Below are positions 1-64,000 of a stretch of DNA of 64,000 nt, in pieces. The notes beneath the pieces were generated by a model, which searched no databases, was not told the DNA's origin, and saw nothing but the letters and a program-made list of their open reading frames with translations. The stretch is from Flavobacteriales bacterium (lineage in GTDB: Bacteria; Bacteroidota; Bacteroidia; Flavobacteriales_D; Crocinitomicaceae). The stretch lies in assembly GCA_015665275.1 (NCBI GenBank), contig JADFAL010000039.1, forward strand, positions 1-64,000, read 5' to 3'. A program made the translations under genes and the position numbers. The number at the start of each line of letters is the position of its first letter. Within the stretch, counting starts at the first letter, position 1.

Positions 1-657
1 ATGTCACGCGGCGTTATGGAAGCTATTCTCTGGGATTCCGAGTTGAGTGCGGCAGATCGAGATCGGGTAGAGACGTATCTGGCTATTAAATACGGAATTA
101 CGAAAGGAATGAATGGAACGTCCGTTGATTACGTTTCTCCATTCGACGGAAGCGTAATTTGGGATGTTTCAGCCAATACTGGTTTTAACTATGATATTGC
201 AGGAATTATGCGCGCCGATGTTTCCGGTTTGGATCAGCGAAAATCACATTCTACCAATGGGGGAAGCGTTGGAACGTATAACGATATCGTTACAATGGCG
301 CACGGAACCAATTTTGCCGCTCCAACTGTAATTCCAAACGATGGAGAAGCGATTGTATGGGGGCATGACAATGGAATCTTGAACAATACGGGTATTGTGG
401 TGAACTATCCAACAGATAACGGTGAAGTAATTCAAGGGATTTTTACGAGAGAATGGAAATCGCAGGAAGCGAATAGCCTCGGAACAGTGACTATTGAGTT
501 CGATTTAAGCTCGGTTGTTGGAGTAGGAGGTATTCTGGGGTCAAACGATCTTCAATATGTTCGACTGCTCGTAGATGAAGATGGAAACTATGCGGTAGGA
601 GCAACATCAATTGCGCCAACTGCCTACAACAATGCAACGGGAATCATTTACTTCTAG
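1..657 (+). pseudogene. T9SS cargo protein, upstream part (5' partial, ends at in-frame TAG)
   Basis: The gene enters from outside the window. Its first visible residues (SRGVMEAILWDSELSAADRD, then RVETYLAIKYGIT) match the segment that follows LamG/concanavalin-like domains in large Bacteroidota surface proteins. The frame runs to a TAG at 655-657 and continues in the same frame without loss to 1281, where a type A sorting tail is found. Both halves therefore look like one gene interrupted by a single nonsense codon. A sequencing error is equally possible, because one base change (TAG to CAG, GAG or AAG) restores it. The function of this kind of cargo is not known; it is expected at the cell surface or secreted. 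Confidence 0.65.
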
Positions 658-1281
658 CTTGATTTTATTCTAGGAACCGGAAACCCATTGAATCAATTCC
701 GTGGCTATTACTTCACACTTGGAACCACAAACTTGCTAACATCTCCATTGCCTGTTGTCTTAGGTCATTTTGACGCAGAAAATGAAGGGTGCGAAACGAA
801 TGTGACTTGGTCAACAATATCGGAGCAACATTGCGATTACTTTATCATCGATCGCTCATACGATATGGAAAACTGGTCAGAAGTAGCACGCGTATCTGGT
901 GCAAACAATAGCAGTGAGGTGTTGCAATATGCAATTGTAGATAGAGAATTTGATCGAAACGGTGCCATTTACTATCGTTTGACGCAGGTAGATACCGATG
1001 GAAAGTCATCTGTAATGGGTACAAAGGGAATTCAAGTTGCCTGCGAGAATAACATTCAACCGATTATTTATCCGAATCCATCTACAGGACAATTGAACGT
1101 GTATACTACTATTTCCGGTGCGGTGACTTTGTTCGATGCACAAGGCAGATTATTGAAAACTGAGATTTTGAAGGAAGGTGAGAACATACTATCCTTCGAT
1201 CACCTAGCTTCTGGAACTTATACGGCATCCATTTTATTGGATAACGGCAAATTCTACCTCGAGCAATGGGTGAAAATGTAA
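658..1281 (+). pseudogene. T9SS cargo protein, downstream part with type A sorting domain
   Basis: Same reading frame as the piece before it, separated only by the TAG at 655-657. No ATG start is present; a TTG at 688 is the first possible initiator, but coding content continues upstream of it to the TAG. The protein contains a fibronectin-like segment (FDAENEGCETNVTWSTISEQ, typical of Bacteroidota T9SS cargo) and ends in a sorting tail with YPNPSTGQLNVYT, FDAQGRLLKT and LASGTYTASI, ending KFYLEQWVKM. That tail is the type A C-terminal signal recognised by the T9SS translocon and removed on export. If translation stops at the TAG the product would lack its export signal and be useless. Confidence 0.7.
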
Positions 1282-1375
1282 AAACGGCGTAGTAGGTAGC
1301 CGAATAGCAAGATTGTAGTAGTTAGTCAGATTAGTTAGTTGTAAATAGCATCTTGCTTGAAAGCACCATTTTAGG

Positions 1376-1403
1376 AAGAGCGTCATTCGTGGCGCTCTTT
1401 TTT
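1376..1403 (+). terminator. Rho-independent terminator
   Basis: AAGAGCG (1376-1382) pairs with CGCTCTT (1393-1399) around a 10-nt loop and is followed by a T run. It ends the broken T9SS cargo gene. Confidence 0.8.
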
Positions 1404-1434
1404 CGTTTTATACCACGAAACAGAAGCAAAACGC

Positions 1435-1442
1435 TATCTTTG
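1435..1442 (+). promoter_or_regulatory. Promoter -7 element of the ABC-F gene
   Basis: TATCTTTG fits the Bacteroidota -7 consensus TAnnTTTG exactly. It lies just after the preceding terminator and about 70 bp before the ATG at 1514, so this mRNA would have a leader. Confidence 0.6.
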
Positions 1443-1507
1443 CACCGTCGTAAGCAGCCCTTATGGGTTGGTAGTTGACTCAATTACAGTAGTTACAGTA
1501 AAATTGA

Positions 1508-3781
<2,274 letters not shown>

Positions 3782-3795
<14 letters not shown>

Positions 3796-4990
3796 AAAGT
3801 TTACGATTGTAAAAGTCATTCACTTGAAAGTCTTGCTTTAACTGATCTACATTCAGACTCCATTCAAAGGAACTGTGAGGAGCGCCCCATTTCTTAATTA
3901 AATATCCAATGTCAGGTTCTAACTCATCTGCGAGATCATCTACAATATGATTGAATTTCTGAATGGTTAGATTGTCATAAAGAGCGCGTTGTTTTTGTTC
4001 AAGTAAATCAATAAATCCGTTATCATGGTTTCTAAGAATCTGGTAGATTTTTGAAAAGTCATCTTCTAAATATTCCAGTTTGGGCAATCGTTGTGTTCTG
4101 TTTCTGTTGGCAGCCCAATCGAGATCATACAGTAGGAACCGGAACTTACTCCCATTCGCGCTGTACAATTTTACATTGTTGTGCGGCCAATCCATATTTC
4201 CGATGAAATCTTGATACAAGATGTAATCAATAAAGTTCGGGATGTCAATAAGGTCTTCCAAGGCATGCTCATCCCGGTTGGCGATAGCATCAATTAGTTG
4301 TTGGGCCAACGCTTCATCACCTTCTTTAAAATCAATGTCTTCGTTCGGCCAATCCATTTTCAAGAGGGTGATATCCTCAGCGTTTACATTAAGTAAGGTT
4401 GATAATCCATCGCGATCGTTCTCGGTGCGAAGGTTCAATAATCCATAATACTTCTTATTCACGAATACATGCACAGGCTTGCCATATTTGGTTTCCAAGT
4501 CAATGCCATTCTCGTAAGCGAGTCGCGCGTATGCTAAATCTTTGAAATGTGTTACGCCATTGTCATTCCCCGAATTTCGAAGTCGGAGAGAGGAAATTGA
4601 ATTTAGATTGTCACCATTCAATGCTATGTTGGGGGCAATAATTTTCAGGTTTTGGTTATCGATCGGATCGTTGAATATCATTCCTAAGGATCGCATGGCA
4701 TGGTGGCGAGAACTTGCTCCTTTAATACGTAAGGTGGCATTCTTATTAAAAACCAATGTGCCGTTTGCGTCATGATATTCCACTGAGCCATTGATTTCAA
4801 CATTTTCTGTGTAGTAATAATACATCGAGACCCAATCGGAAGGATCTACTGTAATATTGATGCGGTCCAGGCCCGAGTCCATATTTGCGGCGTCAATATT
4901 TTCAATATCTGGTAATTCTTCCGTGACTTCGAACTTGTTGCATCCAAGAATCGCAAAACTAAGTAGCAGTATGACAAAGAGACCTTTCAT
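3782..4990 (-). CDS. CotH-like kinase family lipoprotein
   Basis: The N-terminus (LLLSFAILGCNKF) is a lipoprotein signal with Cys at about residue 17. The body matches the CotH kinase fold: INITVDPSDW near the start, then LRIKGASSRHH, and a catalytic region with DFIGNMDWPHNNVKLY and RFLLYDLDWAANR. In Bacillus, CotH phosphorylates spore-coat proteins; bacterial relatives are atypical secreted kinases. Here the likely targets are surface or periplasmic proteins, which is inference. Overlaps the preceding gene by 4 bp (ATGA) and the following gene by 14 bp, so the three genes are certainly one transcript. The DUF4956 and VTC-type polymerase genes often seen with CotH in other bacteria are not present here. 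Confidence 0.85.
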
Positions 4991-5619
4991 TTGAAGAGAC
5001 GATAATTGAGCCCCACTCGAAATTGATACTGGGGATTGGTGAATATATATGCGTTGGTAATTGGTGTCATTGCTCGACTAACTAGAATGGTTCCGAAGAG
5101 TCGATCGCTAAGCGGATACATCAGTTCTGCTGCCAAATTGATACGGAACAAGTCCCCTGATCCAAAGATAAATTGATTGAACGCCACGTTGTTTTCTGCT
5201 TCGATGTACGCATTCAAGCGGATCTTTTTAGTTAGTGCATAGCCCAATCCCCCTGAGGCGAAGACCTTGTTTAGTGCTCCATTGTATTGTATGTTTTCCG
5301 AACGACCGGCGAAAGTCAGGTATCGAAAACCGAGATTCAGATGTATGTCAAGTTTAGTATTGAGTTGGTAATTGTTTCGAGCCAACACTTCAAATCCTTG
5401 TGTGTGATCTAAATGATATGTAGCACCTTGAAGGTCAATAATGCGTTCTCCAAAACAGTAAACGTAGTTGGCGCTAAGCGAAAACCGATATTGCGCTTGG
5501 GAAGTGTTGTTCCAACAAATAAAGAATTGCATCAAACCTAACAAGGCAAGAGACAATGAAGTTCGTTTTAACAGAGATGGAGTAGAGGTCACCAAATGTT
5601 TGTTCGCGGTTTCTATCAC
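4987..5619 (-). CDS. Predicted outer-membrane beta-barrel protein
   Basis: Not assigned to a named family. After a longish N-region there is a hydrophobic signal segment (SLSLALLGLMQFFICW) and AQ cleavage context, followed by alternating strands such as YRFSLSANYVYCFGERI and IHLNLGFRYLTFAG. The end, QFRVGLNYRLFK, is typical of a small 8-stranded outer-membrane barrel. First gene of the operon with the CotH-like kinase (4-bp overlap) and DUF2490. The long, positively charged N-terminus may mean the true start lies slightly downstream, but no better ATG is available before the signal peptide. Confidence 0.6.
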   Translation of the reverse strand: MIETANKHLVTSTPSLLKRTSLSLALLGLMQFFICWNNTSQAQYRFSLSANYVYCFGERIIDLQGATYHLDHTQGFEVLARNNYQLNTKLDIHLNLGFRYLTFAGRSENIQYNGALNKVFASGGLGYALTKKIRLNAYIEAENNVAFNQFIFGSGDLFRINLAAELMYPLSDRLFGTILVSRAMTPITNAYIFTNPQYQFRVGLNYRLFK

Positions 5620-5692
5620 TACAATGTGAATATACTTGAAACGAACCTCATGATTTTATGGTTGGGACAATCTTTATAATTCTACGAGAGAG

Positions 5693-5725
5693 TTTTCACT
5701 CAGAAGTCCAAAGATGATAACTTTG
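5693..5725 (+). promoter_or_regulatory. Promoter of the M61 peptidase gene
   Basis: TTTTC at 5693-5697 as -33-like element, 20 bp spacer, then TAACTTTG (5718-5725) as exact -7 consensus. The ATG at 5731 follows after 5 nt, so transcription would begin at or next to the start codon. Confidence 0.6.
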
Positions 5726-5730
5726 TGGTT

Positions 5731-7443
5731 ATGGTAAAGTTTTCATTCTCCGTTCCACAATCGAACACACAATACGTTCATATTGAAGCTGTAATCCCTA
5801 CGAAGGAAGATCGAACTACGGTTCATTTGCCGGCATGGCGCCCCGGACGATATGAATTGGGGAATTTTGCTAAAAATGTGCGCAATTTCAAAGTAACCAA
5901 TGCAAACAAAAAAGCGCTGGACTTTCATAAGGTAAACAAAGACACGTGGGAAGTAGATTCTTCAGAAAACGATCAAATTGTTGTGAGCTACAACTACTAT
6001 GCGAACGAACTCAATGCTGGGTCTACATTTGCCGATAAGGATCAACTGTACGTGAATCCAGTTAACTGCTGTGTATTTACGAAAGAAACATATGCTGAGC
6101 CCGTGGAAGTCTCACTCGATATCTCCTCCAACTGGGAGGTGGCAACTTCATTGGAATTGAAAGATGGTAAATGGCACGCTGAGAATACCGAAGAGCTATT
6201 GGATTCGCCGTTTATTGCGTCGGGTATGCTGCAACGAGAAAGTTATGAATCACACGGAGTTACTTTTCATATTTGGTTCAATGGAATTATCAAACCTGAT
6301 TGGGATCGATTGATTAAAGACTTTCAAGCCTTTACCGATAGCCAGATTGCGAAGTTTACAGAATTTCCGGTAAAAGAATACCACTATCTAAATCAAATTC
6401 TTCCAGTCAAGGCCTACCATGGCGTAGAGCATACAAAATCAACTGTGATTGCTCTGGGTCCGTCTTACGAAGTTTTTGGATCGTTGTACAAGGAATTGTT
6501 GGGCGTGAGTTCGCATGAATTGTATCATACGTGGAATGTGAAAACGATTCGCCCTGCGGAAATGATGCCGTATGATTTTACCAAAGAGAATTATTCTCCG
6601 CTTGGTTATCTCTGCGAAGGAGTAACAACATACATGGGAGATTTGTTCTTGCATAAAAGTGGTGTTTTCAATTTAGATCAGTACTTGAATGAAATGGATT
6701 CGCAATTGCAACGCCATTTCGACAATCAGGGTCGCTTCCATTATTCCGTGGCTGAATCTTCTTTCGATACTTGGTTGGATGGTTATGTGGCAGGAGCCCC
6801 TGGTCGGAAAGTCAGTATTTATACGGAAGGTTGTTTGTTAGCCTTCATTACAGATGTGAAATTGCTGGAAGCTACCAAGAATAAATACGGCTTGGACGAA
6901 GTAATGAAGCGTTTGTTCTTCCAATTTGGGTTAGAAGGTAAAGGAGTCTCCGAAGACGATTATAAAGCAACGGTAGCAGCTGTAGGGAAATTCTCATTCG
7001 AGGAGATATTCAACGATTACATCCATGGAACAAAGCCTTTTGAATCCTTATTGACTGCTTGTTTTGATTATGTCGGATTGGAGTTGCAACATCAACCTGA
7101 AGAGGGGTATGCGGCTGGAAGACTAGGTTTCAAATTCTTGAATTCAAGTAGTGGAGGGGCGGTTGTGAAAGTGATGTACCCCGGTGGACCTGCTGAATTG
7201 GGCGGTTTGATGTTAGACGACGAAATTGTAGCAATTAACGGTCTTGAAGTAAATAACAACGCGAATGATTGGCTCAAATATTTTGATGAGGATCAGAAGG
7301 AAGTAACCGTATTCCGAAAAGGACAACTCTTAACGTTCACATTACCAGAGGTTAATCGTTATTTCTTCAATAAGTATCGAGTGAAGCCAGTAGAAGATCC
7401 AAACGGACCTCAAAAGGCTGGAATGAGAGCCTGGTTGAGTTAA
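5731..7443 (+). CDS. M61 family metallopeptidase with PDZ domain
   Basis: Zinc aminopeptidase of the glycyl-aminopeptidase group. The zinc motif HELYH lies at residues 262-266 and the third ligand is Glu in CEGVTTYMGD (about residue 296). An N-terminal beta domain (residues 1-170) precedes the catalytic domain. A PDZ domain with GGAVVKVMYPGGPAELGG and DEIVAINGLEV follows at roughly 440-530. There is no signal peptide, so unless exported unusually it acts in the cytoplasm. The frame could begin with a GTG at 5725, but that triplet is the last base of the -7 element plus two more, so ATG 5731 is chosen. Monocistronic; the next gene starts 90 bp later with its own leader. Confidence 0.9.
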   Translation: MVKFSFSVPQSNTQYVHIEAVIPTKEDRTTVHLPAWRPGRYELGNFAKNVRNFKVTNANKKALDFHKVNKDTWEVDSSENDQIVVSYNYYANELNAGSTFADKDQLYVNPVNCCVFTKETYAEPVEVSLDISSNWEVATSLELKDGKWHAENTEELLDSPFIASGMLQRESYESHGVTFHIWFNGIIKPDWDRLIKDFQAFTDSQIAKFTEFPVKEYHYLNQILPVKAYHGVEHTKSTVIALGPSYEVFGSLYKELLGVSSHELYHTWNVKTIRPAEMMPYDFTKENYSPLGYLCEGVTTYMGDLFLHKSGVFNLDQYLNEMDSQLQRHFDNQGRFHYSVAESSFDTWLDGYVAGAPGRKVSIYTEGCLLAFITDVKLLEATKNKYGLDEVMKRLFFQFGLEGKGVSEDDYKATVAAVGKFSFEEIFNDYIHGTKPFESLLTACFDYVGLELQHQPEEGYAAGRLGFKFLNSSSGGAVVKVMYPGGPAELGGLMLDDEIVAINGLEVNNNANDWLKYFDEDQKEVTVFRKGQLLTFTLPEVNRYFFNKYRVKPVEDPNGPQKAGMRAWLS

Positions 7444-7534
7444 CGCCCATTTGATAAATCTTTGTTAAACTTTTCGCTACTTTACATAAGCGTTCATAAT
7501 ATGTTGAACTTTGCGCTCCAAAGTTTAGACAATT

Positions 7535-8176
7535 ATGAAATATCTATTATCTACTATGCTTTTGTTTGCAGCGTTTGCATCGAATGCACAAACAAATCAT
7601 GCTTACGTTGACGGTGGTACCCATGAAGGGTACGTTATTCTTGCCGACGGAACTCAGAAAAATGGTTACATCCGTTATTCAAACCCTTACAGCATCCAGA
7701 ACACGGTTGTTTTCTTTACTGATAAAGATGATAAGGACACGAAGGAAAAGTTCGATACGGATGAGTTGAAAGAATACCGAGTAGGAGAGAAGACCTATCA
7801 CGTAATTCACTGGTCGGGTGGAATGACGGCAAAACCTTTGAAAGGGAACTTGTTGGTTGAGTCTGGTTGTATTAGCACGTACAAATGGTACGGACGTCCT
7901 GAGAGTTTAATGCCTGTGACAAGAAATCCTGGTGAATCGGATGAAAGCTTTCTTGAGCGCAAGTATTCTCCACAGACAGTATACAAGAACAAAAATGCAG
8001 ACAAGTGTCACCAGCATTCAGATTTCGCACTTAAGTTCGCTAAGAAGGTGTCAGAGTTTATTAGCGACAACGCAGAGCTTTCTGAAAAAGTAGCAAACAA
8101 AGAAAAAGGTTACAAGTTGATTAACATCTACAAAGTAATGGAAACGTACAACAATGAATGTGCGTCTGAGGAATAA
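7535..8176 (+). CDS. Secreted protein of unknown function
   Basis: I do not recognise a named family. Signal peptide MKYLLSTMLLFAAFASNAQ with cleavage after AQ or similar. The mature part begins YVDGGTHEGYVILADGTQKNGYIRY, a pattern seen in secreted Bacteroidota proteins that carry a 'text' of short beta-strands, then a charged C-terminal helix region (residues 155-213). Two Cys (113, 153 or nearby) could form a disulfide. Expected location is periplasm or outer membrane. A 7-bp inverted repeat (AACTTTG and CAAAGTT, 7507-7525) lies directly upstream, overlapping the likely -7 region. A strong terminator follows. Confidence 0.65.
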   Translation: MKYLLSTMLLFAAFASNAQTNHAYVDGGTHEGYVILADGTQKNGYIRYSNPYSIQNTVVFFTDKDDKDTKEKFDTDELKEYRVGEKTYHVIHWSGGMTAKPLKGNLLVESGCISTYKWYGRPESLMPVTRNPGESDESFLERKYSPQTVYKNKNADKCHQHSDFALKFAKKVSEFISDNAELSEKVANKEKGYKLINIYKVMETYNNECASEE

Positions 8177-8201
8177 GATTAATAACATTGTTATTAGAGG
8201 A

Positions 8202-8230
8202 GCTGCTTCGTTTTGAAGCGGCTTTTTTTT
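8202..8230 (+). terminator. Rho-independent terminator
   Basis: GCTGCTTC (8202-8209) pairs with GAAGCGGC (8215-8222), one G-U pair, followed by eight T. Ends the secreted-protein gene. Confidence 0.85.
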
Positions 8231-8264
8231 GCGGTAATATCACGTTTACTCCGGAGCCATATTA

Positions 8265-8288
8265 CTATATAACCATTTGGTTATATAG
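8265..8288. repeat. Perfect 24-bp palindrome
   Basis: CTATATAACCA (8265-8275), TT, TGGTTATATAG (8278-8288). Arms are identical in reverse complement. It lies between two terminators at a convergent gene junction, with no run of T behind it. Role unknown: a protein-binding site or a cruciform-prone relic. Confidence 0.6.
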
Positions 8289-8354
8289 CCCAATTGATGC
8301 TACTGGCTATTGAAAGAATAAATCAGGATCTTCTGATCTTACTCTTTACCCAAC

Positions 8355-8385
8355 AAAAAAGAGCCAGTCATAGACTCGCTCTTTT
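8355..8385 (-). terminator. Bidirectional terminator of the TonB receptor gene
   Basis: AAAAGAGC (8357-8364) pairs with GCTCTTTT (8378-8385), with a further inner AGTC/GACT pairing. A-run on one side and T-run on the other let it work on both strands; it lies just past the receptor stop codon. Confidence 0.75.
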
Positions 8386-8412
8386 CTTATATGCTTTTTG
8401 CTTTTAATCAGC

Positions 8413-10776
8413 CTACCACTTGTAGCTCAATCCTAAACTCGGAAGAATAGGGAACTGGTAGATCTCACGTCCCGTTACACGATTTACGTAGAAAATGTTT
8501 TTTCTGTTGTATAAGTTCGTAACACTTGCATTGATTTCCATAATTGTTGAGTTCTTGAACTCAAAGCGTTTCTTAACGGAAACATCAAGTCGGTGATAGT
8601 ATGGCAAACGCTCGCTGTTGAAATCTCCTAGGCTGATTGCAACGTAATCAGGGTTGTTGTTCACGTAATCTGTTGTAACTCCGTCCTGGAAGTTTTGCTC
8701 TTCAAAGAATCCGGTAGTTGGTGTGAACGGAAGTCCAGATCCAAGGTTCCAACGGATACTAACTTCCAAATCTTTTTCCTTACCGAATAGGTACGTTCCA
8801 ACCAAGTTCAAGTTGTGACGACGGTCAAATACTGGACGGTAGAACTGGAATCCATCCCAACGTTGTGAATTACCATAAGAATAAACTCCCCAAAGGAACA
8901 AACGTTCATCCGAGTATTTGATCAAAAAGTCAGCTCCGAAAGACTCTCCATTTTCAATAATGAAGTCTTTCTTGAAGACATCGTCAATATCGTTGAATTC
9001 TGGAATGTCGTCATACAACTTGTTGATGTTGATGTTGCTCAACTGGCTGAAGTACTTGTAGTATGCCTCAATGTTTATTGAAACTTTCTTTGTCAAATCA
9101 TATTCGAATCCTCCAATAGCATGCCATGCGTACTGCAATCCGTTGTTCGGGTTGCGTTCGTTTTGGAACTGCGTAATGAACGTACTTTGAACATTGGTTG
9201 GTGCTGAAAGCATTCCGTTGAACAAGTTTACAACGTCACGATCTGAGGCAGCAGATGTAAAATTTTGAGAGTAACGACCTCCCGAAGCCTTCAAACGCAA
9301 TTTCTCGTTCGCATTGAACTTGATTCCCAATCGTGGCTCTGGTGATACTTCGCTATACGTAGCATACATCTGCATACGAATCGATGGATTAACTACCCAA
9401 CGCGTAGAAACAAATCGATAGTTTACGTACGCTCCAATTTCTGTTGTAAAGTTTTTCAACTCAATTTTACGCTGTGCCTCGTTGAATGTAGTAAAGTCAG
9501 TGTTGAATCCACCGATGTTCAATCCGTAGTTGATTTCTCCTTTATTTCCAATGAAGTATGTGAAATCAAATCCTAAATCAAATCCTCCGATTGAACTTGC
9601 ACGACGAACCGTGTCTGACGCGCTCAATGCTTCATCAAAAATCGTAGAGTAACGACTTCCGTTCACGTGCCCTTTAATAAACACTTTCGCGCCAGTGGGA
9701 ACTAATAAGAAATTCATACCTCCACCGCTTTGCGTCCAGCTAATGTTTGCAATGTCAAAGTTTACTTGATCCTGGTTGTGGAATCCGAATGCACTTACTT
9801 TAGACCGTCCGCCTCCTTTAAATGTCAACTTTCCGTAAAGATCCGTAAATGAGAATGGCATTCCCGCCACTTCTCCTGTTTCTTCATCGCGATTGATGTT
9901 CGGGTAAAGAAGCTCAGAAGTACGATCGATCAAACTGTGCTTTCCAGAGAAAACGTAAGAAACGCCTCCCGGCCCGTCTGTTTTCCCTAGCGGTCCTTCT
10001 AAAACCAATTTTCCCATAAAAGGAGAAGCAGAAGCCTTACCACTAAATTTCTTGTTATTACCATCACGATAAGTAATGTCCATGATAGAGGAAATTCGTC
10101 CTCCGTACTGAGCATCAAAACCTCCAGTATAAATATCTGCACTTTTCACCAACTCTGTTTCAAAGATCGAGAAGAACCCGATAGAGTGGAAAGGCTGGTA
10201 GATGGTCATTCCATCCAGTAGAATTTTATTTTGAATAGGTGTTCCTCCACGCACATACAACTGACCACCTTGGTCACCTGTTGTTACAACTCCCGGAGTT
10301 ACACTAAAGGCCGCAACGATATCGTTTTCACCTCCAGTACTTGGGATTCGCTCCAGTCCTTTTTGATCTAATTGATTTACACCAATCAATACTTCTCTTG
10401 ATTTCTGGCGTTGTTTGGCATCGATGCGGATATCATCGAATTCTTTTATTTTCTCGTCTTTAACAACCTCGAAAGTAAAATCTTTGTTTCCTGAAGCTTT
10501 CGTGACAGAAATGTTGACTTCCTTCACTTCGAATCCAAATGCAGCGATTTGCAAAATGTAATCACCTTTGGAGATATTAGAAATATTAAAAAGTCCGTCT
10601 TCATCTGTGTAGGCACCTCCAGCAGCTGTGCTGTCTGTACGAAGTAATCGAATCTTCTCACCACCTAGCGGTTCCCCGTTTTCGGCGCTATAAAGAACTC
10701 CTCGAATACTAAAGTCCTGTGCAAATGTTGCCCCGCTAAAGGCGAAAGAAATAAGAAAAGCGTAAATGAGTTTCAT
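8413..10776 (-). CDS. TonB-dependent receptor with carboxypeptidase-like N-domain
   Basis: Outer-membrane gated channel. Signal peptide MKLIYAFLISFAFSGATFAQ; a carboxypeptidase-regulatory-like beta-sandwich at about 23-110 (IRGVLYSAENGEPLGGEKIRLL); plug domain at about 130-240 with YVRGGTPIQNKILLDGMTIY and ADIYTGGFDAQYGGRISSI; then a barrel ending LPSLGLSYKW. At 787 residues it is shorter than SusC-type receptors and has no SusD neighbour, so a siderophore, vitamin or small-peptide substrate is as likely as a glycan. Monocistronic, preceded on its strand by TATCTTCG, one base off the -7 consensus. Substrate cannot be deduced from the sequence. Confidence 0.85.
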   Translation of the reverse strand: MKLIYAFLISFAFSGATFAQDFSIRGVLYSAENGEPLGGEKIRLLRTDSTAAGGAYTDEDGLFNISNISKGDYILQIAAFGFEVKEVNISVTKASGNKDFTFEVVKDEKIKEFDDIRIDAKQRQKSREVLIGVNQLDQKGLERIPSTGGENDIVAAFSVTPGVVTTGDQGGQLYVRGGTPIQNKILLDGMTIYQPFHSIGFFSIFETELVKSADIYTGGFDAQYGGRISSIMDITYRDGNNKKFSGKASASPFMGKLVLEGPLGKTDGPGGVSYVFSGKHSLIDRTSELLYPNINRDEETGEVAGMPFSFTDLYGKLTFKGGGRSKVSAFGFHNQDQVNFDIANISWTQSGGGMNFLLVPTGAKVFIKGHVNGSRYSTIFDEALSASDTVRRASSIGGFDLGFDFTYFIGNKGEINYGLNIGGFNTDFTTFNEAQRKIELKNFTTEIGAYVNYRFVSTRWVVNPSIRMQMYATYSEVSPEPRLGIKFNANEKLRLKASGGRYSQNFTSAASDRDVVNLFNGMLSAPTNVQSTFITQFQNERNPNNGLQYAWHAIGGFEYDLTKKVSINIEAYYKYFSQLSNININKLYDDIPEFNDIDDVFKKDFIIENGESFGADFLIKYSDERLFLWGVYSYGNSQRWDGFQFYRPVFDRRHNLNLVGTYLFGKEKDLEVSIRWNLGSGLPFTPTTGFFEEQNFQDGVTTDYVNNNPDYVAISLGDFNSERLPYYHRLDVSVKKRFEFKNSTIMEINASVTNLYNRKNIFYVNRVTGREIYQFPILPSLGLSYKW

Positions 10777-10869
10777 AAGTACTGTTTGTCCGGCCCCGAA
10801 GATACGATAATCGATAGAAATAGAAAGGTAGATATTAGCCGAAACTATTTAATTGTAGTTCTGATTGAT

Positions 10870-11655
10870 TTAACGGGAAGCAGATCGAAGTTGCTTCTTG
10901 GCGATATCCCAATATTTGTCCATGGTTTCTAGGGAACTATCATCGATTGGAGCATCGTCTGCGGTCATTAATTCTTCCATTAACTGAAAGCGCGTGATGA
11001 ATTTTTTGTTCGTTCTAGCAAGAGCATTTTCAGGGTTAACTTTGATGAATCGTGCGTAATTGATCAAGGAGAATAATACATCACCGAACTCTTCCTCAAC
11101 TTTGTCTTCTGAAGCACCGGATTCCACTTCTTCCGCAAGCTCATCCATTTCTTCCTGCACTTTGGCCCAAACATCTTTTCTATTTTCCCATTCAAAGCCA
11201 ATTCCTTTCACCTTTTCCTGAATTCGTGCAGCCTTCACTAATGCTGGCAGTGATTTTGGAACGCCTTCTAGAACAGATTTCTTGCCTTCTTTCAGCTTGA
11301 GTTTCTCCCAGTTCGCTTTCACCTCTTCTTCAGTGGTCGCTTCAACATCTCCATAAATATGCGGATGACGGTACACCAACTTGTCGCAAATTCCATTGAG
11401 TGCGTCAGTGATGTCAAAAGCTTCTTTTTCCTGACCGATTTTACAATAGAATACCATATGAAGCAGTAGGTCGCCAATTTCCCCCTTCAAAGCTTCTAGG
11501 TCGTTGTCGATAATGGCATCCGCAAGTTCGTACGTTTCTTCAATTGTTAGATGGCGTAAGGACTCCAGCGTTTGCTTTTTATCCCATGGACATTTTTCGC
11601 GAAGGTCGTCCATGATGTTTAGAAGGCGCTCAAAAGCTTGAAGTCTTGGATCCAT
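10870..11655 (-). CDS. mazG: Nucleoside triphosphate pyrophosphohydrolase MazG
   Basis: Hydrolyses (d)NTPs to NMP and pyrophosphate, a house-cleaning enzyme. Two MazG all-alpha domains: the first has LREKCPWDKKQT and ETYELADAI, followed by LKGEIGDLLLHMVFY; the second has EEMDELAEEV and EEFGDVLFSLINYARF. The EExxE and ExxD metal ligands are visible in both halves. 261 residues is the normal length. It is divergent from the lipid A deacylase gene; the starts are 43 bp apart and the promoter of that gene lies between them. Confidence 0.93.
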   Translation of the reverse strand: MDPRLQAFERLLNIMDDLREKCPWDKKQTLESLRHLTIEETYELADAIIDNDLEALKGEIGDLLLHMVFYCKIGQEKEAFDITDALNGICDKLVYRHPHIYGDVEATTEEEVKANWEKLKLKEGKKSVLEGVPKSLPALVKAARIQEKVKGIGFEWENRKDVWAKVQEEMDELAEEVESGASEDKVEEEFGDVLFSLINYARFIKVNPENALARTNKKFITRFQLMEELMTADDAPIDDSSLETMDKYWDIAKKQLRSASR

Positions 11656-11661
11656 TTTTTG

Positions 11662-11694
11662 TTTTCAAAAGTACAATTAATCTCCTTATTTTTG
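11662..11694 (+). promoter_or_regulatory. Promoter of the PagL-like gene
   Basis: TTTTC at 11662-11666 (-33-like), 20-bp spacer, then TATTTTTG at 11687-11694 (exact TAnnTTTG). The ATG begins at 11699, 4 nt after the element, so a leaderless transcript is expected. Confidence 0.6.
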
Positions 11695-11698
11695 CCGT

Positions 11699-12766
11699 AT
11701 GAAAACGTTCCTGTTTCTGCTTTTTTGTGTCTTTTCGATTCATGCAAATGCACAAGAAGAATCGTGGTTGGAAGTCCGTCCGAAAGTAGGATTTCTGATC
11801 GCTCACCGAAGCATCATGGGGCACGTAGTCGATGAGCACGCTGTCGCGACAGAATTCAGCTATTATTTCAAAGGAAATGGAGAGCGCTTCTGGCACGATT
11901 CCTATAACAATCCAAGATACGGAGTTTCCGGTTTTGTAGGAACAGTTGGGAACAGAGACCTTTTTGGTATCTATTATGGAGCGTATGCATTTATGTCGAT
12001 TCCACTTGTTCATACAAAGAAGTTCACTTTTTCCGGGCGATTGGGTGCTGGATTGAGTTATGCCCCTAAGGTATATCATCATCAATCAAACAATCTAAGC
12101 ATCGCTACAAGCACGCACTTGAATTCAATAGTGAGTTTGGCATTAGAGAGTCGCTATGAATTTGGACGGCATGCGATTAACGGAGTTCTTGATATGACCC
12201 ATTTTTCGAATGGGGCTGCGAAAGTTCCGAATCTTGGATTAAATGTTCCATTCCTAAGTTTTGGCTATGGTTATCGCATTCGGGAAGCAAAAGAGGATAT
12301 TGAACCAAAATTTTTGGGAGTTATTCCAAAATACTGGGAGTTTGGCGCTGTAGGATTGGTTTCGGCGAAAGAGGTGTACCCAGTGGGAGGAGTGAAATAT
12401 CCGTGCTTTGGCGTTAATTTGATGGGAAGACGCTATTTCCGTCCACACGTTGGGATGGAGGTTTCATTAGACTTCATGCACAAGTCATCGTTACAAACCT
12501 ATGCGCCAGATGTGCCTATGACCAGCGCTGATCTGTTTCAAATGGGGGCGTTCGTAGGGTATTTATTGCCTTTTTATCGTTTTCACATAGTTGTAGGAAT
12601 GGGATATTATCTCAGAGACAAATTCAGTTTCCAAGAGCCCGTTTATCATCGTGTGGGAATGCGCTACGTATTTAATAATGGACTGAATATCAACTGTGCA
12701 CTGAAGTCGCATTGGGCGCGTGCAGATTATGTAGAATACGGAATTGGTTTTACGTTTAAAAGATGA
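11699..12766 (+). CDS. Lipid A deacylase / acyloxyacyl hydrolase (PagL-like)
   Basis: Outer-membrane barrel enzyme expected to remove an acyl chain from lipid A. Signal peptide MKTFLFLLFCVFSIHANAQ. The catalytic pair of PagL (His-x-Ser) is visible as H168-F-S170 in DMTHFSNGAAKVPNLGLN, and the PNLG/N segment is also typical. At 355 residues it is about twice the length of proteobacterial PagL; the second half (from about 205) looks like additional barrel strands and is usual for Bacteroidota members. Overlaps the following lipoprotein gene by 4 bp (ATGA), so they form an operon for envelope functions. Confidence 0.8.
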   Translation: MKTFLFLLFCVFSIHANAQEESWLEVRPKVGFLIAHRSIMGHVVDEHAVATEFSYYFKGNGERFWHDSYNNPRYGVSGFVGTVGNRDLFGIYYGAYAFMSIPLVHTKKFTFSGRLGAGLSYAPKVYHHQSNNLSIATSTHLNSIVSLALESRYEFGRHAINGVLDMTHFSNGAAKVPNLGLNVPFLSFGYGYRIREAKEDIEPKFLGVIPKYWEFGAVGLVSAKEVYPVGGVKYPCFGVNLMGRRYFRPHVGMEVSLDFMHKSSLQTYAPDVPMTSADLFQMGAFVGYLLPFYRFHIVVGMGYYLRDKFSFQEPVYHRVGMRYVFNNGLNINCALKSHWARADYVEYGIGFTFKR

Positions 12767-13500
12767 GATTACTAATCATCATATCGATTTTTGCCGCATT
12801 AGCAGGGTGTAAAAAGTCCGAAGACCGTCGATGCTTCAAAAGCACAGGACCCGAAACTACAATTGTGCGCGAATTGGATGCGTTCCATGGAATTTTTGTC
12901 GGTCCTAATGTCAATATTGTTTTGGTTCAAGACGGAGAAAATGAAGTGCACATTGTTGGTGGGAAGAATTTGGTAAACTTCATTACTTCGGATATTAATG
13001 ATGGCGTTTTACGCATTTTCAATGATAACAAGTGCAACTTCCTACGCTCTTATAAATACGAAGTGACAGTTGAAGTACATTATACTGGGATGTCGTTTAT
13101 TGAATTTGAGGGCACAAAACCTCTGGTAAGTCAGGATCAAATTACGGGAAACAACCTGACGTTAGTTATTCGTGACGGAGCAGGGTTGGTGGACCTAGAT
13201 CTGGCGTATAATAATGTGAATGTGACAATTACCAATGGTTGGGGGAATTTTGATCTTTCTGGAAGCACAGGAACATTGATCATGAATCTTCGAAACAATG
13301 GATTTGGCTCAACCTACGACTTAAATGTCACAAATTCCATGGACATTATCTCCAATACCGCTGGGCTTTTGAAGCTGAATGCTCAAGGTGCTGATTGCAA
13401 TGTACAATTACAGTCTACGGGCGATGTATGGTATATTGGAACACCAAATTCAATGAGCGCGACAGAACTTGACAAGGGTATTTTGATCGACAAAAATTAA
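12763..13500 (+). CDS. DUF2807 (head GIN domain) lipoprotein
   Basis: Lipoprotein signal MRLLIIISIFAALAGCKKSE, with lipidated Cys at about 16. The remainder is a right-handed beta-structure of the DUF2807 type: IVRELDAFHGIFVGPNVNIVLVQ at the start and repeated strands such as LTLVIRDGAGLVDLDL and VNVTITNGWGNFDLSG. Proteins of this family are periplasmic or outer-membrane, without a proven activity. It is translated together with the PagL-like protein (4-bp overlap). Eight-residue spacing features in the middle suggest a short beta-solenoid. Confidence 0.85.
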   Translation: MRLLIIISIFAALAGCKKSEDRRCFKSTGPETTIVRELDAFHGIFVGPNVNIVLVQDGENEVHIVGGKNLVNFITSDINDGVLRIFNDNKCNFLRSYKYEVTVEVHYTGMSFIEFEGTKPLVSQDQITGNNLTLVIRDGAGLVDLDLAYNNVNVTITNGWGNFDLSGSTGTLIMNLRNNGFGSTYDLNVTNSMDIISNTAGLLKLNAQGADCNVQLQSTGDVWYIGTPNSMSATELDKGILIDKN

Positions 13501-13501
13501 G

Positions 13502-13509
13502 TATCTTTG
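13502..13509 (+). promoter_or_regulatory. Promoter -7 element of small Cys-rich membrane protein gene
   Basis: TATCTTTG, exact TAnnTTTG, begins two bases after the preceding stop codon and 24 bp before the ATG at 13526. Confidence 0.55.
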
Positions 13510-13525
13510 TAGAAAATTAGACAGC

Positions 13526-13726
13526 ATGGCATTGGTTCTTATTGCTATTGGATTATTGGCGTTATCATTCGCTGGAATCGCAATCAAAATTTTGGTAAAG
13601 AAAGATGGGCAGTTCGCAGGAACATGCGCAAGTAATAATCCTTTACTTCAAGAAGAAGGTGCAGCTTGTGGATTGTGCGGGGCACGTCCAGAAGAACAAT
13701 GTAAAAGCGACGAAGCAGCGGCTTAA
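13526..13726 (+). CDS. Small single-span membrane protein with Cys cluster
   Basis: 66 residues. One N-terminal transmembrane helix (LVLIAIGLLALSFAGIAIKIL), then a soluble tail with four Cys: GTC, AACGLCG and EQC. The layout (helix, then GxC and a C-x2-C pair) recalls the NqrM maturation factor of the sodium-pumping NADH:quinone reductase, but the spacing differs, so this is only an architectural likeness. A metal or Fe-S binding role is plausible. It has its own promoter element, and its stop overlaps that of the convergent ACT-domain gene by exactly 4 bp. Bacteroidota commonly carry such a small protein. Confidence 0.7.
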   Translation: MALVLIAIGLLALSFAGIAIKILVKKDGQFAGTCASNNPLLQEEGAACGLCGARPEEQCKSDEAAA

Positions 13727-14385
13727 GTACTGCGCTTCAATTGCATCAAGATTTTAAAGGCTTCATCGATATCTTGAGAAGCGACAATTGCAGTAAATTC
13801 GTTCGCCGTTGAGACAACTTGTTCAATGTTGATCCCTTCCCAAGCGAGATGCTTCATGATGTAATAGTATACACCGTACGTTTCCGTGTTTGTTTCAGGA
13901 AGTTTCACCGTTATTGAAGACAGATCTTTCGTGTGAGCTTTCAATCGCTCGTTTCTAAAGATTTGCTTTGCTTCTTCGGTGAACTTAGAGTTCAAAATAT
14001 ACGTTGTTTCGGTAATTCCACGACACACGGTGAAGAAAGAGTCTTTGTCCTGACGAATTGTTTGAATCAAGTCGCTTTGCGCTTCGCGAAGAGAATCTGA
14101 ATTTTCGTATGTGAAATCGACAAGATCGCTGCGTACCAGAAAATCACCAATACCACCAATTACATTATTGATACGTACGTCTAGCTTGTGATATACTCCG
14201 GGAGTCATGCGTTTAATAGCCATAACAATTGCGCCTTCCTTGATATCTTTCCCAGTAACTTTCTCAATTTCAGGTTTGATTTTACGGGCAAGGGCAGAAA
14301 TGTTAATGAGGTTTTCGGTCATTGCTTCGCGCAAGAATGGGCTGCGGTTAATAATGTCTTCGGTGACACGGCTGATAGAACTCAT
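13723..14385 (-). CDS. ACT-domain-containing protein
   Basis: 220 residues, soluble, no signal peptide. The C-terminal third (ETYGVYYYIMKHLAWEGINIEQVVSTANEFTAIVAS) has the beta-alpha-beta pattern of an ACT domain like those that sense amino acids in aspartokinases. The N-terminal half is helical (SISRVTEDIINRSPFLREAM) and unfamiliar. It lacks the kinase domain of aspartokinase, so it may be a stand-alone sensor. Lies 70 bp after cmk on the same strand and could be cotranscribed with it. Ligand unknown. Confidence 0.7.
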   Translation of the reverse strand: MSSISRVTEDIINRSPFLREAMTENLINISALARKIKPEIEKVTGKDIKEGAIVMAIKRMTPGVYHKLDVRINNVIGGIGDFLVRSDLVDFTYENSDSLREAQSDLIQTIRQDKDSFFTVCRGITETTYILNSKFTEEAKQIFRNERLKAHTKDLSSITVKLPETNTETYGVYYYIMKHLAWEGINIEQVVSTANEFTAIVASQDIDEAFKILMQLKRST

Positions 14386-14455
14386 GTTGGTTTTCTTTAG
14401 TGTAGCGGCAAATCTAGTGAAAATTTTGACTTACTGTTAATTTAATAACAGGAAT

Positions 14456-15160
14456 TTATGCTAATGTTACAATTTTTTTTTCGACTAGCTCTAAAGCTAG
14501 TTCCAATTGTTCCGATCTCGACATGTTTGTATTGTCGATAACTACTGCGTCTTCGGTCTGTGTGAGGGGACTTTCTTTACGTGTTGAATCAATGCAATCG
14601 CGCTCTAATAAATTTGCTTTCACTTCGTCCTTTGCTACATCAAGACCTTTTTCTTTCAGTTCCAAATAACGACGTTGCACACGCGTTTCGATTTCTGCTG
14701 TAATAAAGAGCTTTAATTCAGCATTTGGAAAGACTACAGAGCCAATATCGCGCCCATCCATAACAACACCTCCGTTTTTTCCCATTTCGCGCTGTTGATC
14801 GACAAGTTTTGTTCTAACTTCTTTGATTGTTGCTACTTGAGAGACTTGTCCGGCTACTTGAGGAGTACGAATTTCTTTCTCGACGTTTTCTCCGTTTAAA
14901 AGAAGTTCTGGTTTCTGTGTTTCTGAGTTTAGACGAAAGGAAAGTCGGATGTTGTCCAATTCCTGGATGAGTTTACCACGATCCATTTCGCTTCCATGAA
15001 TGCAGTTGTTGCGTAGGGCATATAAAGTGATTCCTCGATACATGGCGCCACTGTCAATAAAAACATAGTGCAATTGCTTGGCAAGTTCTCTGGCCAACGT
15101 ACTTTTTCCGCAAGAGGAAAATCCGTCTATTGCAATGACTATTTTATCTGGTCGCGACAC
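14456..15160 (-). CDS. cmk: Cytidylate kinase
   Basis: Phosphorylates CMP and dCMP with ATP in pyrimidine salvage and lipid precursor supply. P-loop GFSSCGKST at residues 13-21; acceptor-site motif DSGAMYRGITLYAL; DGRDIGSVVFPNAELKLFITA, typical of the family; LID-region RDCIDSTRKESPL. 234 residues is standard. In many Bacteroidota cmk lies close to porQ, and here only the outer-membrane barrel gene separates the two. Confidence 0.95.
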   Translation of the reverse strand: MSRPDKIVIAIDGFSSCGKSTLARELAKQLHYVFIDSGAMYRGITLYALRNNCIHGSEMDRGKLIQELDNIRLSFRLNSETQKPELLLNGENVEKEIRTPQVAGQVSQVATIKEVRTKLVDQQREMGKNGGVVMDGRDIGSVVFPNAELKLFITAEIETRVQRRYLELKEKGLDVAKDEVKANLLERDCIDSTRKESPLTQTEDAVVIDNTNMSRSEQLELALELVEKKIVTLA

Positions 15161-15240
15161 CTAACAAATATAATTGAATTTGTTCAGTGAGGATGAAAGG
15201 AATAAATGAATTGTGGTAAGATTGACTAGGGTAGGGCACA

Positions 15241-15274
15241 AAAAAATCCCGATTCAATTAAGAACCGGGATTTT
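15241..15274 (-). terminator. Rho-independent terminator of the barrel gene
   Basis: AAAATCCCG (15243-15251) pairs with CGGGATTTT (15266-15274); on the minus strand it ends in a run of T. A- and T-rich flanks on both sides could allow bidirectional use. Confidence 0.8.
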
Positions 15275-15291
15275 ATCAATTATTCTGATTC

Positions 15292-15990
15292 TTAGAATCT
15301 CCATCCAAGACGGAAAGCAGCTGTAGTAGCTCCTGTTCCTAGGTATGTTTCAGAACTATTTCCTCCAACTAATGTAGTTGTAGTCGTTGTACCACCAGCT
15401 GTAGTTGAAATAGTAGTTGTAACATCTGACGTATTAATGCTGTTGAAAGAAAGTCCAAGCTCAAGTCCTACGTACAAGTTCTCTACAAGGTAGAAATCCA
15501 TACCAGCACCAACTCCAACTCCGAACATAGACATGTCAGTATCTACTTGAGCTGACTGTCCTTGTTGGTAAGAAGTTCCATCAGACTCAGTCCAAGTCTC
15601 GCTGTAGCTTCCTCCACCAAAGTTGATTCCCAACATAAAGTAAGGAGACAAACGGTCAGTAGCACTCATGTGGTATTCACCACCGATTTGAGCATTCCAT
15701 GCACTACGATTGATTTCAGCTGTACCTGTAGCACCAGTTCCATCTCCATTCTCGTAGAATGTCCATGACTCAGACGCAGGTGTTCCCATTCCGTCACCAA
15801 GACCCAACTGAACGCGTCCAGCGATGTTCTCATTTACAAAATAACGGAAACGAAGTGTAGGAGCGGTCCATTCAAGAGATGATCCATTGAAACTCAATAC
15901 GCCCTCAAGTGACATAGGAGTATCCACGCTTTGGCCAAATGACATAGTAGAAACTAAGAAAGCACCTACCATTAATGTTAGCTTTTTCAT
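15292..15990 (-). CDS. Outer-membrane beta-barrel protein
   Basis: Start set at the ATG giving MKKLTLMVGAFLVSTMSFGQ, a clean signal peptide; the longer frame adds 19 residues without the look of a leader. The mature protein is a Gly- and aromatic-rich barrel with strands such as RFRYFVNENIAGRVQLGLG and YFMLGINFGGGSYSETW, ending AAFRLGWRF. A loop of almost only Thr and Gly (TTISTTAGGTTTTTTLVGG) stands near the C-terminus and is surface-exposed in the barrel model. OmpA/OmpW-like small porin fold; substrate unknown. It has a long 5' region of about 130 bp separating it from porQ and its own terminator. Confidence 0.8.
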   Translation of the reverse strand: MKKLTLMVGAFLVSTMSFGQSVDTPMSLEGVLSFNGSSLEWTAPTLRFRYFVNENIAGRVQLGLGDGMGTPASESWTFYENGDGTGATGTAEINRSAWNAQIGGEYHMSATDRLSPYFMLGINFGGGSYSETWTESDGTSYQQGQSAQVDTDMSMFGVGVGAGMDFYLVENLYVGLELGLSFNSINTSDVTTTISTTAGGTTTTTTLVGGNSSETYLGTGATTAAFRLGWRF

Positions 15991-16120
15991 AAAAATTAAA
16001 TGTTTGGTTTGATCTAATGTACTCAACTTTCTTGAAAAAGGCTTCAAAAAAATACCAACATCTCACAGTTTATAACTGATCTAAATTTAACTTGACGAGA
16101 ACTAAACCCATTTAGTAAGT

Positions 16121-17164
16121 CTATTTCCGCCACTTATCGAGTTGGGTAGAAAATGTGATCATGTTGTTATAACCAGCGCGCGAGTTGATCATAAACCCGT
16201 AATCCAATCGGAACTTGTTGAAGTAAAGACCTAGCCCTAAGGAGAATCCAGCGGCTCCAGGTCGTTGTGATAGTGCTAATTCTCTTCTGCGATGGTAATC
16301 AAACCCGAGGCGGAAGTGAATATTCTTAGAAATAATAGTTTCTACTTGGTACGTAAAGTGTCTAGCAAGTTTCTCTGCAAAATTAGCACGAGGAACAGGG
16401 ATTGTGTCGCCTGTTAATGCATCTATCGTTGGTTGAAGGTTGGGGTCGTTGTAGGTAATGTCCCATTGATTCAAGTGATGCGCCAGAATAGAGAAGCGGA
16501 AAGGGGCGTGTGCTAATTTATAGGAAACTGCCATTTGAAATTCGACAGGCAGCTGAGCTCGAGTGGAGTTTTCTGTATACGCGTTGAACTGAAAGCCAGC
16601 GTTTTTAACAAGTGCCGTAGCCGCAAAACCTTTGTCCTTATCATAATACGTTCCTGCTAAATCTATAGCCGCACCAAAAGAAGAATAATTTTCCATCGAG
16701 GAAAAGATGGCGTATAGATTGGCTCCAACCGAAAGACGCTCGTTCAGTTGTTGTCCGTATCCGGCACCGGCAATCATTTCCACAGGGGAGAAGGTGCCTT
16801 CTAATGATCCGTTCGCTGAAGTTCTTTGGAATGTTCCGTAGCTCACATATTTCACGAAGCCTGACATGGTTCCTTTGTCTTTGAAACCGAAACCATAACT
16901 ACCCATTCCAAAGTTTATACCTCCGGGAAGTAGCGCTTGGTTTACGCTGAGCATATTTTGCATTTCAGGATTCAACATGGAAGGGTTTGCTACACCAATA
17001 TTGATATCGGCGTCCATAACGGAAATGAAATCGTTTGCCAATCCCATTTGACGAGCATTATACGTCAGGTCAAGAAAGGCGAATGCATTGTTTCCACCAG
17101 TTTGTCCAAATGTGCTCGGAATTGCCCAAAATAGGCATGCAGCAAGGAGAAGTTTCGTTTTCAT
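16121..17164 (-). CDS. porQ: Type IX secretion system protein PorQ
   Basis: Signal peptide MKTKLLLAACLFWAIPSTFGQ; then GGNNAFAFLDLTYNARQMGLAND, the typical PorQ opening, followed by FadL-like barrel strands (GINFGMGSYGFGFKDKG, FRLDYGFMINSRAGYNNMITFSTQL). In Porphyromonas PorQ forms part of the T9SS attachment complex (PorU, PorV, PorQ, PorZ) that handles cargo with a C-terminal signal. This agrees with the sorting tails seen elsewhere in the window. 347 residues is the usual length. Starts 38 bp after the phosphoesterase stop, so it could be read through from the carotenoid operon. Confidence 0.9.
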   Translation of the reverse strand: MKTKLLLAACLFWAIPSTFGQTGGNNAFAFLDLTYNARQMGLANDFISVMDADINIGVANPSMLNPEMQNMLSVNQALLPGGINFGMGSYGFGFKDKGTMSGFVKYVSYGTFQRTSANGSLEGTFSPVEMIAGAGYGQQLNERLSVGANLYAIFSSMENYSSFGAAIDLAGTYYDKDKGFAATALVKNAGFQFNAYTENSTRAQLPVEFQMAVSYKLAHAPFRFSILAHHLNQWDITYNDPNLQPTIDALTGDTIPVPRANFAEKLARHFTYQVETIISKNIHFRLGFDYHRRRELALSQRPGAAGFSLGLGLYFNKFRLDYGFMINSRAGYNNMITFSTQLDKWRK

Positions 17165-17202
17165 GTAGATGATTAACGCAAAGAAAAGCTAAAAATTTTA
17201 TT

Positions 17203-17700
17203 TCACGCCCGATTTCCTAATTCGATTACCTCGAGATCGTGAATTCGGTCTTTTGTGATGCAGAATCGAAGTATGGTTTTGACTTGATGAAAGCCTTTGT
17301 AACCACAGGCGCCGGGGTTCATCCAGAGCATGTCATAATGTGGATCATTCCTGACGAGCAAAATGTGCGAGTGGCCACAAACAAATAGTTTGGGCGCTTC
17401 TTCTTGAAGGAGTTCGTGGGCTGGTTTTGCATATTTACCCGGTTTCCCAGCAATATGAGTTATTAATACATTCACATCCTCGCACTGAAACCGGATATGT
17501 TCTGGAAATTCTTGTCGAACATCGGCTGCATCGATATTTCCGTAAACACCCCTTGTAGGTTTGAATTCTCTCAATTGATCAATTACGTCAACGGTTCCCA
17601 CATCGCCTGCATGCCATACTTCATCAACGTCTTTAAAGTATTCGAAAATTTTCGGATCCAGATATCCATGTGTGTCAGATAATAAACCAATCCGTTTCAT
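17203..17700 (-). CDS. Metallophosphoesterase (YfcE/MJ0936 type)
   Basis: Calcineurin-like phosphodiesterase with all metal motifs: GLLSDTHGYLD at the N-terminus, HAGDVG, YGNIDAADVR, ITHIAGK, and CGHSHILL, then NPGACG. Substrate unknown; relatives hydrolyse small phosphodiesters. I choose the ATG at 17700 (MKRIGLLSDTH): it overlaps the crtYcd stop as ATGA and begins the fold directly, while the longer frame adds 17 unrelated residues. It is thus the last gene of the carotenoid operon by translational coupling, though a role in pigment formation is not implied. Confidence 0.88.
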   Translation of the reverse strand: MKRIGLLSDTHGYLDPKIFEYFKDVDEVWHAGDVGTVDVIDQLREFKPTRGVYGNIDAADVRQEFPEHIRFQCEDVNVLITHIAGKPGKYAKPAHELLQEEAPKLFVCGHSHILLVRNDPHYDMLWMNPGACGYKGFHQVKTILRFCITKDRIHDLEVIELGNRA

Positions 17701-18416
17701 GATGCCATAGATTCTACCTTCTGCGAAGCGAAACTCTTCACGCCTTTCCATCTCATGAGTTGTTCATGAATTAAAATAGTCCCTACAATTAGGGAGAATC
17801 CGTACATGGCGTCTTCCATGGGGATAGTTCCCATTCGTACATCAGAGAAATGTTCAGAATTGTACCAAACGATAGGGGAGTTGATCCAACTGCCAGTTAA
17901 GATTCCATTGATAATGAGGAATGGGATCAAACAAATAAGGTAGGAGATTCCTATTTGCGGTAGTTTTCTTTCGTTGAACCAGAAGTATAGGGTAATCACA
18001 GTAGCAATTATCGTTGTTAAGGTATACCAGCCGGAAGGGTTTTTACTGCTGAGGAAGATTAAATACCCTAAAATTGCAATTTGAACAGCAATATTAACCC
18101 AGCGCCAATTGACCTTTCGAAAGTAAAACTTACAGCATTCGTATACGAATACGCAGGCCATTGGTACAACCCAGAAGAAAAGGATTTCTTCAATTGGCAA
18201 TCCGAAAATGGAAACACCCACGAGATAATCTGGGTTGAATCCCCAAATACCATTTTCAGTGAAGATGATGTCCCAAATTATGAAGGGAATGGCGATGATG
18301 GTACTGGCTATGAACACATTTCCCCAAGACTTAACGTATCGAACTCTATTGTCAAAACTCAAGACAAACGGACAAAGTAGTGTAATGGCATCTAATATTA
18401 GGTACAGGCCCTTCAA
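17697..18416 (-). CDS. Lycopene beta-cyclase, fused CrtYcd type
   Basis: Membrane enzyme that cyclises lycopene ends to beta-ionone rings. The two repeats of the heterodimeric CrtYc/CrtYd cyclases are fused in one chain: the first has DIIFTENGIWGFNPDYLVG and LPIEEILFFWVVPMACVFVYE, the second SDVRMGTIPMEDAMYGFSLI and LIHEQLMRW. Six or more transmembrane helices. The start is uncertain: ATG at 18458 would overlap crtZ by 46 bp, while TTG at 18416 overlaps the crtZ stop as TTGA and gives MKGLYLILDAITLLCPF, which matches the usual start of this family, so I prefer it. Confidence 0.85.
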   Translation of the reverse strand: MKGLYLILDAITLLCPFVLSFDNRVRYVKSWGNVFIASTIIAIPFIIWDIIFTENGIWGFNPDYLVGVSIFGLPIEEILFFWVVPMACVFVYECCKFYFRKVNWRWVNIAVQIAILGYLIFLSSKNPSGWYTLTTIIATVITLYFWFNERKLPQIGISYLICLIPFLIINGILTGSWINSPIVWYNSEHFSDVRMGTIPMEDAMYGFSLIVGTILIHEQLMRWKGVKSFASQKVESMAS

Positions 18417-18853
18417 GATTTGAAGTATTTTAGTGGAACAAGGAGCATTCCAAAACATTCTCCATCTTCTTTGCCTTGCTTCTTGTGATGTACTTTGTGT
18501 GCCTTTCTAATTGCTTTGAAATATTTGTTCTGCGTCTTGTCAAACCACTTAAAGCGACGGTGTATAAGTACATCATGCACAAGGAAGTACACGACTCCAT
18601 ATACGGCAATTCCTGCTCCAAATCCGATAGAAAAATTAGCGCCATAGATTACTCCTAGCATAATACAAAGCCAAGATGGAACGGCAAAAATCATAAAGAA
18701 CAAATCGTTCTTTTGAAAAACATGACCTGTAGGTTTGTGATGGTCTTCATGCACCTTCCACAGAAAACCATGCATTAGGTATTTGTGTGCCGACCATGCA
18801 GCGCCCTCCATTAAAACAAAAGCCAATATCAATGCTGCGATAAATGCAATCAT
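18413..18853 (-). CDS. crtZ: Beta-carotene hydroxylase CrtZ
   Basis: Di-iron membrane hydroxylase that puts 3-OH on beta-rings. The four histidine clusters are complete: HKYLMH (23-28), HEDHH (35-39), HDVLIHRR (93-100) and HKVHH (119-123). Four hydrophobic stretches fit the fatty-acid-hydroxylase fold. Start ATG 18853 overlaps the cruF stop as ATGA; the 15 additional upstream codons of the longest frame do not belong. 146 residues, a little shorter than many CrtZ but with all ligands. Confidence 0.92.
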   Translation of the reverse strand: MIAFIAALILAFVLMEGAAWSAHKYLMHGFLWKVHEDHHKPTGHVFQKNDLFFMIFAVPSWLCIMLGVIYGANFSIGFGAGIAVYGVVYFLVHDVLIHRRFKWFDKTQNKYFKAIRKAHKVHHKKQGKEDGECFGMLLVPLKYFKS

Positions 18854-19464
18854 CCTGTGAAATTTAATAGTAAGAAAAAGACCAGCCAAATAAACCACAA
18901 TCCAGCTGCCGAATTGTTCTTAACACGTGTGTTAAACACGTATACCAATGCAAAAATAAAAGAGAATACAAACCAAGCAATGTAATTCTGAATTGGAATG
19001 TCTCCACCGCCCCAAGCCCAAAAATCATATTTGATAGCTACGGGTTCAATAAGTATGTCGAGTCCGGTACAAAGAATGGCTGCCAATAAGGCCTGAAGCC
19101 ATTTGTTCTTCACAATTCTTATGGCGAGTGATGAACTCGTAACAACCGTAGCGTACCAGTTCATTCCCATGACAATAGGAATTCCAAAAAGCGGAAGACC
19201 TAATGCTTCACCATACTGGTATTCACCGAATAAAACCCCCGTATGTACCCCGGATAATTCGGCAAGGTATCCTCCTAAGAAGATTATTATCAATGGGAAA
19301 AAGGCTCTTGGTTCTAGCTTCTCTGAGAAGAATACAACTGTTCCGCACAACCAAATATTCATGTACGTAAGCTTCGCGTTCTCTGCATCTTGGATAAATA
19401 AAATGTATCCAATGATGTGGAAGAGCAGCAAAAGCCAAATACCATATTTCTGGACTATACTCAT
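18850..19464 (-). CDS. cruF: Carotenoid 1,2-hydratase-type protein (CruF, DUF422)
   Basis: Polytopic membrane protein with about seven helices. GVLFGEYQYGEALGLPLFGIPIVMGMNWY and GLDILIEPVAIKYDFWAW are the CruF signature regions; the acidic residues are presumably catalytic. Known members add water to the psi end of carotenes (1-hydroxy end) in bacterioruberin, myxol and saproxanthin pathways. Partnering with CrtD nearby fits a 1'-hydroxy, 3',4'-desaturated end group. Overlaps crtZ by ATGA, and its start lies 4 bp inside the crtD reading frame end. Confidence 0.83.
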   Translation of the reverse strand: MSIVQKYGIWLLLLFHIIGYILFIQDAENAKLTYMNIWLCGTVVFFSEKLEPRAFFPLIIIFLGGYLAELSGVHTGVLFGEYQYGEALGLPLFGIPIVMGMNWYATVVTSSSLAIRIVKNKWLQALLAAILCTGLDILIEPVAIKYDFWAWGGGDIPIQNYIAWFVFSFIFALVYVFNTRVKNNSAAGLWFIWLVFFLLLNFTG

Positions 19465-20930
19465 GGAATCAGCTCACTTACAATTTTAGCGGAGCGCAAA
19501 ACCAACGGAATTCCTCCTCCGGGATGCACGGTGCCTCCACAGAAATATAGGTTTGGATATTTAGGATTGGTGTTACCATGTCGTTTCACCGAAGCCAATA
19601 AAGAATTTGAAGCAGGGCCATATAATGCTCCCATGTAACTTCCAGAATGCTCTTTGATTCGGTCGCAATCCCACCAGTCTTCGAACAAGATGTCTTCTCT
19701 AAGATCGAAGTCAAATTGTTTTTTGAGGCGTTCCGCAATCATGTTTTTCATCTGTTCACGATAAGCTTCGTTTGGCAATACTCCCGCCGGAACGTTAACC
19801 ATTGTGAACCAATTCTGTCCGCCTTCTGGGGCGTCTTCTTTATGCGCTACAGAACTAATGTGAATGTATACCGTTGGTTCATCTGCCAATCTTTTTTCAT
19901 CAAATAATTCTGAAAATTCTTTCTGATAATCTTCAGAGAAGAAAATATTGTGAACGCCGAATTCTTTGACGCCTTTTTCCATGGCCCAATAGAAAACAAG
20001 GGCAGAAGTACTGCGTTCAATTTTTCTCCAGCGGTTCTCCATTTTCGGATTCACCAAAACCTTATTGTAAAAAGTCATGTGATCGATGGCGCAAATAACG
20101 CGATCTGCAGAGACTTCTATATCACCTGAAATCGTATAGGTTTTATCTGATTGCGGGTGAACTTTGACTTCCGTGTTACACAGGATTTCTATTCCTATTT
20201 CGTTTGCGAGGGTGATGAGCGACTCTACAATTGCGCGCATTCCTCCAATTGGGAAATAAGCACCTTTATTAATTTCGACGTGAGAAATAGTACTGTACAG
20301 CCCAGACATTCTGTAAGGATTCGATCCAATGTATGTACCAAAACGATCGAATATTTTCACCATATATTCGCTAGAGAATCGACGTTCATTCAGCTTGTGT
20401 AGTGATTGTCGCACTTCTTTGCGAAGGAAATGTTTGTATTTAGTTGTGAGTTCTTTCTTAAATGCTTTTCTAGCCGTTGGACGCGGGTTCGAAATGAAGT
20501 AATCACCTACTTTTTCGAACAATTCATCACTTTCTTTTAGATAGGTATCGAATTCTTCCCGTCCTTTTGTTCCTGCAACCGCAGCAATTTGTTCACGGGT
20601 CTTTTCGTAATCGGAAGAAAGGGTGATGCTGCTATGATCTGGAAAGTAATAGGTACACGATTCGTCGAGCGGTCCGAAATTGAAATACTCACGCGGATTT
20701 TTGTTCCAAAGTTCGAAAAGCTTGTCAATGTTTGTTGGTTCCGTAAATACGGAGGGTCCTTTATCCCAGCGATAACCGTTCCACTCGAAATCATCTAGTT
20801 TTCCACCAGCTCTCGGGTTCTTTTCAATTATCAGGATTTTATCGAAACGCTTTTTCAGTCGAATGGCTGAGGCTAATCCACTTGCTCCTCCACCGACGAT
20901 AACGACGTCGTAATGATCAGATTTCGGCAT
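19461..20930 (-). CDS. crtD: 1-hydroxycarotenoid 3,4-desaturase CrtD
   Basis: FAD-dependent desaturase of the CrtI family. The Rossmann motif VVIVGGGASGLASAIRLKK is at the N-terminus. The C-terminal block SGSYMGALYGPASNSLLASV, then LYFCGGTVHPGGGIPLVLRSAKI, resembles CrtD more than CrtI, the other desaturase in the operon. Expected reaction: 3,4-desaturation of a 1-hydroxy end group made by CruF. I take ATG 20930 (MPKSDHYDVVIVGGG), which overlaps idi by 14 bp; the longest frame adds nine codons. Function distinguishing CrtD from CrtI is by motif comparison only. Confidence 0.85.
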   Translation of the reverse strand: MPKSDHYDVVIVGGGASGLASAIRLKKRFDKILIIEKNPRAGGKLDDFEWNGYRWDKGPSVFTEPTNIDKLFELWNKNPREYFNFGPLDESCTYYFPDHSSITLSSDYEKTREQIAAVAGTKGREEFDTYLKESDELFEKVGDYFISNPRPTARKAFKKELTTKYKHFLRKEVRQSLHKLNERRFSSEYMVKIFDRFGTYIGSNPYRMSGLYSTISHVEINKGAYFPIGGMRAIVESLITLANEIGIEILCNTEVKVHPQSDKTYTISGDIEVSADRVICAIDHMTFYNKVLVNPKMENRWRKIERSTSALVFYWAMEKGVKEFGVHNIFFSEDYQKEFSELFDEKRLADEPTVYIHISSVAHKEDAPEGGQNWFTMVNVPAGVLPNEAYREQMKNMIAERLKKQFDFDLREDILFEDWWDCDRIKEHSGSYMGALYGPASNSLLASVKRHGNTNPKYPNLYFCGGTVHPGGGIPLVLRSAKIVSELIP

Positions 20931-21441
20931 AATTTTGCGTTCGGTTGTGAACTTCATCGAAAACTATGCGGAACCACGCAGTATACTTCTCCGGATTCAC
21001 TTTCATATCTTCTTCGATTTCCTTCATGGACACATATTTCCACGCTGCTACTTCGTCGGGGTTGATTTCTGGCTCTCCATTGAATGTTCCAAATACTACA
21101 TGATCCAACTCGTGTTCCGTTAGGTCGTTGTCTAATTCTGCACGGTATACGAAATGAAATTGTGGTTGCATTTTCGCTTCTATGCCCATTTCTTCCATGA
21201 GTCTTCGGTTGGATGCTTCTAAAACACTTTCTCCCGCTCTTGGGTGACTACAACAAGTGTTGGTCCAAAGTCCGCCTGAGTGATATTTGGAATGTGCGCG
21301 TTGTTGAAGCAATAGCTCGTTTTGATCGTTAAAAAGGAAGATAGAAAATGCACGATGCAAAAGTGCTTTTTCATGCGCTTCCATCTTTTCCATCTGACCT
21401 ACTTCCTGATCGTTTTCGTCTACCAGAATTACGTATTCCAT
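20917..21441 (-). CDS. idi: Isopentenyl-diphosphate delta-isomerase type I
   Basis: Nudix-fold isomerase interconverting IPP and DMAPP, the building blocks of carotenoids. TNTCCSHP (61-67) carries the catalytic Cys 64; the Nudix helix reads EASNRRLMEEMGI, and HELDHVVFG supplies the acidic pair. 174 residues, standard. It sits between crtB and crtD in the operon, so its expression raises precursor flow together with the pigment enzymes. The end overlaps crtD by 14 bp. Confidence 0.95.
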   Translation of the reverse strand: MEYVILVDENDQEVGQMEKMEAHEKALLHRAFSIFLFNDQNELLLQQRAHSKYHSGGLWTNTCCSHPRAGESVLEASNRRLMEEMGIEAKMQPQFHFVYRAELDNDLTEHELDHVVFGTFNGEPEINPDEVAAWKYVSMKEIEEDMKVNPEKYTAWFRIVFDEVHNRTQNYAEI

Positions 21442-21445
21442 TTGC

Positions 21446-22285
21446 TTAGAGCAAGTTTATTTGATTTCGTACCATTGATTTTGCAAACACTACCATTTTA
21501 GCATTTTTTGGAATTCGAACACGTTCTTGGAGTAATTGCTGAGATGTTTTTTGTTTGATCTTGCGCAGCAACTTTGTATAGTACTTGTAACTCACGTATA
21601 CTCCAAATCGCGAAGATTTCGGTAGCATTTTAATTCCGATCAATGCTTCGTCGAATTCTTTTTGAATTTCATCTTCGATGCGCATTTTGTTTTCAACGCT
21701 TAACTCTCCAGAATGATCGATCCCAGGGAAGTACAATCGGCCTAACTCATGGTAATCTGCACTGTAATCTCGCAAGAAATTAATTTTTTGGAAAGCAGAA
21801 CCGAGTTTCATCGCATATGGTTTCAACTTTTGATATTCATCTTCATCGCCATAAACGAAGATCTTCAAACACATCAAGCCAACCACCTCGGCAGACCCGA
21901 GAATGTATTCTTCGTATGTTGTTTGCTCGTAATCGATAGGATTTAGATCCATTTCCATACTGTGAAGGAACTGATCAATCAGTTGGCGATCGATGTTGTA
22001 TTTGTTCACTGAAGCCTGAAATGAATTCAAGATTGGATTCAAAGAAATTCCTCGCTCTAAGGCTTTGTAGGTTTCCTCTTTAAATTCCGATAGGAGAACT
22101 TCTTTGTCATGATCGTGGAAAGTATCCACAATTTCATCTGCGAAACGTACGAATCCATAAATGGCATGCACATCATCACGAATGCGTTTGTCAAGTGCTC
22201 TTACGCCTGCGTAAAATGACGTGCTGTACTTTTTTGTGACACCACGGGATGCGTTGAAACAATAATCATCGTAAAGTTCTTTCAT
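21446..22285 (-). CDS. crtB: Phytoene synthase CrtB
   Basis: Joins two GGPP to phytoene, the first committed step. Both aspartate-rich motifs are present: D50-E-I-V-D54 in YGFVRFADEIVDTFHD and D173-Y-S-A-D177 in INFLRDYSADYHELGRLYFP. GVRALDKRIRDDVHAIYGF is also typical. 279 residues. Overlaps crtI by 4 bp (ATGA) and lies 4 bp from idi. No geranylgeranyl-diphosphate synthase gene is in the operon, so its substrate must come from elsewhere on the chromosome. Confidence 0.96.
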   Translation of the reverse strand: MKELYDDYCFNASRGVTKKYSTSFYAGVRALDKRIRDDVHAIYGFVRFADEIVDTFHDHDKEVLLSEFKEETYKALERGISLNPILNSFQASVNKYNIDRQLIDQFLHSMEMDLNPIDYEQTTYEEYILGSAEVVGLMCLKIFVYGDEDEYQKLKPYAMKLGSAFQKINFLRDYSADYHELGRLYFPGIDHSGELSVENKMRIEDEIQKEFDEALIGIKMLPKSSRFGVYVSYKYYTKLLRKIKQKTSQQLLQERVRIPKNAKMVVFAKSMVRNQINLL

Positions 22286-23745
22286 AACTCTTTCATTGCA
22301 AGGTTAGCGGCAATCTTCCCTGAAATCAAGGCAGGAGGAACACCAGGTCCCGGAACAGTTAACTGTCCACAGAAGTACATGTGTTTTAACTGCGATTTGA
22401 TTTTTGGTTTCAAATTTGCCGTTTGGTTGAGTGTGTTGGCGAGACCATATGCATTTCCCTTGTAGGCGTTGTATTCCGATTTGAAATCAGTAACGCAAAA
22501 GGATCTATTGAATATGATATCGTCCGAGATATCAGTTCCTGTATGCTCTTTAATTCTATCTAAAATTATGCGCAGGTACTTATCTCGAGTTTCGTTGTCG
22601 TCTTTTAAGTCTGGTGCTACAGGGACGAGAATAAATAAATTTTCTTTTCCTTCTGGTGCAACATTCTTGTCTGTTATTGATGGCGCGCAAACGTAAAAAA
22701 GCGGTTTCTCAGGCCATCCAGGATTGTCATAAATACGTTTACCATGCATTTTCAAATCCTCATCAAAGAATAAGTTGTGATGCTTCAATCCCGCAACCTT
22801 CTTGTCTATTCCAAGATAGAAAATTAAAGAGCTCGGTGCAAGTTTTCTTGAATCCCAGTAATTATTCGTGTATTTGCGGTATTTCTCAGAGATCAAGTTT
22901 TGTTCCGTGTGATGGTAATCTGCACCACTAATGACCGCGTCAAATTTATGTCTTTCTCCATTCGCCCAAATTGCGTCTGCATGACCGTCGACATCTTCGA
23001 TGCTTTCTACAGATGCGTTTAGATGAAATGTAACATTATTTGCTTCTCCAATTTTCTGTAAGGCTCTTGCCAGGGCGCTCATTCCGCCTTCCGGATACCA
23101 TGTGCCAAGTGAGAGGTCGGCATAATTCATCATGGTGTATAGCGACGGAATTTTATCTGGCATTGCTCCAAGAAAAAGCACAGGGAAAGTGAGGATACTT
23201 CGTGCTTTGTTGGATTTGAACCTTTTGTACACATCGCGCTCAACTGACTTGAAAACATCTAACTTCAATGCTTTTGTCAGTGCTTTGACTTTCAAAAGTT
23301 CTCCAATACTCAACCCTGGGTTTTCTAAGAATTCTTCTACCGCCACTTTATACTTGACTGCAGCATCTTTCAGAAATTTCTCCAATTTTTCACCTCCTTT
23401 TTCTTCGAAAGTGTCAAACAGGCCCTTGAGTTCTTCCATTTTGGCTGGAACATCCGTTTTCTCAACATTTTCCCAGAAAACTCTGTAAGATGGATCCAGT
23501 CGCGACAATTTGTAATAATCTTCACGATTTTCACCCAGTTCTTCGAACATGCGATCAATAAGTTCCGGCATCCAATACCAAGAAGGGCCCATATCGAACG
23601 TGAAACCGTCTTTCTGAAACGTTTGTGAACGACCACCGACTTGGCTGTTTTTTTCAAATACAGTCACTTGGTAGCCTGACTTACCTAATTTGCAAGCCGC
23701 ATAAAGACTGGATAAACCAGCTCCTATAATGCCAATTTGTTTCAT
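22282..23745 (-). CDS. crtI: Phytoene desaturase CrtI
   Basis: First gene of the operon. FAD-binding IGIIGAGLSSLYAACKLGKSG at the start; FDMGPSWYWMPELIDRMF; and the C-terminal ADFK-type block VTDFKSEYNAYKGNAYGLANT, then YFCGQLTVPGPGVPPALISGK. These segments match flavobacterial CrtI, which turns phytoene to lycopene in four desaturations. 487 residues, usual length. Its promoter (TATATTTG at 23763-23770) lies next to a large inverted repeat shared with the promoter of the B12-type regulator. Confidence 0.94.
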   Translation of the reverse strand: MKQIGIIGAGLSSLYAACKLGKSGYQVTVFEKNSQVGGRSQTFQKDGFTFDMGPSWYWMPELIDRMFEELGENREDYYKLSRLDPSYRVFWENVEKTDVPAKMEELKGLFDTFEEKGGEKLEKFLKDAAVKYKVAVEEFLENPGLSIGELLKVKALTKALKLDVFKSVERDVYKRFKSNKARSILTFPVLFLGAMPDKIPSLYTMMNYADLSLGTWYPEGGMSALARALQKIGEANNVTFHLNASVESIEDVDGHADAIWANGERHKFDAVISGADYHHTEQNLISEKYRKYTNNYWDSRKLAPSSLIFYLGIDKKVAGLKHHNLFFDEDLKMHGKRIYDNPGWPEKPLFYVCAPSITDKNVAPEGKENLFILVPVAPDLKDDNETRDKYLRIILDRIKEHTGTDISDDIIFNRSFCVTDFKSEYNAYKGNAYGLANTLNQTANLKPKIKSQLKHMYFCGQLTVPGPGVPPALISGKIAANLAMKEL

Positions 23746-23762
23746 GTTAGTTTCGTATTGTC

Positions 23763-23770
23763 CAAATATA
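23763..23770 (-). promoter_or_regulatory. Promoter -7 element of the carotenoid operon
   Basis: Read on the minus strand this is TATATTTG, exact TAnnTTTG. It lies 17 bp before the crtI ATG. The expected -33 position about 19 bp further upstream falls in the left arm of the inverted repeat 23783-23819. Confidence 0.65.
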
Positions 23771-23782
23771 AAAGAAAAAACG

Positions 23783-23819
23783 TTTTGTTTAACTTTTAGT
23801 GGCTAAAAGTTAAACAAAA
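23783..23819. promoter_or_regulatory. 37-bp perfect inverted repeat, candidate operator or terminator
   Basis: TTTTGTTTAACTTTTAG (23783-23799), TGG, CTAAAAGTTAAACAAAA (23803-23819): 17-bp arms without mismatch. It covers the expected -33 region of the crtI promoter and the stop codon of the regulator gene. Contained 10-mers GTTTAACTTT and TTAAACAAAA occur again, 12 bp apart instead of 13, in the regulator's own promoter (24692-24723). On the regulator's strand the repeat is followed by CGTTTTTTCTTTT, so it could also act as a terminator; its low GC content argues for weak termination. Confidence 0.7.
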
Positions 23820-24691
23820 AGTGCTTTTAGGTCCTTTTCGGACTCTATTACTCGCACTCCAGAGGCTAATTTGTTCTTGTATAATGAACTCATGTTGCCG
23901 CTAAGGACTAGGCTCTTGTGAGGAATAACCTTTTCGATTCCTTTCACGATCGTTTCAAACTCCTTTTCAGAAGACTTGGCAATTAAGCTTGTTAATGTTA
24001 AATCCGGCTTAATTTGATCGTAAGAAATTTTTAAATCCTCAAAGGGAACGCTTATTCCAAGGTAGTATACTTGCCAGCCTTCACGCTTGAACATGTATTG
24101 GTATATCAAAAGGCTCAACTCGTGCTCTTCATTTGGAGGAAGGAACATCAAAATCTTCTTCTTGGTCTTCACCTTAACGTCCAACGACGAAATTCTAGAA
24201 AGAATGAATCCACGATAGATGTTGGAAAAGAAATGTTCGTGTCCTACAGAAAGAGAGCTCAATTGCCAAAGTTCTCCCATTTTCGTTAGGAGCGGCACAA
24301 TTGTTCTAGCGAAGAGATGTTCGATGCCATGCTCCTCATAGATTCTTGAAAGGATTCCGTGGATTTTCTCTTCATCCAGCTCGATAATGCTTAACAAAAG
24401 CACATCTACTTCATCATCGTCCCATTTGCGCTCGTTGAGAATGATCTCCTTGGACTTCTCCAAGATTTCTTCATCAGACAAGGCCGCAATCTTTGAGATT
24501 TTTAATCCTTTGGTGTATAATAAATTGACATTCAGGAGCTTTTTCAAGTCCTGATCTTCGTAATAGCGTATGTTGGTGTCGGTTCGTTTGGGGGATAAAA
24601 GCCCATAGCGCTGCTCCCATATTCGAATGGTATGCGCCTTGATATCAGTAAGGTTTTCAAGGTCTTTGATGGAATACTGACTTTTTTTCAT
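23810..24691 (-). CDS. MerR-type regulator with B12-binding domain (CarH/LitR-like)
   Basis: An N-terminal MerR helix-turn-helix (YSIKDLENLTDIKAHTIRIW, then EQRYGLLSPKRT) is followed by a helical and a Rossmann cobalamin-binding domain. The Trp-x9-Glu-His signature of CarH is seen as W142 and E152-H153, and H190 in PPNEEHELS fits the lower axial ligand position. CarH tetramers with adenosylcobalamin repress carotenoid genes in the dark and fall apart in light. The residue after W142 is Gln; Thermus CarH has a His there (His132) that binds cobalt after illumination. The E-x-H-x-x-G motif ends in Ser rather than Gly. Start ATG 24691 replaces a longer frame with 66 unrelated codons. Directly upstream of and codirectional with crtI. 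Confidence 0.9.
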   Translation of the reverse strand: MKKSQYSIKDLENLTDIKAHTIRIWEQRYGLLSPKRTDTNIRYYEDQDLKKLLNVNLLYTKGLKISKIAALSDEEILEKSKEIILNERKWDDDEVDVLLLSIIELDEEKIHGILSRIYEEHGIEHLFARTIVPLLTKMGELWQLSSLSVGHEHFFSNIYRGFILSRISSLDVKVKTKKKILMFLPPNEEHELSLLIYQYMFKREGWQVYYLGISVPFEDLKISYDQIKPDLTLTSLIAKSSEKEFETIVKGIEKVIPHKSLVLSGNMSSLYKNKLASGVRVIESEKDLKALFV

Positions 24692-24726
24692 GTTTAACTT
24701 TACGACTCGTTTATTAAACAAAATTA
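24692..24726 (-). promoter_or_regulatory. Regulator promoter with candidate self-operator
   Basis: On the minus strand the -7 element is TAATTTTG (24719-24726), with TTGG 19 bp upstream (24746-24749). The site GTTTAACTTT (24692-24701), 12 bp, TTAAACAAAA (24714-24723) covers the -7 element and the region up to the ATG. Both 10-mers also occur in the inverted repeat upstream of crtI. Autoregulation by the product is the simplest reading. Confidence 0.65.
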
Positions 24727-24768
24727 GGTTTTTCTTTTCATGAAACCAATTAATCTTCTGTTGATTCT

Positions 24769-24776
24769 TACTTTTG
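24769..24776 (+). promoter_or_regulatory. Promoter -7 element of meaB
   Basis: TACTTTTG, exact TAnnTTTG, ending 4 nt before the GTG start at 24781. Divergent from the regulator promoter in an 89-bp intergenic region. Confidence 0.55.
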
Positions 24777-24780
24777 GATT

Positions 24781-25821
24781 GTGGATAACCCAAATTTAGA
24801 CCGTTGGTTAGAGAAGCGAAAGGCTCGCATGAAGGGCCTATCTTCGGATGCTTTGTTCGACCAAATATTGGAAGGCGACATACAGGCATTAAGTGCAGCC
24901 ATTACTCTAGTGGAAAGCAAGAATGACGGGCATTCCAAGGAGGCACAACAATTAATTCAGCAGTGTTTGCCGCACTCAGGAAATGCCATTCGAGTAGGTA
25001 TTACTGGGGTTCCTGGAGTGGGAAAAAGTAGCTTTATTGAAGCCTTCGGAAAGGTGCTTACAGATTGTGGAAAAAAGGTTGCAGTTTTGGCAATTGACCC
25101 TTCAAGTAGCATTTCTGGTGGCAGTATTTTGGGAGATAAGACCCGAATGGCCAACTTGGTAACCAATGAAAATGTGTTCATTAGGCCCTCAGCGGCAGGA
25201 GAAACATTGGGAGGCGTGGCCAGAAAAACCCGAGAATCTGTAATCCTTTGCGAAGCAGCTGGGTTTGATATTATTCTCATTGAGACGGTTGGTGTTGGAC
25301 AATCGGAAACGGTAGTGAAGTCCATGGTTGATTTCTTTCTGCTGTTGATGCTTTCAGGAGCAGGTGACGAATTGCAAGGGATCAAGAAGGGGATTATGGA
25401 AATGGCAGACGCCCTCGTGATTACGAAGGCGGATGGAGATAACGTGCGTGCCGCGAATCGTGCAAGCCAGGAATACCGTAATGCAATGCATTTGTTTCCT
25501 CCCAATGAAAATGAGTGGATTCCTCAGGTATTTACCTGTAGCGCATTTGAGGGGACGAATGTAGCGCGCGTATTTGAAGTAATTCAATCGTTTGAGAACC
25601 AAGTAGGCATTAACGGCTCGTTTGAGAAGAACCGAAGAGAACAAGATAAGAAGTGGTTGCGCGAAACATTGAACGAAATGTTGCTTCGTGCATTCTACAA
25701 CAACGAATATTTAGGCAAGGCGTTTCAAGAAGCCGAAGAACAAATGGCAAAAGGGGAGGCGACTTCCTTTCAAGCGGCAGAACAGCTGTTCGAATTATAC
25801 AGAAAGCATGGAAAAATTTAA
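24781..25821 (+). CDS. meaB: Methylmalonyl-CoA mutase-associated GTPase MeaB
   Basis: G3E-family GTPase that protects and reloads adenosylcobalamin-dependent methylmalonyl-CoA mutase. P-loop GVPGVGKSS (76-84); switch region LAIDPSSSISGGSILGDKTRM; base-recognition TKADGDN; and DFFLLLMLSGAGDELQGIKKGIMEMAD, typical of MeaB. 346 residues. No ATG is available in the right place; GTG 24781 is chosen because the -7 element ends just before it. Its mutase is not in the window. It is divergent from the B12-binding regulator, so both sides of this promoter region depend on the same cofactor. Overlaps the S4 gene by 14 bp. Confidence 0.93.
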   Translation: MDNPNLDRWLEKRKARMKGLSSDALFDQILEGDIQALSAAITLVESKNDGHSKEAQQLIQQCLPHSGNAIRVGITGVPGVGKSSFIEAFGKVLTDCGKKVAVLAIDPSSSISGGSILGDKTRMANLVTNENVFIRPSAAGETLGGVARKTRESVILCEAAGFDIILIETVGVGQSETVVKSMVDFFLLLMLSGAGDELQGIKKGIMEMADALVITKADGDNVRAANRASQEYRNAMHLFPPNENEWIPQVFTCSAFEGTNVARVFEVIQSFENQVGINGSFEKNRREQDKKWLRETLNEMLLRAFYNNEYLGKAFQEAEEQMAKGEATSFQAAEQLFELYRKHGKI

Positions 25822-26014
25822 AATTGAAGGAGATTACATCGAGTTAATTGCCTTATTAAAAGCAACAGGGATTGCACAAACGGGAGGTCATGCAAAAATG
25901 ATTGTTGATGATGGCGTAGTCTTTCGAAACGGAGAAGTAGAATTACGCAAACGTGCTAAATTAATCCCCAGAGATACGATCCAGATAGAGGATATTACTA
26001 TTGAGCTAATCTAG
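25808..26014 (+). CDS. S4-domain RNA-binding protein (YbcJ-like)
   Basis: 68 residues, a single S4 domain: IELIALLKATGIAQTGGHAKMIVDDGVVFRNGEVELRKRAKL is the usual pattern of small YbcJ-like proteins, which bind structured RNA, perhaps in ribosome assembly. Translationally coupled to meaB by a 14-bp overlap; the pairing has no obvious functional reason. No known regulation. Confidence 0.88.
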   Translation: MEKFKIEGDYIELIALLKATGIAQTGGHAKMIVDDGVVFRNGEVELRKRAKLIPRDTIQIEDITIELI

Positions 26015-26257
26015 TTTCTCAACCGCAAGGGGCGCGAAGGGCGCAAGGATTGTGTTTTAGCTTACTTCTGTGTTAAAGTACGCAACGGATTACGACGTCG
26101 TCATATTCTACTATAGAAATTAGTTTAATCTGAAAGTCTTTAATTGTAAATCGATTGATATTGGCCGCATTTCGACTACGCTCAATGCTCGATCCTTGTC
26201 TTTAAGCGCAGCGGTCTTTCGTCTTTGAGCGAGTTTACGAGCGGTCTAGCGTCTAAT
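26015..26257. other. Intergenic region with dispersed short repeats
   Basis: No gene seen. It holds a G-rich repeat (CGCAAGGGGCGCGAAGGGCG at 26025-26044) and TTCGACTACGCTCAATG (26171-26187), motifs that I recognise as typical dispersed intergenic repeats of Flavobacteriia. No clear terminator hairpin was found. Confidence 0.5.
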
Positions 26258-26788
26258 CTAAAACAACGACTGCACTTCTTCTTTCAACGCTCTTACTGCA
26301 ATTTCGGAAGGCAATTCGCCTATTTCTCCAACAATTTCAAAGATTTTTGAAGACAAATCCATCCCAGTTGCTGTGGCATCCAATTGTTGTCCAGCCAGAT
26401 GCACGATTTTTACCGTTTCATCTTTTGATTTCTTTACCAAATCCCAAGCAGATTGCGAAATAAACATCTGTTGTGCGATGTTGTGTTCGTATTCATTTCG
26501 AATAGCTTCTAACAGTGTTAATTGCATTGCTGAGGCTGGCATTCCCGGATTGTTGTGGCGCATCACCAAGCTATTTGGATGAACACGCTCCATTAATAAA
26601 ATGGCTCTTTGGTAGGCATCAACACGATTCGGCAAGAAGAATTTCTGACGTTCTTTTTTAAGTTCAATTTGCGCATTTCTCATTTCCTTTTCCGACTCAC
26701 GACGTATGAAGTAAACAGCGGTCATAAGAACGGCTCCGGCAGGAACTATAATCAAGGCGATTTGAAAAACAATTTGTGTGATTTCCAT
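26258..26788 (-). CDS. Conserved Bacteroidota membrane-anchored protein
   Basis: 176 residues. One N-terminal transmembrane segment (IVFQIALIIVPAGAVLMTAVYFI) and a soluble helical domain with conserved-looking LPNRVDAYQRAILLMERVHPNSLVMRH and AIRNEYEHNIAQQMFISQSAWDLVKKSK. From memory this corresponds to a family now numbered DUF7935, found in most Flavobacteriales, of unknown role. Monocistronic, divergent from the symporter gene. No catalytic motif can be seen. Confidence 0.75.
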   Translation of the reverse strand: MEITQIVFQIALIIVPAGAVLMTAVYFIRRESEKEMRNAQIELKKERQKFFLPNRVDAYQRAILLMERVHPNSLVMRHNNPGMPASAMQLTLLEAIRNEYEHNIAQQMFISQSAWDLVKKSKDETVKIVHLAGQQLDATATGMDLSSKIFEIVGEIGELPSEIAVRALKEEVQSLF

Positions 26789-26922
26789 GTTCAGAATTTT
26801 ATCGGTACAAATATAGAATTCTAATCAGGACGGAAGTAACAGTTTTTTGTGAGTAAATGTTCCGAGAATCAAATTTTGGCTCGCATATTCTTGGTTTCTT
26901 TACGTTAAATGGAACTGAATAC

Positions 26923-28512
26923 ATGTCGACAACGCTAATAATCACAGTCATAGTAGCCTATTTTTTGGTGCTGGTAGGAATTTCTTATCTAACATCACGT
27001 AAGGCGACCAATGAGAGTTTCTTTTTGGGCGAACGGAAATCTCCTTGGTACTTGGTTTCCTTTGGTATGATTGGAGCTTCCTTGAGCGGAGTCACTTTCT
27101 TATCCGTTCCCGGGTGGGTGGGTGATAATGCCAATCAGTTCAGTTACATGCAAGCAGTATTCGGCTATCTTTTCGGTTATTTTGTAGTTGCTTACGTACT
27201 TCTGCCGCTGTATTATCGATTGAATTTAATTTCGATCTATCAATATCTTGAAGAGCGCTTCGGATTTTGGAGTTATAAAACCGGGGCTTCGTTTTTCTTG
27301 GTGTCACGCATCATCGGAGCCTCCGTACGACTGTTGCTTGTTGCCAACGTTTTCCAGTTAATACTTTTTGATGATTGGGGCATCCCATTCGAGGCTACCG
27401 TTGCAATTTCGGTCCTACTAATATGGATTTACACCAGCCGTGGAGGAATTAAAACAATCGTTTGGACGGATACCTTACAGACTGCATTTATGTTGCTTTC
27501 TGTGATCTTAACTGTGTACTTTATTAGCGATATTTTGAATCTGTCGGAACAGGGAGGCATTGTGCAAACGGTTTCTGAAAGTAAGTATTCCAAAATCTTC
27601 TTCCTAGACGATATCAATGGTAAAAATCACTTCTTGAAGCATTTTCTTGGAGGTATGTTTATTACAATTGGAATGACAGGCCTTGATCAAGATATGATGC
27701 AGAAGAACTTAAGTTGTAGAAACTTAAAAGATGCTCAAAAGAACATGATTAGTATGGCAGCCGTTTTGGTTGTGGTGAATTTGATATTCCTCTCCCTGGG
27801 TGCATTATTGTACACATATGCCGAAAACAAAGGTATTGTGACAGAGAGTTCTGATATGTTGTTTGCTGAAGTAGCCTTGAGTTCAGAAGCAGGAAGCTTT
27901 ATCGGTGTACTATTCTTGCTTGGGTTGATTGCAGCGGCTTATTCCAGTGCAGATTCTGCCCTGACTTCACTAACAACCTCTTTTTCCGTTGATTTTCTTG
28001 GAGTTAGCGGAAAGAACAAAGAGGAAGTTGATCAAGGATCTGCAGGTGACACGCTAGATGCAGAAATGATTCCTTCGAAAAAAGGCAGAGTTGTTCGAGA
28101 TGAGGAAAAAACACGGAAAATTGTTCATGTTGTCATGTCAGTGGTAATTGTTCTAGTTGTCATTGCACTAAAGAAATTTACTACCGGCGCCGCGATAGGC
28201 TTACTCATGACTTTCGCAGGGTTTACGTATGGTCCTTTGATCGGAATGTTCTTTTTTGGCATCTTGACAAAACGCACCATTCGCGACACGATCATTCCAG
28301 TCATCGCACTTGTTTCTATTGCTTTGATAGCAATTCTCTGGTATTTCTCAGCTGGAGCTCCGGGAGCCAATGCCGATGGATCAGGAATTTTTGGAGACTA
28401 TGCCTTCGGATTTGAATTGATCCTTTACAACGCCTTAATTAACTTTGCATTATTGTACGCGGCTTCGTTTGCATTTAAACCTTCCAATCATGAAATTAGT
28501 TCTGCACGATAA
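26923..28512 (+). CDS. Sodium:solute symporter (SSS family)
   Basis: Inner-membrane transporter with about 13 helices. LVGISYLTSRKATNESFFLGERKSPWYLVSFGMIGASLSGVTFL is the SSS signature start, and LIAAAYSSADSALTSLTTSFSVDF is the conserved helix of the sodium site. Substrate not predictable: sugars, amino acids or carboxylates. The longest frame begins at 26857, but ATG 26923 (MSTTLIITVIVAYFLVL) puts the first helix at the N-terminus, as in relatives. A cytoplasmic insert (EEVDQGSAGDTLDAEMIPSK) lies after helix 9. The end overlaps the GlmU-like gene by 23 bp, so they are cotranscribed. Confidence 0.87.
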   Translation: MSTTLIITVIVAYFLVLVGISYLTSRKATNESFFLGERKSPWYLVSFGMIGASLSGVTFLSVPGWVGDNANQFSYMQAVFGYLFGYFVVAYVLLPLYYRLNLISIYQYLEERFGFWSYKTGASFFLVSRIIGASVRLLLVANVFQLILFDDWGIPFEATVAISVLLIWIYTSRGGIKTIVWTDTLQTAFMLLSVILTVYFISDILNLSEQGGIVQTVSESKYSKIFFLDDINGKNHFLKHFLGGMFITIGMTGLDQDMMQKNLSCRNLKDAQKNMISMAAVLVVVNLIFLSLGALLYTYAENKGIVTESSDMLFAEVALSSEAGSFIGVLFLLGLIAAAYSSADSALTSLTTSFSVDFLGVSGKNKEEVDQGSAGDTLDAEMIPSKKGRVVRDEEKTRKIVHVVMSVVIVLVVIALKKFTTGAAIGLLMTFAGFTYGPLIGMFFFGILTKRTIRDTIIPVIALVSIALIAILWYFSAGAPGANADGSGIFGDYAFGFELILYNALINFALLYAASFAFKPSNHEISSAR

Positions 28513-29611
28513 CGAAAAACATCTGGACTTTGCACCGCTATCCTTGACAAGACCTGTCGGGGATTTGAGAATGGGAATCTTGACCAATCTAGAGCGTTGG
28601 AAATTGCTATTGCCGGATTGGGAGATTGGATTCGCGACTGAAGAGTATTTGCAAGTAAAGTATCCGAAAAATAAAGGGTTCCAGGTGAATGCCTGTGTGA
28701 TTGCGACAAAGGAAATTGCTGATGCTTTGCAAAGTATCCATCCTACTGAAGGGGTTTGGTACAAGGATATTTGGATTGCTGGGATGCAAGATGAAGCAGC
28801 TCGCGTTGAATTGGACGAAGCACCTTTACTCATTGAAAAACGCTGGGATCTATACCAAAAGAATGGTGCAGCCTTAAAAATAGACTTCGAACTTCTGACT
28901 TCTGGACGAACTTCAAGACAATTGTCATCAACAAATACCATCATTGGCGATTCGAATAAGATTTTCTTGGAAGAAGGAGCCAAAGTAGAGGGCTGTACGC
29001 TAAATACTTCCGAGGGGCCTATTTACGTTGGCAAAGACGCAGAAATGATGGAAGGATGTCTGGTTCGTGGACCGTTCGCTATGAATGAGAAATCGGCCTT
29101 AAAAATGGGCGCCAAAGTATATGGCCCGACAACACTGGGGCCTCATTGCAAAGTAGGAGGAGAGGTGAACAACGTCATTTTTCAGGCGTACTCAAACAAA
29201 GGACACGATGGATTCCTTGGGAATTCTGTGATTGGTGAGTGGTGTAATCTCGGAGCGGATACCAACTGTTCGAATCTAAAGAACAATTACGGACAAGTAA
29301 AAGCCTACAATTATCAAACGAAATCCATTGAGCAAACCAATGTGCAATTCATGGGGCTCATTATGGGAGATCACTCGAAATGTGGCATCAACACGATGTT
29401 TAATACTGCCACGGTTGTAGGAGTTTCTGCCAATGTTTTTGGTGCGGAATTTCCTCCGAAGTACGTTCCATCTTTCGCATGGGGTATGGAAGGCGGCGAA
29501 TATGACTTCGTGAAAGCATTAGAAAGTGCCAACAACATGATGGTGCGTCGCGGTTTGAAGCTTTCTTCTGACGAAATTGCGATTTTACAGCACTTGGCTG
29601 AAGTGGGATAG
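28490..29611 (+). CDS. GlmU-like nucleotidyltransferase/acetyltransferase family protein
   Basis: Member of the variant Bacteroidota family annotated as UDP-GlcNAc diphosphorylase/GlcN-1-P N-acetyltransferase (TIGR03991 type). It begins MKLVLHDNEKHLDFAPLSLTRPVGDLRMGIL, a nucleotidyltransferase-like N-domain without the classical GxGTRM loop, followed by a left-handed beta-helix from about 170 (IFLEEGAKVEGCTLNTSEGPIYVG and further hexapeptide coils). Expected role: UDP-GlcNAc supply for peptidoglycan and LPS. ATG 28490 is chosen as the first residue of this core; the longer frame adds 15 codons inside the symporter gene. 373 residues. Confidence 0.88.
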   Translation: MKLVLHDNEKHLDFAPLSLTRPVGDLRMGILTNLERWKLLLPDWEIGFATEEYLQVKYPKNKGFQVNACVIATKEIADALQSIHPTEGVWYKDIWIAGMQDEAARVELDEAPLLIEKRWDLYQKNGAALKIDFELLTSGRTSRQLSSTNTIIGDSNKIFLEEGAKVEGCTLNTSEGPIYVGKDAEMMEGCLVRGPFAMNEKSALKMGAKVYGPTTLGPHCKVGGEVNNVIFQAYSNKGHDGFLGNSVIGEWCNLGADTNCSNLKNNYGQVKAYNYQTKSIEQTNVQFMGLIMGDHSKCGINTMFNTATVVGVSANVFGAEFPPKYVPSFAWGMEGGEYDFVKALESANNMMVRRGLKLSSDEIAILQHLAEVG

Positions 29612-29721
29612 CGATTCTCAATTGAGAGAAAAGAGCTGGTTGTTTAGCCCTTGGTTTTTGTTAACGCATAAGTGATCTCTCGAAGCAAATACCCGCATGG
29701 AGTTTAGGTTGTGTTAGTTGC

Positions 29722-30636
29722 TTATTTTTTAGGGAACACTCGATTAATAAAATCATTAAGAGTTGTTTCATTGTTAAAATAAATGTTCTTAGTTCTATTC
29801 ACTGCTGACCCATAATTCAATTGAAACATTTCTTCTGAATTAAGCTCTTGATAGGTAATTCTTTCGGCTGATTTATAAAATTCAGGGTTGTGAAAACATA
29901 TTGCAAGGCGCGATGATATTGGAATAAAATGGTATAGATCATCTATATATTTGGTATCAAAGAAAGCTCTGTCTTTATCTACGCTATATCCAGGAGAGTC
30001 GGTGGTAATAAATATGTCTTCAGTCTTTTTTGGTCTGTAAATAACAATGTTGTAGTTGATTACTCGATTTAGAACCGATCTAAAAACAACATTATTGTCG
30101 GAATGAGCTCTCAAAATTGAACCATTATGCAGTTCATTCGGCTTGGGAGGATTTGATGATAGTTCATCAATCACTGACTTAGCCACTTTTGTCAATTGAG
30201 GATTGTTTATTTGCTCTAATTCAGAATTTAATTCTTCAATACTTTTTTTTAAGTTTTTATCAATTTTTTCTTGAGTATAACCATTTCTGAATCTAGGATT
30301 TCTTGATTTCATACTGAGCAAGAAAAAAGCTAAATCAGGAATAGCTGTCTCGAGCAATTGTTGCTTTTTTGCATGTTCTACAATATCTGCGATAAAGTGT
30401 TTTTCATACCAAAAAGCATCTCGTTCAATGGTATCTTTGTTTACACTATGATAATCAGCTATTCTTGAATCCAAATTATAAAAGTCTCCAGAAAAGCAGA
30501 TTGAATTAATATGATACTTCTTAGGTCGACTCCATTTATTACCAGCTTTGAAAAATTGAATAGCGAAAACTTCATCCGATTCAGTTGCGATGAACTGCTT
30601 CAGATAAGATTTTGGTACGTAATGTTGGTTTTCCAT
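29722..30636 (-). CDS. DUF4238 domain protein, AT-rich accessory gene
   Basis: The opening HYVPKSYLKQF and the later TTDSPGYSV and HFIPISSRLAICFHNP segments fit DUF4238, a family of unknown function scattered among bacteria, sometimes near mobile or defence genes. 304 residues, soluble, His- and Asp-rich enough for a metal site, but not proven. The base composition is visibly lower in GC than the neighbours: 17 G+C in 60 bases at 29761-29820, against 26 at 29221-29280. It is an orphan on the minus strand between housekeeping operons, which together suggests horizontal gain. Confidence 0.8.
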   Translation of the reverse strand: MENQHYVPKSYLKQFIATESDEVFAIQFFKAGNKWSRPKKYHINSICFSGDFYNLDSRIADYHSVNKDTIERDAFWYEKHFIADIVEHAKKQQLLETAIPDLAFFLLSMKSRNPRFRNGYTQEKIDKNLKKSIEELNSELEQINNPQLTKVAKSVIDELSSNPPKPNELHNGSILRAHSDNNVVFRSVLNRVINYNIVIYRPKKTEDIFITTDSPGYSVDKDRAFFDTKYIDDLYHFIPISSRLAICFHNPEFYKSAERITYQELNSEEMFQLNYGSAVNRTKNIYFNNETTLNDFINRVFPKK

Positions 30637-30942
30637 TCTGGTTTATTGCTACTAACTTATTTCTAAAAACACCACCTTCAAAACATACGTCAATCAATAG
30701 CTTATACGATAACAACCAATTGCAAGCATTTGAATAGCGGTACTCTCAAGGTACCAAAAAAATCACATCCTCTACACAAACAATTAATCTCTATCAATTT
30801 CCCATCCTGTCGAGATGCGATGCGTTGAGCCTGTCGAGATGTCATGTTCTCTCAAATGGCATAGCCTTTGAAACTCCTCTTTCACCTTCTTGAAAACAAG
30901 AAGAAGTGTCAAATACTGACACAATGACGTGAGATTTTAATT
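30637..30942. other. 306-bp intergenic region with repeats and lon operator
   Basis: No gene. Contains a 12-bp direct repeat CCTGTCGAGATG at 30806-30817 and 30830-30841, part of the dispersed TCGA-type repeats of this genome, and the inverted repeat 30906-30922 before lon. The part next to the DUF4238 gene is AT-rich like that gene. Confidence 0.5.
30906..30922. promoter_or_regulatory. Inverted repeat upstream of lon, candidate operator
   Basis: GTGTCA (30906-30911), AATAC, TGACAC (30917-30922), a perfect dyad 20 bp before the lon ATG at 30943, with another TGAC-containing stretch just behind. Position and symmetry suggest binding of a dimeric regulator, possibly of heat-shock genes. Confidence 0.55.
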
Positions 30943-33375
30943 ATGAGTGATTTTTTTGAAAAAATAAGAATAGATGTAACCAATGGAGGTGATGCTGAAG
31001 GCGAATTCATACCATTGATTACTGCAGAGGAGGAGGAAACGATGAACCGTCAGCAATTTCCTGATGAACTACCGATTCTCCCTTTGCGAAATAATGTCCT
31101 ATTTCCAGGAGTAGTGATTCCAATTACAGTAGGACGAGATAAATCCATCCGATTGATTCGAGATGCGAACAAAGGAAACAAGACCATTGGCGTTGTATCT
31201 CAAAAGAACAAGGAGGTTGAATCTCCCGAGTTTGATGACTTACACACTATAGGAACGGTGGCTCAAATTGTTCGTATGTTGAAGATGCCTGACGGAAGTT
31301 CTACGGTGATTATTCAAGGGAAACGTCGTTTTGAGATGGATAAGCCCTTGCAAACGGAGCCGTATCTGAAATCACGAGTGCGTCTCTTAGAGGAACAAAC
31401 TGTGGATAAAGGAGACAAGGAACTGGAATCTTCCTTTCAAACGATTCGTGAATTGGCACTTCAAATCATTGAAGAGAGTCCAAATATTCCGTCCGAAGCA
31501 TCTTTCGCTATTGGAAACATTGAGAGTCCGACATTTCTGGTGAATTTCATTTCATCCAACATGAATGCAGATGTTGCGAAAAAGCAAGACATGCTAGAAG
31601 AGTTGGATATCAAGAAACGCGTTGAAAAGGTAGAAGAGCACTTGACCTTAGAAGCGCAAATGTTAGAAACGCGAAAAGAGATTCAAACGAAGGTTCGCAT
31701 GGACATGGATCGTCAGCAGCGGGAATACTTCCTACACCAACAAATGCGTACAATTCAAGACGAATTGGGCGACAATCCACAAGATCAGGATTTCAAAGAC
31801 ATGCAGCAACGTGCTTCTGAGAAAAAGTGGAACGAAACTGTGGAGAAGTTGTTTTTCAAGGAGTTGGACAAGCTTGGACGAATGAATCCACAAGGAGCAG
31901 AATATACAGTTCAGTTAAATTATCTGGACTTGATGTTGGAACTACCATGGGGAGAATATACGGACGATAATCTTGATTTGAATCGAGCGGAAGAAATTTT
32001 AGAGCGCGATCATTTCGGATTGGAAAAAGTGAAGGAGCGTATTCTAGAATACTTGGCGGTTCTGAAACTGAAAGGAAATATGAAGTCACCGATTTTGTGT
32101 TTCTACGGACCTCCGGGAGTTGGGAAAACATCTCTTGGAAAGTCCATTGCAGAAGCACTTGGTCGTAAGTATATTCGAATGTCTTTGGGTGGACTTCACG
32201 ATGAATCCGAGATTCGCGGTCACCGTAAAACGTACATCGGTGCAATGCCAGGACGCGTAATTCAAAACATTAAGAAAGCAGAAACAAGCAACCCTGTGTT
32301 CGTTTTGGATGAGGTGGATAAATTGGGACGTAGCAATCATGGAGATCCTTCCTCAGCATTGTTGGAAGTACTCGATCCGGAGCAAAACAGTGAATTCCAC
32401 GACAACTACGTGGATACAGAATATGATTTGTCAAAAGTGATGTTCATCGCCACAGCAAACTCATTGGCTACGATTCAAGGTCCCTTGCGCGATCGAATGG
32501 AGATCATTGAAGTGAATGGATATACGGTAGAAGAGAAGATTGAAATTGCGAAGCGTCATTTGATGCCGAAGCAAATCAAAGAACATGGAATCAAGAAGTC
32601 GGATATTTCTATCGATAAAAAGACCTTAGAAAAGGTAATCGAAGAATATACGAATGAATCTGGAGTACGTGGATTGGACAAAGTGGTCGCGAAAATAGTT
32701 CGAAATCGGGCACGTCAAATTGCCATGGAACAAGAGTTTGAGGCGAAAGTGAAAATCACTGACTTGAAAGAGATTCTTGGTGCGGGTCGCACTAGAACGA
32801 AATATGCAAATAATGATGTTGCAGGTGTTGTTACTGGTTTGGCTTGGACTTCGGTAGGTGGAGATATCTTATTTATTGAATCTTCATTGACCAAAGGAAA
32901 GGGGAAATTAACCTTAACCGGGAACTTGGGAGATGTGATGAAGGAGTCAGCCGTAATTGCACTTGAATATTTGAAGTCGCACTCTAATGTCCTCGGTTTA
33001 GAACAAGAAGTTTTCGACGAAAGTAACGTGCACATTCACGTTCCTGAAGGAGCAACACCGAAGGATGGTCCTAGCGCCGGAATCACGATGTTGACATCTT
33101 TGGCTTCATCTTTCACGAACAGAAAAGTGAAGAAAAATCTAGCCATGACTGGAGAGATAACTTTGCGTGGTGATGTGCTTCCAGTAGGAGGAATTAAAGA
33201 GAAGATTCTTGCGGCAAAACGAGCGAAAATCAAGGAGATAATTCTTTGTGAAAAGAACCGTCAAGATATTGATGAAATCAAGGAAGAGTATCTCAAAGGA
33301 TTGACATTCCACTTCGTTACGAAGATGGAGCAAGTGTTGGAAATCGCCTTAACAAATCAGCAAGCAAAACGATAA
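30943..33375 (+). CDS. lon: ATP-dependent protease Lon
   Basis: Soluble AAA+ serine protease that degrades damaged and regulatory proteins. N-terminal substrate domain ([19 protein letters not shown]), coiled coil around 210-290, Walker [10 protein letters not shown] from residue 389, then FVLDEVDK as Walker B. Protease domain with Ser 711 in KDGPSAGIT and Lys 754 in [12 protein letters not shown] as the catalytic dyad. 810 residues, standard length. Divergent from an AT-rich accessory gene, with a clear inverted repeat in the upstream region that probably governs its stress induction. A hairpin without T-run follows. Confidence 0.97.
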
Positions 33376-33393
33376 ATTACACCGGAAATAAAA

Positions 33394-33417
33394 GAGACCG
33401 CCCTGGGGGACGGTCTC
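33394..33417. other. Hairpin between convergent genes
   Basis: GAGACCG (33394-33400) pairs with CGGTCTC (33411-33417). No T-run follows on the plus strand, so it is not a classical terminator, but it lies 18 bp behind the lon stop and may stabilise or end the mRNA. Confidence 0.5.
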
Positions 33418-33480
33418 GATTCTGGTTTGTGAGTTGGCTTTCCTCCTCACGTGGGTTTACAGTTTGATTAGGTTACGCAT

Positions 33481-34581
33481 TTATTTCTTCCTGCGGTATG
33501 AAATGGTGGCAATAATAATTCCCAGTACCAATCCAATCGTTCCGAACAGCGATCCCCAAAAGAAGCCGTTTTGTCCGGCTGCCTGAATTTTATACCGTTT
33601 TGGTTTTGCATTTGCCTTTTCTCGGAGTGAATCATTTTGAGTCTTGAACATTTCCAAGGAATCTAATTGTGTGAATTGAATAGCGTCTTCCTTTTCAAAT
33701 TGCAAAGCTGCGGTGTCGATGGCGTAAATCAATAAACTCGGATCAATTTCTCCAGTCGAGATCAAATCTTTGAACATAGGGGAGAACCCAACAAAGATGT
33801 CGTCACGGTTCTTAATTTTCTTAATCAAATCGGAAAGTGAAGATCTGTCTCTGAGCAGTTGGTAATTAGATTCTTCGAACTCCAAAACATAGATGCGAGC
33901 CATCAATGCATTTTCATAGGTATCGTGTTCCGCGCAGTATTCGGCATACGTTCGCAACAAGTTTGCAATGACCTTATTCGGGGCTGGTGTAAATGGAACT
34001 CTGGTTCGAATCTGTGCTGCAAGATGATTTCTATGGCGTCGATCATGCCCCGTATTCTTTTCCAATAGTTCTTCCACGGTGATTATTGAATGACTGATAT
34101 ACCAACTGGAATTGGAACCATGCGCTACTTTGGCTTCTAGAATCTTGATATGAATCCACTCGCTTCCGTAGTGAGAATTGGGATTGATCGCATAGCCCTT
34201 TCTGATTTGCTCTAAAGCTTTGGTCAGTTGGCCGTCGAGCTCATAAGCAGTTCCCAGATTGGCGATAATAATATATTCGTCTGGAAATTCTAAAGCGAGT
34301 GGCTCCAGAATCTGAAGTGCTTTCTTTACCTCACCCAATTTCATGTAGTACAAGGCGATGTTCGATTCATTTTTGAAATCATCTTCTTCTTGTCCACGTT
34401 TGGAAATGGCTTCGCCTAATTTCCTTCGGATTTCCTCCTTGTCAAAGTTTCGATACCGGTCCGATAAGTAGAAGATAGGCGTATGCAATCGATCGCCGTT
34501 GAGCGACATGCCATATTCATTTCCGCAGGCATGGGAAGAATATGAAGCGAATAAAATTAAGAGGCTAAGAAGGTGTTTCAT
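33481..34581 (-). CDS. TPR protein with C-terminal membrane anchor
   Basis: Signal peptide MKHLLSLLILFASYSSHACGN, perhaps lipidated at neither Cys because no lipobox is clear. Tetratricopeptide helices at about 70-150 (NIALYYMKLGEVKKALQILEPL and NLGTAYELDGQLTKALEQIRKGYAINP). Near the end, WGSLFGTIGLVLGIIIATIS is a transmembrane helix followed by YRRKK, so the bulk is periplasmic with a membrane anchor. 366 residues. Probably a scaffold for protein interactions; no specific partner is suggested. The ATG two codons inside the longest frame is preferred. Confidence 0.75.
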   Translation of the reverse strand: MKHLLSLLILFASYSSHACGNEYGMSLNGDRLHTPIFYLSDRYRNFDKEEIRRKLGEAISKRGQEEDDFKNESNIALYYMKLGEVKKALQILEPLALEFPDEYIIIANLGTAYELDGQLTKALEQIRKGYAINPNSHYGSEWIHIKILEAKVAHGSNSSWYISHSIITVEELLEKNTGHDRRHRNHLAAQIRTRVPFTPAPNKVIANLLRTYAEYCAEHDTYENALMARIYVLEFEESNYQLLRDRSSLSDLIKKIKNRDDIFVGFSPMFKDLISTGEIDPSLLIYAIDTAALQFEKEDAIQFTQLDSLEMFKTQNDSLREKANAKPKRYKIQAAGQNGFFWGSLFGTIGLVLGIIIATISYRRKK

Positions 34582-34649
34582 GTACATAGAATGCGTGTTA
34601 TTGGAAAAGTAACAATGTTATTTTAGACCAGTTAATTTCGTTTCAATTG

Positions 34650-34657
34650 TATCTTTG
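34650..34657 (+). promoter_or_regulatory. Promoter -7 element
   Basis: TATCTTTG, exact TAnnTTTG, 14 nt before the ATG at 34672 of the secreted protein gene. Confidence 0.55.
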
Positions 34658-34671
34658 GCAAAAAAATATTC

Positions 34672-35337
34672 ATGAAGTTACTATTAATCGGAGTTTTCTC
34701 AGTCTTTATATTTGGAAGGGCTAATGCTCAGCAACCTGTGGATTATACGGCCCTAATTAAGGCTACTCAAAGTCAACAAGGAGTAGCAGGCGAATTGAAA
34801 TTGGCTTGGTGGATTCCTGTAGAGTTTTGGGAGCAAGCACTTTTACAGCAGGGAGTCACAGGTTTTGAAATACAATCATTTTTGGACGTTCTAGAACCTT
34901 ATGTATTTGTAGGGATGATAGATGGAGCAATTGGTGATTACGGTACGGTGTCGTATATGGATGAGAAGATTATGTCTGCAACGCTCCGAGTGACAGGTAC
35001 TTCAGGAGAACAAAGAACTCCTTTGGATCCAGAAGAAATTCCAGAAGAACTGGATTATATGTTATCGTTATTGAAGCCTATGTTGCAAGGAATGATGGGA
35101 GAGATGGGAGCCAACTTTCACTTTTATGTTTTTTCCGATGAGATGACTGATGGCACGCGATTTTGTGACCCTTTTGCAACGGGATCGGTGAAAATTGAAA
35201 CCAGTAGGTCGAATCATTCCATTAGAACACCACTAGGGCCACTGCTTCCTCCAAAGGTTTGTCCAGAGGATGAAGAAGAATTCATGGGAGATTATAATTT
35301 CTGTCCCTATTGCGGACACGCTTTGGAAGATAAATAA
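34672..35337 (+). CDS. Secreted protein with C-terminal zinc-ribbon-like motif
   Basis: Unknown function. Signal peptide MKLLLIGVFSVFIFGRANAQ. The middle is rich in hydrophobic and acidic residues, with LKPMLQGMMGEMGANFHFYVFSDEM. The last 30 residues, with VCPEDEEEF and FCPYCGHALEDK, look like half of a rubredoxin-type zinc ribbon, a C-terminal pattern seen in several secreted Bacteroidota proteins. Only one pair of the Cys has the standard CxxC spacing. Monocistronic with own promoter and strong terminator. A zinc-bound knuckle in the periplasm would be unusual but possible. Confidence 0.65.
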   Translation: MKLLLIGVFSVFIFGRANAQQPVDYTALIKATQSQQGVAGELKLAWWIPVEFWEQALLQQGVTGFEIQSFLDVLEPYVFVGMIDGAIGDYGTVSYMDEKIMSATLRVTGTSGEQRTPLDPEEIPEELDYMLSLLKPMLQGMMGEMGANFHFYVFSDEMTDGTRFCDPFATGSVKIETSRSNHSIRTPLGPLLPPKVCPEDEEEFMGDYNFCPYCGHALEDK

Positions 35338-35344
35338 CTAGTAT

Positions 35345-35380
35345 AAAAAACGCCCTTCGAAATCCGAAGGGCGTTTTTTT
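35345..35380. terminator. Strong bidirectional terminator
   Basis: CGCCCTTCG (35351-35359) pairs with CGAAGGGCG (35365-35373), with A6 before and T7 after. Serves the secreted-protein gene and could also act on the opposite strand. Confidence 0.9.
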
Positions 35381-35457
35381 AGCTCATCTAAGCTTGCAAC
35401 GCATGATGCGCTGCCTGTATCTGCGACCACTGAGGCTCTCGAAGTGGCCGCTGCTAA

Positions 35458-38400
35458 TTACTCCTCATTCTGCTTCCAGTTCTCATCTTTTCCTTTGATG
35501 TACGGAATTGGAACTTCATTACATTTTTCTTCAATGGCTCTCAAGCGAACGATAATGTCATCTAATTTCTTGCGGAACTCAATGTATTCTTCATCGCCAA
35601 TTTTTTTGTTGTCTCGATGTGTTTGAGTCACTCCAGTAGTATTTCCAAATACTTGGTAGTACACTGTTCCAATGCGTCCTGCAATGCTTGGTAACGTTTC
35701 GAATTCATTACTTGATTTCAATCCGTCACCCCAAAGCATGATCTCACAATCACTCAAATCATTTTCCAATGCTTCCACGTCTTTCAAAAGTGTAATATCA
35801 GCATTCGGGTAGTTAATCAATGCTTGTTCGTAGTATTTCAATTTATCACCGGTTTCGTTCATCAATCGTCCGGCACCATCTACTTTTCGTTTTGATTCAG
35901 CAATAGCTTCGCGGAAAGCAATCAAGGCATCGATGTCCTGTGCAATCAATGTCTGGTTGTTCAATCCAACTACTTTGAAGTTTGTTTTCTGAACCACCTG
36001 TGCAATTTCGCCATCTTTCAACGATAACACTTCAACGGAGTAGTCTCCGGGAGCTACCATCAATCCATCGTCTCCACTAGAGTAACGTCCCGGCTTCGAT
36101 TTCTTCAAAGAAACAGGAGAAGTAGTTGCCATGCGCAAGTTCCATTGAACCTGCTGCAATCCTTTTTTGGGTAAACTCTTCAAGCGGCTAATCTCTTTTC
36201 CGTTTGAATTTCGGATTATCCAGATCAATTGCATTTTATCCTCACGTTGTTCTGCTCGCAATTCGTCGAAAGTAGGATAGTCAACAGGTTCTCCGTCTTT
36301 TTCCTTCTTCTTCGCATCTTTTTGGCGCTTCGACTTCAACGATTTCTCAACATCTTTCATATACAGCGAGAAAGTCGCTCCAAATTTCGGATTGTCTGCA
36401 TGCCACATGCTAGCTCCTTGACTTCCTGTTCCGCGTAACCCAAGTGGTGCCGATGGAACGTATTGCAGCGCATCTTTAATAGGGAAGAGGTGGGCTTCTT
36501 TGTCCAAAATTTCAGTTGTTACTTCGCGCAGCGGTGTGTAATTGTCTAAAACATAGAATCCACGACCAAATGTAGCTACAACCACATCGTTTTCACGTTT
36601 TTGAATGTCGATATCATAAACGGCAATGGTCGGCAATCCAGATAATTTGCTCCACTTTTGACCACCGTCAGTAGAGAAATAACATCCGAACTCTGTTCCC
36701 GCAAACAACAAGTTTGATTTCACGTGATCCTGACGAATAGCGAAGGCTGCTCCGCGCTCCGGTAGATTTCCAGAAATTGATGTCCACGTTTTTCCTTTGT
36801 TGGTACTTTTAAGAATGTACGGTTTGAAATCTCCTGAACGGTGATTATTAAACACGGCATAGACTGTATTCGCATCGTGCAAATCAGCAACAATCATGTT
36901 CACACGCGTCTGCGCTGGAACTCCTGGGAAAGTTTCCACTTTTGTCCAAGAATCGCCACCATTTTCAGAAATTTGAATCAATCCGTCGTCTGTTCCTGCG
37001 TAAAGCAATCCTTGTTGAACCGGAGATTCGTCAAATGCTACGATATTTCCGTAGATCGTTGTAGACTTGTTTTTCATCACGGCATCGATAGACCAAACTT
37101 GCCCCATTACAGGAAGCTTGTTTCGATCTAATTGACGCGATAAATCTGGAGAGACTGTTAGCCAATCGTCTCCACGGTTGTTGCTCTTAAACACTTTGTT
37201 GGCACAGAAATACAAGGTTTTGTTATCGTGCGGTGAAATCAATAGAGGGGAATCCCAGTTCCAACGATAAGCATCTTCACCTTTTCCTGGCATGGGTTGT
37301 ATAGGCGTTTTTTCTCCCGAACTACGATCGTAACGAACAATCCATCCGTATTGGGCTTGCGCGTAGGCAATGTTTGGATTTTCAGGATCAATAGCTGATT
37401 CAAAACCGTCTCCACCATTCGTGATATACCAATCGGAATTCAAGATTCCAGCATTGTTGATTGTGGCTGCTGGACCGCCCATAGAGTTGTTATCCTGTGT
37501 TCCACCGTAGATGTTATAGAATGGTGCATCGTTGTCCGTTGCTACCTTGTAGAATTGAATGATAGGTAAGTTATCGTAGTATTTCCACTCTTTCGCATGG
37601 TTGTACGTTTCGTAAATTCCTCCATCACAACCTACAATCCAATGATTGGAATTGTTCGGATCAATCCAGATACAGTGGTTATCCACGTGTTTCTTACTTT
37701 CTCCTGTTCTTTTGAAATTCTTACCTCCATCTTCTGTGTGATGCAACCAAGTGTTCATTGAGAATACTTTGTCTTTGTCCGTTAGATCACAGATGATTTC
37801 CTGGTAGTAGTTTCCGCTAGTTTTGTAACTCGACATTTTAGACCAGCTTTCTCCTTTGTTTGTAGATCGGAAGAATCCTCCTTTGTCTCCACGTGCTTCA
37901 ACAATCGCGTAAACGTAGTTTTCATCTGCAGGTGAAACAGCAATTCCAATACGTCCCATGTCTCCTTTTGGAAGCCCTTTGTTGATTTCACGCCACGTTT
38001 CTCCGCCGTCCGTTGATTTGTACAAACCAGATTCTGGTCCACCACCGATATATGTCCATTCACGGCGACGACGTTGATGTGCAGAAGCGTACAGAACATC
38101 TGGATTTGTTGGATCAATTGCAATTTCTGCGATCCCCGTATGATCTGAGATTTCCAAGGTTTGTGTCCACGTTTCACCACCATCTGTGGTTTTGTAGACA
38201 CCGCGTTCTCCGCCTGCACTCCAAACTGGACCATAAGCAGCTACCCAAACCGTGTTTTCATCTTCAGGGTGCACAATGATTTTCCCAATATGCTCAGAGG
38301 TTTTCAGTCCCATGTTTTTGAAGGATTTACCTCCGTCCAAAGATTTATAGACACCGTCTCCGAAAGCAACCGAACGTTGGTTGTTGTTTTCACCTGTTCC

Positions 38401-38736
38401 TACCCATATGGTGCTGTTATTTGTTGGGGCTATTGTTACACATCCAATCGAATACGAAGCGTAATTATCAAAGATAGGAGAGAAGGTTGTTCCATGATTG
38501 GTTGTCTTCCACACACCACCCGACGCTGCTGCAACGTACCATGTGTCATGGTTTTCCGGATCAATTGCCATGTCAGCAATTCGACCAGAAGTCAACGCAG
38601 GCCCAACCATTCGGAAGGAGAGGGACGACATTGCCGAACCGACCTTGTCATCTTTGCTTTCGTCTTTTTTGTCTTTCTGCGCTAAACTACCGAAAGTAAG
38701 AGCCAGTGCTCCCGCCAGGAGAAATATTCTTTTCAT
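35458..38736 (-). CDS. Large secreted BNR/sortilin-like beta-propeller protein
   Basis: Signal peptide MKRIFLLAGALALTFGSLAQ after the chosen ATG 38736; the longest frame adds 43 codons from the upstream region. About 1090 residues. The N-terminal 700 residues are BNR (Asp-box) repeats of the VPS10/sortilin and Ycf48 kind, for example GDGVYKSLDGGKSFKNMGL, RGVYKTTDGGETWTQ and GLYKSTDGGETWREI, forming propellers. The C-terminal part (about 770-1090) has no evident domain and is Lys-rich. No T9SS sorting tail, so it is probably periplasmic or outer-membrane bound. Relatives are annotated as glycosyl hydrolases, without biochemical proof. Highly conserved in Bacteroidota. Confidence 0.85.
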   Translation of the reverse strand: MKRIFLLAGALALTFGSLAQKDKKDESKDDKVGSAMSSLSFRMVGPALTSGRIADMAIDPENHDTWYVAAASGGVWKTTNHGTTFSPIFDNYASYSIGCVTIAPTNNSTIWVGTGENNNQRSVAFGDGVYKSLDGGKSFKNMGLKTSEHIGKIIVHPEDENTVWVAAYGPVWSAGGERGVYKTTDGGETWTQTLEISDHTGIAEIAIDPTNPDVLYASAHQRRRREWTYIGGGPESGLYKSTDGGETWREINKGLPKGDMGRIGIAVSPADENYVYAIVEARGDKGGFFRSTNKGESWSKMSSYKTSGNYYQEIICDLTDKDKVFSMNTWLHHTEDGGKNFKRTGESKKHVDNHCIWIDPNNSNHWIVGCDGGIYETYNHAKEWKYYDNLPIIQFYKVATDNDAPFYNIYGGTQDNNSMGGPAATINNAGILNSDWYITNGGDGFESAIDPENPNIAYAQAQYGWIVRYDRSSGEKTPIQPMPGKGEDAYRWNWDSPLLISPHDNKTLYFCANKVFKSNNRGDDWLTVSPDLSRQLDRNKLPVMGQVWSIDAVMKNKSTTIYGNIVAFDESPVQQGLLYAGTDDGLIQISENGGDSWTKVETFPGVPAQTRVNMIVADLHDANTVYAVFNNHRSGDFKPYILKSTNKGKTWTSISGNLPERGAAFAIRQDHVKSNLLFAGTEFGCYFSTDGGQKWSKLSGLPTIAVYDIDIQKRENDVVVATFGRGFYVLDNYTPLREVTTEILDKEAHLFPIKDALQYVPSAPLGLRGTGSQGASMWHADNPKFGATFSLYMKDVEKSLKSKRQKDAKKKEKDGEPVDYPTFDELRAEQREDKMQLIWIIRNSNGKEISRLKSLPKKGLQQVQWNLRMATTSPVSLKKSKPGRYSSGDDGLMVAPGDYSVEVLSLKDGEIAQVVQKTNFKVVGLNNQTLIAQDIDALIAFREAIAESKRKVDGAGRLMNETGDKLKYYEQALINYPNADITLLKDVEALENDLSDCEIMLWGDGLKSSNEFETLPSIAGRIGTVYYQVFGNTTGVTQTHRDNKKIGDEEYIEFRKKLDDIIVRLRAIEEKCNEVPIPYIKGKDENWKQNEE

Positions 38737-38934
38737 GTGTCTATGTTTGTTTTTTTGTGGGCACATGGAACATCCGGAATCATAGTTCATAGGATAATGA
38801 GAGATTCGCCTCAGATGTTTCATATTCATAATAGTTTTGGAGGGTTCAAGATAGCCAAACTTCACACAATGAGGGTTAAAATATGATCAGCGGTCAATAG
38901 AAATGAGTAACTTTATTGGTAAGAATCGAAGAGG

Positions 38935-39843
38935 ATGGAGAAATTAATTGTGGCCGGGGCGAACGGTTTTATCGGAAGGCATTTGGTGCCAGCATTAGCA
39001 AAGCAATATGAAGTCATAACAGTAACACGTCGGCCTGAATCGATTGATGGGGCAAGGAACGTGATATGGGACGGAAAGACTGTTGGCGATTGGGCGAAAG
39101 AATTAGAGGGTGCTTTCGCAGTAATAAATCTCAGCGGGAAATCGGTGAATTGCCGTCATAATGAGAAAAACAAAGCTGCGATTCTGAATTCAAGAGTTTT
39201 CACGACAGAAGCCGTAGGTCAGGCTATTGGTCAGTGCAAAAATCCTCCGAAGGTTTGGTTGAACTCTTCTGGAGTGTCTATTTATAAAGAATCCTTTAAC
39301 GAACCGCAAGATGAAACCGCAACAGAGTTCGATACTGATTTTCTTGCTGATGTTACAAAGAAATGGGAGGAAGCTTGTCTCAAGTATGCTCCTGAAACGC
39401 GTAAAGTACTGATGCGTACCTCTGTTATCTTAGGATTGGAGGATGGTAGTTATCCGCTGATTGCGAAACTCACGAAACTATACGGAGGAGGAAAGCAAGG
39501 GTCAGGAAAGCAATATTTTCCATGGATGCATGTTACTGATTTTTGCACGATTGTAAGGGATACCTTACTTCAAAACGATCAAATTTCTGGACCCGTTAAT
39601 ATGTGCGCACCTGAATTGGTTACCAACTCAGAATTCATGGCAGCCATGAGAAAAGGACATAACCGTTCTTTTGGTTTTCCCGCGCCAGCGTTTCTATTGA
39701 AAATAGGAAGTGTTATAATTGGCACCGAGGCTTCGTTGGTTCTCAAAAGTAGCTATGTGGAGCCGGCTGTATTGAAAGAAAACAATGCCGAGTTCGCTTT
39801 TCCGAGTATTGACTCAGCCATAAATGATTTGGCCAACCGTTAA
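38935..39843 (+). CDS. TIGR01777 family epimerase-like protein
   Basis: SDR-fold NAD(P)-binding protein, similar to E. coli YfcH. Nucleotide motif GANGFIGRHLVP at the N-terminus; LEGAFAVINLSGKSVNCR; SSGVSIY as active-site Ser-x-Tyr region; PWMHVTDFC near the end. 302 residues is normal. Substrate unknown. A TAACTTTA 20 bp upstream resembles the -7 element. Divergent from the BNR-protein gene. Confidence 0.9.
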   Translation: MEKLIVAGANGFIGRHLVPALAKQYEVITVTRRPESIDGARNVIWDGKTVGDWAKELEGAFAVINLSGKSVNCRHNEKNKAAILNSRVFTTEAVGQAIGQCKNPPKVWLNSSGVSIYKESFNEPQDETATEFDTDFLADVTKKWEEACLKYAPETRKVLMRTSVILGLEDGSYPLIAKLTKLYGGGKQGSGKQYFPWMHVTDFCTIVRDTLLQNDQISGPVNMCAPELVTNSEFMAAMRKGHNRSFGFPAPAFLLKIGSVIIGTEASLVLKSSYVEPAVLKENNAEFAFPSIDSAINDLANR

Positions 39844-39939
39844 GTATGGGCAATTTTTCCGCATTTTTGGTGTAACCTTTCCAGCAAATACACGATATAA
39901 TTAATTGGGTATGGAATTTGTTTCCACTTCAATGCTAAA

Positions 39940-41994
39940 ATGATTCGTGTAATGGTTAAATATTACTGCTCCTTAATAATTCTCGCTTGCTCATTTGTAA
40001 TTTCTGCTCAGGAAGAAGCAGAGTGGTGTCAGGCTCCAAACAAAAAAGCTCAAAAATATCTGAAAGCTGCTTCAACTGCCAAAACGAGTAGGGAAGCGGT
40101 GGATAATTTCAATAGTGCAATTCAAGAAGATGAAGAAAATGCAACGCCGTATTACGAATTCGCCATGTATGCGTATGAGGCGGGGAGAGATGCGTTTCAA
40201 AACGATCCCAATCCAGATAAAGGAGATCGATTATGGGCAAAAGCGGAGCAAATGTTTATTCAGACCTTGGAAATTTGCGACGACTACCATTCTAATTGTA
40301 CCTATTACTTAGGAATCATTCGTTATTCGAAAGAGGATCTAGATGGAGCTATCAAGTGGTTCAAAGCATTCCAAGCATATGATAATTCGGATAGAAGTAA
40401 ATACTCAGCGGATCATAACAAGCGATTACAAGACGTTGCCGAGGTAGTTGGAGATTTGGAGTACGAGAACGAGGTGATGACAACTGAAGTTCCTTTCAAT
40501 CCAGCTGTTGTAAGATATGTAAGTTCAGGAACACATGAATATTTCCCCATGATTTCTCCAGATAACGAGCTGATTTTTTACTCGCGAATGGTTGAGAAAG
40601 AGGTTACTACTTTTCATTCAGAGAATGTAGAAGAGTTCACGTTCTCCTTTCGCCCAGATTATAAATCGCAATTTGATACGGGAACGCCGTTGCAGCCGCC
40701 ATTTAATGATGGATCTGTAAAAAGTTATGGCGCTTCGACACTTTCCGTTGATAACAAGGAAATGATTATTTGTGCTTGTAAAGACGAGAAGGTGAATGGT
40801 CAGGATTATCGTAACTGTGATTTATATAGCACCACTTACAAACGATCCGGTACAGGAGGAAATGATTATGTCTGGTCTGAATTGGAGCGTTTGGGACCTG
40901 AAATTAATACGCCAAGTGGTTGGGAGGGGCAGCCCTCATTATCTGCGGATGGAAATACCTTGTATTACACGGCAAACCGATTAACAACTCGAAACAACGA
41001 TATCATGGTTTCAAAACGAAAGCCAGATGGAAGTTGGGGACAGGCGAAACCATTTGATTTAATTAACACGGATGGAAAGGACAAAAGTCCATTCTTGCAC
41101 CAGGACAGTGAAACCTTATACTTTGTTTCAGAATCGACGAAAGAACGCGTAGGAGTGGGAGGGTTGGACATATTTTACATTCGCCAGCAACCAGACGGAA
41201 GCTGGACAGAGCCGAAGAATATTGGTTACCCGATCAACTCACCGGAAGATGAATTGGGCTTGTTCGTTGCACTTGATGGACAAATCGCTTATTTCTCCTC
41301 TGCGAAAGGAGGCAACTGGGATATATACTCGTTTGAGTTGTACGAAGAAGCGCGTCCTCAGTCGGTGGCGTTGTTGAAAGGAGAATTGCACGATGAATCT
41401 GGAGACCCCGTGGAAGGAGCAACCATTGAAATTGCCTACGAAGGAACAGACGAAATTCAGGAAATTAAGGTGAATGGAGACGACGGTAAGTACGCTGCGA
41501 TTGTGAAAACGAATAAGAAGCAAGACGTAATGGTTACTGTGAAGAAAGAAGGTCATGCATTCGATTCGAAGTTGATCGAGAAAACTGCATTCAAAGAAGA
41601 CAACGTAACTATTAAGGGGAACGACCTTGAAGTAAAAGAATTGAAGGTAGGAACTGCCTATGAAATTAACGACATTCTTTATCGAACGGCATCTGCTGAC
41701 TTAAATGGCCGATCTAAGTTCATTCTGAAAGGATTTGCACGTTTCCTTAATGAAAATCCGAATATTTCCGTGTCAATTGAAGGACATACGGATAATGAAG
41801 GTTTTGCCGATAAAAACTTGGTCTTGTCGCAAGATCGTGCGGAAGGCGTGAAAAATTTCCTGATTTCGCAGGGCATTGATAAGAAGAGATTGACATCGAA
41901 AGGATACGGTCAGACGAAACCAAAAGTTCCTAATACTTCTGATGAGAACAAAGCTCAAAACCGTAGAACAGAGTTTGTAATTACGGGAATGTAG
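39940..41994 (+). CDS. PorE-like OmpA-family protein of the T9SS
   Basis: Domain order equals that of Porphyromonas PorE: signal peptide (SLIILACSFVISAQ), TPR-like helices to about 170 (STAKTSREAVDNFNSAIQED), WD40/PD40 propeller strands at about 180-470 (HEYFPMISPDNELIFYSR, GQPSLSADGNTLYYTAN), a carboxypeptidase-like beta-sandwich at 480-560 (LKGELHDESGDPVEGATIEI), and an OmpA C-domain at 570-684 with SVSIEGHTDNEGFADKNLVL and NRRTEFVI. OmpA domains bind peptidoglycan, so the protein would anchor the T9SS outer-membrane complexes. 684 residues. Many Bacteroidota have several such paralogues, so the functional name is tentative. Confidence 0.8.
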   Translation: MIRVMVKYYCSLIILACSFVISAQEEAEWCQAPNKKAQKYLKAASTAKTSREAVDNFNSAIQEDEENATPYYEFAMYAYEAGRDAFQNDPNPDKGDRLWAKAEQMFIQTLEICDDYHSNCTYYLGIIRYSKEDLDGAIKWFKAFQAYDNSDRSKYSADHNKRLQDVAEVVGDLEYENEVMTTEVPFNPAVVRYVSSGTHEYFPMISPDNELIFYSRMVEKEVTTFHSENVEEFTFSFRPDYKSQFDTGTPLQPPFNDGSVKSYGASTLSVDNKEMIICACKDEKVNGQDYRNCDLYSTTYKRSGTGGNDYVWSELERLGPEINTPSGWEGQPSLSADGNTLYYTANRLTTRNNDIMVSKRKPDGSWGQAKPFDLINTDGKDKSPFLHQDSETLYFVSESTKERVGVGGLDIFYIRQQPDGSWTEPKNIGYPINSPEDELGLFVALDGQIAYFSSAKGGNWDIYSFELYEEARPQSVALLKGELHDESGDPVEGATIEIAYEGTDEIQEIKVNGDDGKYAAIVKTNKKQDVMVTVKKEGHAFDSKLIEKTAFKEDNVTIKGNDLEVKELKVGTAYEINDILYRTASADLNGRSKFILKGFARFLNENPNISVSIEGHTDNEGFADKNLVLSQDRAEGVKNFLISQGIDKKRLTSKGYGQTKPKVPNTSDENKAQNRRTEFVITGM

Positions 41995-42005
41995 ATTTTA
42001 GGAAT

Positions 42006-42118
42006 AAGGAATAAGAATCACTGTGGCTCCGTTGGATTGAGTTTATCGAAATCTCGAAGTTAGAGTAATGAACTGTAAGTTACGATGGTTGAGTCTCTCG
42101 CAGTGAGGCTTATTCCTT
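42006..42118. repeat. Long-spaced imperfect inverted repeat
   Basis: AAGGAATAAGAATCACTG (42006-42023) and CAGTGAGGCTTATTCCTT (42101-42118) are reverse complements at 16 of 18 positions, enclosing 77 bases. Between convergent genes; no ORF inside. It could be a small MITE-like relic or a stem of an untranslated RNA. Confidence 0.5.
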
Positions 42119-42133
42119 GTTCAGGATTCCAAA

Positions 42134-42856
42134 TTAAAACTTCACCTTAGACATATTCAAATCCACATTTTCATCTATCCCAGGAACCATGCCTTGATCT
42201 GTGTATTGCCAGTATTGAATCCGATCGTCTTTCATCCGTTCTGGCCGATCACTGTAATTCGCGATCCAAAAAGTATAGTTGCGGAAGTGTGGTTTAAAAA
42301 CCGTTGAGAACATGAAATAATTTGTGTAAATGATAGGTTGTCGACCGGTTTTCTGTTGCACAATATCCATCCACCTTTTGACATCATTCCGCAATTTGAT
42401 GGAACTGGTACTTTCTTCTTCTACATCAATAACAGGAGGTAAGTCTGATTGATTCGGTTGATAGTGCTTGAGGAAGAAATGAGCTTGTTCTGCGGCATCT
42501 TTGTTTGGTTTGAAGTAATGATATGCTCCTACAGGGATGTTCCGTTTCCTCAATTCCTCATAATTCCTTCTCCATCTTTTATCCAACAAAGATGTGCCTT
42601 CAGTGGCCTTGCAGAAAACAAAGGAAATTTTAACGCTTGATTTCTTAATTAAACGATCCCAATCTATGTCGCCTTGGTAATGTGACACATCGATTCCATG
42701 ACTATTAAATCCTGTGGCCAATGGTCGGAACCCTTCATTTCTTTCATGGGGAGGTGTTCGGAACTGCAAATAAACTACATACGCAAGTACAGCGAGTAAA
42801 CCCAGAAGGGTTCCGCCGGCGATTAGTCGAGGTAGGGTAATTTTGCGACGCGCCAT
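42134..42856 (-). CDS. Glycoside hydrolase family 25 lysozyme, membrane-anchored
   Basis: Muramidase cleaving peptidoglycan. An N-terminal transmembrane anchor (LIAGGTLLGLLAVLAYVVYLQF) precedes the GH25 domain, with GIDVSHYQGDIDW (54-66, Asp 56), FCKATEGTS (Glu 86), and PPVIDVEEE, where Asp 144 and Glu 146 are the family's catalytic residues. It ends YWQYTDQGMVPGIDENVDLN. Periplasmic face of the inner membrane; role in wall turnover. Between convergent OmpA-type gene and codirectional rplS, not coupled to either. Confidence 0.92.
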   Translation of the reverse strand: MARRKITLPRLIAGGTLLGLLAVLAYVVYLQFRTPPHERNEGFRPLATGFNSHGIDVSHYQGDIDWDRLIKKSSVKISFVFCKATEGTSLLDKRWRRNYEELRKRNIPVGAYHYFKPNKDAAEQAHFFLKHYQPNQSDLPPVIDVEEESTSSIKLRNDVKRWMDIVQQKTGRQPIIYTNYFMFSTVFKPHFRNYTFWIANYSDRPERMKDDRIQYWQYTDQGMVPGIDENVDLNMSKVKF

Positions 42857-42902
42857 AGTAGTAAGGTAAGCATAATCGGACCAACTGCTAATAGTTGGGC
42901 AT

Positions 42903-42932
42903 AAAAAAAGTCCTGCTCAATGAACAGGACTT
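42903..42932 (-). terminator. Rho-independent terminator of rplS
   Basis: AAGTCCTG (42908-42915) pairs with CAGGACTT (42925-42932); on the minus strand a T-run follows (A-run 42903-42909). Lies 22 bp behind the rplS stop codon. Confidence 0.85.
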
Positions 42933-42953
42933 CAGTATCGTAGTGCTTATTAA

Positions 42954-43307
42954 TTAAGCGAAAGTTCTTTTTTCCTTGATACGAGCAGATTTTCCAGTAC
43001 GCTCGCGGAAGTAGAAGATACGTGCGCGACGTACTTTACCTGTTTTGTTCACTTTGATGCTCTCAATGAAAGGAGAGTGCACTGGGAAGATACGCTCAAC
43101 ACCAACGTTTCCTGACATTTTACGAATTGTAAACGTTTCAGTTACTCCGGAACCTTTGCGCTGCAACACAACTCCTTGGAATTGCTGAATACGCTCTTTG
43201 TTACCCTCTTTAATTTTATATGAAACTGTAATCGTGTCTCCGCTTCCAAATTCTGGAAGGTTATTCGATTCAACTAGTTCGCTTTCAAGTTCTTTGATAA
43301 AATCCAT
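42954..43307 (-). CDS. rplS: 50S ribosomal protein L19
   Basis: 117 residues, full length. [30 protein letters not shown] and [40 protein letters not shown] are the standard L19 sequence at the 30S-50S interface. In many bacteria it follows trmD, but here no trmD is present and the gene stands alone, next to panB, with its own promoter-like TAATATTG upstream and a terminator behind. Confidence 0.98.
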
Positions 43308-43426
43308 GTCCCTAAATTTCTTTGTCTTCTACCCTAATGGGGGTGCAATATTACGAAGAATTTCTGATACAATACTTATTAATGCAACATTTTTACAACA
43401 AAAATGCAACTCTCTCATTCCTTTGC

Positions 43427-44242
43427 CTAGTAAGACTCTCCTTCGTTTGGGAAGTCACCGCTACGCACATCTTCAATGTACAGATGGAATGAACTTAACA
43501 TCTCCTGAAATAGGTTGTGGTACTTCCGTAAGAAGCGTGGATTAAACTCGTTGTTAATTCCGAGCATATCGTGCACAACCAGCACTTGGCCATCTACGCC
43601 ACCTCCAGCACCAATACCAATAATTGGAACGGTAACCTCTTTGGCTACTCTCGCTGCCAAATCCGCTGGAATCTTCTCCAGCACAATTGCGAAACATCCT
43701 GCTGCCTCTAAAGCTTTTACATCTTCGATCAATCGATCCGCCTCATCCTCTTCACGTGCACGAACCACGTACGTTCCAAATTTGTAGATTGACTGTGGTG
43801 TCAAACCAAGGTGTCCCATTACTGGAATTCCAGCAGTTAGAATTCTCGAAACAGATTCTAGAATTTCTTGACCACCTTCTAGTTTTACCGCATGCCCGCC
43901 AGATTCCTTCATAATACGAATCGCGCTAGACAAGGCCTCCTTGGAGTTTCCTTGATACGATCCAAAAGGCATATCCACAACAACCAATGCTCTATTTACG
44001 CCACGAACAACTGAAGATGCGTGGTAAATCATTTGATCCAATGTGATTGGAAGCGTTGTCTCGTGTCCTGCCATTACATTCGATGCAGAATCACCCACCA
44101 AGATTACATCAATTCCCGCAGTATCAATAATACGCGCCATTGTATAGTCATAACCAGTAAGCATTGTGATTTTCTCCCCGGCGTTCTTCATCTCCTGAAG
44201 CACGTGAGTCGTCACCTTCTTAACATTGCTGTGCACTGACAT
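43427..44242 (-). CDS. panB: 3-methyl-2-oxobutanoate hydroxymethyltransferase
   Basis: First step of pantothenate (CoA) synthesis: 5,10-methylene-THF plus alpha-ketoisovalerate gives ketopantoate. TIM-barrel with metal-binding [32 protein letters not shown], and KLEGG, followed by GHLGLTPQS and the EKIP glutamate. 271 residues, standard. Divergent from an RluA-type gene; in between sits a four-helix-bundle gene with repeats. Confidence 0.97.
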
Positions 44243-44310
44243 AGTTCTGTTTTTTTGACAAAGCTAGTAAAAGCGTGTAAATGGAGGAGCAATCATTGGT
44301 GGTGAAATTA

Positions 44311-44340
44311 TTCCCCCTTTGGAGGGGGCTAGGGGGAGGA
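44311..44340. repeat. C/G-rich dispersed repeat
   Basis: CCCCCT (44313-44318) pairs with AGGGGG (44323-44328), and the following CTAGGGGGAGGA completes a sequence I recognise as a common Bacteroidota intergenic repeat. It flanks the four-helix-bundle gene. Confidence 0.55.
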
Positions 44341-44418
44341 TAGACAATTTGGTAGTTAATAGAAATTGCACGGTCAATCGATTTCTTTACTGTTTGACTT
44401 CTCGACGGTTCGATAGAT

Positions 44419-44772
44419 TTAACAAGAAATTCTCATTTTAAACTTTGTCATCATTTGAATTACGGATAACACTTCATTGTTTAAAATCTTGAAATTCTTG
44501 TCGTTAAGAAGCCCAATCTCATTTGCAATTTCTAATTGTGTTTCCAGTTCATATAGCGATCCAGTGGCAATGTTTAAGAACCTTACAAACTCTTTATTTG
44601 ATTGTCGACCGGAACCCTCCGCAATGTTGGATGAAACGGATATTGCGGCTCTTCTCAGTTGTGAGGTTAAGCCAAACTTTTCAGAATCTGGAAAATCTTT
44701 AGTTTTTGAATAAATGTTGACAGCTAAAGATTTGCTGTGGCTCCAGAACTTGAGTTCTCTATAATTGTGCAT
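44419..44772 (-). CDS. Four-helix-bundle protein (23S rRNA intervening sequence type)
   Basis: 117 residues: YRELKFWSHSKSLAVNIYSKTKDFPDSEKFGLTSQLRRAAISVSSNIAEG is the signature of the family first found inside 23S rRNA intervening sequences (TIGR02436). Here it stands outside rRNA, between panB and a pseudouridine synthase gene, with dispersed repeats on both sides. Such proteins form pentamers; their role is not known. The setting, in an otherwise divergent promoter region, suggests that the gene and the repeats arrived together. Confidence 0.93.
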   Translation of the reverse strand: MHNYRELKFWSHSKSLAVNIYSKTKDFPDSEKFGLTSQLRRAAISVSSNIAEGSGRQSNKEFVRFLNIATGSLYELETQLEIANEIGLLNDKNFKILNNEVLSVIQMMTKFKMRISC

Positions 44773-44873
44773 TTTTTTAGCGTTGGTTAGTTACTTCTTA
44801 AATAAGTTAAAGAATAATATTGCTTAACTCCAAACCAATCTCATTGAAAAAACTGGTTTTCTAGAATGCAATT

Positions 44874-44979
44874 CGTCAAGTACCTACTAGTCCGGCAGTC
44901 AAGCAGTCAAGCAATCAATTCGTCAAGGAACTAACTATTCCAGCAGTCAAACAGTCAAACAGTCCGGCAGTCAAGAACC
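44874..44979. repeat. Irregular tandem array of GCAGTCAA-like units
   Basis: Short units (GGCAGTCAAGCAGTCAAGCA, then CAGCAGTCAAACAGTCAAAC, and again CCGGCAGTCAAG) are repeated with odd spacing. Two larger parts both begin with CGTCAAG. Not a CRISPR: units are 8-9 bp with no constant spacer. No gene seen in it. Confidence 0.65.
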
Positions 44980-45020
44980 TTAGTCTACGGGGAAGCTGAA
45001 AAATTTCGATATTTGCCGCT

Positions 45021-45701
45021 ATGTCCAAGCTCCAAATTCTACATACCGATAACCATACCATCGTTGTGAACAAACGAGCTGGTGATATCGTTCAAGGAGA
45101 TAAAACCGGAGATGAGCCCTTATCTGAAAAGGTGAAGCAATACATTAAGGTGGAATTCAACAAGCCGGGAAATGTGTTTTGTGGGGTAGTGCATCGATTG
45201 GATCGCCCAACGAGTGGAGCTATTTTATTCGCAAGGACGAGTAAAGGGTTGTCGCGATTGAACGAGCAATTTAGAGGGAAAACGACACGAAAGGTGTATT
45301 GGGCAATAGTGGAGGACATGCCCGAAGAGAAAGAAGCGACCTTAACGCATTTTTTGAAGCGCAACGAGAAACAGAACAAATCGTACGCGAGCGATCGTGA
45401 AACGGAAGGCTCAAAGAAAGCGGTGTTGCATTATAAGTGGGTGCAATCATCCGATAAATATCATTTGCTGGAAGTGACCTTGGAAACGGGGCGACATCAT
45501 CAGATTCGTTGTCAATTAGCGAAAATGGGTTCAATCATTAAAGGCGATTTGAAATACGGAGCCAAGCGTTCCAATAAGGATGGATCCATTTGTTTGCACG
45601 CCAGAGAACTGGAGTACGATCACCCAACATCGAAAGAACGTGTCAAAGTGATCGCACCCGTGCCTCAAGAATCTTTATGGCAGTTTTTTGAAAAAAAGTA
45701 A
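45021..45701 (+). CDS. RluA-family RNA pseudouridine synthase
   Basis: Isomerises uridine in rRNA or tRNA. The catalytic HRLDRPTSGAILFARTSKG block holds the essential Asp. GRHHQIRCQLAKMGSIIKGDLKYG and SICLHARELEY are the other family motifs. 226 residues, without an S4 domain, resembling RluC/D-type short forms; the exact target is not predictable. GATATTTG (45008-45015) 5 nt before the ATG resembles a -7 element, so the transcript may be leaderless. Confidence 0.92.
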   Translation: MSKLQILHTDNHTIVVNKRAGDIVQGDKTGDEPLSEKVKQYIKVEFNKPGNVFCGVVHRLDRPTSGAILFARTSKGLSRLNEQFRGKTTRKVYWAIVEDMPEEKEATLTHFLKRNEKQNKSYASDRETEGSKKAVLHYKWVQSSDKYHLLEVTLETGRHHQIRCQLAKMGSIIKGDLKYGAKRSNKDGSICLHARELEYDHPTSKERVKVIAPVPQESLWQFFEKK

Positions 45702-45766
45702 ACGATAGTTTACGCATACTGAGGCTGAGTCAGGCTGACGATAGAGCCGAGGGTTTTACGCTAGAG

Positions 45767-47959
45767 TTATTCGGGATTGTTAAGTTCTTCTCCTTCAGAT
45801 AATTCCTGTCCTTGATTGGCATTACAACATGGAAATATGATGTTTCGAATTTCGTCCCTGAAGGCAGTCATTTCTTTCCGCATTTTCTGCTCTTTGTAGT
45901 CTTTTCGTTCTTGCCCCAGCCATTCTAGCTCCTCAGCAATACGCATAGGTCGAACGTTTCTACCGGAATTCAGTTGTTTCACATCTGCGTCTAGCTTTTT
46001 CTTTGAAACTGTTTTTAGATTGATTTTACCGAGTTTCCCGTTTTTGATGTTTAACTGTTTGAAGAATCCGTATCCATCTTCCTTCACACCAACAACTGCG
46101 ATATTGTATCGAAATGCATCGTTCAAAGGGTGCGAGAATTTTCCGTTATTTCCTTCAATACGCTGATAACTGTTCAATTCATATGGCAAGACATAAGCAA
46201 ACAACTTGATGTATTCATGGGAGTTGGCAACTTCGAAAGTGAACTCGTTGTAGGTGATTTTTGCCGTTTTTCCTCCTCTCGTGATTGTCAATGATTCACG
46301 ATTCTGCGTCGCTTCTGCCACGAGACGATCAATATTTTTCACGGCACTTCTTGGTCCACCTGCGGCAGAGAAACCTTTACTTTTACTCTTGATAGTAAAT
46401 CCGCGCGAGTAGCCCAATTGCTTATAAACGCTGTTCAAATTATAGTTGTATTCTTCATGGAAGGCCTGTGCTTCTCTCCAACGGGTGCGTTTCGCTTCGT
46501 CTTCGAGAGATTTTCGTGTTTCGGCATCGTGCTCTGATCGTCGATCCGATTCTTGTTTTTGAAGAATGTTATTACGCTTCTTCAGTTGATTGATCGATTT
46601 CTCATAAAACCGCTGCAATTGCTTCACATGCGGATTTCCAGCTTTCAGTTTACCAACATTCTCTGCAGCAAATTTCTTAAATTGAAAATGTCCCATGGCG
46701 ACTAATTGATCGTCGCATTCCTTCAATGATTTATCAATGTTACTAGTGTACACCTTCAGAACCGAGTTATCACATGTTTTATGTACCATTTGCATGCGGC
46801 GCTCAAATTCTCTTGTGGCCAAATTGGTATTGTTAAAGCCTTCATTCCAAAAGGCTAATACGTTGGAAGGATAGATGTAGTTTGGTGCTGCAGTATCTAG
46901 CATTTCAGTACTATCCGAATCATCTTGAACCGTGTAAATGTTTGCTCCGTTATTTAGTCGATTATCGGCAAATTGAAATTCTGGTTGCTCTTCGGAGGGT
47001 AGATTTTGAAAAGAAACTCCGAAATCAATAGGAGCGTCATCACCAAATTCGTAGTATGATTCGTAATATATTTTATCACACCCATCCTCCTCAAAACTCA
47101 AATACAAACTGTCACGAGATAATTTCGAAATCTCCCATTTCTGCTCATTCAGATAATTCTCATAACCTGAGGGGTAGAAGTCTAGTTCCGACATGGGAAC
47201 AGGCACCGGAATTTTTGCCAAAGGTTCGGGTTCAATCCAATTGATGCTTCCATCGGCCTGAATTTCGCCATCATACAATTGCATGTCAGACTTCATATCC
47301 TGCATTGGAACTTGCACGTAAACGCCTACTTTCGGATTGAAATTGAGTGGTTTTCCATCAATTGTATATCCCGTAACGCTAATCATTCCGCCAGTTTCCA
47401 ATAGTTCTCCGTTGGATGTTGTGCTCAATCCGCCCTGCATAATATCCGACGGATCAATCGCCTCTTGAAATTGAAGGGCTACCGATTTTTTATACGGTTT
47501 CCCATTTAGTGCGAAAGCGCCTTTTGGAACCGAAATCAATACGCCATCTTCGGATAATACTACACCACCTTCTTTGGGGATCACGAAGTACTGAGCGTTT
47601 AAATCCATCGGGGCTTGCTTGTCCAGTTTCGATTTGATTTCCTCCGTCAATACCGGAATGTCGTCTGCGCTGTTCATTTGGTTGAAGACAAAGAGACTTG
47701 CCGCCGCAATTGCTCCTGCGATTAAAACGCTAAATCCACCTTTGAGAAGATTTTTACGGAAGTGATAGCGCTTACCAATTTTCTCGATTTGCTGGCGTTG
47801 ATGAGCGCGTTTCGCTCCTGAATGAATCTCTCTTTGTTCATCAACTGCGTTTCGCAACGTTTCATTCGATGCCATTCTTTCTTCAAAAGCCTGTGCATCT
47901 TTTGGTGCTAATTCGCCTGCTAAATATTGTTCTATGAGTTTTGTTAATTCGGGATTCAT
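45767..47959 (-). CDS. Anti-sigma-like membrane protein with large periplasmic part
   Basis: 730 residues. N-terminal cytoplasmic part (TKLIEQYLAGELAPKDAQAFEERMA) looks like an anti-sigma factor start; transmembrane helix at about 71-94 (LLKGGFSVLIAGAIAAASLFVF); then a periplasmic region with ISVPKGAF and GKPLNFNPKVGVYVQVP, a ZU5-like pattern, a long charged coiled coil at about 430-500, and an unfamiliar C-part. It follows the ECF sigma gene after three bases, the usual layout of a sigma/anti-sigma pair. Presumably it holds the sigma factor until an envelope signal reaches the periplasmic part. No Zn-ligand HxxxCxxC motif, so it is not a ZAS protein. Confidence 0.75.
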   Translation of the reverse strand: MNPELTKLIEQYLAGELAPKDAQAFEERMASNETLRNAVDEQREIHSGAKRAHQRQQIEKIGKRYHFRKNLLKGGFSVLIAGAIAAASLFVFNQMNSADDIPVLTEEIKSKLDKQAPMDLNAQYFVIPKEGGVVLSEDGVLISVPKGAFALNGKPYKKSVALQFQEAIDPSDIMQGGLSTTSNGELLETGGMISVTGYTIDGKPLNFNPKVGVYVQVPMQDMKSDMQLYDGEIQADGSINWIEPEPLAKIPVPVPMSELDFYPSGYENYLNEQKWEISKLSRDSLYLSFEEDGCDKIYYESYYEFGDDAPIDFGVSFQNLPSEEQPEFQFADNRLNNGANIYTVQDDSDSTEMLDTAAPNYIYPSNVLAFWNEGFNNTNLATREFERRMQMVHKTCDNSVLKVYTSNIDKSLKECDDQLVAMGHFQFKKFAAENVGKLKAGNPHVKQLQRFYEKSINQLKKRNNILQKQESDRRSEHDAETRKSLEDEAKRTRWREAQAFHEEYNYNLNSVYKQLGYSRGFTIKSKSKGFSAAGGPRSAVKNIDRLVAEATQNRESLTITRGGKTAKITYNEFTFEVANSHEYIKLFAYVLPYELNSYQRIEGNNGKFSHPLNDAFRYNIAVVGVKEDGYGFFKQLNIKNGKLGKINLKTVSKKKLDADVKQLNSGRNVRPMRIAEELEWLGQERKDYKEQKMRKEMTAFRDEIRNIIFPCCNANQGQELSEGEELNNPE

Positions 47960-47962
47960 GAT

Positions 47963-48514
47963 CTACGATTTTAAGAATGAATAATCATCGCTGTTGGTAT
48001 CTGTGTTTTCCAACACTTCCTTCACCTTGTGAATACAGCGATACTTCTGTGCTTTGGCCACTTTGTCGTTGCGCATGCCCAATTTTCTGGCAATTTCAGA
48101 CATAGTGGCGCCTCCACCGTAGAACATTTTCAAGAGTTGTTGACATTTCTGTCCAATCTTGGTAATAGCTGTTTCAATTCGGCGCAATTTCAATTCTTTT
48201 TCAATCCATTGGTCATCAACAAAATCGGGAGTGTCCGATATTTCATCAGTTCGCATTTTCGCGTTTTTACGACTAGCGTTGTACCAAATGAATTTGCAGG
48301 TGTTCTTCACATAATGGAAGGGTTCAACCGTCAATTCGAAATCTGGTTCGTCCAATTTTCTGCTAAAAATGAGCAGTGCCTCTTGAAACACATCCTCGGC
48401 ATCTGTAGTAGGGCACCCCTTCGCGGCCAGAAAACTCTTGATGTCGGGGAGCTTTCGATAGAGCTCCTTCAAGGTCTGGTCTTTGTTGGTTACGACTATT
48501 TTTGTTTCTGTCAT
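47963..48514 (-). CDS. RNA polymerase sigma factor, ECF (sigma-70) family
   Basis: Region 2 lies near DAEDVFQEALLIFSRKLDEPDFE, region 4 at the end, with QLLKMFYGGGATMSEIARKLGMRNDKVAKAQKYRCIHKVKE as helix-turn-helix. 183 residues, the size of ECF factors. Forms a unit with the downstream anti-sigma-like gene (gap of 3 bp). Upstream lies a large inverted repeat (48586-48631), and next to it the divergent start of a large T9SS cargo, a possible target. Which signal activates it is not visible. Confidence 0.92.
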   Translation of the reverse strand: MTETKIVVTNKDQTLKELYRKLPDIKSFLAAKGCPTTDAEDVFQEALLIFSRKLDEPDFELTVEPFHYVKNTCKFIWYNASRKNAKMRTDEISDTPDFVDDQWIEKELKLRRIETAITKIGQKCQQLLKMFYGGGATMSEIARKLGMRNDKVAKAQKYRCIHKVKEVLENTDTNSDDYSFLKS

Positions 48515-48585
48515 ATTGATTCTTTCCCTCAGATGTCAGGATTTTAGAAAGGTAAACATTTGGTTGATTAATTTGAATTTTAGTA

Positions 48586-48631
48586 GAAGGTTGAAAGTGG
48601 AAAGTAGGACTTCTTTCCACTTTCAACCTTC
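48586..48631. repeat. Perfect 19-bp inverted repeat with 8-nt loop
   Basis: GAAGGTTGAAAGTGGAAAG (48586-48604), 8-base loop, CTTTCCACTTTCAACCTTC (48613-48631). It lies between divergently transcribed sigma and T9SS cargo genes, so it cannot be a terminator of either. Known dispersed hairpins of Bacteroidota genomes look like this; a regulatory binding site is the alternative. Confidence 0.75.
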
Positions 48632-48692
48632 CGCCAAAGAACCTAGTATGGCAAAAGAAAAGATCGTATTTTTACGAAACAATTGCTAAAGA

Positions 48693-51542
48693 ATGAAACT
48701 CACTTCGTTACTGCTTATTATCACGGCATTCGCCACCATGGGATATGGACAATCGCAAAAATGGTCTGCATATCTGGATACATCCACTACGTTTTCATCG
48801 GCTAGAGCTGCGGATTTAACCAATGATGGTGTCCTTGATCTCGTTATTGGTGGAGGATTGGATGGGGCGCCAGAGTCCAATGGTGTTAATGCCATAAATG
48901 GAGTCGATGGTTCCGTACTTTGGAACTTTTATACCGAAGAAGAAATATTTGGTTCTGCCCAGTTAATGGATATTACCAACGACAATGTTCCGGATGTATT
49001 TATTGGTGGAAGATACGCTGAGTTCTATGCAATTGATGGAAGCACTGGAAACATGCTTTGGGAGTTTTTTCCTTATGCTCCGACTCAAGCCGTGGATAGC
49101 GGATGGTTCAACTTTTACAATCCTCAATTCATTCCAGATCAAAATTCAGATGGGGTGGAAGACATATTGGTGGCAAACGGAGGAAATCATGCTTTACCAC
49201 CGTGGGATACATTGCGTGACCCAGGGATGTTGATGATTCTGGATGCCATGACGGGGTCTGTTATTGCTATGGATACGATGCCAGACGGGGAAGAAACGTA
49301 TTGCTCACCGACGGTTTATGAGCATGATGGAATATTACAAATCATTTACGGCTCGGGAGGAGAAAATGACAAAGGATCGTTGTGGAGAACCACTATTGCG
49401 GACTTAATGGCGGACAATCTGGAAAATTCCACGCAATTGGCCTCAGATCCAACGCTTGGTTTTATTGCGCCAACAAGCATCGCTGATATGAATGATGATG
49501 GGGATTTAGACATCATTAATCTAGCTTATGATGGTACGGTCCGCTGTTTCGATGGGAGTAATAACGCATTGCTGTGGCAAGTAGATAATCCTGGGACTGA
49601 ATCAAGTGCAGGACCGACTATCGGAAATTTCATAGGAGATGCAACACCCGATGTATTCGGTGTTGTGTACAAAGGAGCAGCGCCAACATTTACCGAGTTT
49701 TATCAGATTTTAATTGACGGTGCAACAGGAAATGTGGTTTGGAAAGACAGTCTTGGATCCATGCATTACGGATCGTCTTCAGCAGTTGACTTGGATTTAA
49801 ATGGACGCGATGAAGCTATTGTCTCATTGAATTATCACAACGGAACTTCGTTTTCGCATCAAGTATTAAGCATTGATTTTCAGAATGATGTCGTGACGCC
49901 AATGAGTCCTGTTGAGGCTGGAGTGAATCTCGCGACGACAGTATTGGTGGAGGATTTAGATAATAATGGGTTCCTTGATTTTGTGTACGGATATCGTGCG
50001 GACAGCCTGAATCCAATGGGAGACAAGGGGTTTTATGTGAAATGTTTGGAAGGTACCAATGCGATTCCTCCAGTTGGAATTGCTTGGGGAGGATATCAAG
50101 GAACACATAAAGATGGTCATTATAATTACGAAGGAATGCCGTGTGGATCGGTAACTACTTCATCGAACTTTCAAAACATTTCATGTAACGGATTTGGTGA
50201 TGGAACTGTAACTGTATCTCCCATAACTGGCGTGGCACCTTACACATTCATTTGGAGTACAGGGGAAATTATCAATACCATCGACTCTATGGATATTGGC
50301 AATTACACGGTTCTGGTAACGGATGCAACGGGTTGTACAACGGAAGTTTCATACAATGCGGAAGATCCTTACGATATCACTTTCGGTGGAATGCAGCCTC
50401 CAACGTGTCCGGAAGGAGATGACGGATTCTCATTTGTGAATAGCTCGGGATGCCCTTGTATGTTCAGTACATGTGGATTCGATTGGGTTTCGGGAGATAG
50501 TACGAAAACCGCAACGTCTTTGATCGAAGGTTGGAACGTTGTTACGATTACACACATGGATGGTTGTGTCGTAGTAGATTCTGTATTAATTCCTAATGCT
50601 GCTCCTGTCATGGATAGCATGACGGTTGGTCCAATTGTATGTGCTACAGATCCATTAGCGTCTAGCTTCGTGGATTTGCATTTGAGTGACTCTGCCAACA
50701 CAACTGTTAGCTGGAGCTTCGGCGCAACAACAACCTACGTTGATAGTTTGGATGCTGGAATGTATTATGTCAATCTACACGATACCTTACGCAACTGTTT
50801 CGCAACCGATTCTGTAGTATTCGCAGCACCTGACACACTTCTCTTAACCCTAAATGGGATAAACGTGGATTGTTTAGGAAATAATACCGGAACTATTGAT
50901 GCCGTCGTTACAGGCGGAGAACAATCATACCAATACGATTGGTCGAATGGATCCCTTACTAGTGGAATTAATGGTTTGACTGCCGGAATGTACTCGGCAA
51001 CTGTTACCGATTCTTTGGGATGTGTTGTAACGGATAGTCTAGAAATCATTGAACCGGATGAACTCATTGCAACCATCAATACCTATTGGAACGATTCTAT
51101 TGGAACCTGCGATGGTGGGGCGACTGTAGTAACACAAGGAGGTATTTTGCCCTATACGTATCTCTGGGACGATCCCTCATCTACTACCAATGATATGGTA
51201 ACTGGATTGTGCGCTGGGACTTACGAAGTTACCATCACCGATAGCAATGGTTGTATTTCCACGGTTGATGTGACTATTTTGAACACCCTTGGAATTACGG
51301 AATTGGAAGGCACAACCATCGAGATGTTCCCGAACCCATCAAATGGCATTGTTCAAATCAACTTGTCCAATGATCAATTGTTAGGAAACGAATTTTCTGT
51401 ACTAGACAATTCTGGACGGTTGGTTTATGAAGGAACACTGGAAACGTTATCAACTAAAGTTGATCTTGGCGGTGCCGCGAATGGCGTATACTTCATTCAA
51501 CTGGAAGGAGTAACGGAAGTGTTCCAATTGGTGAAGCGTTAA
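48693..51542 (+). CDS. T9SS cargo with FG-GAP and SprB repeats
   Basis: Signal peptide MKLTSLLLIITAFATMGYGQ. Residues 20-460 form FG-GAP-like propeller repeats with DLTNDGVLDLVIGGG, DITNDNVPDVFIGGR and DMNDDGDLDIINLAYDG calcium-binding loops. From about 490 to 850, SprB-type repeats (GVAPYTFIWSTGEIINTIDSM, GGEQSYQYDWSNGSLTSG, GGILPYTYLWDDPSS) resemble the gliding adhesin. The last 80 residues are a type A sorting tail (EMFPNPSNGIVQINL, NSGRLVYEG, NGVYFIQLEG). 949 residues, exported by T9SS and displayed on the surface. Divergent from an ECF sigma gene. Confidence 0.9.
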   Translation: MKLTSLLLIITAFATMGYGQSQKWSAYLDTSTTFSSARAADLTNDGVLDLVIGGGLDGAPESNGVNAINGVDGSVLWNFYTEEEIFGSAQLMDITNDNVPDVFIGGRYAEFYAIDGSTGNMLWEFFPYAPTQAVDSGWFNFYNPQFIPDQNSDGVEDILVANGGNHALPPWDTLRDPGMLMILDAMTGSVIAMDTMPDGEETYCSPTVYEHDGILQIIYGSGGENDKGSLWRTTIADLMADNLENSTQLASDPTLGFIAPTSIADMNDDGDLDIINLAYDGTVRCFDGSNNALLWQVDNPGTESSAGPTIGNFIGDATPDVFGVVYKGAAPTFTEFYQILIDGATGNVVWKDSLGSMHYGSSSAVDLDLNGRDEAIVSLNYHNGTSFSHQVLSIDFQNDVVTPMSPVEAGVNLATTVLVEDLDNNGFLDFVYGYRADSLNPMGDKGFYVKCLEGTNAIPPVGIAWGGYQGTHKDGHYNYEGMPCGSVTTSSNFQNISCNGFGDGTVTVSPITGVAPYTFIWSTGEIINTIDSMDIGNYTVLVTDATGCTTEVSYNAEDPYDITFGGMQPPTCPEGDDGFSFVNSSGCPCMFSTCGFDWVSGDSTKTATSLIEGWNVVTITHMDGCVVVDSVLIPNAAPVMDSMTVGPIVCATDPLASSFVDLHLSDSANTTVSWSFGATTTYVDSLDAGMYYVNLHDTLRNCFATDSVVFAAPDTLLLTLNGINVDCLGNNTGTIDAVVTGGEQSYQYDWSNGSLTSGINGLTAGMYSATVTDSLGCVVTDSLEIIEPDELIATINTYWNDSIGTCDGGATVVTQGGILPYTYLWDDPSSTTNDMVTGLCAGTYEVTITDSNGCISTVDVTILNTLGITELEGTTIEMFPNPSNGIVQINLSNDQLLGNEFSVLDNSGRLVYEGTLETLSTKVDLGGAANGVYFIQLEGVTEVFQLVKR

Positions 51543-51588
51543 TTCTCAATTTTCACGTCGGCAAATTGTATCTTGCAGAAAAAAGAAA

Positions 51589-51996
51589 ATGCAAGTGAAA
51601 TTGACTATAGTGGCGTTACTGATGGGAATTGCATTTACGTCAAATGCCCAAAACTCTTCTCCAGATTCCATTGTTCAGCTGAGTCTGGATGCCTATAACA
51701 ATCACGATTTCGAATTGTTCATGAGTTATTTCCATGAAGATATAGAGATGTTTAACTTGAATGAATGTGAGCCCTACACGTCTGGAAAGGAAGCAGTGAA
51801 CGCCTTGTATAAAGACTATTTCGAAGCCTCTCCGAATCTTCATTCTACTATTGTCAATCGTATGGTGTTTGGGAACAAGGTGGTTGATTACGAACACATC
51901 ACCGGAGCAAGAGGAGATGACGCTCCTTTCGAGTTGATTTTTATGTACGAAGTAGCTGGGGATAAGATTATTAGAACTACTGCAATTCGGAAGTGA
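51589..51996 (+). CDS. Secreted SnoaL/NTF2-like protein
   Basis: Signal peptide MQVKLTIVALLMGIAFTSNAQ. Then IVQLSLDAYNNHDFELFMSYFHEDIEMFNLNE is the opening of SnoaL-like NTF2 folds, and the C-terminal strands VDYEHITGARGDDAPFELIFMYEV follow. 135 residues. These small folds bind ligands or act as isomerases; the substrate is unknown. A TATCTTGC upstream is one base off the usual -7 element. Follows the big T9SS cargo by 46 bp but has its own start signals. Confidence 0.82.
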   Translation: MQVKLTIVALLMGIAFTSNAQNSSPDSIVQLSLDAYNNHDFELFMSYFHEDIEMFNLNECEPYTSGKEAVNALYKDYFEASPNLHSTIVNRMVFGNKVVDYEHITGARGDDAPFELIFMYEVAGDKIIRTTAIRK

Positions 51997-52126
51997 CGCA
52001 CAGTTAATTTATCGGGAGACTGCCATGCTTTATTATCAGTAGCTAATTTCATATATTCATATTCCAATTATTCGCTGAATTTCACAAGATGTAACTTGAG
52101 TTACGCGGCAAACAATTTTTGAATTA

Positions 52127-52134
52127 TATTTTTG
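52127..52134 (+). promoter_or_regulatory. Promoter -7 element of rhodanese gene
   Basis: TATTTTTG, exact TAnnTTTG, 20 nt before the ATG at 52155. Confidence 0.55.
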
Positions 52135-52154
52135 CATTATACAAATAGAAAATC

Positions 52155-52409
52155 ATGGATTACAAGACAATAGTAGATGTTAGAACCGCTGCAGAGTTTG
52201 CAGGAGGAAATGTACCTGGATCAATCAATATTCCTTTACAGGAAGTTCAAGGTAGAGAAGAGGAGGTGATGTCATTGGAGCAACCCGTAATGTTCTGTTG
52301 CCTTAGTGGTGGAAGAAGCGGTCAAGCGACACAATATTTTAAGTCTAAAGGATTAGACTGTGAGAATGGCGGTGGCTGGGAGCAAGTAAATGCTCGTGTC
52401 AATGGCTAA
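52155..52409 (+). CDS. Single-domain rhodanese-like protein
   Basis: 84 residues, cytoplasmic. IVDVRTAAEFAGGNVPGSINIPLQEVQ is the N-terminal rhodanese motif, and the active-site loop CLSGGRS has catalytic Cys 49 with Arg 54. Sulfurtransferase (thiosulfate or persulfide handling). The C-terminal GGGWEQVNARV is usual for short rhodaneses. Single gene with own promoter and a strong terminator. Confidence 0.92.
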   Translation: MDYKTIVDVRTAAEFAGGNVPGSINIPLQEVQGREEEVMSLEQPVMFCCLSGGRSGQATQYFKSKGLDCENGGGWEQVNARVNG

Positions 52410-52429
52410 TCTCCCATGTTAGAATTAAT

Positions 52430-52477
52430 AAAAAAGTCCCAGCATCTCGACTCTGTTCGATGATCTGGGGCTTTTTT
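52430..52477. terminator. Bidirectional terminator
   Basis: AAAAAGTCCCAG (52431-52442) pairs with CTGGGGCTTTTT (52465-52476), with one G-T pair, and a TCGA inner helix derived from the dispersed TCGA repeat. Ends the rhodanese gene and the convergent protease gene, whose stop lies inside its edge. Confidence 0.85.
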
Positions 52478-54524
52478 ATGAAACGGGCCTTGAGAATGCC
52501 TTTCCGGTAAATCGCAACTCATGCGTGTGTAACGGAGTCCCGTCCAATTTTATCGATTGCGGAATAAACAGAAGAAGAACTTCCACTTTGTCTTGGTCCA
52601 GTCTGGCATGCTGTTCCTTCGTTCGTAAAATGACATAATCTTTTCGGTGTCCAGGATAGTCAAATGGTGAGTTGAGTTGAAACAAACACCAGTTTTCAGA
52701 GCCAGAAACATGGATCAACCCAACGCAACGGGCTCTTACCGGAAATTTAGAGCCTACAAAGCGATTTGATTTTGGAACGAACAGTCGTAGTTCCAATCCT
52801 TCAAATTCAGAGTTGTCTACAGCATCTTCGCCAAATTCATCTGTTCTGCTCTTCATGCCGGGAATCCAACTGAAAAACTTGTATTCGAATTTTCGCCATC
52901 GCCCTTTCGCCACCTCAAACTCAAATAATAAGAGCGAAACAAAGCTGAGGAAAAGAGGAATCATCCACCCTCGATAATTGAGCAGGTTGTTCGCAGATTG
53001 AGTTCCAAATTCATGGTACAAAATCAAGTATTCAGAGGCCATCACAGTAATAAGGCCAATACTTAGAATGTGAAGTTGATATTTTGGATTGAAATTTCGA
53101 GCAACATAGTACGGTGAGTTATTCATCGCATTGTTGATCATTTTGAACCAAATTGCCGTAGTTGCGATGAAGAACATGGTTGTAATTATATCGAGGCTTT
53201 TGGCGGCCGGGGAGATAAGCCAGAAATCGTAGAATCCATGGGCAAAAGCTGCGGCAATAAATCCAAGTATCGGATAGATTATTTTCCACTCTTTGGATTT
53301 TGCACTGTATCTCCCTAAAATAAACCCGTAGGCAACAAGAGAAGCTGCGAACATGTGCATGACGGTGCTCATTATGGCGCGTACAGAAATGTTTCCGGGC
53401 TCTTCTAGATAACTGAAGTTTTCAACGAAGGCAAAACCGAGGGCAGAAACGGAAGCGTACAACAAATAATCATACGGTTCTTTGGCTTTTTTAGCCAGGA
53501 AAATGAATCCAATCCATGGAATTAGCTTCACAATTTCCTCACCAACGCCAATTACTCCAACGCAGTAAACAAAATCGTTTAAGAAATCACCATTGATTTG
53601 AAACTCCCATGTGTAACGGGCATAATCGTATCCGATCCAACAAAAATGTGTAAAGAAGCCTCCTAATAAGAACACGATAATGACGTCTATCCATCTTTCT
53701 TTTCGGAAAATGTCAAGGCTTCGAATGAAGACCAGCCAACAAATGGATATAACAAGTGCTGCGAGCAGAGCAATGAAGACAGGCCTCTTAAAAGTAGCTT
53801 TCACAATCGTTCCCAAATACGGAAAAACCTGTCCAGTATTATAGTAGACGTATTTCTGATAGGGTAAGGGGAGTTCATTAATTACTTCTGAGTTGGTAGC
53901 CAATTTATCCTTTAACTCAGGAAAGAAATGCACGAACCTAAAGAACTCAATTTGCATGCTTTCAGTTGTCTCTTCAGTTAGCAATGATGTGCTAAAGGAT
54001 GAATATGCTTTTTCCGGTTGTCCTGAATTTGCGTAACCTACACCGCTAATGTAATGCGTAAACGAACCGTTCTTTAGCGGTAAAACCCGAGCAGAGTCCA
54101 ATGGGAAATAGCGTGCATATACGTAGTCCATACTTTGCCTTTGGGTTATAGAATCTTCAGAGAAGATGAATTTTTTCAGTCCTTCTTCTCTATCGTCTAC
54201 TATGTAGCGTTCGCTTGTTTCTTCTATAAATGAGAAGCGTAGCGGAAGGTTTTTCGGTTCCTTCTTCATTACATATGCGAATGCTTCTCTAAGATCCGAA
54301 TCAAATGGGCTGTCTTTGGCTTCTTGGATAATTTCTTCGTTGGTCATTGGGCGACCGGGTACCTGCAATAGGTTTACAATCAGAATGGGACCAAGAACAA
54401 TTGCAATCAGTACGAAAGGTACCGCAAACCGAAATTGTTGCTTTTGCGAGATTTTGGAAGGCCGAGAGTAATCAAGGTATATGAGCCGCGCAATAAAGAC
54501 AGCAAAGAAGAAAAGAGTGATCAT
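52476..54524 (-). CDS. PrsW-type intramembrane metalloprotease
   Basis: 682 residues with eight or more membrane helices. The catalytic pattern of PrsW is present: E329-E330-x-x-K333 (VGVGEEIVKLIPW), E368-N369 (GFAFVEN), H390 (VMHMF), and H429 (AHGFYDF). PrsW of Bacillus cuts the anti-sigma factor RsiW. The N-terminal 240 residues form an extra soluble, periplasmic-like domain with a TPR-like part (GYANSGQPEKAYSSFSTSLL). A link to the sigma/anti-sigma pair 4.5 kb away is possible but only inference. Its stop codon lies in the terminator of the rhodanese gene. Confidence 0.82.
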   Translation of the reverse strand: MITLFFFAVFIARLIYLDYSRPSKISQKQQFRFAVPFVLIAIVLGPILIVNLLQVPGRPMTNEEIIQEAKDSPFDSDLREAFAYVMKKEPKNLPLRFSFIEETSERYIVDDREEGLKKFIFSEDSITQRQSMDYVYARYFPLDSARVLPLKNGSFTHYISGVGYANSGQPEKAYSSFSTSLLTEETTESMQIEFFRFVHFFPELKDKLATNSEVINELPLPYQKYVYYNTGQVFPYLGTIVKATFKRPVFIALLAALVISICWLVFIRSLDIFRKERWIDVIIVFLLGGFFTHFCWIGYDYARYTWEFQINGDFLNDFVYCVGVIGVGEEIVKLIPWIGFIFLAKKAKEPYDYLLYASVSALGFAFVENFSYLEEPGNISVRAIMSTVMHMFAASLVAYGFILGRYSAKSKEWKIIYPILGFIAAAFAHGFYDFWLISPAAKSLDIITTMFFIATTAIWFKMINNAMNNSPYYVARNFNPKYQLHILSIGLITVMASEYLILYHEFGTQSANNLLNYRGWMIPLFLSFVSLLLFEFEVAKGRWRKFEYKFFSWIPGMKSRTDEFGEDAVDNSEFEGLELRLFVPKSNRFVGSKFPVRARCVGLIHVSGSENWCLFQLNSPFDYPGHRKDYVILRTKEQHARLDQDKVEVLLLFIPQSIKLDGTPLHTHELRFTGKAFSRPVS

Positions 54525-54590
54525 GTTACTAAAAGATACACAAATTGAAGAAATTATCGACGCACGTAGGGAGAAAAATTGATGGAAATG

Positions 54591-55061
54591 TTAATCGTTC
54601 AGATGCTTTTTTAATTGAAGGTTAAATGGAAGAAACCCGAAATTTTTGAAAAGACTTGAAGCCACGTCATTAGCTGTCCAATGATTCAGTTGCATAGATT
54701 GACACCCAGAATTGATGGCTAATTTCTCTACCGTTTGAAGTAGCGATCGAGCAATCCCTAATCTTCGAAATTTGGCAAGTACACATATTTGGTCTATCAA
54801 CAAGAATTTTTCTGAGTACTGAAATGGATTTTCCTTTCGCTCACGTTCAAAACACAAAATATACCCACAGATTTGGTTGTCTTTCAGAGCAAGATATGCA
54901 TGCGTTCCATTATCCTTTAATTGTTCCTCAAAAAATGGTACTACCTTATTTGCATCAAATTTCTTGAAGACATCGGGGTAGTGCTGATGATGCCAGTCCT
55001 GAACTTCCGCATTCAATTCAGCAAGTATTTGAAAATCTTTTGTGGGTTCAATAGTTATCAT
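54591..55061 (-). CDS. GNAT family N-acetyltransferase
   Basis: IDQICVLAKFRRLGIARSLLQTVEKLA holds the acetyl-CoA-binding RxxGxA loop. ATNDVASSLFKNFGFLPF-like end is standard GNAT. The protein begins MITIEPTKDF at ATG 55061. The longer frame starts inside the pckA terminator hairpin and is less likely. About 156 residues. Substrate not predictable. On the same strand as pckA, separated by a terminator. Confidence 0.85.
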   Translation of the reverse strand: MITIEPTKDFQILAELNAEVQDWHHQHYPDVFKKFDANKVVPFFEEQLKDNGTHAYLALKDNQICGYILCFERERKENPFQYSEKFLLIDQICVLAKFRRLGIARSLLQTVEKLAINSGCQSMQLNHWTANDVASSLFKNFGFLPFNLQLKKHLND

Positions 55062-55072
55062 TATTCTAAGAT

Positions 55073-55116
55073 AAAAAAAGCCCCGGATCATCGATTTGAG
55101 TCGAGATGCCGGGGCT
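55073..55116 (-). terminator. Rho-independent terminator of pckA
   Basis: AGCCCCGG (55079-55086) pairs with CCGGGGCT (55109-55116); inner TCGA/TCGA helix from the dispersed repeat; T-run on the minus strand (A-run 55073-55079). Confidence 0.85.
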
Positions 55117-55139
55117 GGAGTAGTGTTGTTTTGCTTTTA

Positions 55140-56750
55140 CTAAGCCATAACTTTCGGCGCTGCTGAGAGAATTGCTTCACTCGTTTCAGCCTGATATTCC
55201 TCAAAGTTAGTAACGAATTTGTTTGCTAGATTGTTTGCCGTTTCATCAAACGCAGCCTTGTCAGCCCAAGTATCCTTTGGATTCAAAATTTCAGAAGGAA
55301 CGCCTTCACAAGATGTTGGGATTGCCAATTCAAATACGGGTTGTGTAACGAACTCTACATTGTCCAACTGACCGTTCATGGCAGCTGTGATCATAGCACG
55401 TGTGTATTTCAAGCTCATTCGCTCTCCAACGCCGTACGATCCACCGGACCAACCTGTGTTCACCAACCAAACGTTAACGTCGGAGTTGTTCAATTTATCA
55501 CCAAGCAATTCAGCGTATTTCGCTGGGTGCAAAGGCAAGAATGCAGCTCCAAAACATGCTGAGAATGTAGTCTGAGGTTCTGTAATTCCCATTTCTGTTC
55601 CGGCAACTTTCGCTGTATATCCAGACATGAAGTGGTACATTGCTTGCTCCGTTGTCAATTTTGAAATTGGAGGTAAAACACCGAATGCATCACATGTCAG
55701 GAAGAAAATGTTCTTTGGAGCACCTCCTCTTGATGGCGTTTCAATGTTATCAATATGATGAATTGGATATGATACACGTGTATTTTGCGTAATTGATCCA
55801 TCTGTGTAATCAGGAGTAGAAGACCCTTCCTGGAAACCAATGTTTTCCAAGATCGCTCCAAACTTGATTGCATCATAGATTTGTGGTTCTTTCTCACGTG
55901 ACAAATCGATTGTCTTGGCGTAGCATCCGCCTTCAAAGTTGAATACAGAATCGTCTGCCCAAGCGTGCTCATCGTCACCGATCAATCTACGATCAGGATC
56001 GGAAGACAACGTTGTTTTACCTGTTCCGGATAGACCAAAGAATACTGCTGTATCGCCATCTTTTCCAATGTTTGCTGAACAGTGCATTGAAAGTACATTC
56101 TTCTCATGTGGAAGGATGAAGTTCAATACAGAGAAAATTCCTTTTTTGATTTCTCCTGTATATCCTGTTCCTCCGATGATGATCATCTTCTTAGTGAAGT
56201 TGATCACTGCGAAGTTGTGTTGACGTGTTCCGTCAATTTCAGGATCTGCAATGAATCCGGGAGCATTTACAATGTGCCATTCCGGTTCGAAGTTTTTGAT
56301 CTCTTCGTCTGTTGGTCGCAAGAACATGTTGTATGCAAACATGTTAGACCAAGGATATTCTGTTACAACGCGCAAATTCAAACGGTGATTATCATCTGCA
56401 CAAGCGTAAGCATCACGCACATACACATCCTTTCCGTTCATGTACGCTTTCATGCGATTGTAAAGGGCATCAAATTTTTCCGGTGTGAACTTGATGTTGA
56501 TATCTCCCCACCAAACAGCGTTTTCTGTTTTATCGTCACAAACGACAAAACGATCCTTTGGGGATCGTCCAGTAAATTCGCCGGTTTCAATGGCAATAGC
56601 ACCTGTGTCTGTTAAAACTCCTTGTCCGTTGATGATTGTATCTTCAACTAATTCGGCTGGTGATAAGTTCCAAAATTGATTTCCGAGGTTTTTTAGTCCA
56701 ATTGACTCTGATAGATTGGTGTTGTTTCCTTTCTTACCAAATACGTCCAT
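55140..56750 (-). CDS. pckA: Phosphoenolpyruvate carboxykinase (ATP)
   Basis: Gluconeogenic enzyme: oxaloacetate plus ATP to PEP, CO2 and ADP. P-loop-like GLSGTGKTTLSSDPDR, and the ATP-type RRLIGDDEHAWADDSVFNFEGGCYAK; FTGRSPKDRFVV near the N-terminus; RVSYPIHHIDN. 536 residues, full length. Cytoplasmic. Single gene with a consensus -7 element (TACATTTG on the minus strand) and its own terminator. Reflects growth on amino acids or organic acids. Confidence 0.98.
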   Translation of the reverse strand: MDVFGKKGNNTNLSESIGLKNLGNQFWNLSPAELVEDTIINGQGVLTDTGAIAIETGEFTGRSPKDRFVVCDDKTENAVWWGDINIKFTPEKFDALYNRMKAYMNGKDVYVRDAYACADDNHRLNLRVVTEYPWSNMFAYNMFLRPTDEEIKNFEPEWHIVNAPGFIADPEIDGTRQHNFAVINFTKKMIIIGGTGYTGEIKKGIFSVLNFILPHEKNVLSMHCSANIGKDGDTAVFFGLSGTGKTTLSSDPDRRLIGDDEHAWADDSVFNFEGGCYAKTIDLSREKEPQIYDAIKFGAILENIGFQEGSSTPDYTDGSITQNTRVSYPIHHIDNIETPSRGGAPKNIFFLTCDAFGVLPPISKLTTEQAMYHFMSGYTAKVAGTEMGITEPQTTFSACFGAAFLPLHPAKYAELLGDKLNNSDVNVWLVNTGWSGGSYGVGERMSLKYTRAMITAAMNGQLDNVEFVTQPVFELAIPTSCEGVPSEILNPKDTWADKAAFDETANNLANKFVTNFEEYQAETSEAILSAAPKVMA

Positions 56751-56788
56751 AATAATTGTTTCGTTTCGCTTTTAGCGAGTTTACACTA

Positions 56789-56796
56789 CAAATGTA
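56789..56796 (-). promoter_or_regulatory. Promoter -7 element of pckA
   Basis: Minus-strand TACATTTG, exact TAnnTTTG, about 38 bp before the ATG at 56750. Confidence 0.6.
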
Positions 56797-56906
56797 AATG
56801 ATTCTAGGTCAACCTCAGTTGGTGAGGAAATCGAGTTTCCCACAATTCGCTGAGAATATTGTTAACATTTCGGTCATATAAACCGCCAGTATCACTTGAA
56901 ATTTAA

Positions 56907-57587
56907 TTAAACAAGGTCGCGCAGGGCTTCTACAGCCGATCGAACATTTTTCCGAACATCCAATATATTTGCGTCCATCATGTAGCAAGGAGCCGTAATT
57001 ATTTTGTTGGAGGAATCCACCAATATTTCTCGAACGGTCTTCATTTCGGTGGAGGCACCAAGTGTTTCTAATCCTCCGGAAAAGCCTTGAATGTCATACG
57101 GAGAATCTTCCTGATCGCTTCCGATTGTCATGTTTGCTTTGATGTTCGATCCTTCCAGTGCTTTTGCCATTACTACTGGACTAACACACAATGCAGCAAC
57201 AGGTTTGCCAACGTTCAACATGTTTACGATCAGCAATTTAACTTCTGGTAAAATAGTTCCTTCGGGACCTTCAAATGCCCAATTCGTAAAGTTTTTAGCG
57301 CTTCCAAATCCACCTGGAATAATAAGTCCGTCGATATCTGCAGGGTTCACTTCATTGATGTTGGAAATATTTCCTCTTGCAATTCTGGATGCCTCTACCA
57401 GCATGTTGCGTTTCTCGTTCATTTCTTCACCGTTTAGGTGATTCACCACGTGGTGTTGATCTCGATCTACAGAGATGCAAACAGCTTCTGCACCAATTTC
57501 TGCGATGGACAATAAAGTCAAAGTTGCCTCGTGAATTTCAGCACCATCGTACACGCCACAACCAGAAAGTAAAACTCCTATCTTCAT
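56907..57587 (-). CDS. elbB: Isoprenoid biosynthesis glyoxalase ElbB
   Basis: DJ-1/PfpI-fold protein: KIGVLLSGCGVYDGAEIHEATLTLLSIAEIGAE at the N-terminus, LIIPGGFGSAKNFTNWAFEG, and PVAALCVSPVVMAKAL with the nucleophilic Cys. 226 residues. The E. coli homologue was linked to isoprenoid synthesis, with a glyoxalase-like activity. It overlaps the lipoprotein gene by 4 bp at its start (57584-57587). Confidence 0.93.
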   Translation of the reverse strand: MKIGVLLSGCGVYDGAEIHEATLTLLSIAEIGAEAVCISVDRDQHHVVNHLNGEEMNEKRNMLVEASRIARGNISNINEVNPADIDGLIIPGGFGSAKNFTNWAFEGPEGTILPEVKLLIVNMLNVGKPVAALCVSPVVMAKALEGSNIKANMTIGSDQEDSPYDIQGFSGGLETLGASTEMKTVREILVDSSNKIITAPCYMMDANILDVRKNVRSAVEALRDLV

Positions 57588-58120
57588 GGGGAAATAAATT
57601 TTAAGGGTTCATCGTATCCCTCCAAATTAAGTATTATTTCGTTTCCTTTTTCTTGTTTCATTGCCAATTCGGAAATGTCAATTTCGATATCTCGTTTCAC
57701 CATTGCTTCGCACATATCATCGCCATTGTCATGCATTAACATAACGGAGCGTTGTGGCGGAATGGACTTCGAAACTCCTCGATTTCCAATAAATTGAAAG
57801 TCGTGACGGGCACAACCACCGGAGTACTCAATTGTCATGAACAACAAAACGCCTTCAACTTCTGCGCTTAGGATGTTGTAATGGTCCGTTTTACCACCAA
57901 TTTCTCCTAATGTTGCTTTTGTTCTGAATGGCTTTTCGGGCTTGGTATTGGAATCTCCCGGTTCTTCGTCGGAACTAGATGCTTCTTCCGTATTTGCAGA
58001 AATCTCAATCGATCCGTTACCAGGCTGCGTTGCTGGTTCAGAAGCTTCTTCTACTGCAGACTTCTGAGTCTTACAGGCAAATGCCATTGGCAAAATGAGA
58101 ATAAAGGCGAGTCGTTTCAT
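57584..58120 (-). CDS. Lipoprotein of unknown function
   Basis: Lipobox LPMAFACK with Cys at about 16. A Ser/Glu/Pro-rich spacer (SSSDEEPGDSNTKPEKP) separates the lipid anchor from the domain (70-178) with VLLFMTIEYSGGCARHDFQFIG, a Cys-containing motif I have seen in Bacteroidota lipoproteins. Two further Cys could form a disulfide. Overlaps elbB by 4 bp, so cotranscribed, with lipoprotein first. Confidence 0.75.
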   Translation of the reverse strand: MKRLAFILILPMAFACKTQKSAVEEASEPATQPGNGSIEISANTEEASSSDEEPGDSNTKPEKPFRTKATLGEIGGKTDHYNILSAEVEGVLLFMTIEYSGGCARHDFQFIGNRGVSKSIPPQRSVMLMHDNGDDMCEAMVKRDIEIDISELAMKQEKGNEIILNLEGYDEPLKFISP

Positions 58121-58294
58121 AATCTTGTTTTCAGGTGTAGTTCAAAGATAATACCAATTTGGAATCTGGAATTAGGAATAATAATTATTGAATACGGAAT
58201 AATGAACAAGAATAGTGGTCATCGCGCTTGTCAAAATCGAATTAATTTGTCCAATGTCTTTAAGTCTTGTGTATAGTGTCTCATCTATCGTTCG

Positions 58295-58302
58295 TATCTT
58301 TG
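58295..58302 (+). promoter_or_regulatory. Promoter -7 element of rimO
   Basis: TATCTTTG, exact TAnnTTTG, ending 4 nt before the rimO ATG at 58307; leaderless transcript expected. Confidence 0.6.
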
Positions 58303-58306
58303 CGGC

Positions 58307-59629
58307 ATGAAGACAAAGACGCTTAAGAAAAACAAGGTGAACGTGGTGACATTGGGGTGTTCAAAGAACATCTTTGATTCCGAGGTGATGATGGCCCAAC
58401 TGAAAGCGAACAAGTTTGAGGTGGAACATGAGGCACAGCAGGATGATTCGGAAATTGTAATCATCAATACGTGTGGATTCATTGATAACGCCAAGCAGGA
58501 GTCTATTGACACTATTATCCGATATGCTGAAGCGAAAGAAGAAGGATTGGTAGATAAGGTATACGTTACTGGTTGTTTGTCTGAGCGTTACAAAGATGAT
58601 TTAGAGAAAGAAATTCCGGAGGTGGACGCCTATTTCGGAACACGCGATTTGCCCCGTTTACTAAAGACGTTAAAAGCAGATTATAAGCACGAGTTAGTGG
58701 GCGAGCGTTTGCTTACCACGCCTTCGCATTATGCGTACTTCAAAATTGCAGAAGGATGTGATCGCCCATGCTCTTTCTGTGCAATTCCCTTGATGCGCGG
58801 GAAGCATAAGTCTACGCCAATTGAAGATTTGGTGAAACAAGCGGAAGGATTGGCTGCGAAAGGAGTGAAAGAGTTGATGCTAATTGCTCAGGATCTAACT
58901 TACTACGGATTGGATCTTTACGGAAAGCGAAATTTGGCGGAATTGCTTGAGAAATTAGAGCAAGTGGAAGGAATCGATTGGATTAAGCTGCATTATGCTT
59001 TCCCAAGCGGATTCCCAATGGACGTGTTGGACGTAATGGAGAAGAGCGATAAGGTTTGTAATTACCTAGATATTCCATTGCAGCACGGATCAACGAAAAT
59101 GCTAAAGGCTATGCGCCGTGGAATTACTCGCGAGAAGACGGAAGAATTGATTGCTGAAATGCGCGAACGTGTTCCCGGAATTGCGATTCGAACTACTCTG
59201 ATTGCTGGATATCCAGGAGAAACCGAAGAAGATTTTCAAGAAATGTACGACTGGGTGGAACGCACTCGATTCGATCGTTTGGGCATCTTTACATACTCAC
59301 ACGAGGAAAATACGCATGCCTTCAATTTTGAGGACGATGTTCCACAGGAAGTAAAGCAAGAACGTGCAGATAAAATAATGGAGTTGCAATCTGGAATCAG
59401 TTACGAATTGAATCAGAAAAAAGTGGGCAATACCTACCGCGTTTTGTTTGATCGAGTAGAAGGAGATTACTTCATCGGACGAACCGAATTTGATTCACCC
59501 GAAGTAGATAATGAAGTCCTAGTCAAAAAGGCCGATAGTTATCTTCGTTTGGGAGATTTCGCCAACGTAAAAGTCACGCACGCTGAGCATTATGACCTGT
59601 TTGGTGAAGTTGTAGAGGGGGAATCTTGA
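58307..59629 (+). CDS. rimO: Ribosomal protein S12 methylthiotransferase RimO
   Basis: Radical-SAM enzyme that adds SCH3 to Asp 89 of S12. N-terminal MTTase domain has VNVVTLGCSKN (Cys 18), INTCGFID and VTGCLSERY, ligands of the first Fe-S cluster; the radical-SAM motif CDRPCSFC gives C151, C155 and C158; a TRAM domain from about 370 ends the chain. 440 residues. The label RimO rather than MiaB is supported by GCSKN and IAEGCDRPCSFCAIP. Confidence 0.96.
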   Translation: MKTKTLKKNKVNVVTLGCSKNIFDSEVMMAQLKANKFEVEHEAQQDDSEIVIINTCGFIDNAKQESIDTIIRYAEAKEEGLVDKVYVTGCLSERYKDDLEKEIPEVDAYFGTRDLPRLLKTLKADYKHELVGERLLTTPSHYAYFKIAEGCDRPCSFCAIPLMRGKHKSTPIEDLVKQAEGLAAKGVKELMLIAQDLTYYGLDLYGKRNLAELLEKLEQVEGIDWIKLHYAFPSGFPMDVLDVMEKSDKVCNYLDIPLQHGSTKMLKAMRRGITREKTEELIAEMRERVPGIAIRTTLIAGYPGETEEDFQEMYDWVERTRFDRLGIFTYSHEENTHAFNFEDDVPQEVKQERADKIMELQSGISYELNQKKVGNTYRVLFDRVEGDYFIGRTEFDSPEVDNEVLVKKADSYLRLGDFANVKVTHAEHYDLFGEVVEGES

Positions 59630-59683
59630 TTTCTTTCCCGGTTAATGTAAAAATAACATTGCGCGCTAAAACCGTTAAGTAGT

Positions 59684-59691
59684 TAACTTTG
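59684..59691 (+). promoter_or_regulatory. Promoter -7 element of tiny membrane protein gene
   Basis: TAACTTTG, exact TAnnTTTG, with ATTGCG (TTG at 59659-59661) upstream. A leader of nearly 90 nt would separate it from the ATG at 59786. Confidence 0.5.
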
Positions 59692-59785
59692 GCGTTATCG
59701 TTATTTGGCCTTGCTCTTTCCTTTAGGTTATTCTAAAAAAGTGCCATACATTTACTCCGTTAATCAACCGAAACAACTCACTCTT

Positions 59786-59929
59786 ATGGAAAAATTTGTT
59801 AGCACAGTTTTCTATTCCATTTTTCAGACAAAACGTGCAATTACTACTACTGAGAAAGTCGCTGTTGTAGCAAGTGTGGTATTTGTAACGTTGATTACTG
59901 CTTACGTAATGTTGAGCTTCACAGCCTAA
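59786..59929 (+). CDS. Tiny single-span membrane protein (47 residues)
   Basis: MEKFVSTVFYSIFQTKRAIT, then one transmembrane helix (VAVVASVVFVTLITAYVMLSF). A longer frame starts upstream with non-ATG codons, but the ATG 59786 gives the compact form. No family recognised. Promoter with perfect -7 element and a long leader; its stop overlaps the xerD stop by 4 bp. The exact overlap and the hydrophobic helix argue that it is real, though expression data would be needed. Confidence 0.5.
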   Translation: MEKFVSTVFYSIFQTKRAITTTEKVAVVASVVFVTLITAYVMLSFTA

Positions 59930-60828
59930 TTTTTCTTACTTCTTGGATGAAAGGAGATAATCGCTTCTTTCAAGTAACCCTGATCCAGATGGGTATAAAT
60001 TTCTGTTGTCGTTATAGATTCATGTCCTAACATTTCCTGAATGGCTCTCAAGTTGGCACCTCCTTCCAATAAATGGGTTGCAAATGAATGACGGAAAGTA
60101 TGCGGAGATATATTCTTTCGAATTCCGGCTTTCTCGACGAGGTTTTTTATAATCGTGAAGATCATTACACGCGTCAATTTGGCTCCCCGACGATTCAAAA
60201 ACACAAAACTCTCATTTCCCGGCTTGATATTCATGTGATTGCGCGTAGCTACTTCATACAATTCAATTTCTTTAGCAACAGAAGGACTCACAGGAACAAG
60301 TCTTTGCTTGCTTCCTTTACCGATCACTCGAAGAAATCCTTCGTCAAAAAAGATGTCTTCGTACTTCAAATTGACGAGTTCAGAAACCCGCAATCCACAA
60401 CTGTACAAGGTTTCCAGAATTGCTTTGTTTCTGTGTCCTTCAGGTGTGCTTAGATCAATTATAGCCAACAAGGAATCGACTTCTTCAATGGTCATTACCT
60501 CAGGCAATTTCTTTCCGATTTTCGGCATTTCTAGTAACTCGCTTGGATCAGTTTTTAATTCTCCCTCGAGCAGCAAGAATCGGAAAAATTGTTTGACACC
60601 GCTAAGAATTCGTGCCTGCGTACGAGCACTTAATCCAAGATCGTAGAGTTGTTTTACAAATTCGTTGAGGTGCGTTAGTTCTATCTGATCTACTTCGAGT
60701 TTGTTGGCCTCCGCATAGTCCTTTAGTTTATCTACGTCATTCTGGTACGCAAAAATGGAGTTCTCCGCCAGTCCCTTCTCAATTTTCAGAAACGAAACAA
60801 AATCCTTAATATAGCGCATCCAACTCAT
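59926..60828 (-). CDS. xerD: Tyrosine recombinase XerD
   Basis: Resolves chromosome dimers at dif with a second recombinase. Full catalytic set: R147 (SCGLRVSELV), K171 (GKGSKQR), H243 and R246 (HTFRH), H269 and nucleophile Y278 (TTEIYTH). N-terminal SAM-like core-binding domain 1-100. 300 residues. Starts only 5 bp from the divergent aroQ, so each promoter must lie inside the other gene or be shared. dif itself is not evident here. Confidence 0.94.
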   Translation of the reverse strand: MSWMRYIKDFVSFLKIEKGLAENSIFAYQNDVDKLKDYAEANKLEVDQIELTHLNEFVKQLYDLGLSARTQARILSGVKQFFRFLLLEGELKTDPSELLEMPKIGKKLPEVMTIEEVDSLLAIIDLSTPEGHRNKAILETLYSCGLRVSELVNLKYEDIFFDEGFLRVIGKGSKQRLVPVSPSVAKEIELYEVATRNHMNIKPGNESFVFLNRRGAKLTRVMIFTIIKNLVEKAGIRKNISPHTFRHSFATHLLEGGANLRAIQEMLGHESITTTEIYTHLDQGYLKEAIISFHPRSKKN

Positions 60829-60833
60829 ACAAT

Positions 60834-61256
60834 ATGCATCTTCTGATTGTCAACGGTCCCAACTTAAATCTTCTCGGAACTCGCGAAGAACAAATATATG
60901 GGAATACCACTTTCGAATCGTATTTGAAGGGATTGAAATCAGACAAACAAGCAGAAATCTCTTATCTGCAGTCAAACGTGGAAGGAGAGTTGATTAACTT
61001 TTTACAAGATGCTGAATGCGATGCAATCATTCTAAATGCAGGTGGATATACACACACCTCGGTGGCCTTGAGAGATTGTGTGGCTGGAATTACAACGCCT
61101 GTGGTGGAAGTTCACATTTCAAATATTGCCGCTCGAGAGTCGTTTCGACATGACTCTTTGATTAGCCCAGTTGCTGAAGGTTGTATTTTCGGAATGGGAT
61201 TGGATGGATACGCTTTGGCTGTTGATTATTGCCTTAATTACTTGAACAATCGCTGA
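60834..61256 (+). CDS. aroQ: 3-dehydroquinate dehydratase, type II
   Basis: Shikimate-pathway dehydratase. MHLLIVNGPNLNLLGTRE opens as in all type II enzymes; R17 and Y22 (flexible lid), H94 in VEVHISN and R101 in RESFRH are the catalytic or binding residues. 140 residues; dodecameric in relatives. The 3' end overlaps the convergent glycosyltransferase gene by 19 bp. Confidence 0.97.
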   Translation: MHLLIVNGPNLNLLGTREEQIYGNTTFESYLKGLKSDKQAEISYLQSNVEGELINFLQDAECDAIILNAGGYTHTSVALRDCVAGITTPVVEVHISNIAARESFRHDSLISPVAEGCIFGMGLDGYALAVDYCLNYLNNR

Positions 61257-62260
61257 TTCAAATCGGAGAATTTCCGAATCTTTTTTCCGTAAAAAGCCCA
61301 AATAATACTGCCTTTATACCAGCCTTTTTGGTTGAATTTGGTTGCCGTCTTTTTCAATGCCGAACGTTTTTTTAGCAGTGTTCGTAAGTTGGCGTATTGA
61401 TACAGGTGAGACTTGAAAACGGCTCCAAATTTTTTGAATTCCCCACCAATGAGAAAACGAAATGCAGCGATTCCGTCCAATGTCATTCTCCAGATTAGCT
61501 TAGGAAATAACAGCCCTTCATGATTTTTAATCAGCATCATTAAGTTGTTGCGAAAATTCAAGTAAACTTTGCGCGGAGAGGTGTAGGAGAGGGTTCCTCC
61601 TCCAACGTGATAGACTACCGATTCTGGTACTACCATAAACCTTCCGCCATGACGTTTGATACGCCAACACAGATCAATTTCCTCCATATGCGCGAAGAAA
61701 TCTTCGTCAAACCCACCTTGCTGATTGTACACTTCAGAGCGAATTAACAATGCAGCTCCCGTGGCCCAGAAGATTTCCATGTTTTCGTTGTACTGCTGGC
61801 TATCTTCTTCTACTTCATTAAAAATCCGTCCTCGACAGAATGGAAAGTAATTTGAATCCATGAATCCACCGGAAGCTCCGGCATGCTCAAATAGCTTTTG
61901 TTGGTGAAAAGATCGAACTTTGGGCTGGCAACCACTGATGCTCGGGTCTTCCATGATTTTTAACAATGGATCAATCCAATTCGGAGTGACTTCAATATCG
62001 CTATTCAGAAGTAGATAATATTTCGCATCTACCTTCTTAAGTGCATCGTTGTATCCCTTTGCAAATCCACCATTGGATTCGTTTTGGATGATTTCGATGC
62101 TGGGAAAATTCTCTTGCAAGTATGGGATGGATGCATCCGTGGAAGCATTATCGGCAATGATGATTCTTGCTCCTTCAGAACAGTCAATTACCTTCGAAAG
62201 AAACTGCTCTAGAAAGCTTTTTCCGTTCCAATTTAATATGACTACTGCTACATCGTTCAT
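61238..62260 (-). CDS. Glycosyltransferase family 2
   Basis: GT-A fold: VAVVILNWNGKSFLEQFL at the start, IIIADNASTDASIPYL, the DxD-like YLLLNSDIEVTP, then WATGAALLIRSEVYNQQGGFDEDFFAHMEEIDLCWRI, typical of rhamnosyl-like transferases of exopolysaccharide or O-antigen synthesis. Start ATG 62260; six further codons of the longer frame (MLLLLR) were discarded. 340 residues. No other polysaccharide gene is in the window. 19-bp antisense overlap with aroQ at the 3' end. Confidence 0.9.
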   Translation of the reverse strand: MNDVAVVILNWNGKSFLEQFLSKVIDCSEGARIIIADNASTDASIPYLQENFPSIEIIQNESNGGFAKGYNDALKKVDAKYYLLLNSDIEVTPNWIDPLLKIMEDPSISGCQPKVRSFHQQKLFEHAGASGGFMDSNYFPFCRGRIFNEVEEDSQQYNENMEIFWATGAALLIRSEVYNQQGGFDEDFFAHMEEIDLCWRIKRHGGRFMVVPESVVYHVGGGTLSYTSPRKVYLNFRNNLMMLIKNHEGLLFPKLIWRMTLDGIAAFRFLIGGEFKKFGAVFKSHLYQYANLRTLLKKRSALKKTATKFNQKGWYKGSIIWAFYGKKIRKFSDLNQRLFK

Positions 62261-62292
62261 GCGCAACAAAAGTAGCACAATCTAGATAAGGA

Positions 62293-63744
62293 TTAATACT
62301 GACGGAAGTCGTCTTGAGCGTTTTGTCCCCACTTGTCAATCACATGCGCATTTGGATCGTCAACTCCTCCCAATCGCGTATTACGTTTCGACAATTCTTG
62401 GGGCCAAGAGTCGTTTTTCAATTCACCGATCATATCCGAGTGCAATAGGCGATACGATTTATTCACCAAGTCCGGATTGTAGAAGATGAATCGTTTGTTA
62501 CTGAATCGGCCAATTTTATTGTATTGCCAGATCTCGTAAGGATATTCGTTTGGAGAAACTTCTCTACTAATGATGTTGGTTGGCGCACCATACTGTAAAT
62601 ACACGCGACCACGATCCGTTTCGAATCCTTCCTGGAAATTATTTCCGTACAAACGTTCCACCATGCGTACTTGCGCCTTGTAGGCTAGCCATTCCTCGTA
62701 AGGATTGAGTGCTGCGGTTACTTGCCAGAATTGTTGCAAGTGTTTTCGTGCATCTTCATTGTTCTTAGATTTTAGTGTCTCCACAATGGAGCGAACTTCT
62801 GAATTGGTAGAAATTGGAATGACTGCTTCTAGGTAATACAAAACACTGTCCTCCGGTATGCTTTCTTGAAAACTTGGATCGATCAATACATCTTCAGCTA
62901 ACAAATCCGTTTGAACTTCATTGGTTCTTTCGAAATCGTATTGTTGTGTAGCCAATTGAATTCCTCCGGCATTTAAAATCGAGTAGGAGAGGACGTAGGT
63001 TCCAGATGGAATGTTTTCTAAGTTAATTTTCTGGAAAATCGGTACTACATCATCCACTTGGTACGTATTGACCTGCATAAACTCTTCGAGCATTTCCCCA
63101 GTTATACCGTTGATTACGCTCTGTTCTAGCATAAAGGAAGTGTCTCCCAACATTTCGGAATTGTACACTTCCATGTATACGGGCATTGCTGTTAACTCCT
63201 TAGGATAGTATGATGAAAGTCGCGGAATGATGTTATACCCAGATTTATAAAATATCGAATTCGGATCGCCTTGTGTTGCAATTTCGGCTACTCCGATATC
63301 AGAAATTGAAATGGCATCACTCAAATCTTCCACTACCAAAGGCATTACTGCCGTCATGGGATCGTTGTCACTGTTCAGGTCGGTGAGTTTGATGTTGAAC
63401 TGGTATTCGCCCGGATCCAAACGATAGCGTTGTACGTCGTAGAAATCTTCAACTATACTATCTCGCATTAATGGTGACGACAAGCGATATGCTTGAGCTG
63501 AAACGATGCTATCTTCGTTTCGAACGGATGTTTCTACGATTATATTTCCGATTAAACCACCTTCGGTTCCTACATAATTTAGGGAAGGGCCAACAAATTG
63601 AAAGTTGAATTCTACGTAATTCCCCACGCTAGGAGCGAAAAACTGTTTGTTATCAACATAAGCGCGCATCACGCGTTTTCCGGTTTGACCAAAAGTAATT
63701 CCGCAGAAGAGCAAGAAAGTACAGCTTATTAGAAAACGTTTCAT
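62293..63744 (-). CDS. GWxTD domain protein
   Basis: Signal peptide MKRFLISCTFLLFCGITFGQ after the chosen ATG 63744. The longer start at 63762 lies 2 nt behind a TAACTTTA -7-like element and would be at or before the transcript start. The N-terminal half consists of beta-domains. The GWxTD-like region is at the C-terminus: FETDRGRVYLQYGAPTNII (ending of the domain) and EIWQYNKIG. Members are found only in Bacteroidota and relatives, often near gliding or T9SS genes, function unknown. About 483 residues, exported. Confidence 0.82.
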   Translation of the reverse strand: MKRFLISCTFLLFCGITFGQTGKRVMRAYVDNKQFFAPSVGNYVEFNFQFVGPSLNYVGTEGGLIGNIIVETSVRNEDSIVSAQAYRLSSPLMRDSIVEDFYDVQRYRLDPGEYQFNIKLTDLNSDNDPMTAVMPLVVEDLSDAISISDIGVAEIATQGDPNSIFYKSGYNIIPRLSSYYPKELTAMPVYMEVYNSEMLGDTSFMLEQSVINGITGEMLEEFMQVNTYQVDDVVPIFQKINLENIPSGTYVLSYSILNAGGIQLATQQYDFERTNEVQTDLLAEDVLIDPSFQESIPEDSVLYYLEAVIPISTNSEVRSIVETLKSKNNEDARKHLQQFWQVTAALNPYEEWLAYKAQVRMVERLYGNNFQEGFETDRGRVYLQYGAPTNIISREVSPNEYPYEIWQYNKIGRFSNKRFIFYNPDLVNKSYRLLHSDMIGELKNDSWPQELSKRNTRLGGVDDPNAHVIDKWGQNAQDDFRQY

Positions 63745-63916
63745 TCGAGTGTATTTGTTCATGATAAAGTTACAAAATCCGCGCCGACCGAGGGCGAACT
63801 ACCTTACTGATTGATTCAGAAGTGGTTCTATTTCCATAAACGGTATTTGAAAGTGAGTGAATGGGGATCGGATTAAAGGGAAATAAAAAAAATGTAAAGA
63901 AAAAGGTTTGAAATCG

Positions 63917-63946
63917 CTTGCAGGAGATAAACTTTTGTCTACTTTT
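63917..63946 (+). promoter_or_regulatory. tRNA-Ser promoter
   Basis: TTG (63917-63919), 19-bp spacer, TACTTTTG (63939-63946): the full Bacteroidota promoter. The tRNA begins 4 nt further on at 63951, which serves as a local gauge for where transcription starts after the -7 element. Confidence 0.75.
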
Positions 63947-63950
63947 GCCG

Positions 63951-64000
63951 CGGAGAATTGGCAGAGTGGTCGAATGCACTGGTCTTGAAAACCAGCGTAC
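63951..64000 (+). tRNA. tRNA-Ser (anticodon UGA), 3' end cut by the window
   Basis: GGAGAATTGGCAGAGTGG is the acceptor and D-arm start of a serine tRNA. The anticodon arm is CTGGT, loop CTTGAAA, ACCAG, giving anticodon TGA and so reading UCA. The sequence stops in the variable arm, so the T-arm and 3' end cannot be checked. First base 63951 taken from the usual GGA start. Confidence 0.9.

Follow-up and report, generated by a model that had tools for sequence, protein, structure and literature searches.

RESULTS

A motif shared by a regulator gene and a pigment operon

Two neighbouring promoters, that of a gene for a CarH-like regulator and that of a carotenoid operon, carry the same pair of short sequences, and this raises the question whether one operator class serves both self-control and pigment control, and how far such an operator extends beyond this locus. 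The locus lies in a stretch of 64,000 nt of a Flavobacteriales genome (hereafter the window). On the minus strand the gene of a MerR-B12 regulator (23810–24691; 293 aa, with a MerR DNA-binding domain, a B12-binding helical bundle and a Rossmann domain as judged by Pfam, PDB sequence match, fold match and NCBIfam) is followed after 64 bp by crtI and then by the rest of the pigment operon up to the lycopene cyclase gene. The first gene of this operon encodes a crtI-type phytoene desaturase (22282–23745; NCBIfam CrtID above cut-off). Downstream, on the same strand, lie a gene of the phytoene/squalene synthase family (crtB, 21446–22285; Pfam), a gene for a NUDIX protein that is probably an isopentenyl-diphosphate isomerase (20917–21441; Pfam), a second, CrtD-like desaturase gene (19461–20957; crtI_fam above cut-off, the CrtD models below theirs), a gene for a carotenoid biosynthesis protein (Caroten_synth, 18850–19464; Pfam), one for a 161-aa protein that resembles CrtZ by eye only and has no family match above cut-off (18413–18898), and the lycopene cyclase gene (17697–18458; Pfam). 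The divergent neighbour of the regulator gene is a meaB-type GTPase gene at 24781–25821.

Rechecking the sequence, we found the inverted repeat at 23783–23819 and the second copy of its motif with exactly the positions and letters given in the original prediction. The repeat had been described as a perfect one of 37 bp; its two 17-bp arms are indeed perfect, but they enclose a 3-nt centre, and the description is slightly overstated because only 34 of the 37 positions are palindromic. The decamers GTTTAACTTT and TTAAACAAAA occur at 23787–23796 and 23810–23819 with a gap of 13 bp and again at 24692–24701 and 24714–24723 with a gap of 12 bp. That this spaced pair exceeds chance was confirmed by three matches in the window (the palindrome being counted on both strands) vs 0 in 100 dinucleotide shuffles. 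It is, however, not limited to the two promoters as had been supposed: a scan of the 3.64-Mb assembly for the exact pair returned one further place, with 0 matches for the backward control, and this third exact copy (G000:C28:47436–47467) is located upstream of a photolyase operon. Elsewhere in the window, at 48586–48631, there is a perfect inverted repeat with 19-bp arms and an 8-nt loop, which is longer than the one at 23783–23819.

By comparing the copies we observed that the conserved unit is TTGTTTAAC-N14-GTTAAACAA (N15 at crtI) rather than two decamers. The predicted crtI operator (23783–23819, core 23785–23817, N15 spacer) lies upstream of crtI and covers the last codons and the stop codon of the regulator gene. 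The regulator's own predicted operator (24690–24721, N14 spacer) has two mismatches to the core and reaches from a −7-like element as far as the start codon of the regulator; the promoter of the meaB-type gene could have this operator in common with the regulator. The half-sites are inverted and stand 24 bp apart from centre to centre, and each contains TAAACA, which fits the CarH element TnnACA. A nearly A/T-only stretch is found in each half at positions 11–13 (121 sites), and the N16 version of the pattern stays at background level (3 forward vs 5 control). The flavobacterial promoter consensus is described as TTG/TAnnTTTG (PMC3587595). On the minus strand −7-like elements are present in front of both genes, TATATTTG at 23763–23770 for crtI and TAATTTTG at 24719–24726 for the regulator, where the element overlaps the operator. 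Here the TAnnTTTG element has its TTTG in common with the outer half-site, an arrangement observed for 36 of 242 oriented sites (raw count) that would be suited to repression by occlusion. The −7 element of crtI is located outside the operator, and the operator covers the expected −33 region.

A competing reading, already raised with the original prediction, is that the repeat at 23783–23819 serves, alone or in addition, as intrinsic terminator of the regulator mRNA, the promoter match being secondary. The crtI copy does have the form of a predicted intrinsic terminator, with a 17-bp stem, a 3-nt loop and then CGTTTTTTCT on the regulator strand; the hairpin is strong (−16.6 kcal/mol, z −7.6) and is retained in the near relative L008 (−13.0 kcal/mol, z −2.7), where the operator core is matched at 18 of 18 positions with an N15 spacer. 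However, the stem contains only three G–C pairs, and in L007, the second near relative, the fold is weak (−6.8 kcal/mol, z −1.4) although the core still matches at 16 of 18 positions (N14). The counterpart of the regulator operator is present in L007, L008 and L009. Moreover, the other copies of the motif sit upstream of genes, which termination of the regulator mRNA cannot account for, and pairing within the N14 spacer is near chance (2.37 of 7 vs 2.13 expected). We reject a terminator-only reading because of this near-chance pairing and the weak fold of L007. As the strong hairpin is followed by a T-rich run, the crtI copy may have a second role as terminator, but a reading in which termination comes first and the promoter match second appears doubtful to us.

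Predicted operator sites in the genome

With up to two mismatches allowed, eight N14 sites and the crtI N15 site were found in the same genome, which makes nine sites at eight places, and all nine lie close upstream of predicted target genes or overlap a gene start. In addition to the regulator gene itself and crtI, the places are the photolyase operon on C28, where the genes behind the site are one that weakly resembles polyketide cyclases (E 0.048), tspO and one for a DNA photolyase; a PTPS-folE-flavin reductase cluster; an SDR-DUF2805-photolyase cluster; the gene of a SOUL heme protein; that of a FAS1 protein, with two sites; and a TetR-ABC1 kinase pair. Self-control and pigment control as the predicted scope are kept, but proved too narrow, as photolyase-type, pterin, SOUL and FAS1 genes have to be added in this genome and proteorhodopsin across the order (see below). 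A cobalamin adenosyltransferase family gene is also present in the genome. In front of the FAS1 protein gene we noticed three near-matches in a row (L065, G000:C40:16603–16760).

Up to three mismatches the counts approach those of the backward control (14 vs 10 for N14, 6 vs 7 for N15). One such site, 79 bp in front of a proteorhodopsin-blh pair, is a weak candidate if taken by itself. Another covers the start codon of dxs (L069, 3990–4021), which stands for the first step of isoprenoid precursor synthesis, and may be due to chance; further ones, at a TonB-type receptor gene and at a gene beside a BlaI-like regulator, may be background. The three-mismatch matches inspected comprise all except five (C35 at N14 and most of the N15 list).

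Predicted operator and regulator across relatives

Next, we compared 149 related genomes. The regulator was found in 119 of them (E 1e-20) and a site with at most one mismatch in 78, with 193 sites in total vs 11 for the backward control. Sites were present in 77 of the 119 genomes with the regulator vs 1 of the 30 without it (Fisher p=3.4e-10, kinship ignored); the genome counts are not independent, since several genomes belong to the same genus. The single exception (G002, 83% complete) contains six sites and shows no more than a weak match of 79 residues to the regulator. In 42 of the 119 regulator-bearing genomes no site with at most one mismatch was detected. For the regulator loci we used 73 distinct proteins from 77 loci instead of the 119 genomes, duplicates (including L041 and L043) being taken out of the locus count. 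At 55 of these 73 loci a site with a score of 15 or more of 18 is present beside the gene, compared to 0 of 146 reversed control windows, while 18 loci show no such site. By spacer, the sites at regulator loci divide into 61 N14, 7 N15 and 2 N13.

These figures bear on the idea that Bacteroidota promoters contain the motif as a generic AT-rich element. It is A+T-rich and overlaps the TAnnTTTG −7 element in part of the sites, as such an element might; but 29 of the 30 regulator-free genomes are without a site at up to one mismatch, the N14 spacing is strict, and 193 sites stand against 11 controls; we give this idea almost no credence. The motif is real and, as far as genome comparison can tell, behaves as the operator of a conserved regulatory network. 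The genome-wide and cross-genome comparisons likewise support the proposal of one putative operator class for self-control and pigment control.

We also looked at loci returned for the pattern alone. Among these, 25 of 30 contain a gene homologous to the regulator, to a crt gene or to a target from the genome of the window (a raw count, in which SDR and TetR represent large families). The first gene past the site is sigma-factor-like in several other genera, and a crtI homologue is contained in the same 3-kb locus; the one that was scanned (L099) encodes an ECF-type sigma factor. Tandem operator pairs were seen 64–65 bp apart in L017, L026, L020, L033 and L042 and 34–35 bp apart in L090 and L098, and several tandem pairs precede a sigma-factor-like gene near crtI.

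As an operator site precedes the TetR-kinase genes, a co-regulated TetR protein could be considered as the binding factor in place of the CarH-like regulator. TetR operators are palindromic, and sites of the motif occur somewhat more often in genomes that have this TetR (30 of 45) than in those that lack it (48 of 104). On the other hand, 48 of the 78 motif-bearing genomes have no match to it (E 1e-10), and these hold 99 of the 193 sites, whereas 77 of the 78 have the CarH-like regulator. We therefore reject TetR as the binding factor, a role that we consider very improbable, and continue with the CarH-like regulator as the candidate.

The CarH-like regulator

The protein had been described as a CarH-like B12 sensor. 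In Pfam it matches PF13411 with 56.3 bits and PF02607 with 27.8 bits (cut-off 23), and PF02310, the model for the Rossmann B12-binding domain, with 21.5 bits, which is under the cut-off of 32.1. The best PDB sequence matches are 3whp (E 4.2e-17), deposited as a probable transcriptional regulator, and Thermus CarH 5c8d (5e-17); where the two are aligned, their printed sequences agree. The AlphaFold model (pLDDT 87, 8 sequences) has chains of TtCarH as its top PDB fold matches (E 1.6e-15), and the predicted model shows the CarH fold. The B12 domain alone superimposes on TtCarH with about 3 Å rmsd and the whole chains with 15–20 Å, from which we conclude that the arrangement of the domains is different or not fixed. 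The best NCBIfam match is the CarH equivalog, at 89.9 bits vs a cut-off of 400; since this is far below the cut-off, we name the protein CarH-like instead of classing it as CarH.

At the residue level much of the CarH signature is conserved. In the RxWExRY helix R, W, E and R are kept in all 73 relatives and Y in 71; the Wx9EH motif is intact in our protein, with W, E and H in 72, 73 and 72 of the 73 relatives; and 72–73 of 73 retain W131, E141, H142 and H177 of the pocket. W131 and E141 are described as contacting the adenosyl group in Thermus CarH (PMC10442372). The B12-binding motif was scored on its D/ExHx2G/P part, leaving out the later SxT/V and GG parts: ExH is present and its His is found in 73 of 73 relatives, while the G/P position is S in our protein and G or P in 32 of 73. 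A light-response signature given for SignatureFinder consists of GxxW, EH, GxxH and GxxxP (PMC11796333); GxxW, EH and GxxxP are present, and GxxH reads NxxH, with that G in 18 of the 73 relatives.

Thus the fold and pocket residues agree with the description as a CarH-like B12 sensor, but the light-state ligand does not: the His at H132 is Q in our protein and is replaced in 72 of 73 relatives, being kept in one. H132 is described as the upper light-state ligand in many but not all CarH proteins (PMC9304148), and H132A TtCarH as mostly staying tetrameric after light, an earlier report having said that it disassembles (PMC10442372). From the absence of H132 and the behaviour of the H132A protein it follows that this branch either disassembles by another route or is no classical photoreceptor, and because this ligand is absent, light sensing by the regulator is something that we infer.

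The second possibility leads to a reading in which the protein senses AdoCbl or redox state instead of light, as a repressor that responds to B12 and in which the CarH photocycle was lost together with H132. It would fit the replacement of this residue in almost all relatives, the poor light response reported for H132A CarH (PMC10442372) and the divergent meaB-type neighbour, which is named for its association with methylmalonyl-CoA mutase. Yet the adenosyl-contacting W131 and E141 are kept, as is H142, and the predicted targets include many genes related to light (photolyases, carotenoids, rhodopsin). We regard a sensor of this kind as unlikely and retain light as the probable signal.

Predicted operators upstream of proteorhodopsin genes

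In order to see how far the operator extends to rhodopsins, we analyzed PF01036 matches, which occur in 55 of the 149 relatives and are above the cut-off in 52. The rhodopsin set consists of 50 of 61 matches; most of the other 11 are fragments or fall short of the cut-off, but one is full-length (G116:C217). Two loci were dropped, L139, which has no upstream sequence, and L151, which is identical to L124, leaving 48 usable upstream regions. The identity of the upstream regions of L124 and L151, which come from genomes of different families (G121 and G055), points to contamination or else to a very recent transfer.

At N14, 27 of the 48 regions contain a site that scores 15 or more of 18, and at N15 four do; every other spacing from 8 to 20 gives 0–1, and in 100 shuffle rounds at N14 the mean was 0.08 and the maximum 1. 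Setting aside two sodium pumps leaves 46 proton pumps, including the one, from the genome of the window, that gave rise to the hypothesis. Among the proton-pump rhodopsin genes examined from the order, 29 of 46 carry the operator upstream at N14 or N15 with a score of at least 15 of 18 (28 of 45 without that genome's own gene), which is a new observation; 34 of 46 score at least 14, and 17 of 46 score below 15. Two rhodopsin-bearing genomes have no detected regulator, and their upstream regions score 11 (G134, 99% complete) and 16 (G002, 83% complete).

The two sodium-pump genes score 9 and 11, so that none of two in the order set carries the operator, nor does any of nine in a phylum-wide set. 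Sodium pumps are a weak control, because three of the 11 genomes belong to the class and eight lie outside it, where the proton pumps examined lack the operator too. The phylum-wide draw comprised 28 new loci from 54 genomes with a match, and five of the 28 gave no rhodopsin ORF. In this draw the operator was found for four of five proton pumps of the same class (G234, G364, G340 and G485, not G261) and for 0 of 17 rhodopsins outside the class.

DISCUSSION

The motif with its genome-wide set, its conservation and its spacing specificity was obtained by computation, as were the co-occurrence with the regulator and the CarH-like fold. On the strength of these comparisons, we think it likely that the crtI and regulator sites are copies of one operator, at which the AdoCbl-bound MerR-B12 regulator would repress in the dark and from which it would be released by light, and that they belong to a photoprotection regulon that in many Bacteroidia would include proteorhodopsin. 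In this model the regulator would bind the TTGTTTAAC-N14/15-GTTAAACAA sites on both sides of its own gene, with AdoCbl as the probable cofactor, repression as the probable sign and light as the presumed signal; that AdoCbl is bound, that repression takes place in the dark and that light brings about release is carried over from what is known of the family. In the dark, the AdoCbl-bound protein would most likely oligomerise, occupy the operator and block the −33 or −7 elements. In the light, the Co–C bond would be cleaved and the protein would leave the operator, and this would derepress pigment synthesis, photorepair and the regulator's own gene, together with the proteorhodopsin operon in many Bacteroidia.

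Of the systems closest to ours, CarH of Thermus thermophilus, Bacillus megaterium and Myxococcus (class I LitR) is alike in its MerR and B12 domains, the residues W131, E141, H142 and H177, the linkage to crt genes and TnnACA inside the half-site. However, known CarH sites are described as tandem 11-bp direct repeats with TnnACA (PMC9304148, PMC8156234), whereas the half-sites reported here are inverted around a 14-bp spacer; further differences are the missing H132 in 72 of 73 relatives, the score far below the NCBIfam CarH cut-off and predicted targets that include proteorhodopsin. Class II LitR (PplR) of Pseudomonas putida resembles our system in its targets, which are given as photolyase, folE, a cryptochrome-like gene and the regulator itself (PMC9758184). 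Unlike our system, it is described as retaining one of two B12-binding domains and as working with a LOV protein in P. mendocina, and the list of targets described there contains no rhodopsin or carotenoid genes (PMC9758184). In Chryseobacterium lacus (Flavobacteriaceae) crt genes are light-induced, but neither car nor lit operon genes are reported for it and the authors do not assign a regulator (PMC7064467). Bizionia MliR was set aside as a relative going by its description, which presents it as a regulator of iron homeostasis and mentions no B12 domain (PMC9478572).

How proteorhodopsin expression is controlled in flavobacteria was stated to be unresolved in 2013, and constitutive expression of the gene is described for Dokdonia PRO95 (PMC3587595). 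Our literature search returned no paper combining proteorhodopsin, CarH and Bacteroidetes, and among the matches listed, as judged by titles and the beginnings of abstracts and with subscription papers mostly outside the search, none proposes a regulator of the CarH/LitR type for proteorhodopsin. With slightly better than even confidence, we propose that a CarH-like B12 regulator without H132 and with a palindromic operator is the light switch of proteorhodopsin in the class Bacteroidia, and that rhodopsin, the pathway to the retinal precursor and photorepair form one regulon. Our finding supplies a candidate regulator of proteorhodopsin together with a DNA sequence for the putative operator and a list of predicted targets. 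It also raises a question about the protein, namely how a CarH-like sensor might work without the histidine that was reported to be necessary for light-driven disassembly of Thermus CarH. If the proposal is true, a major group of aquatic bacteria would have its light-driven energy gain linked to the supply of vitamin B12.
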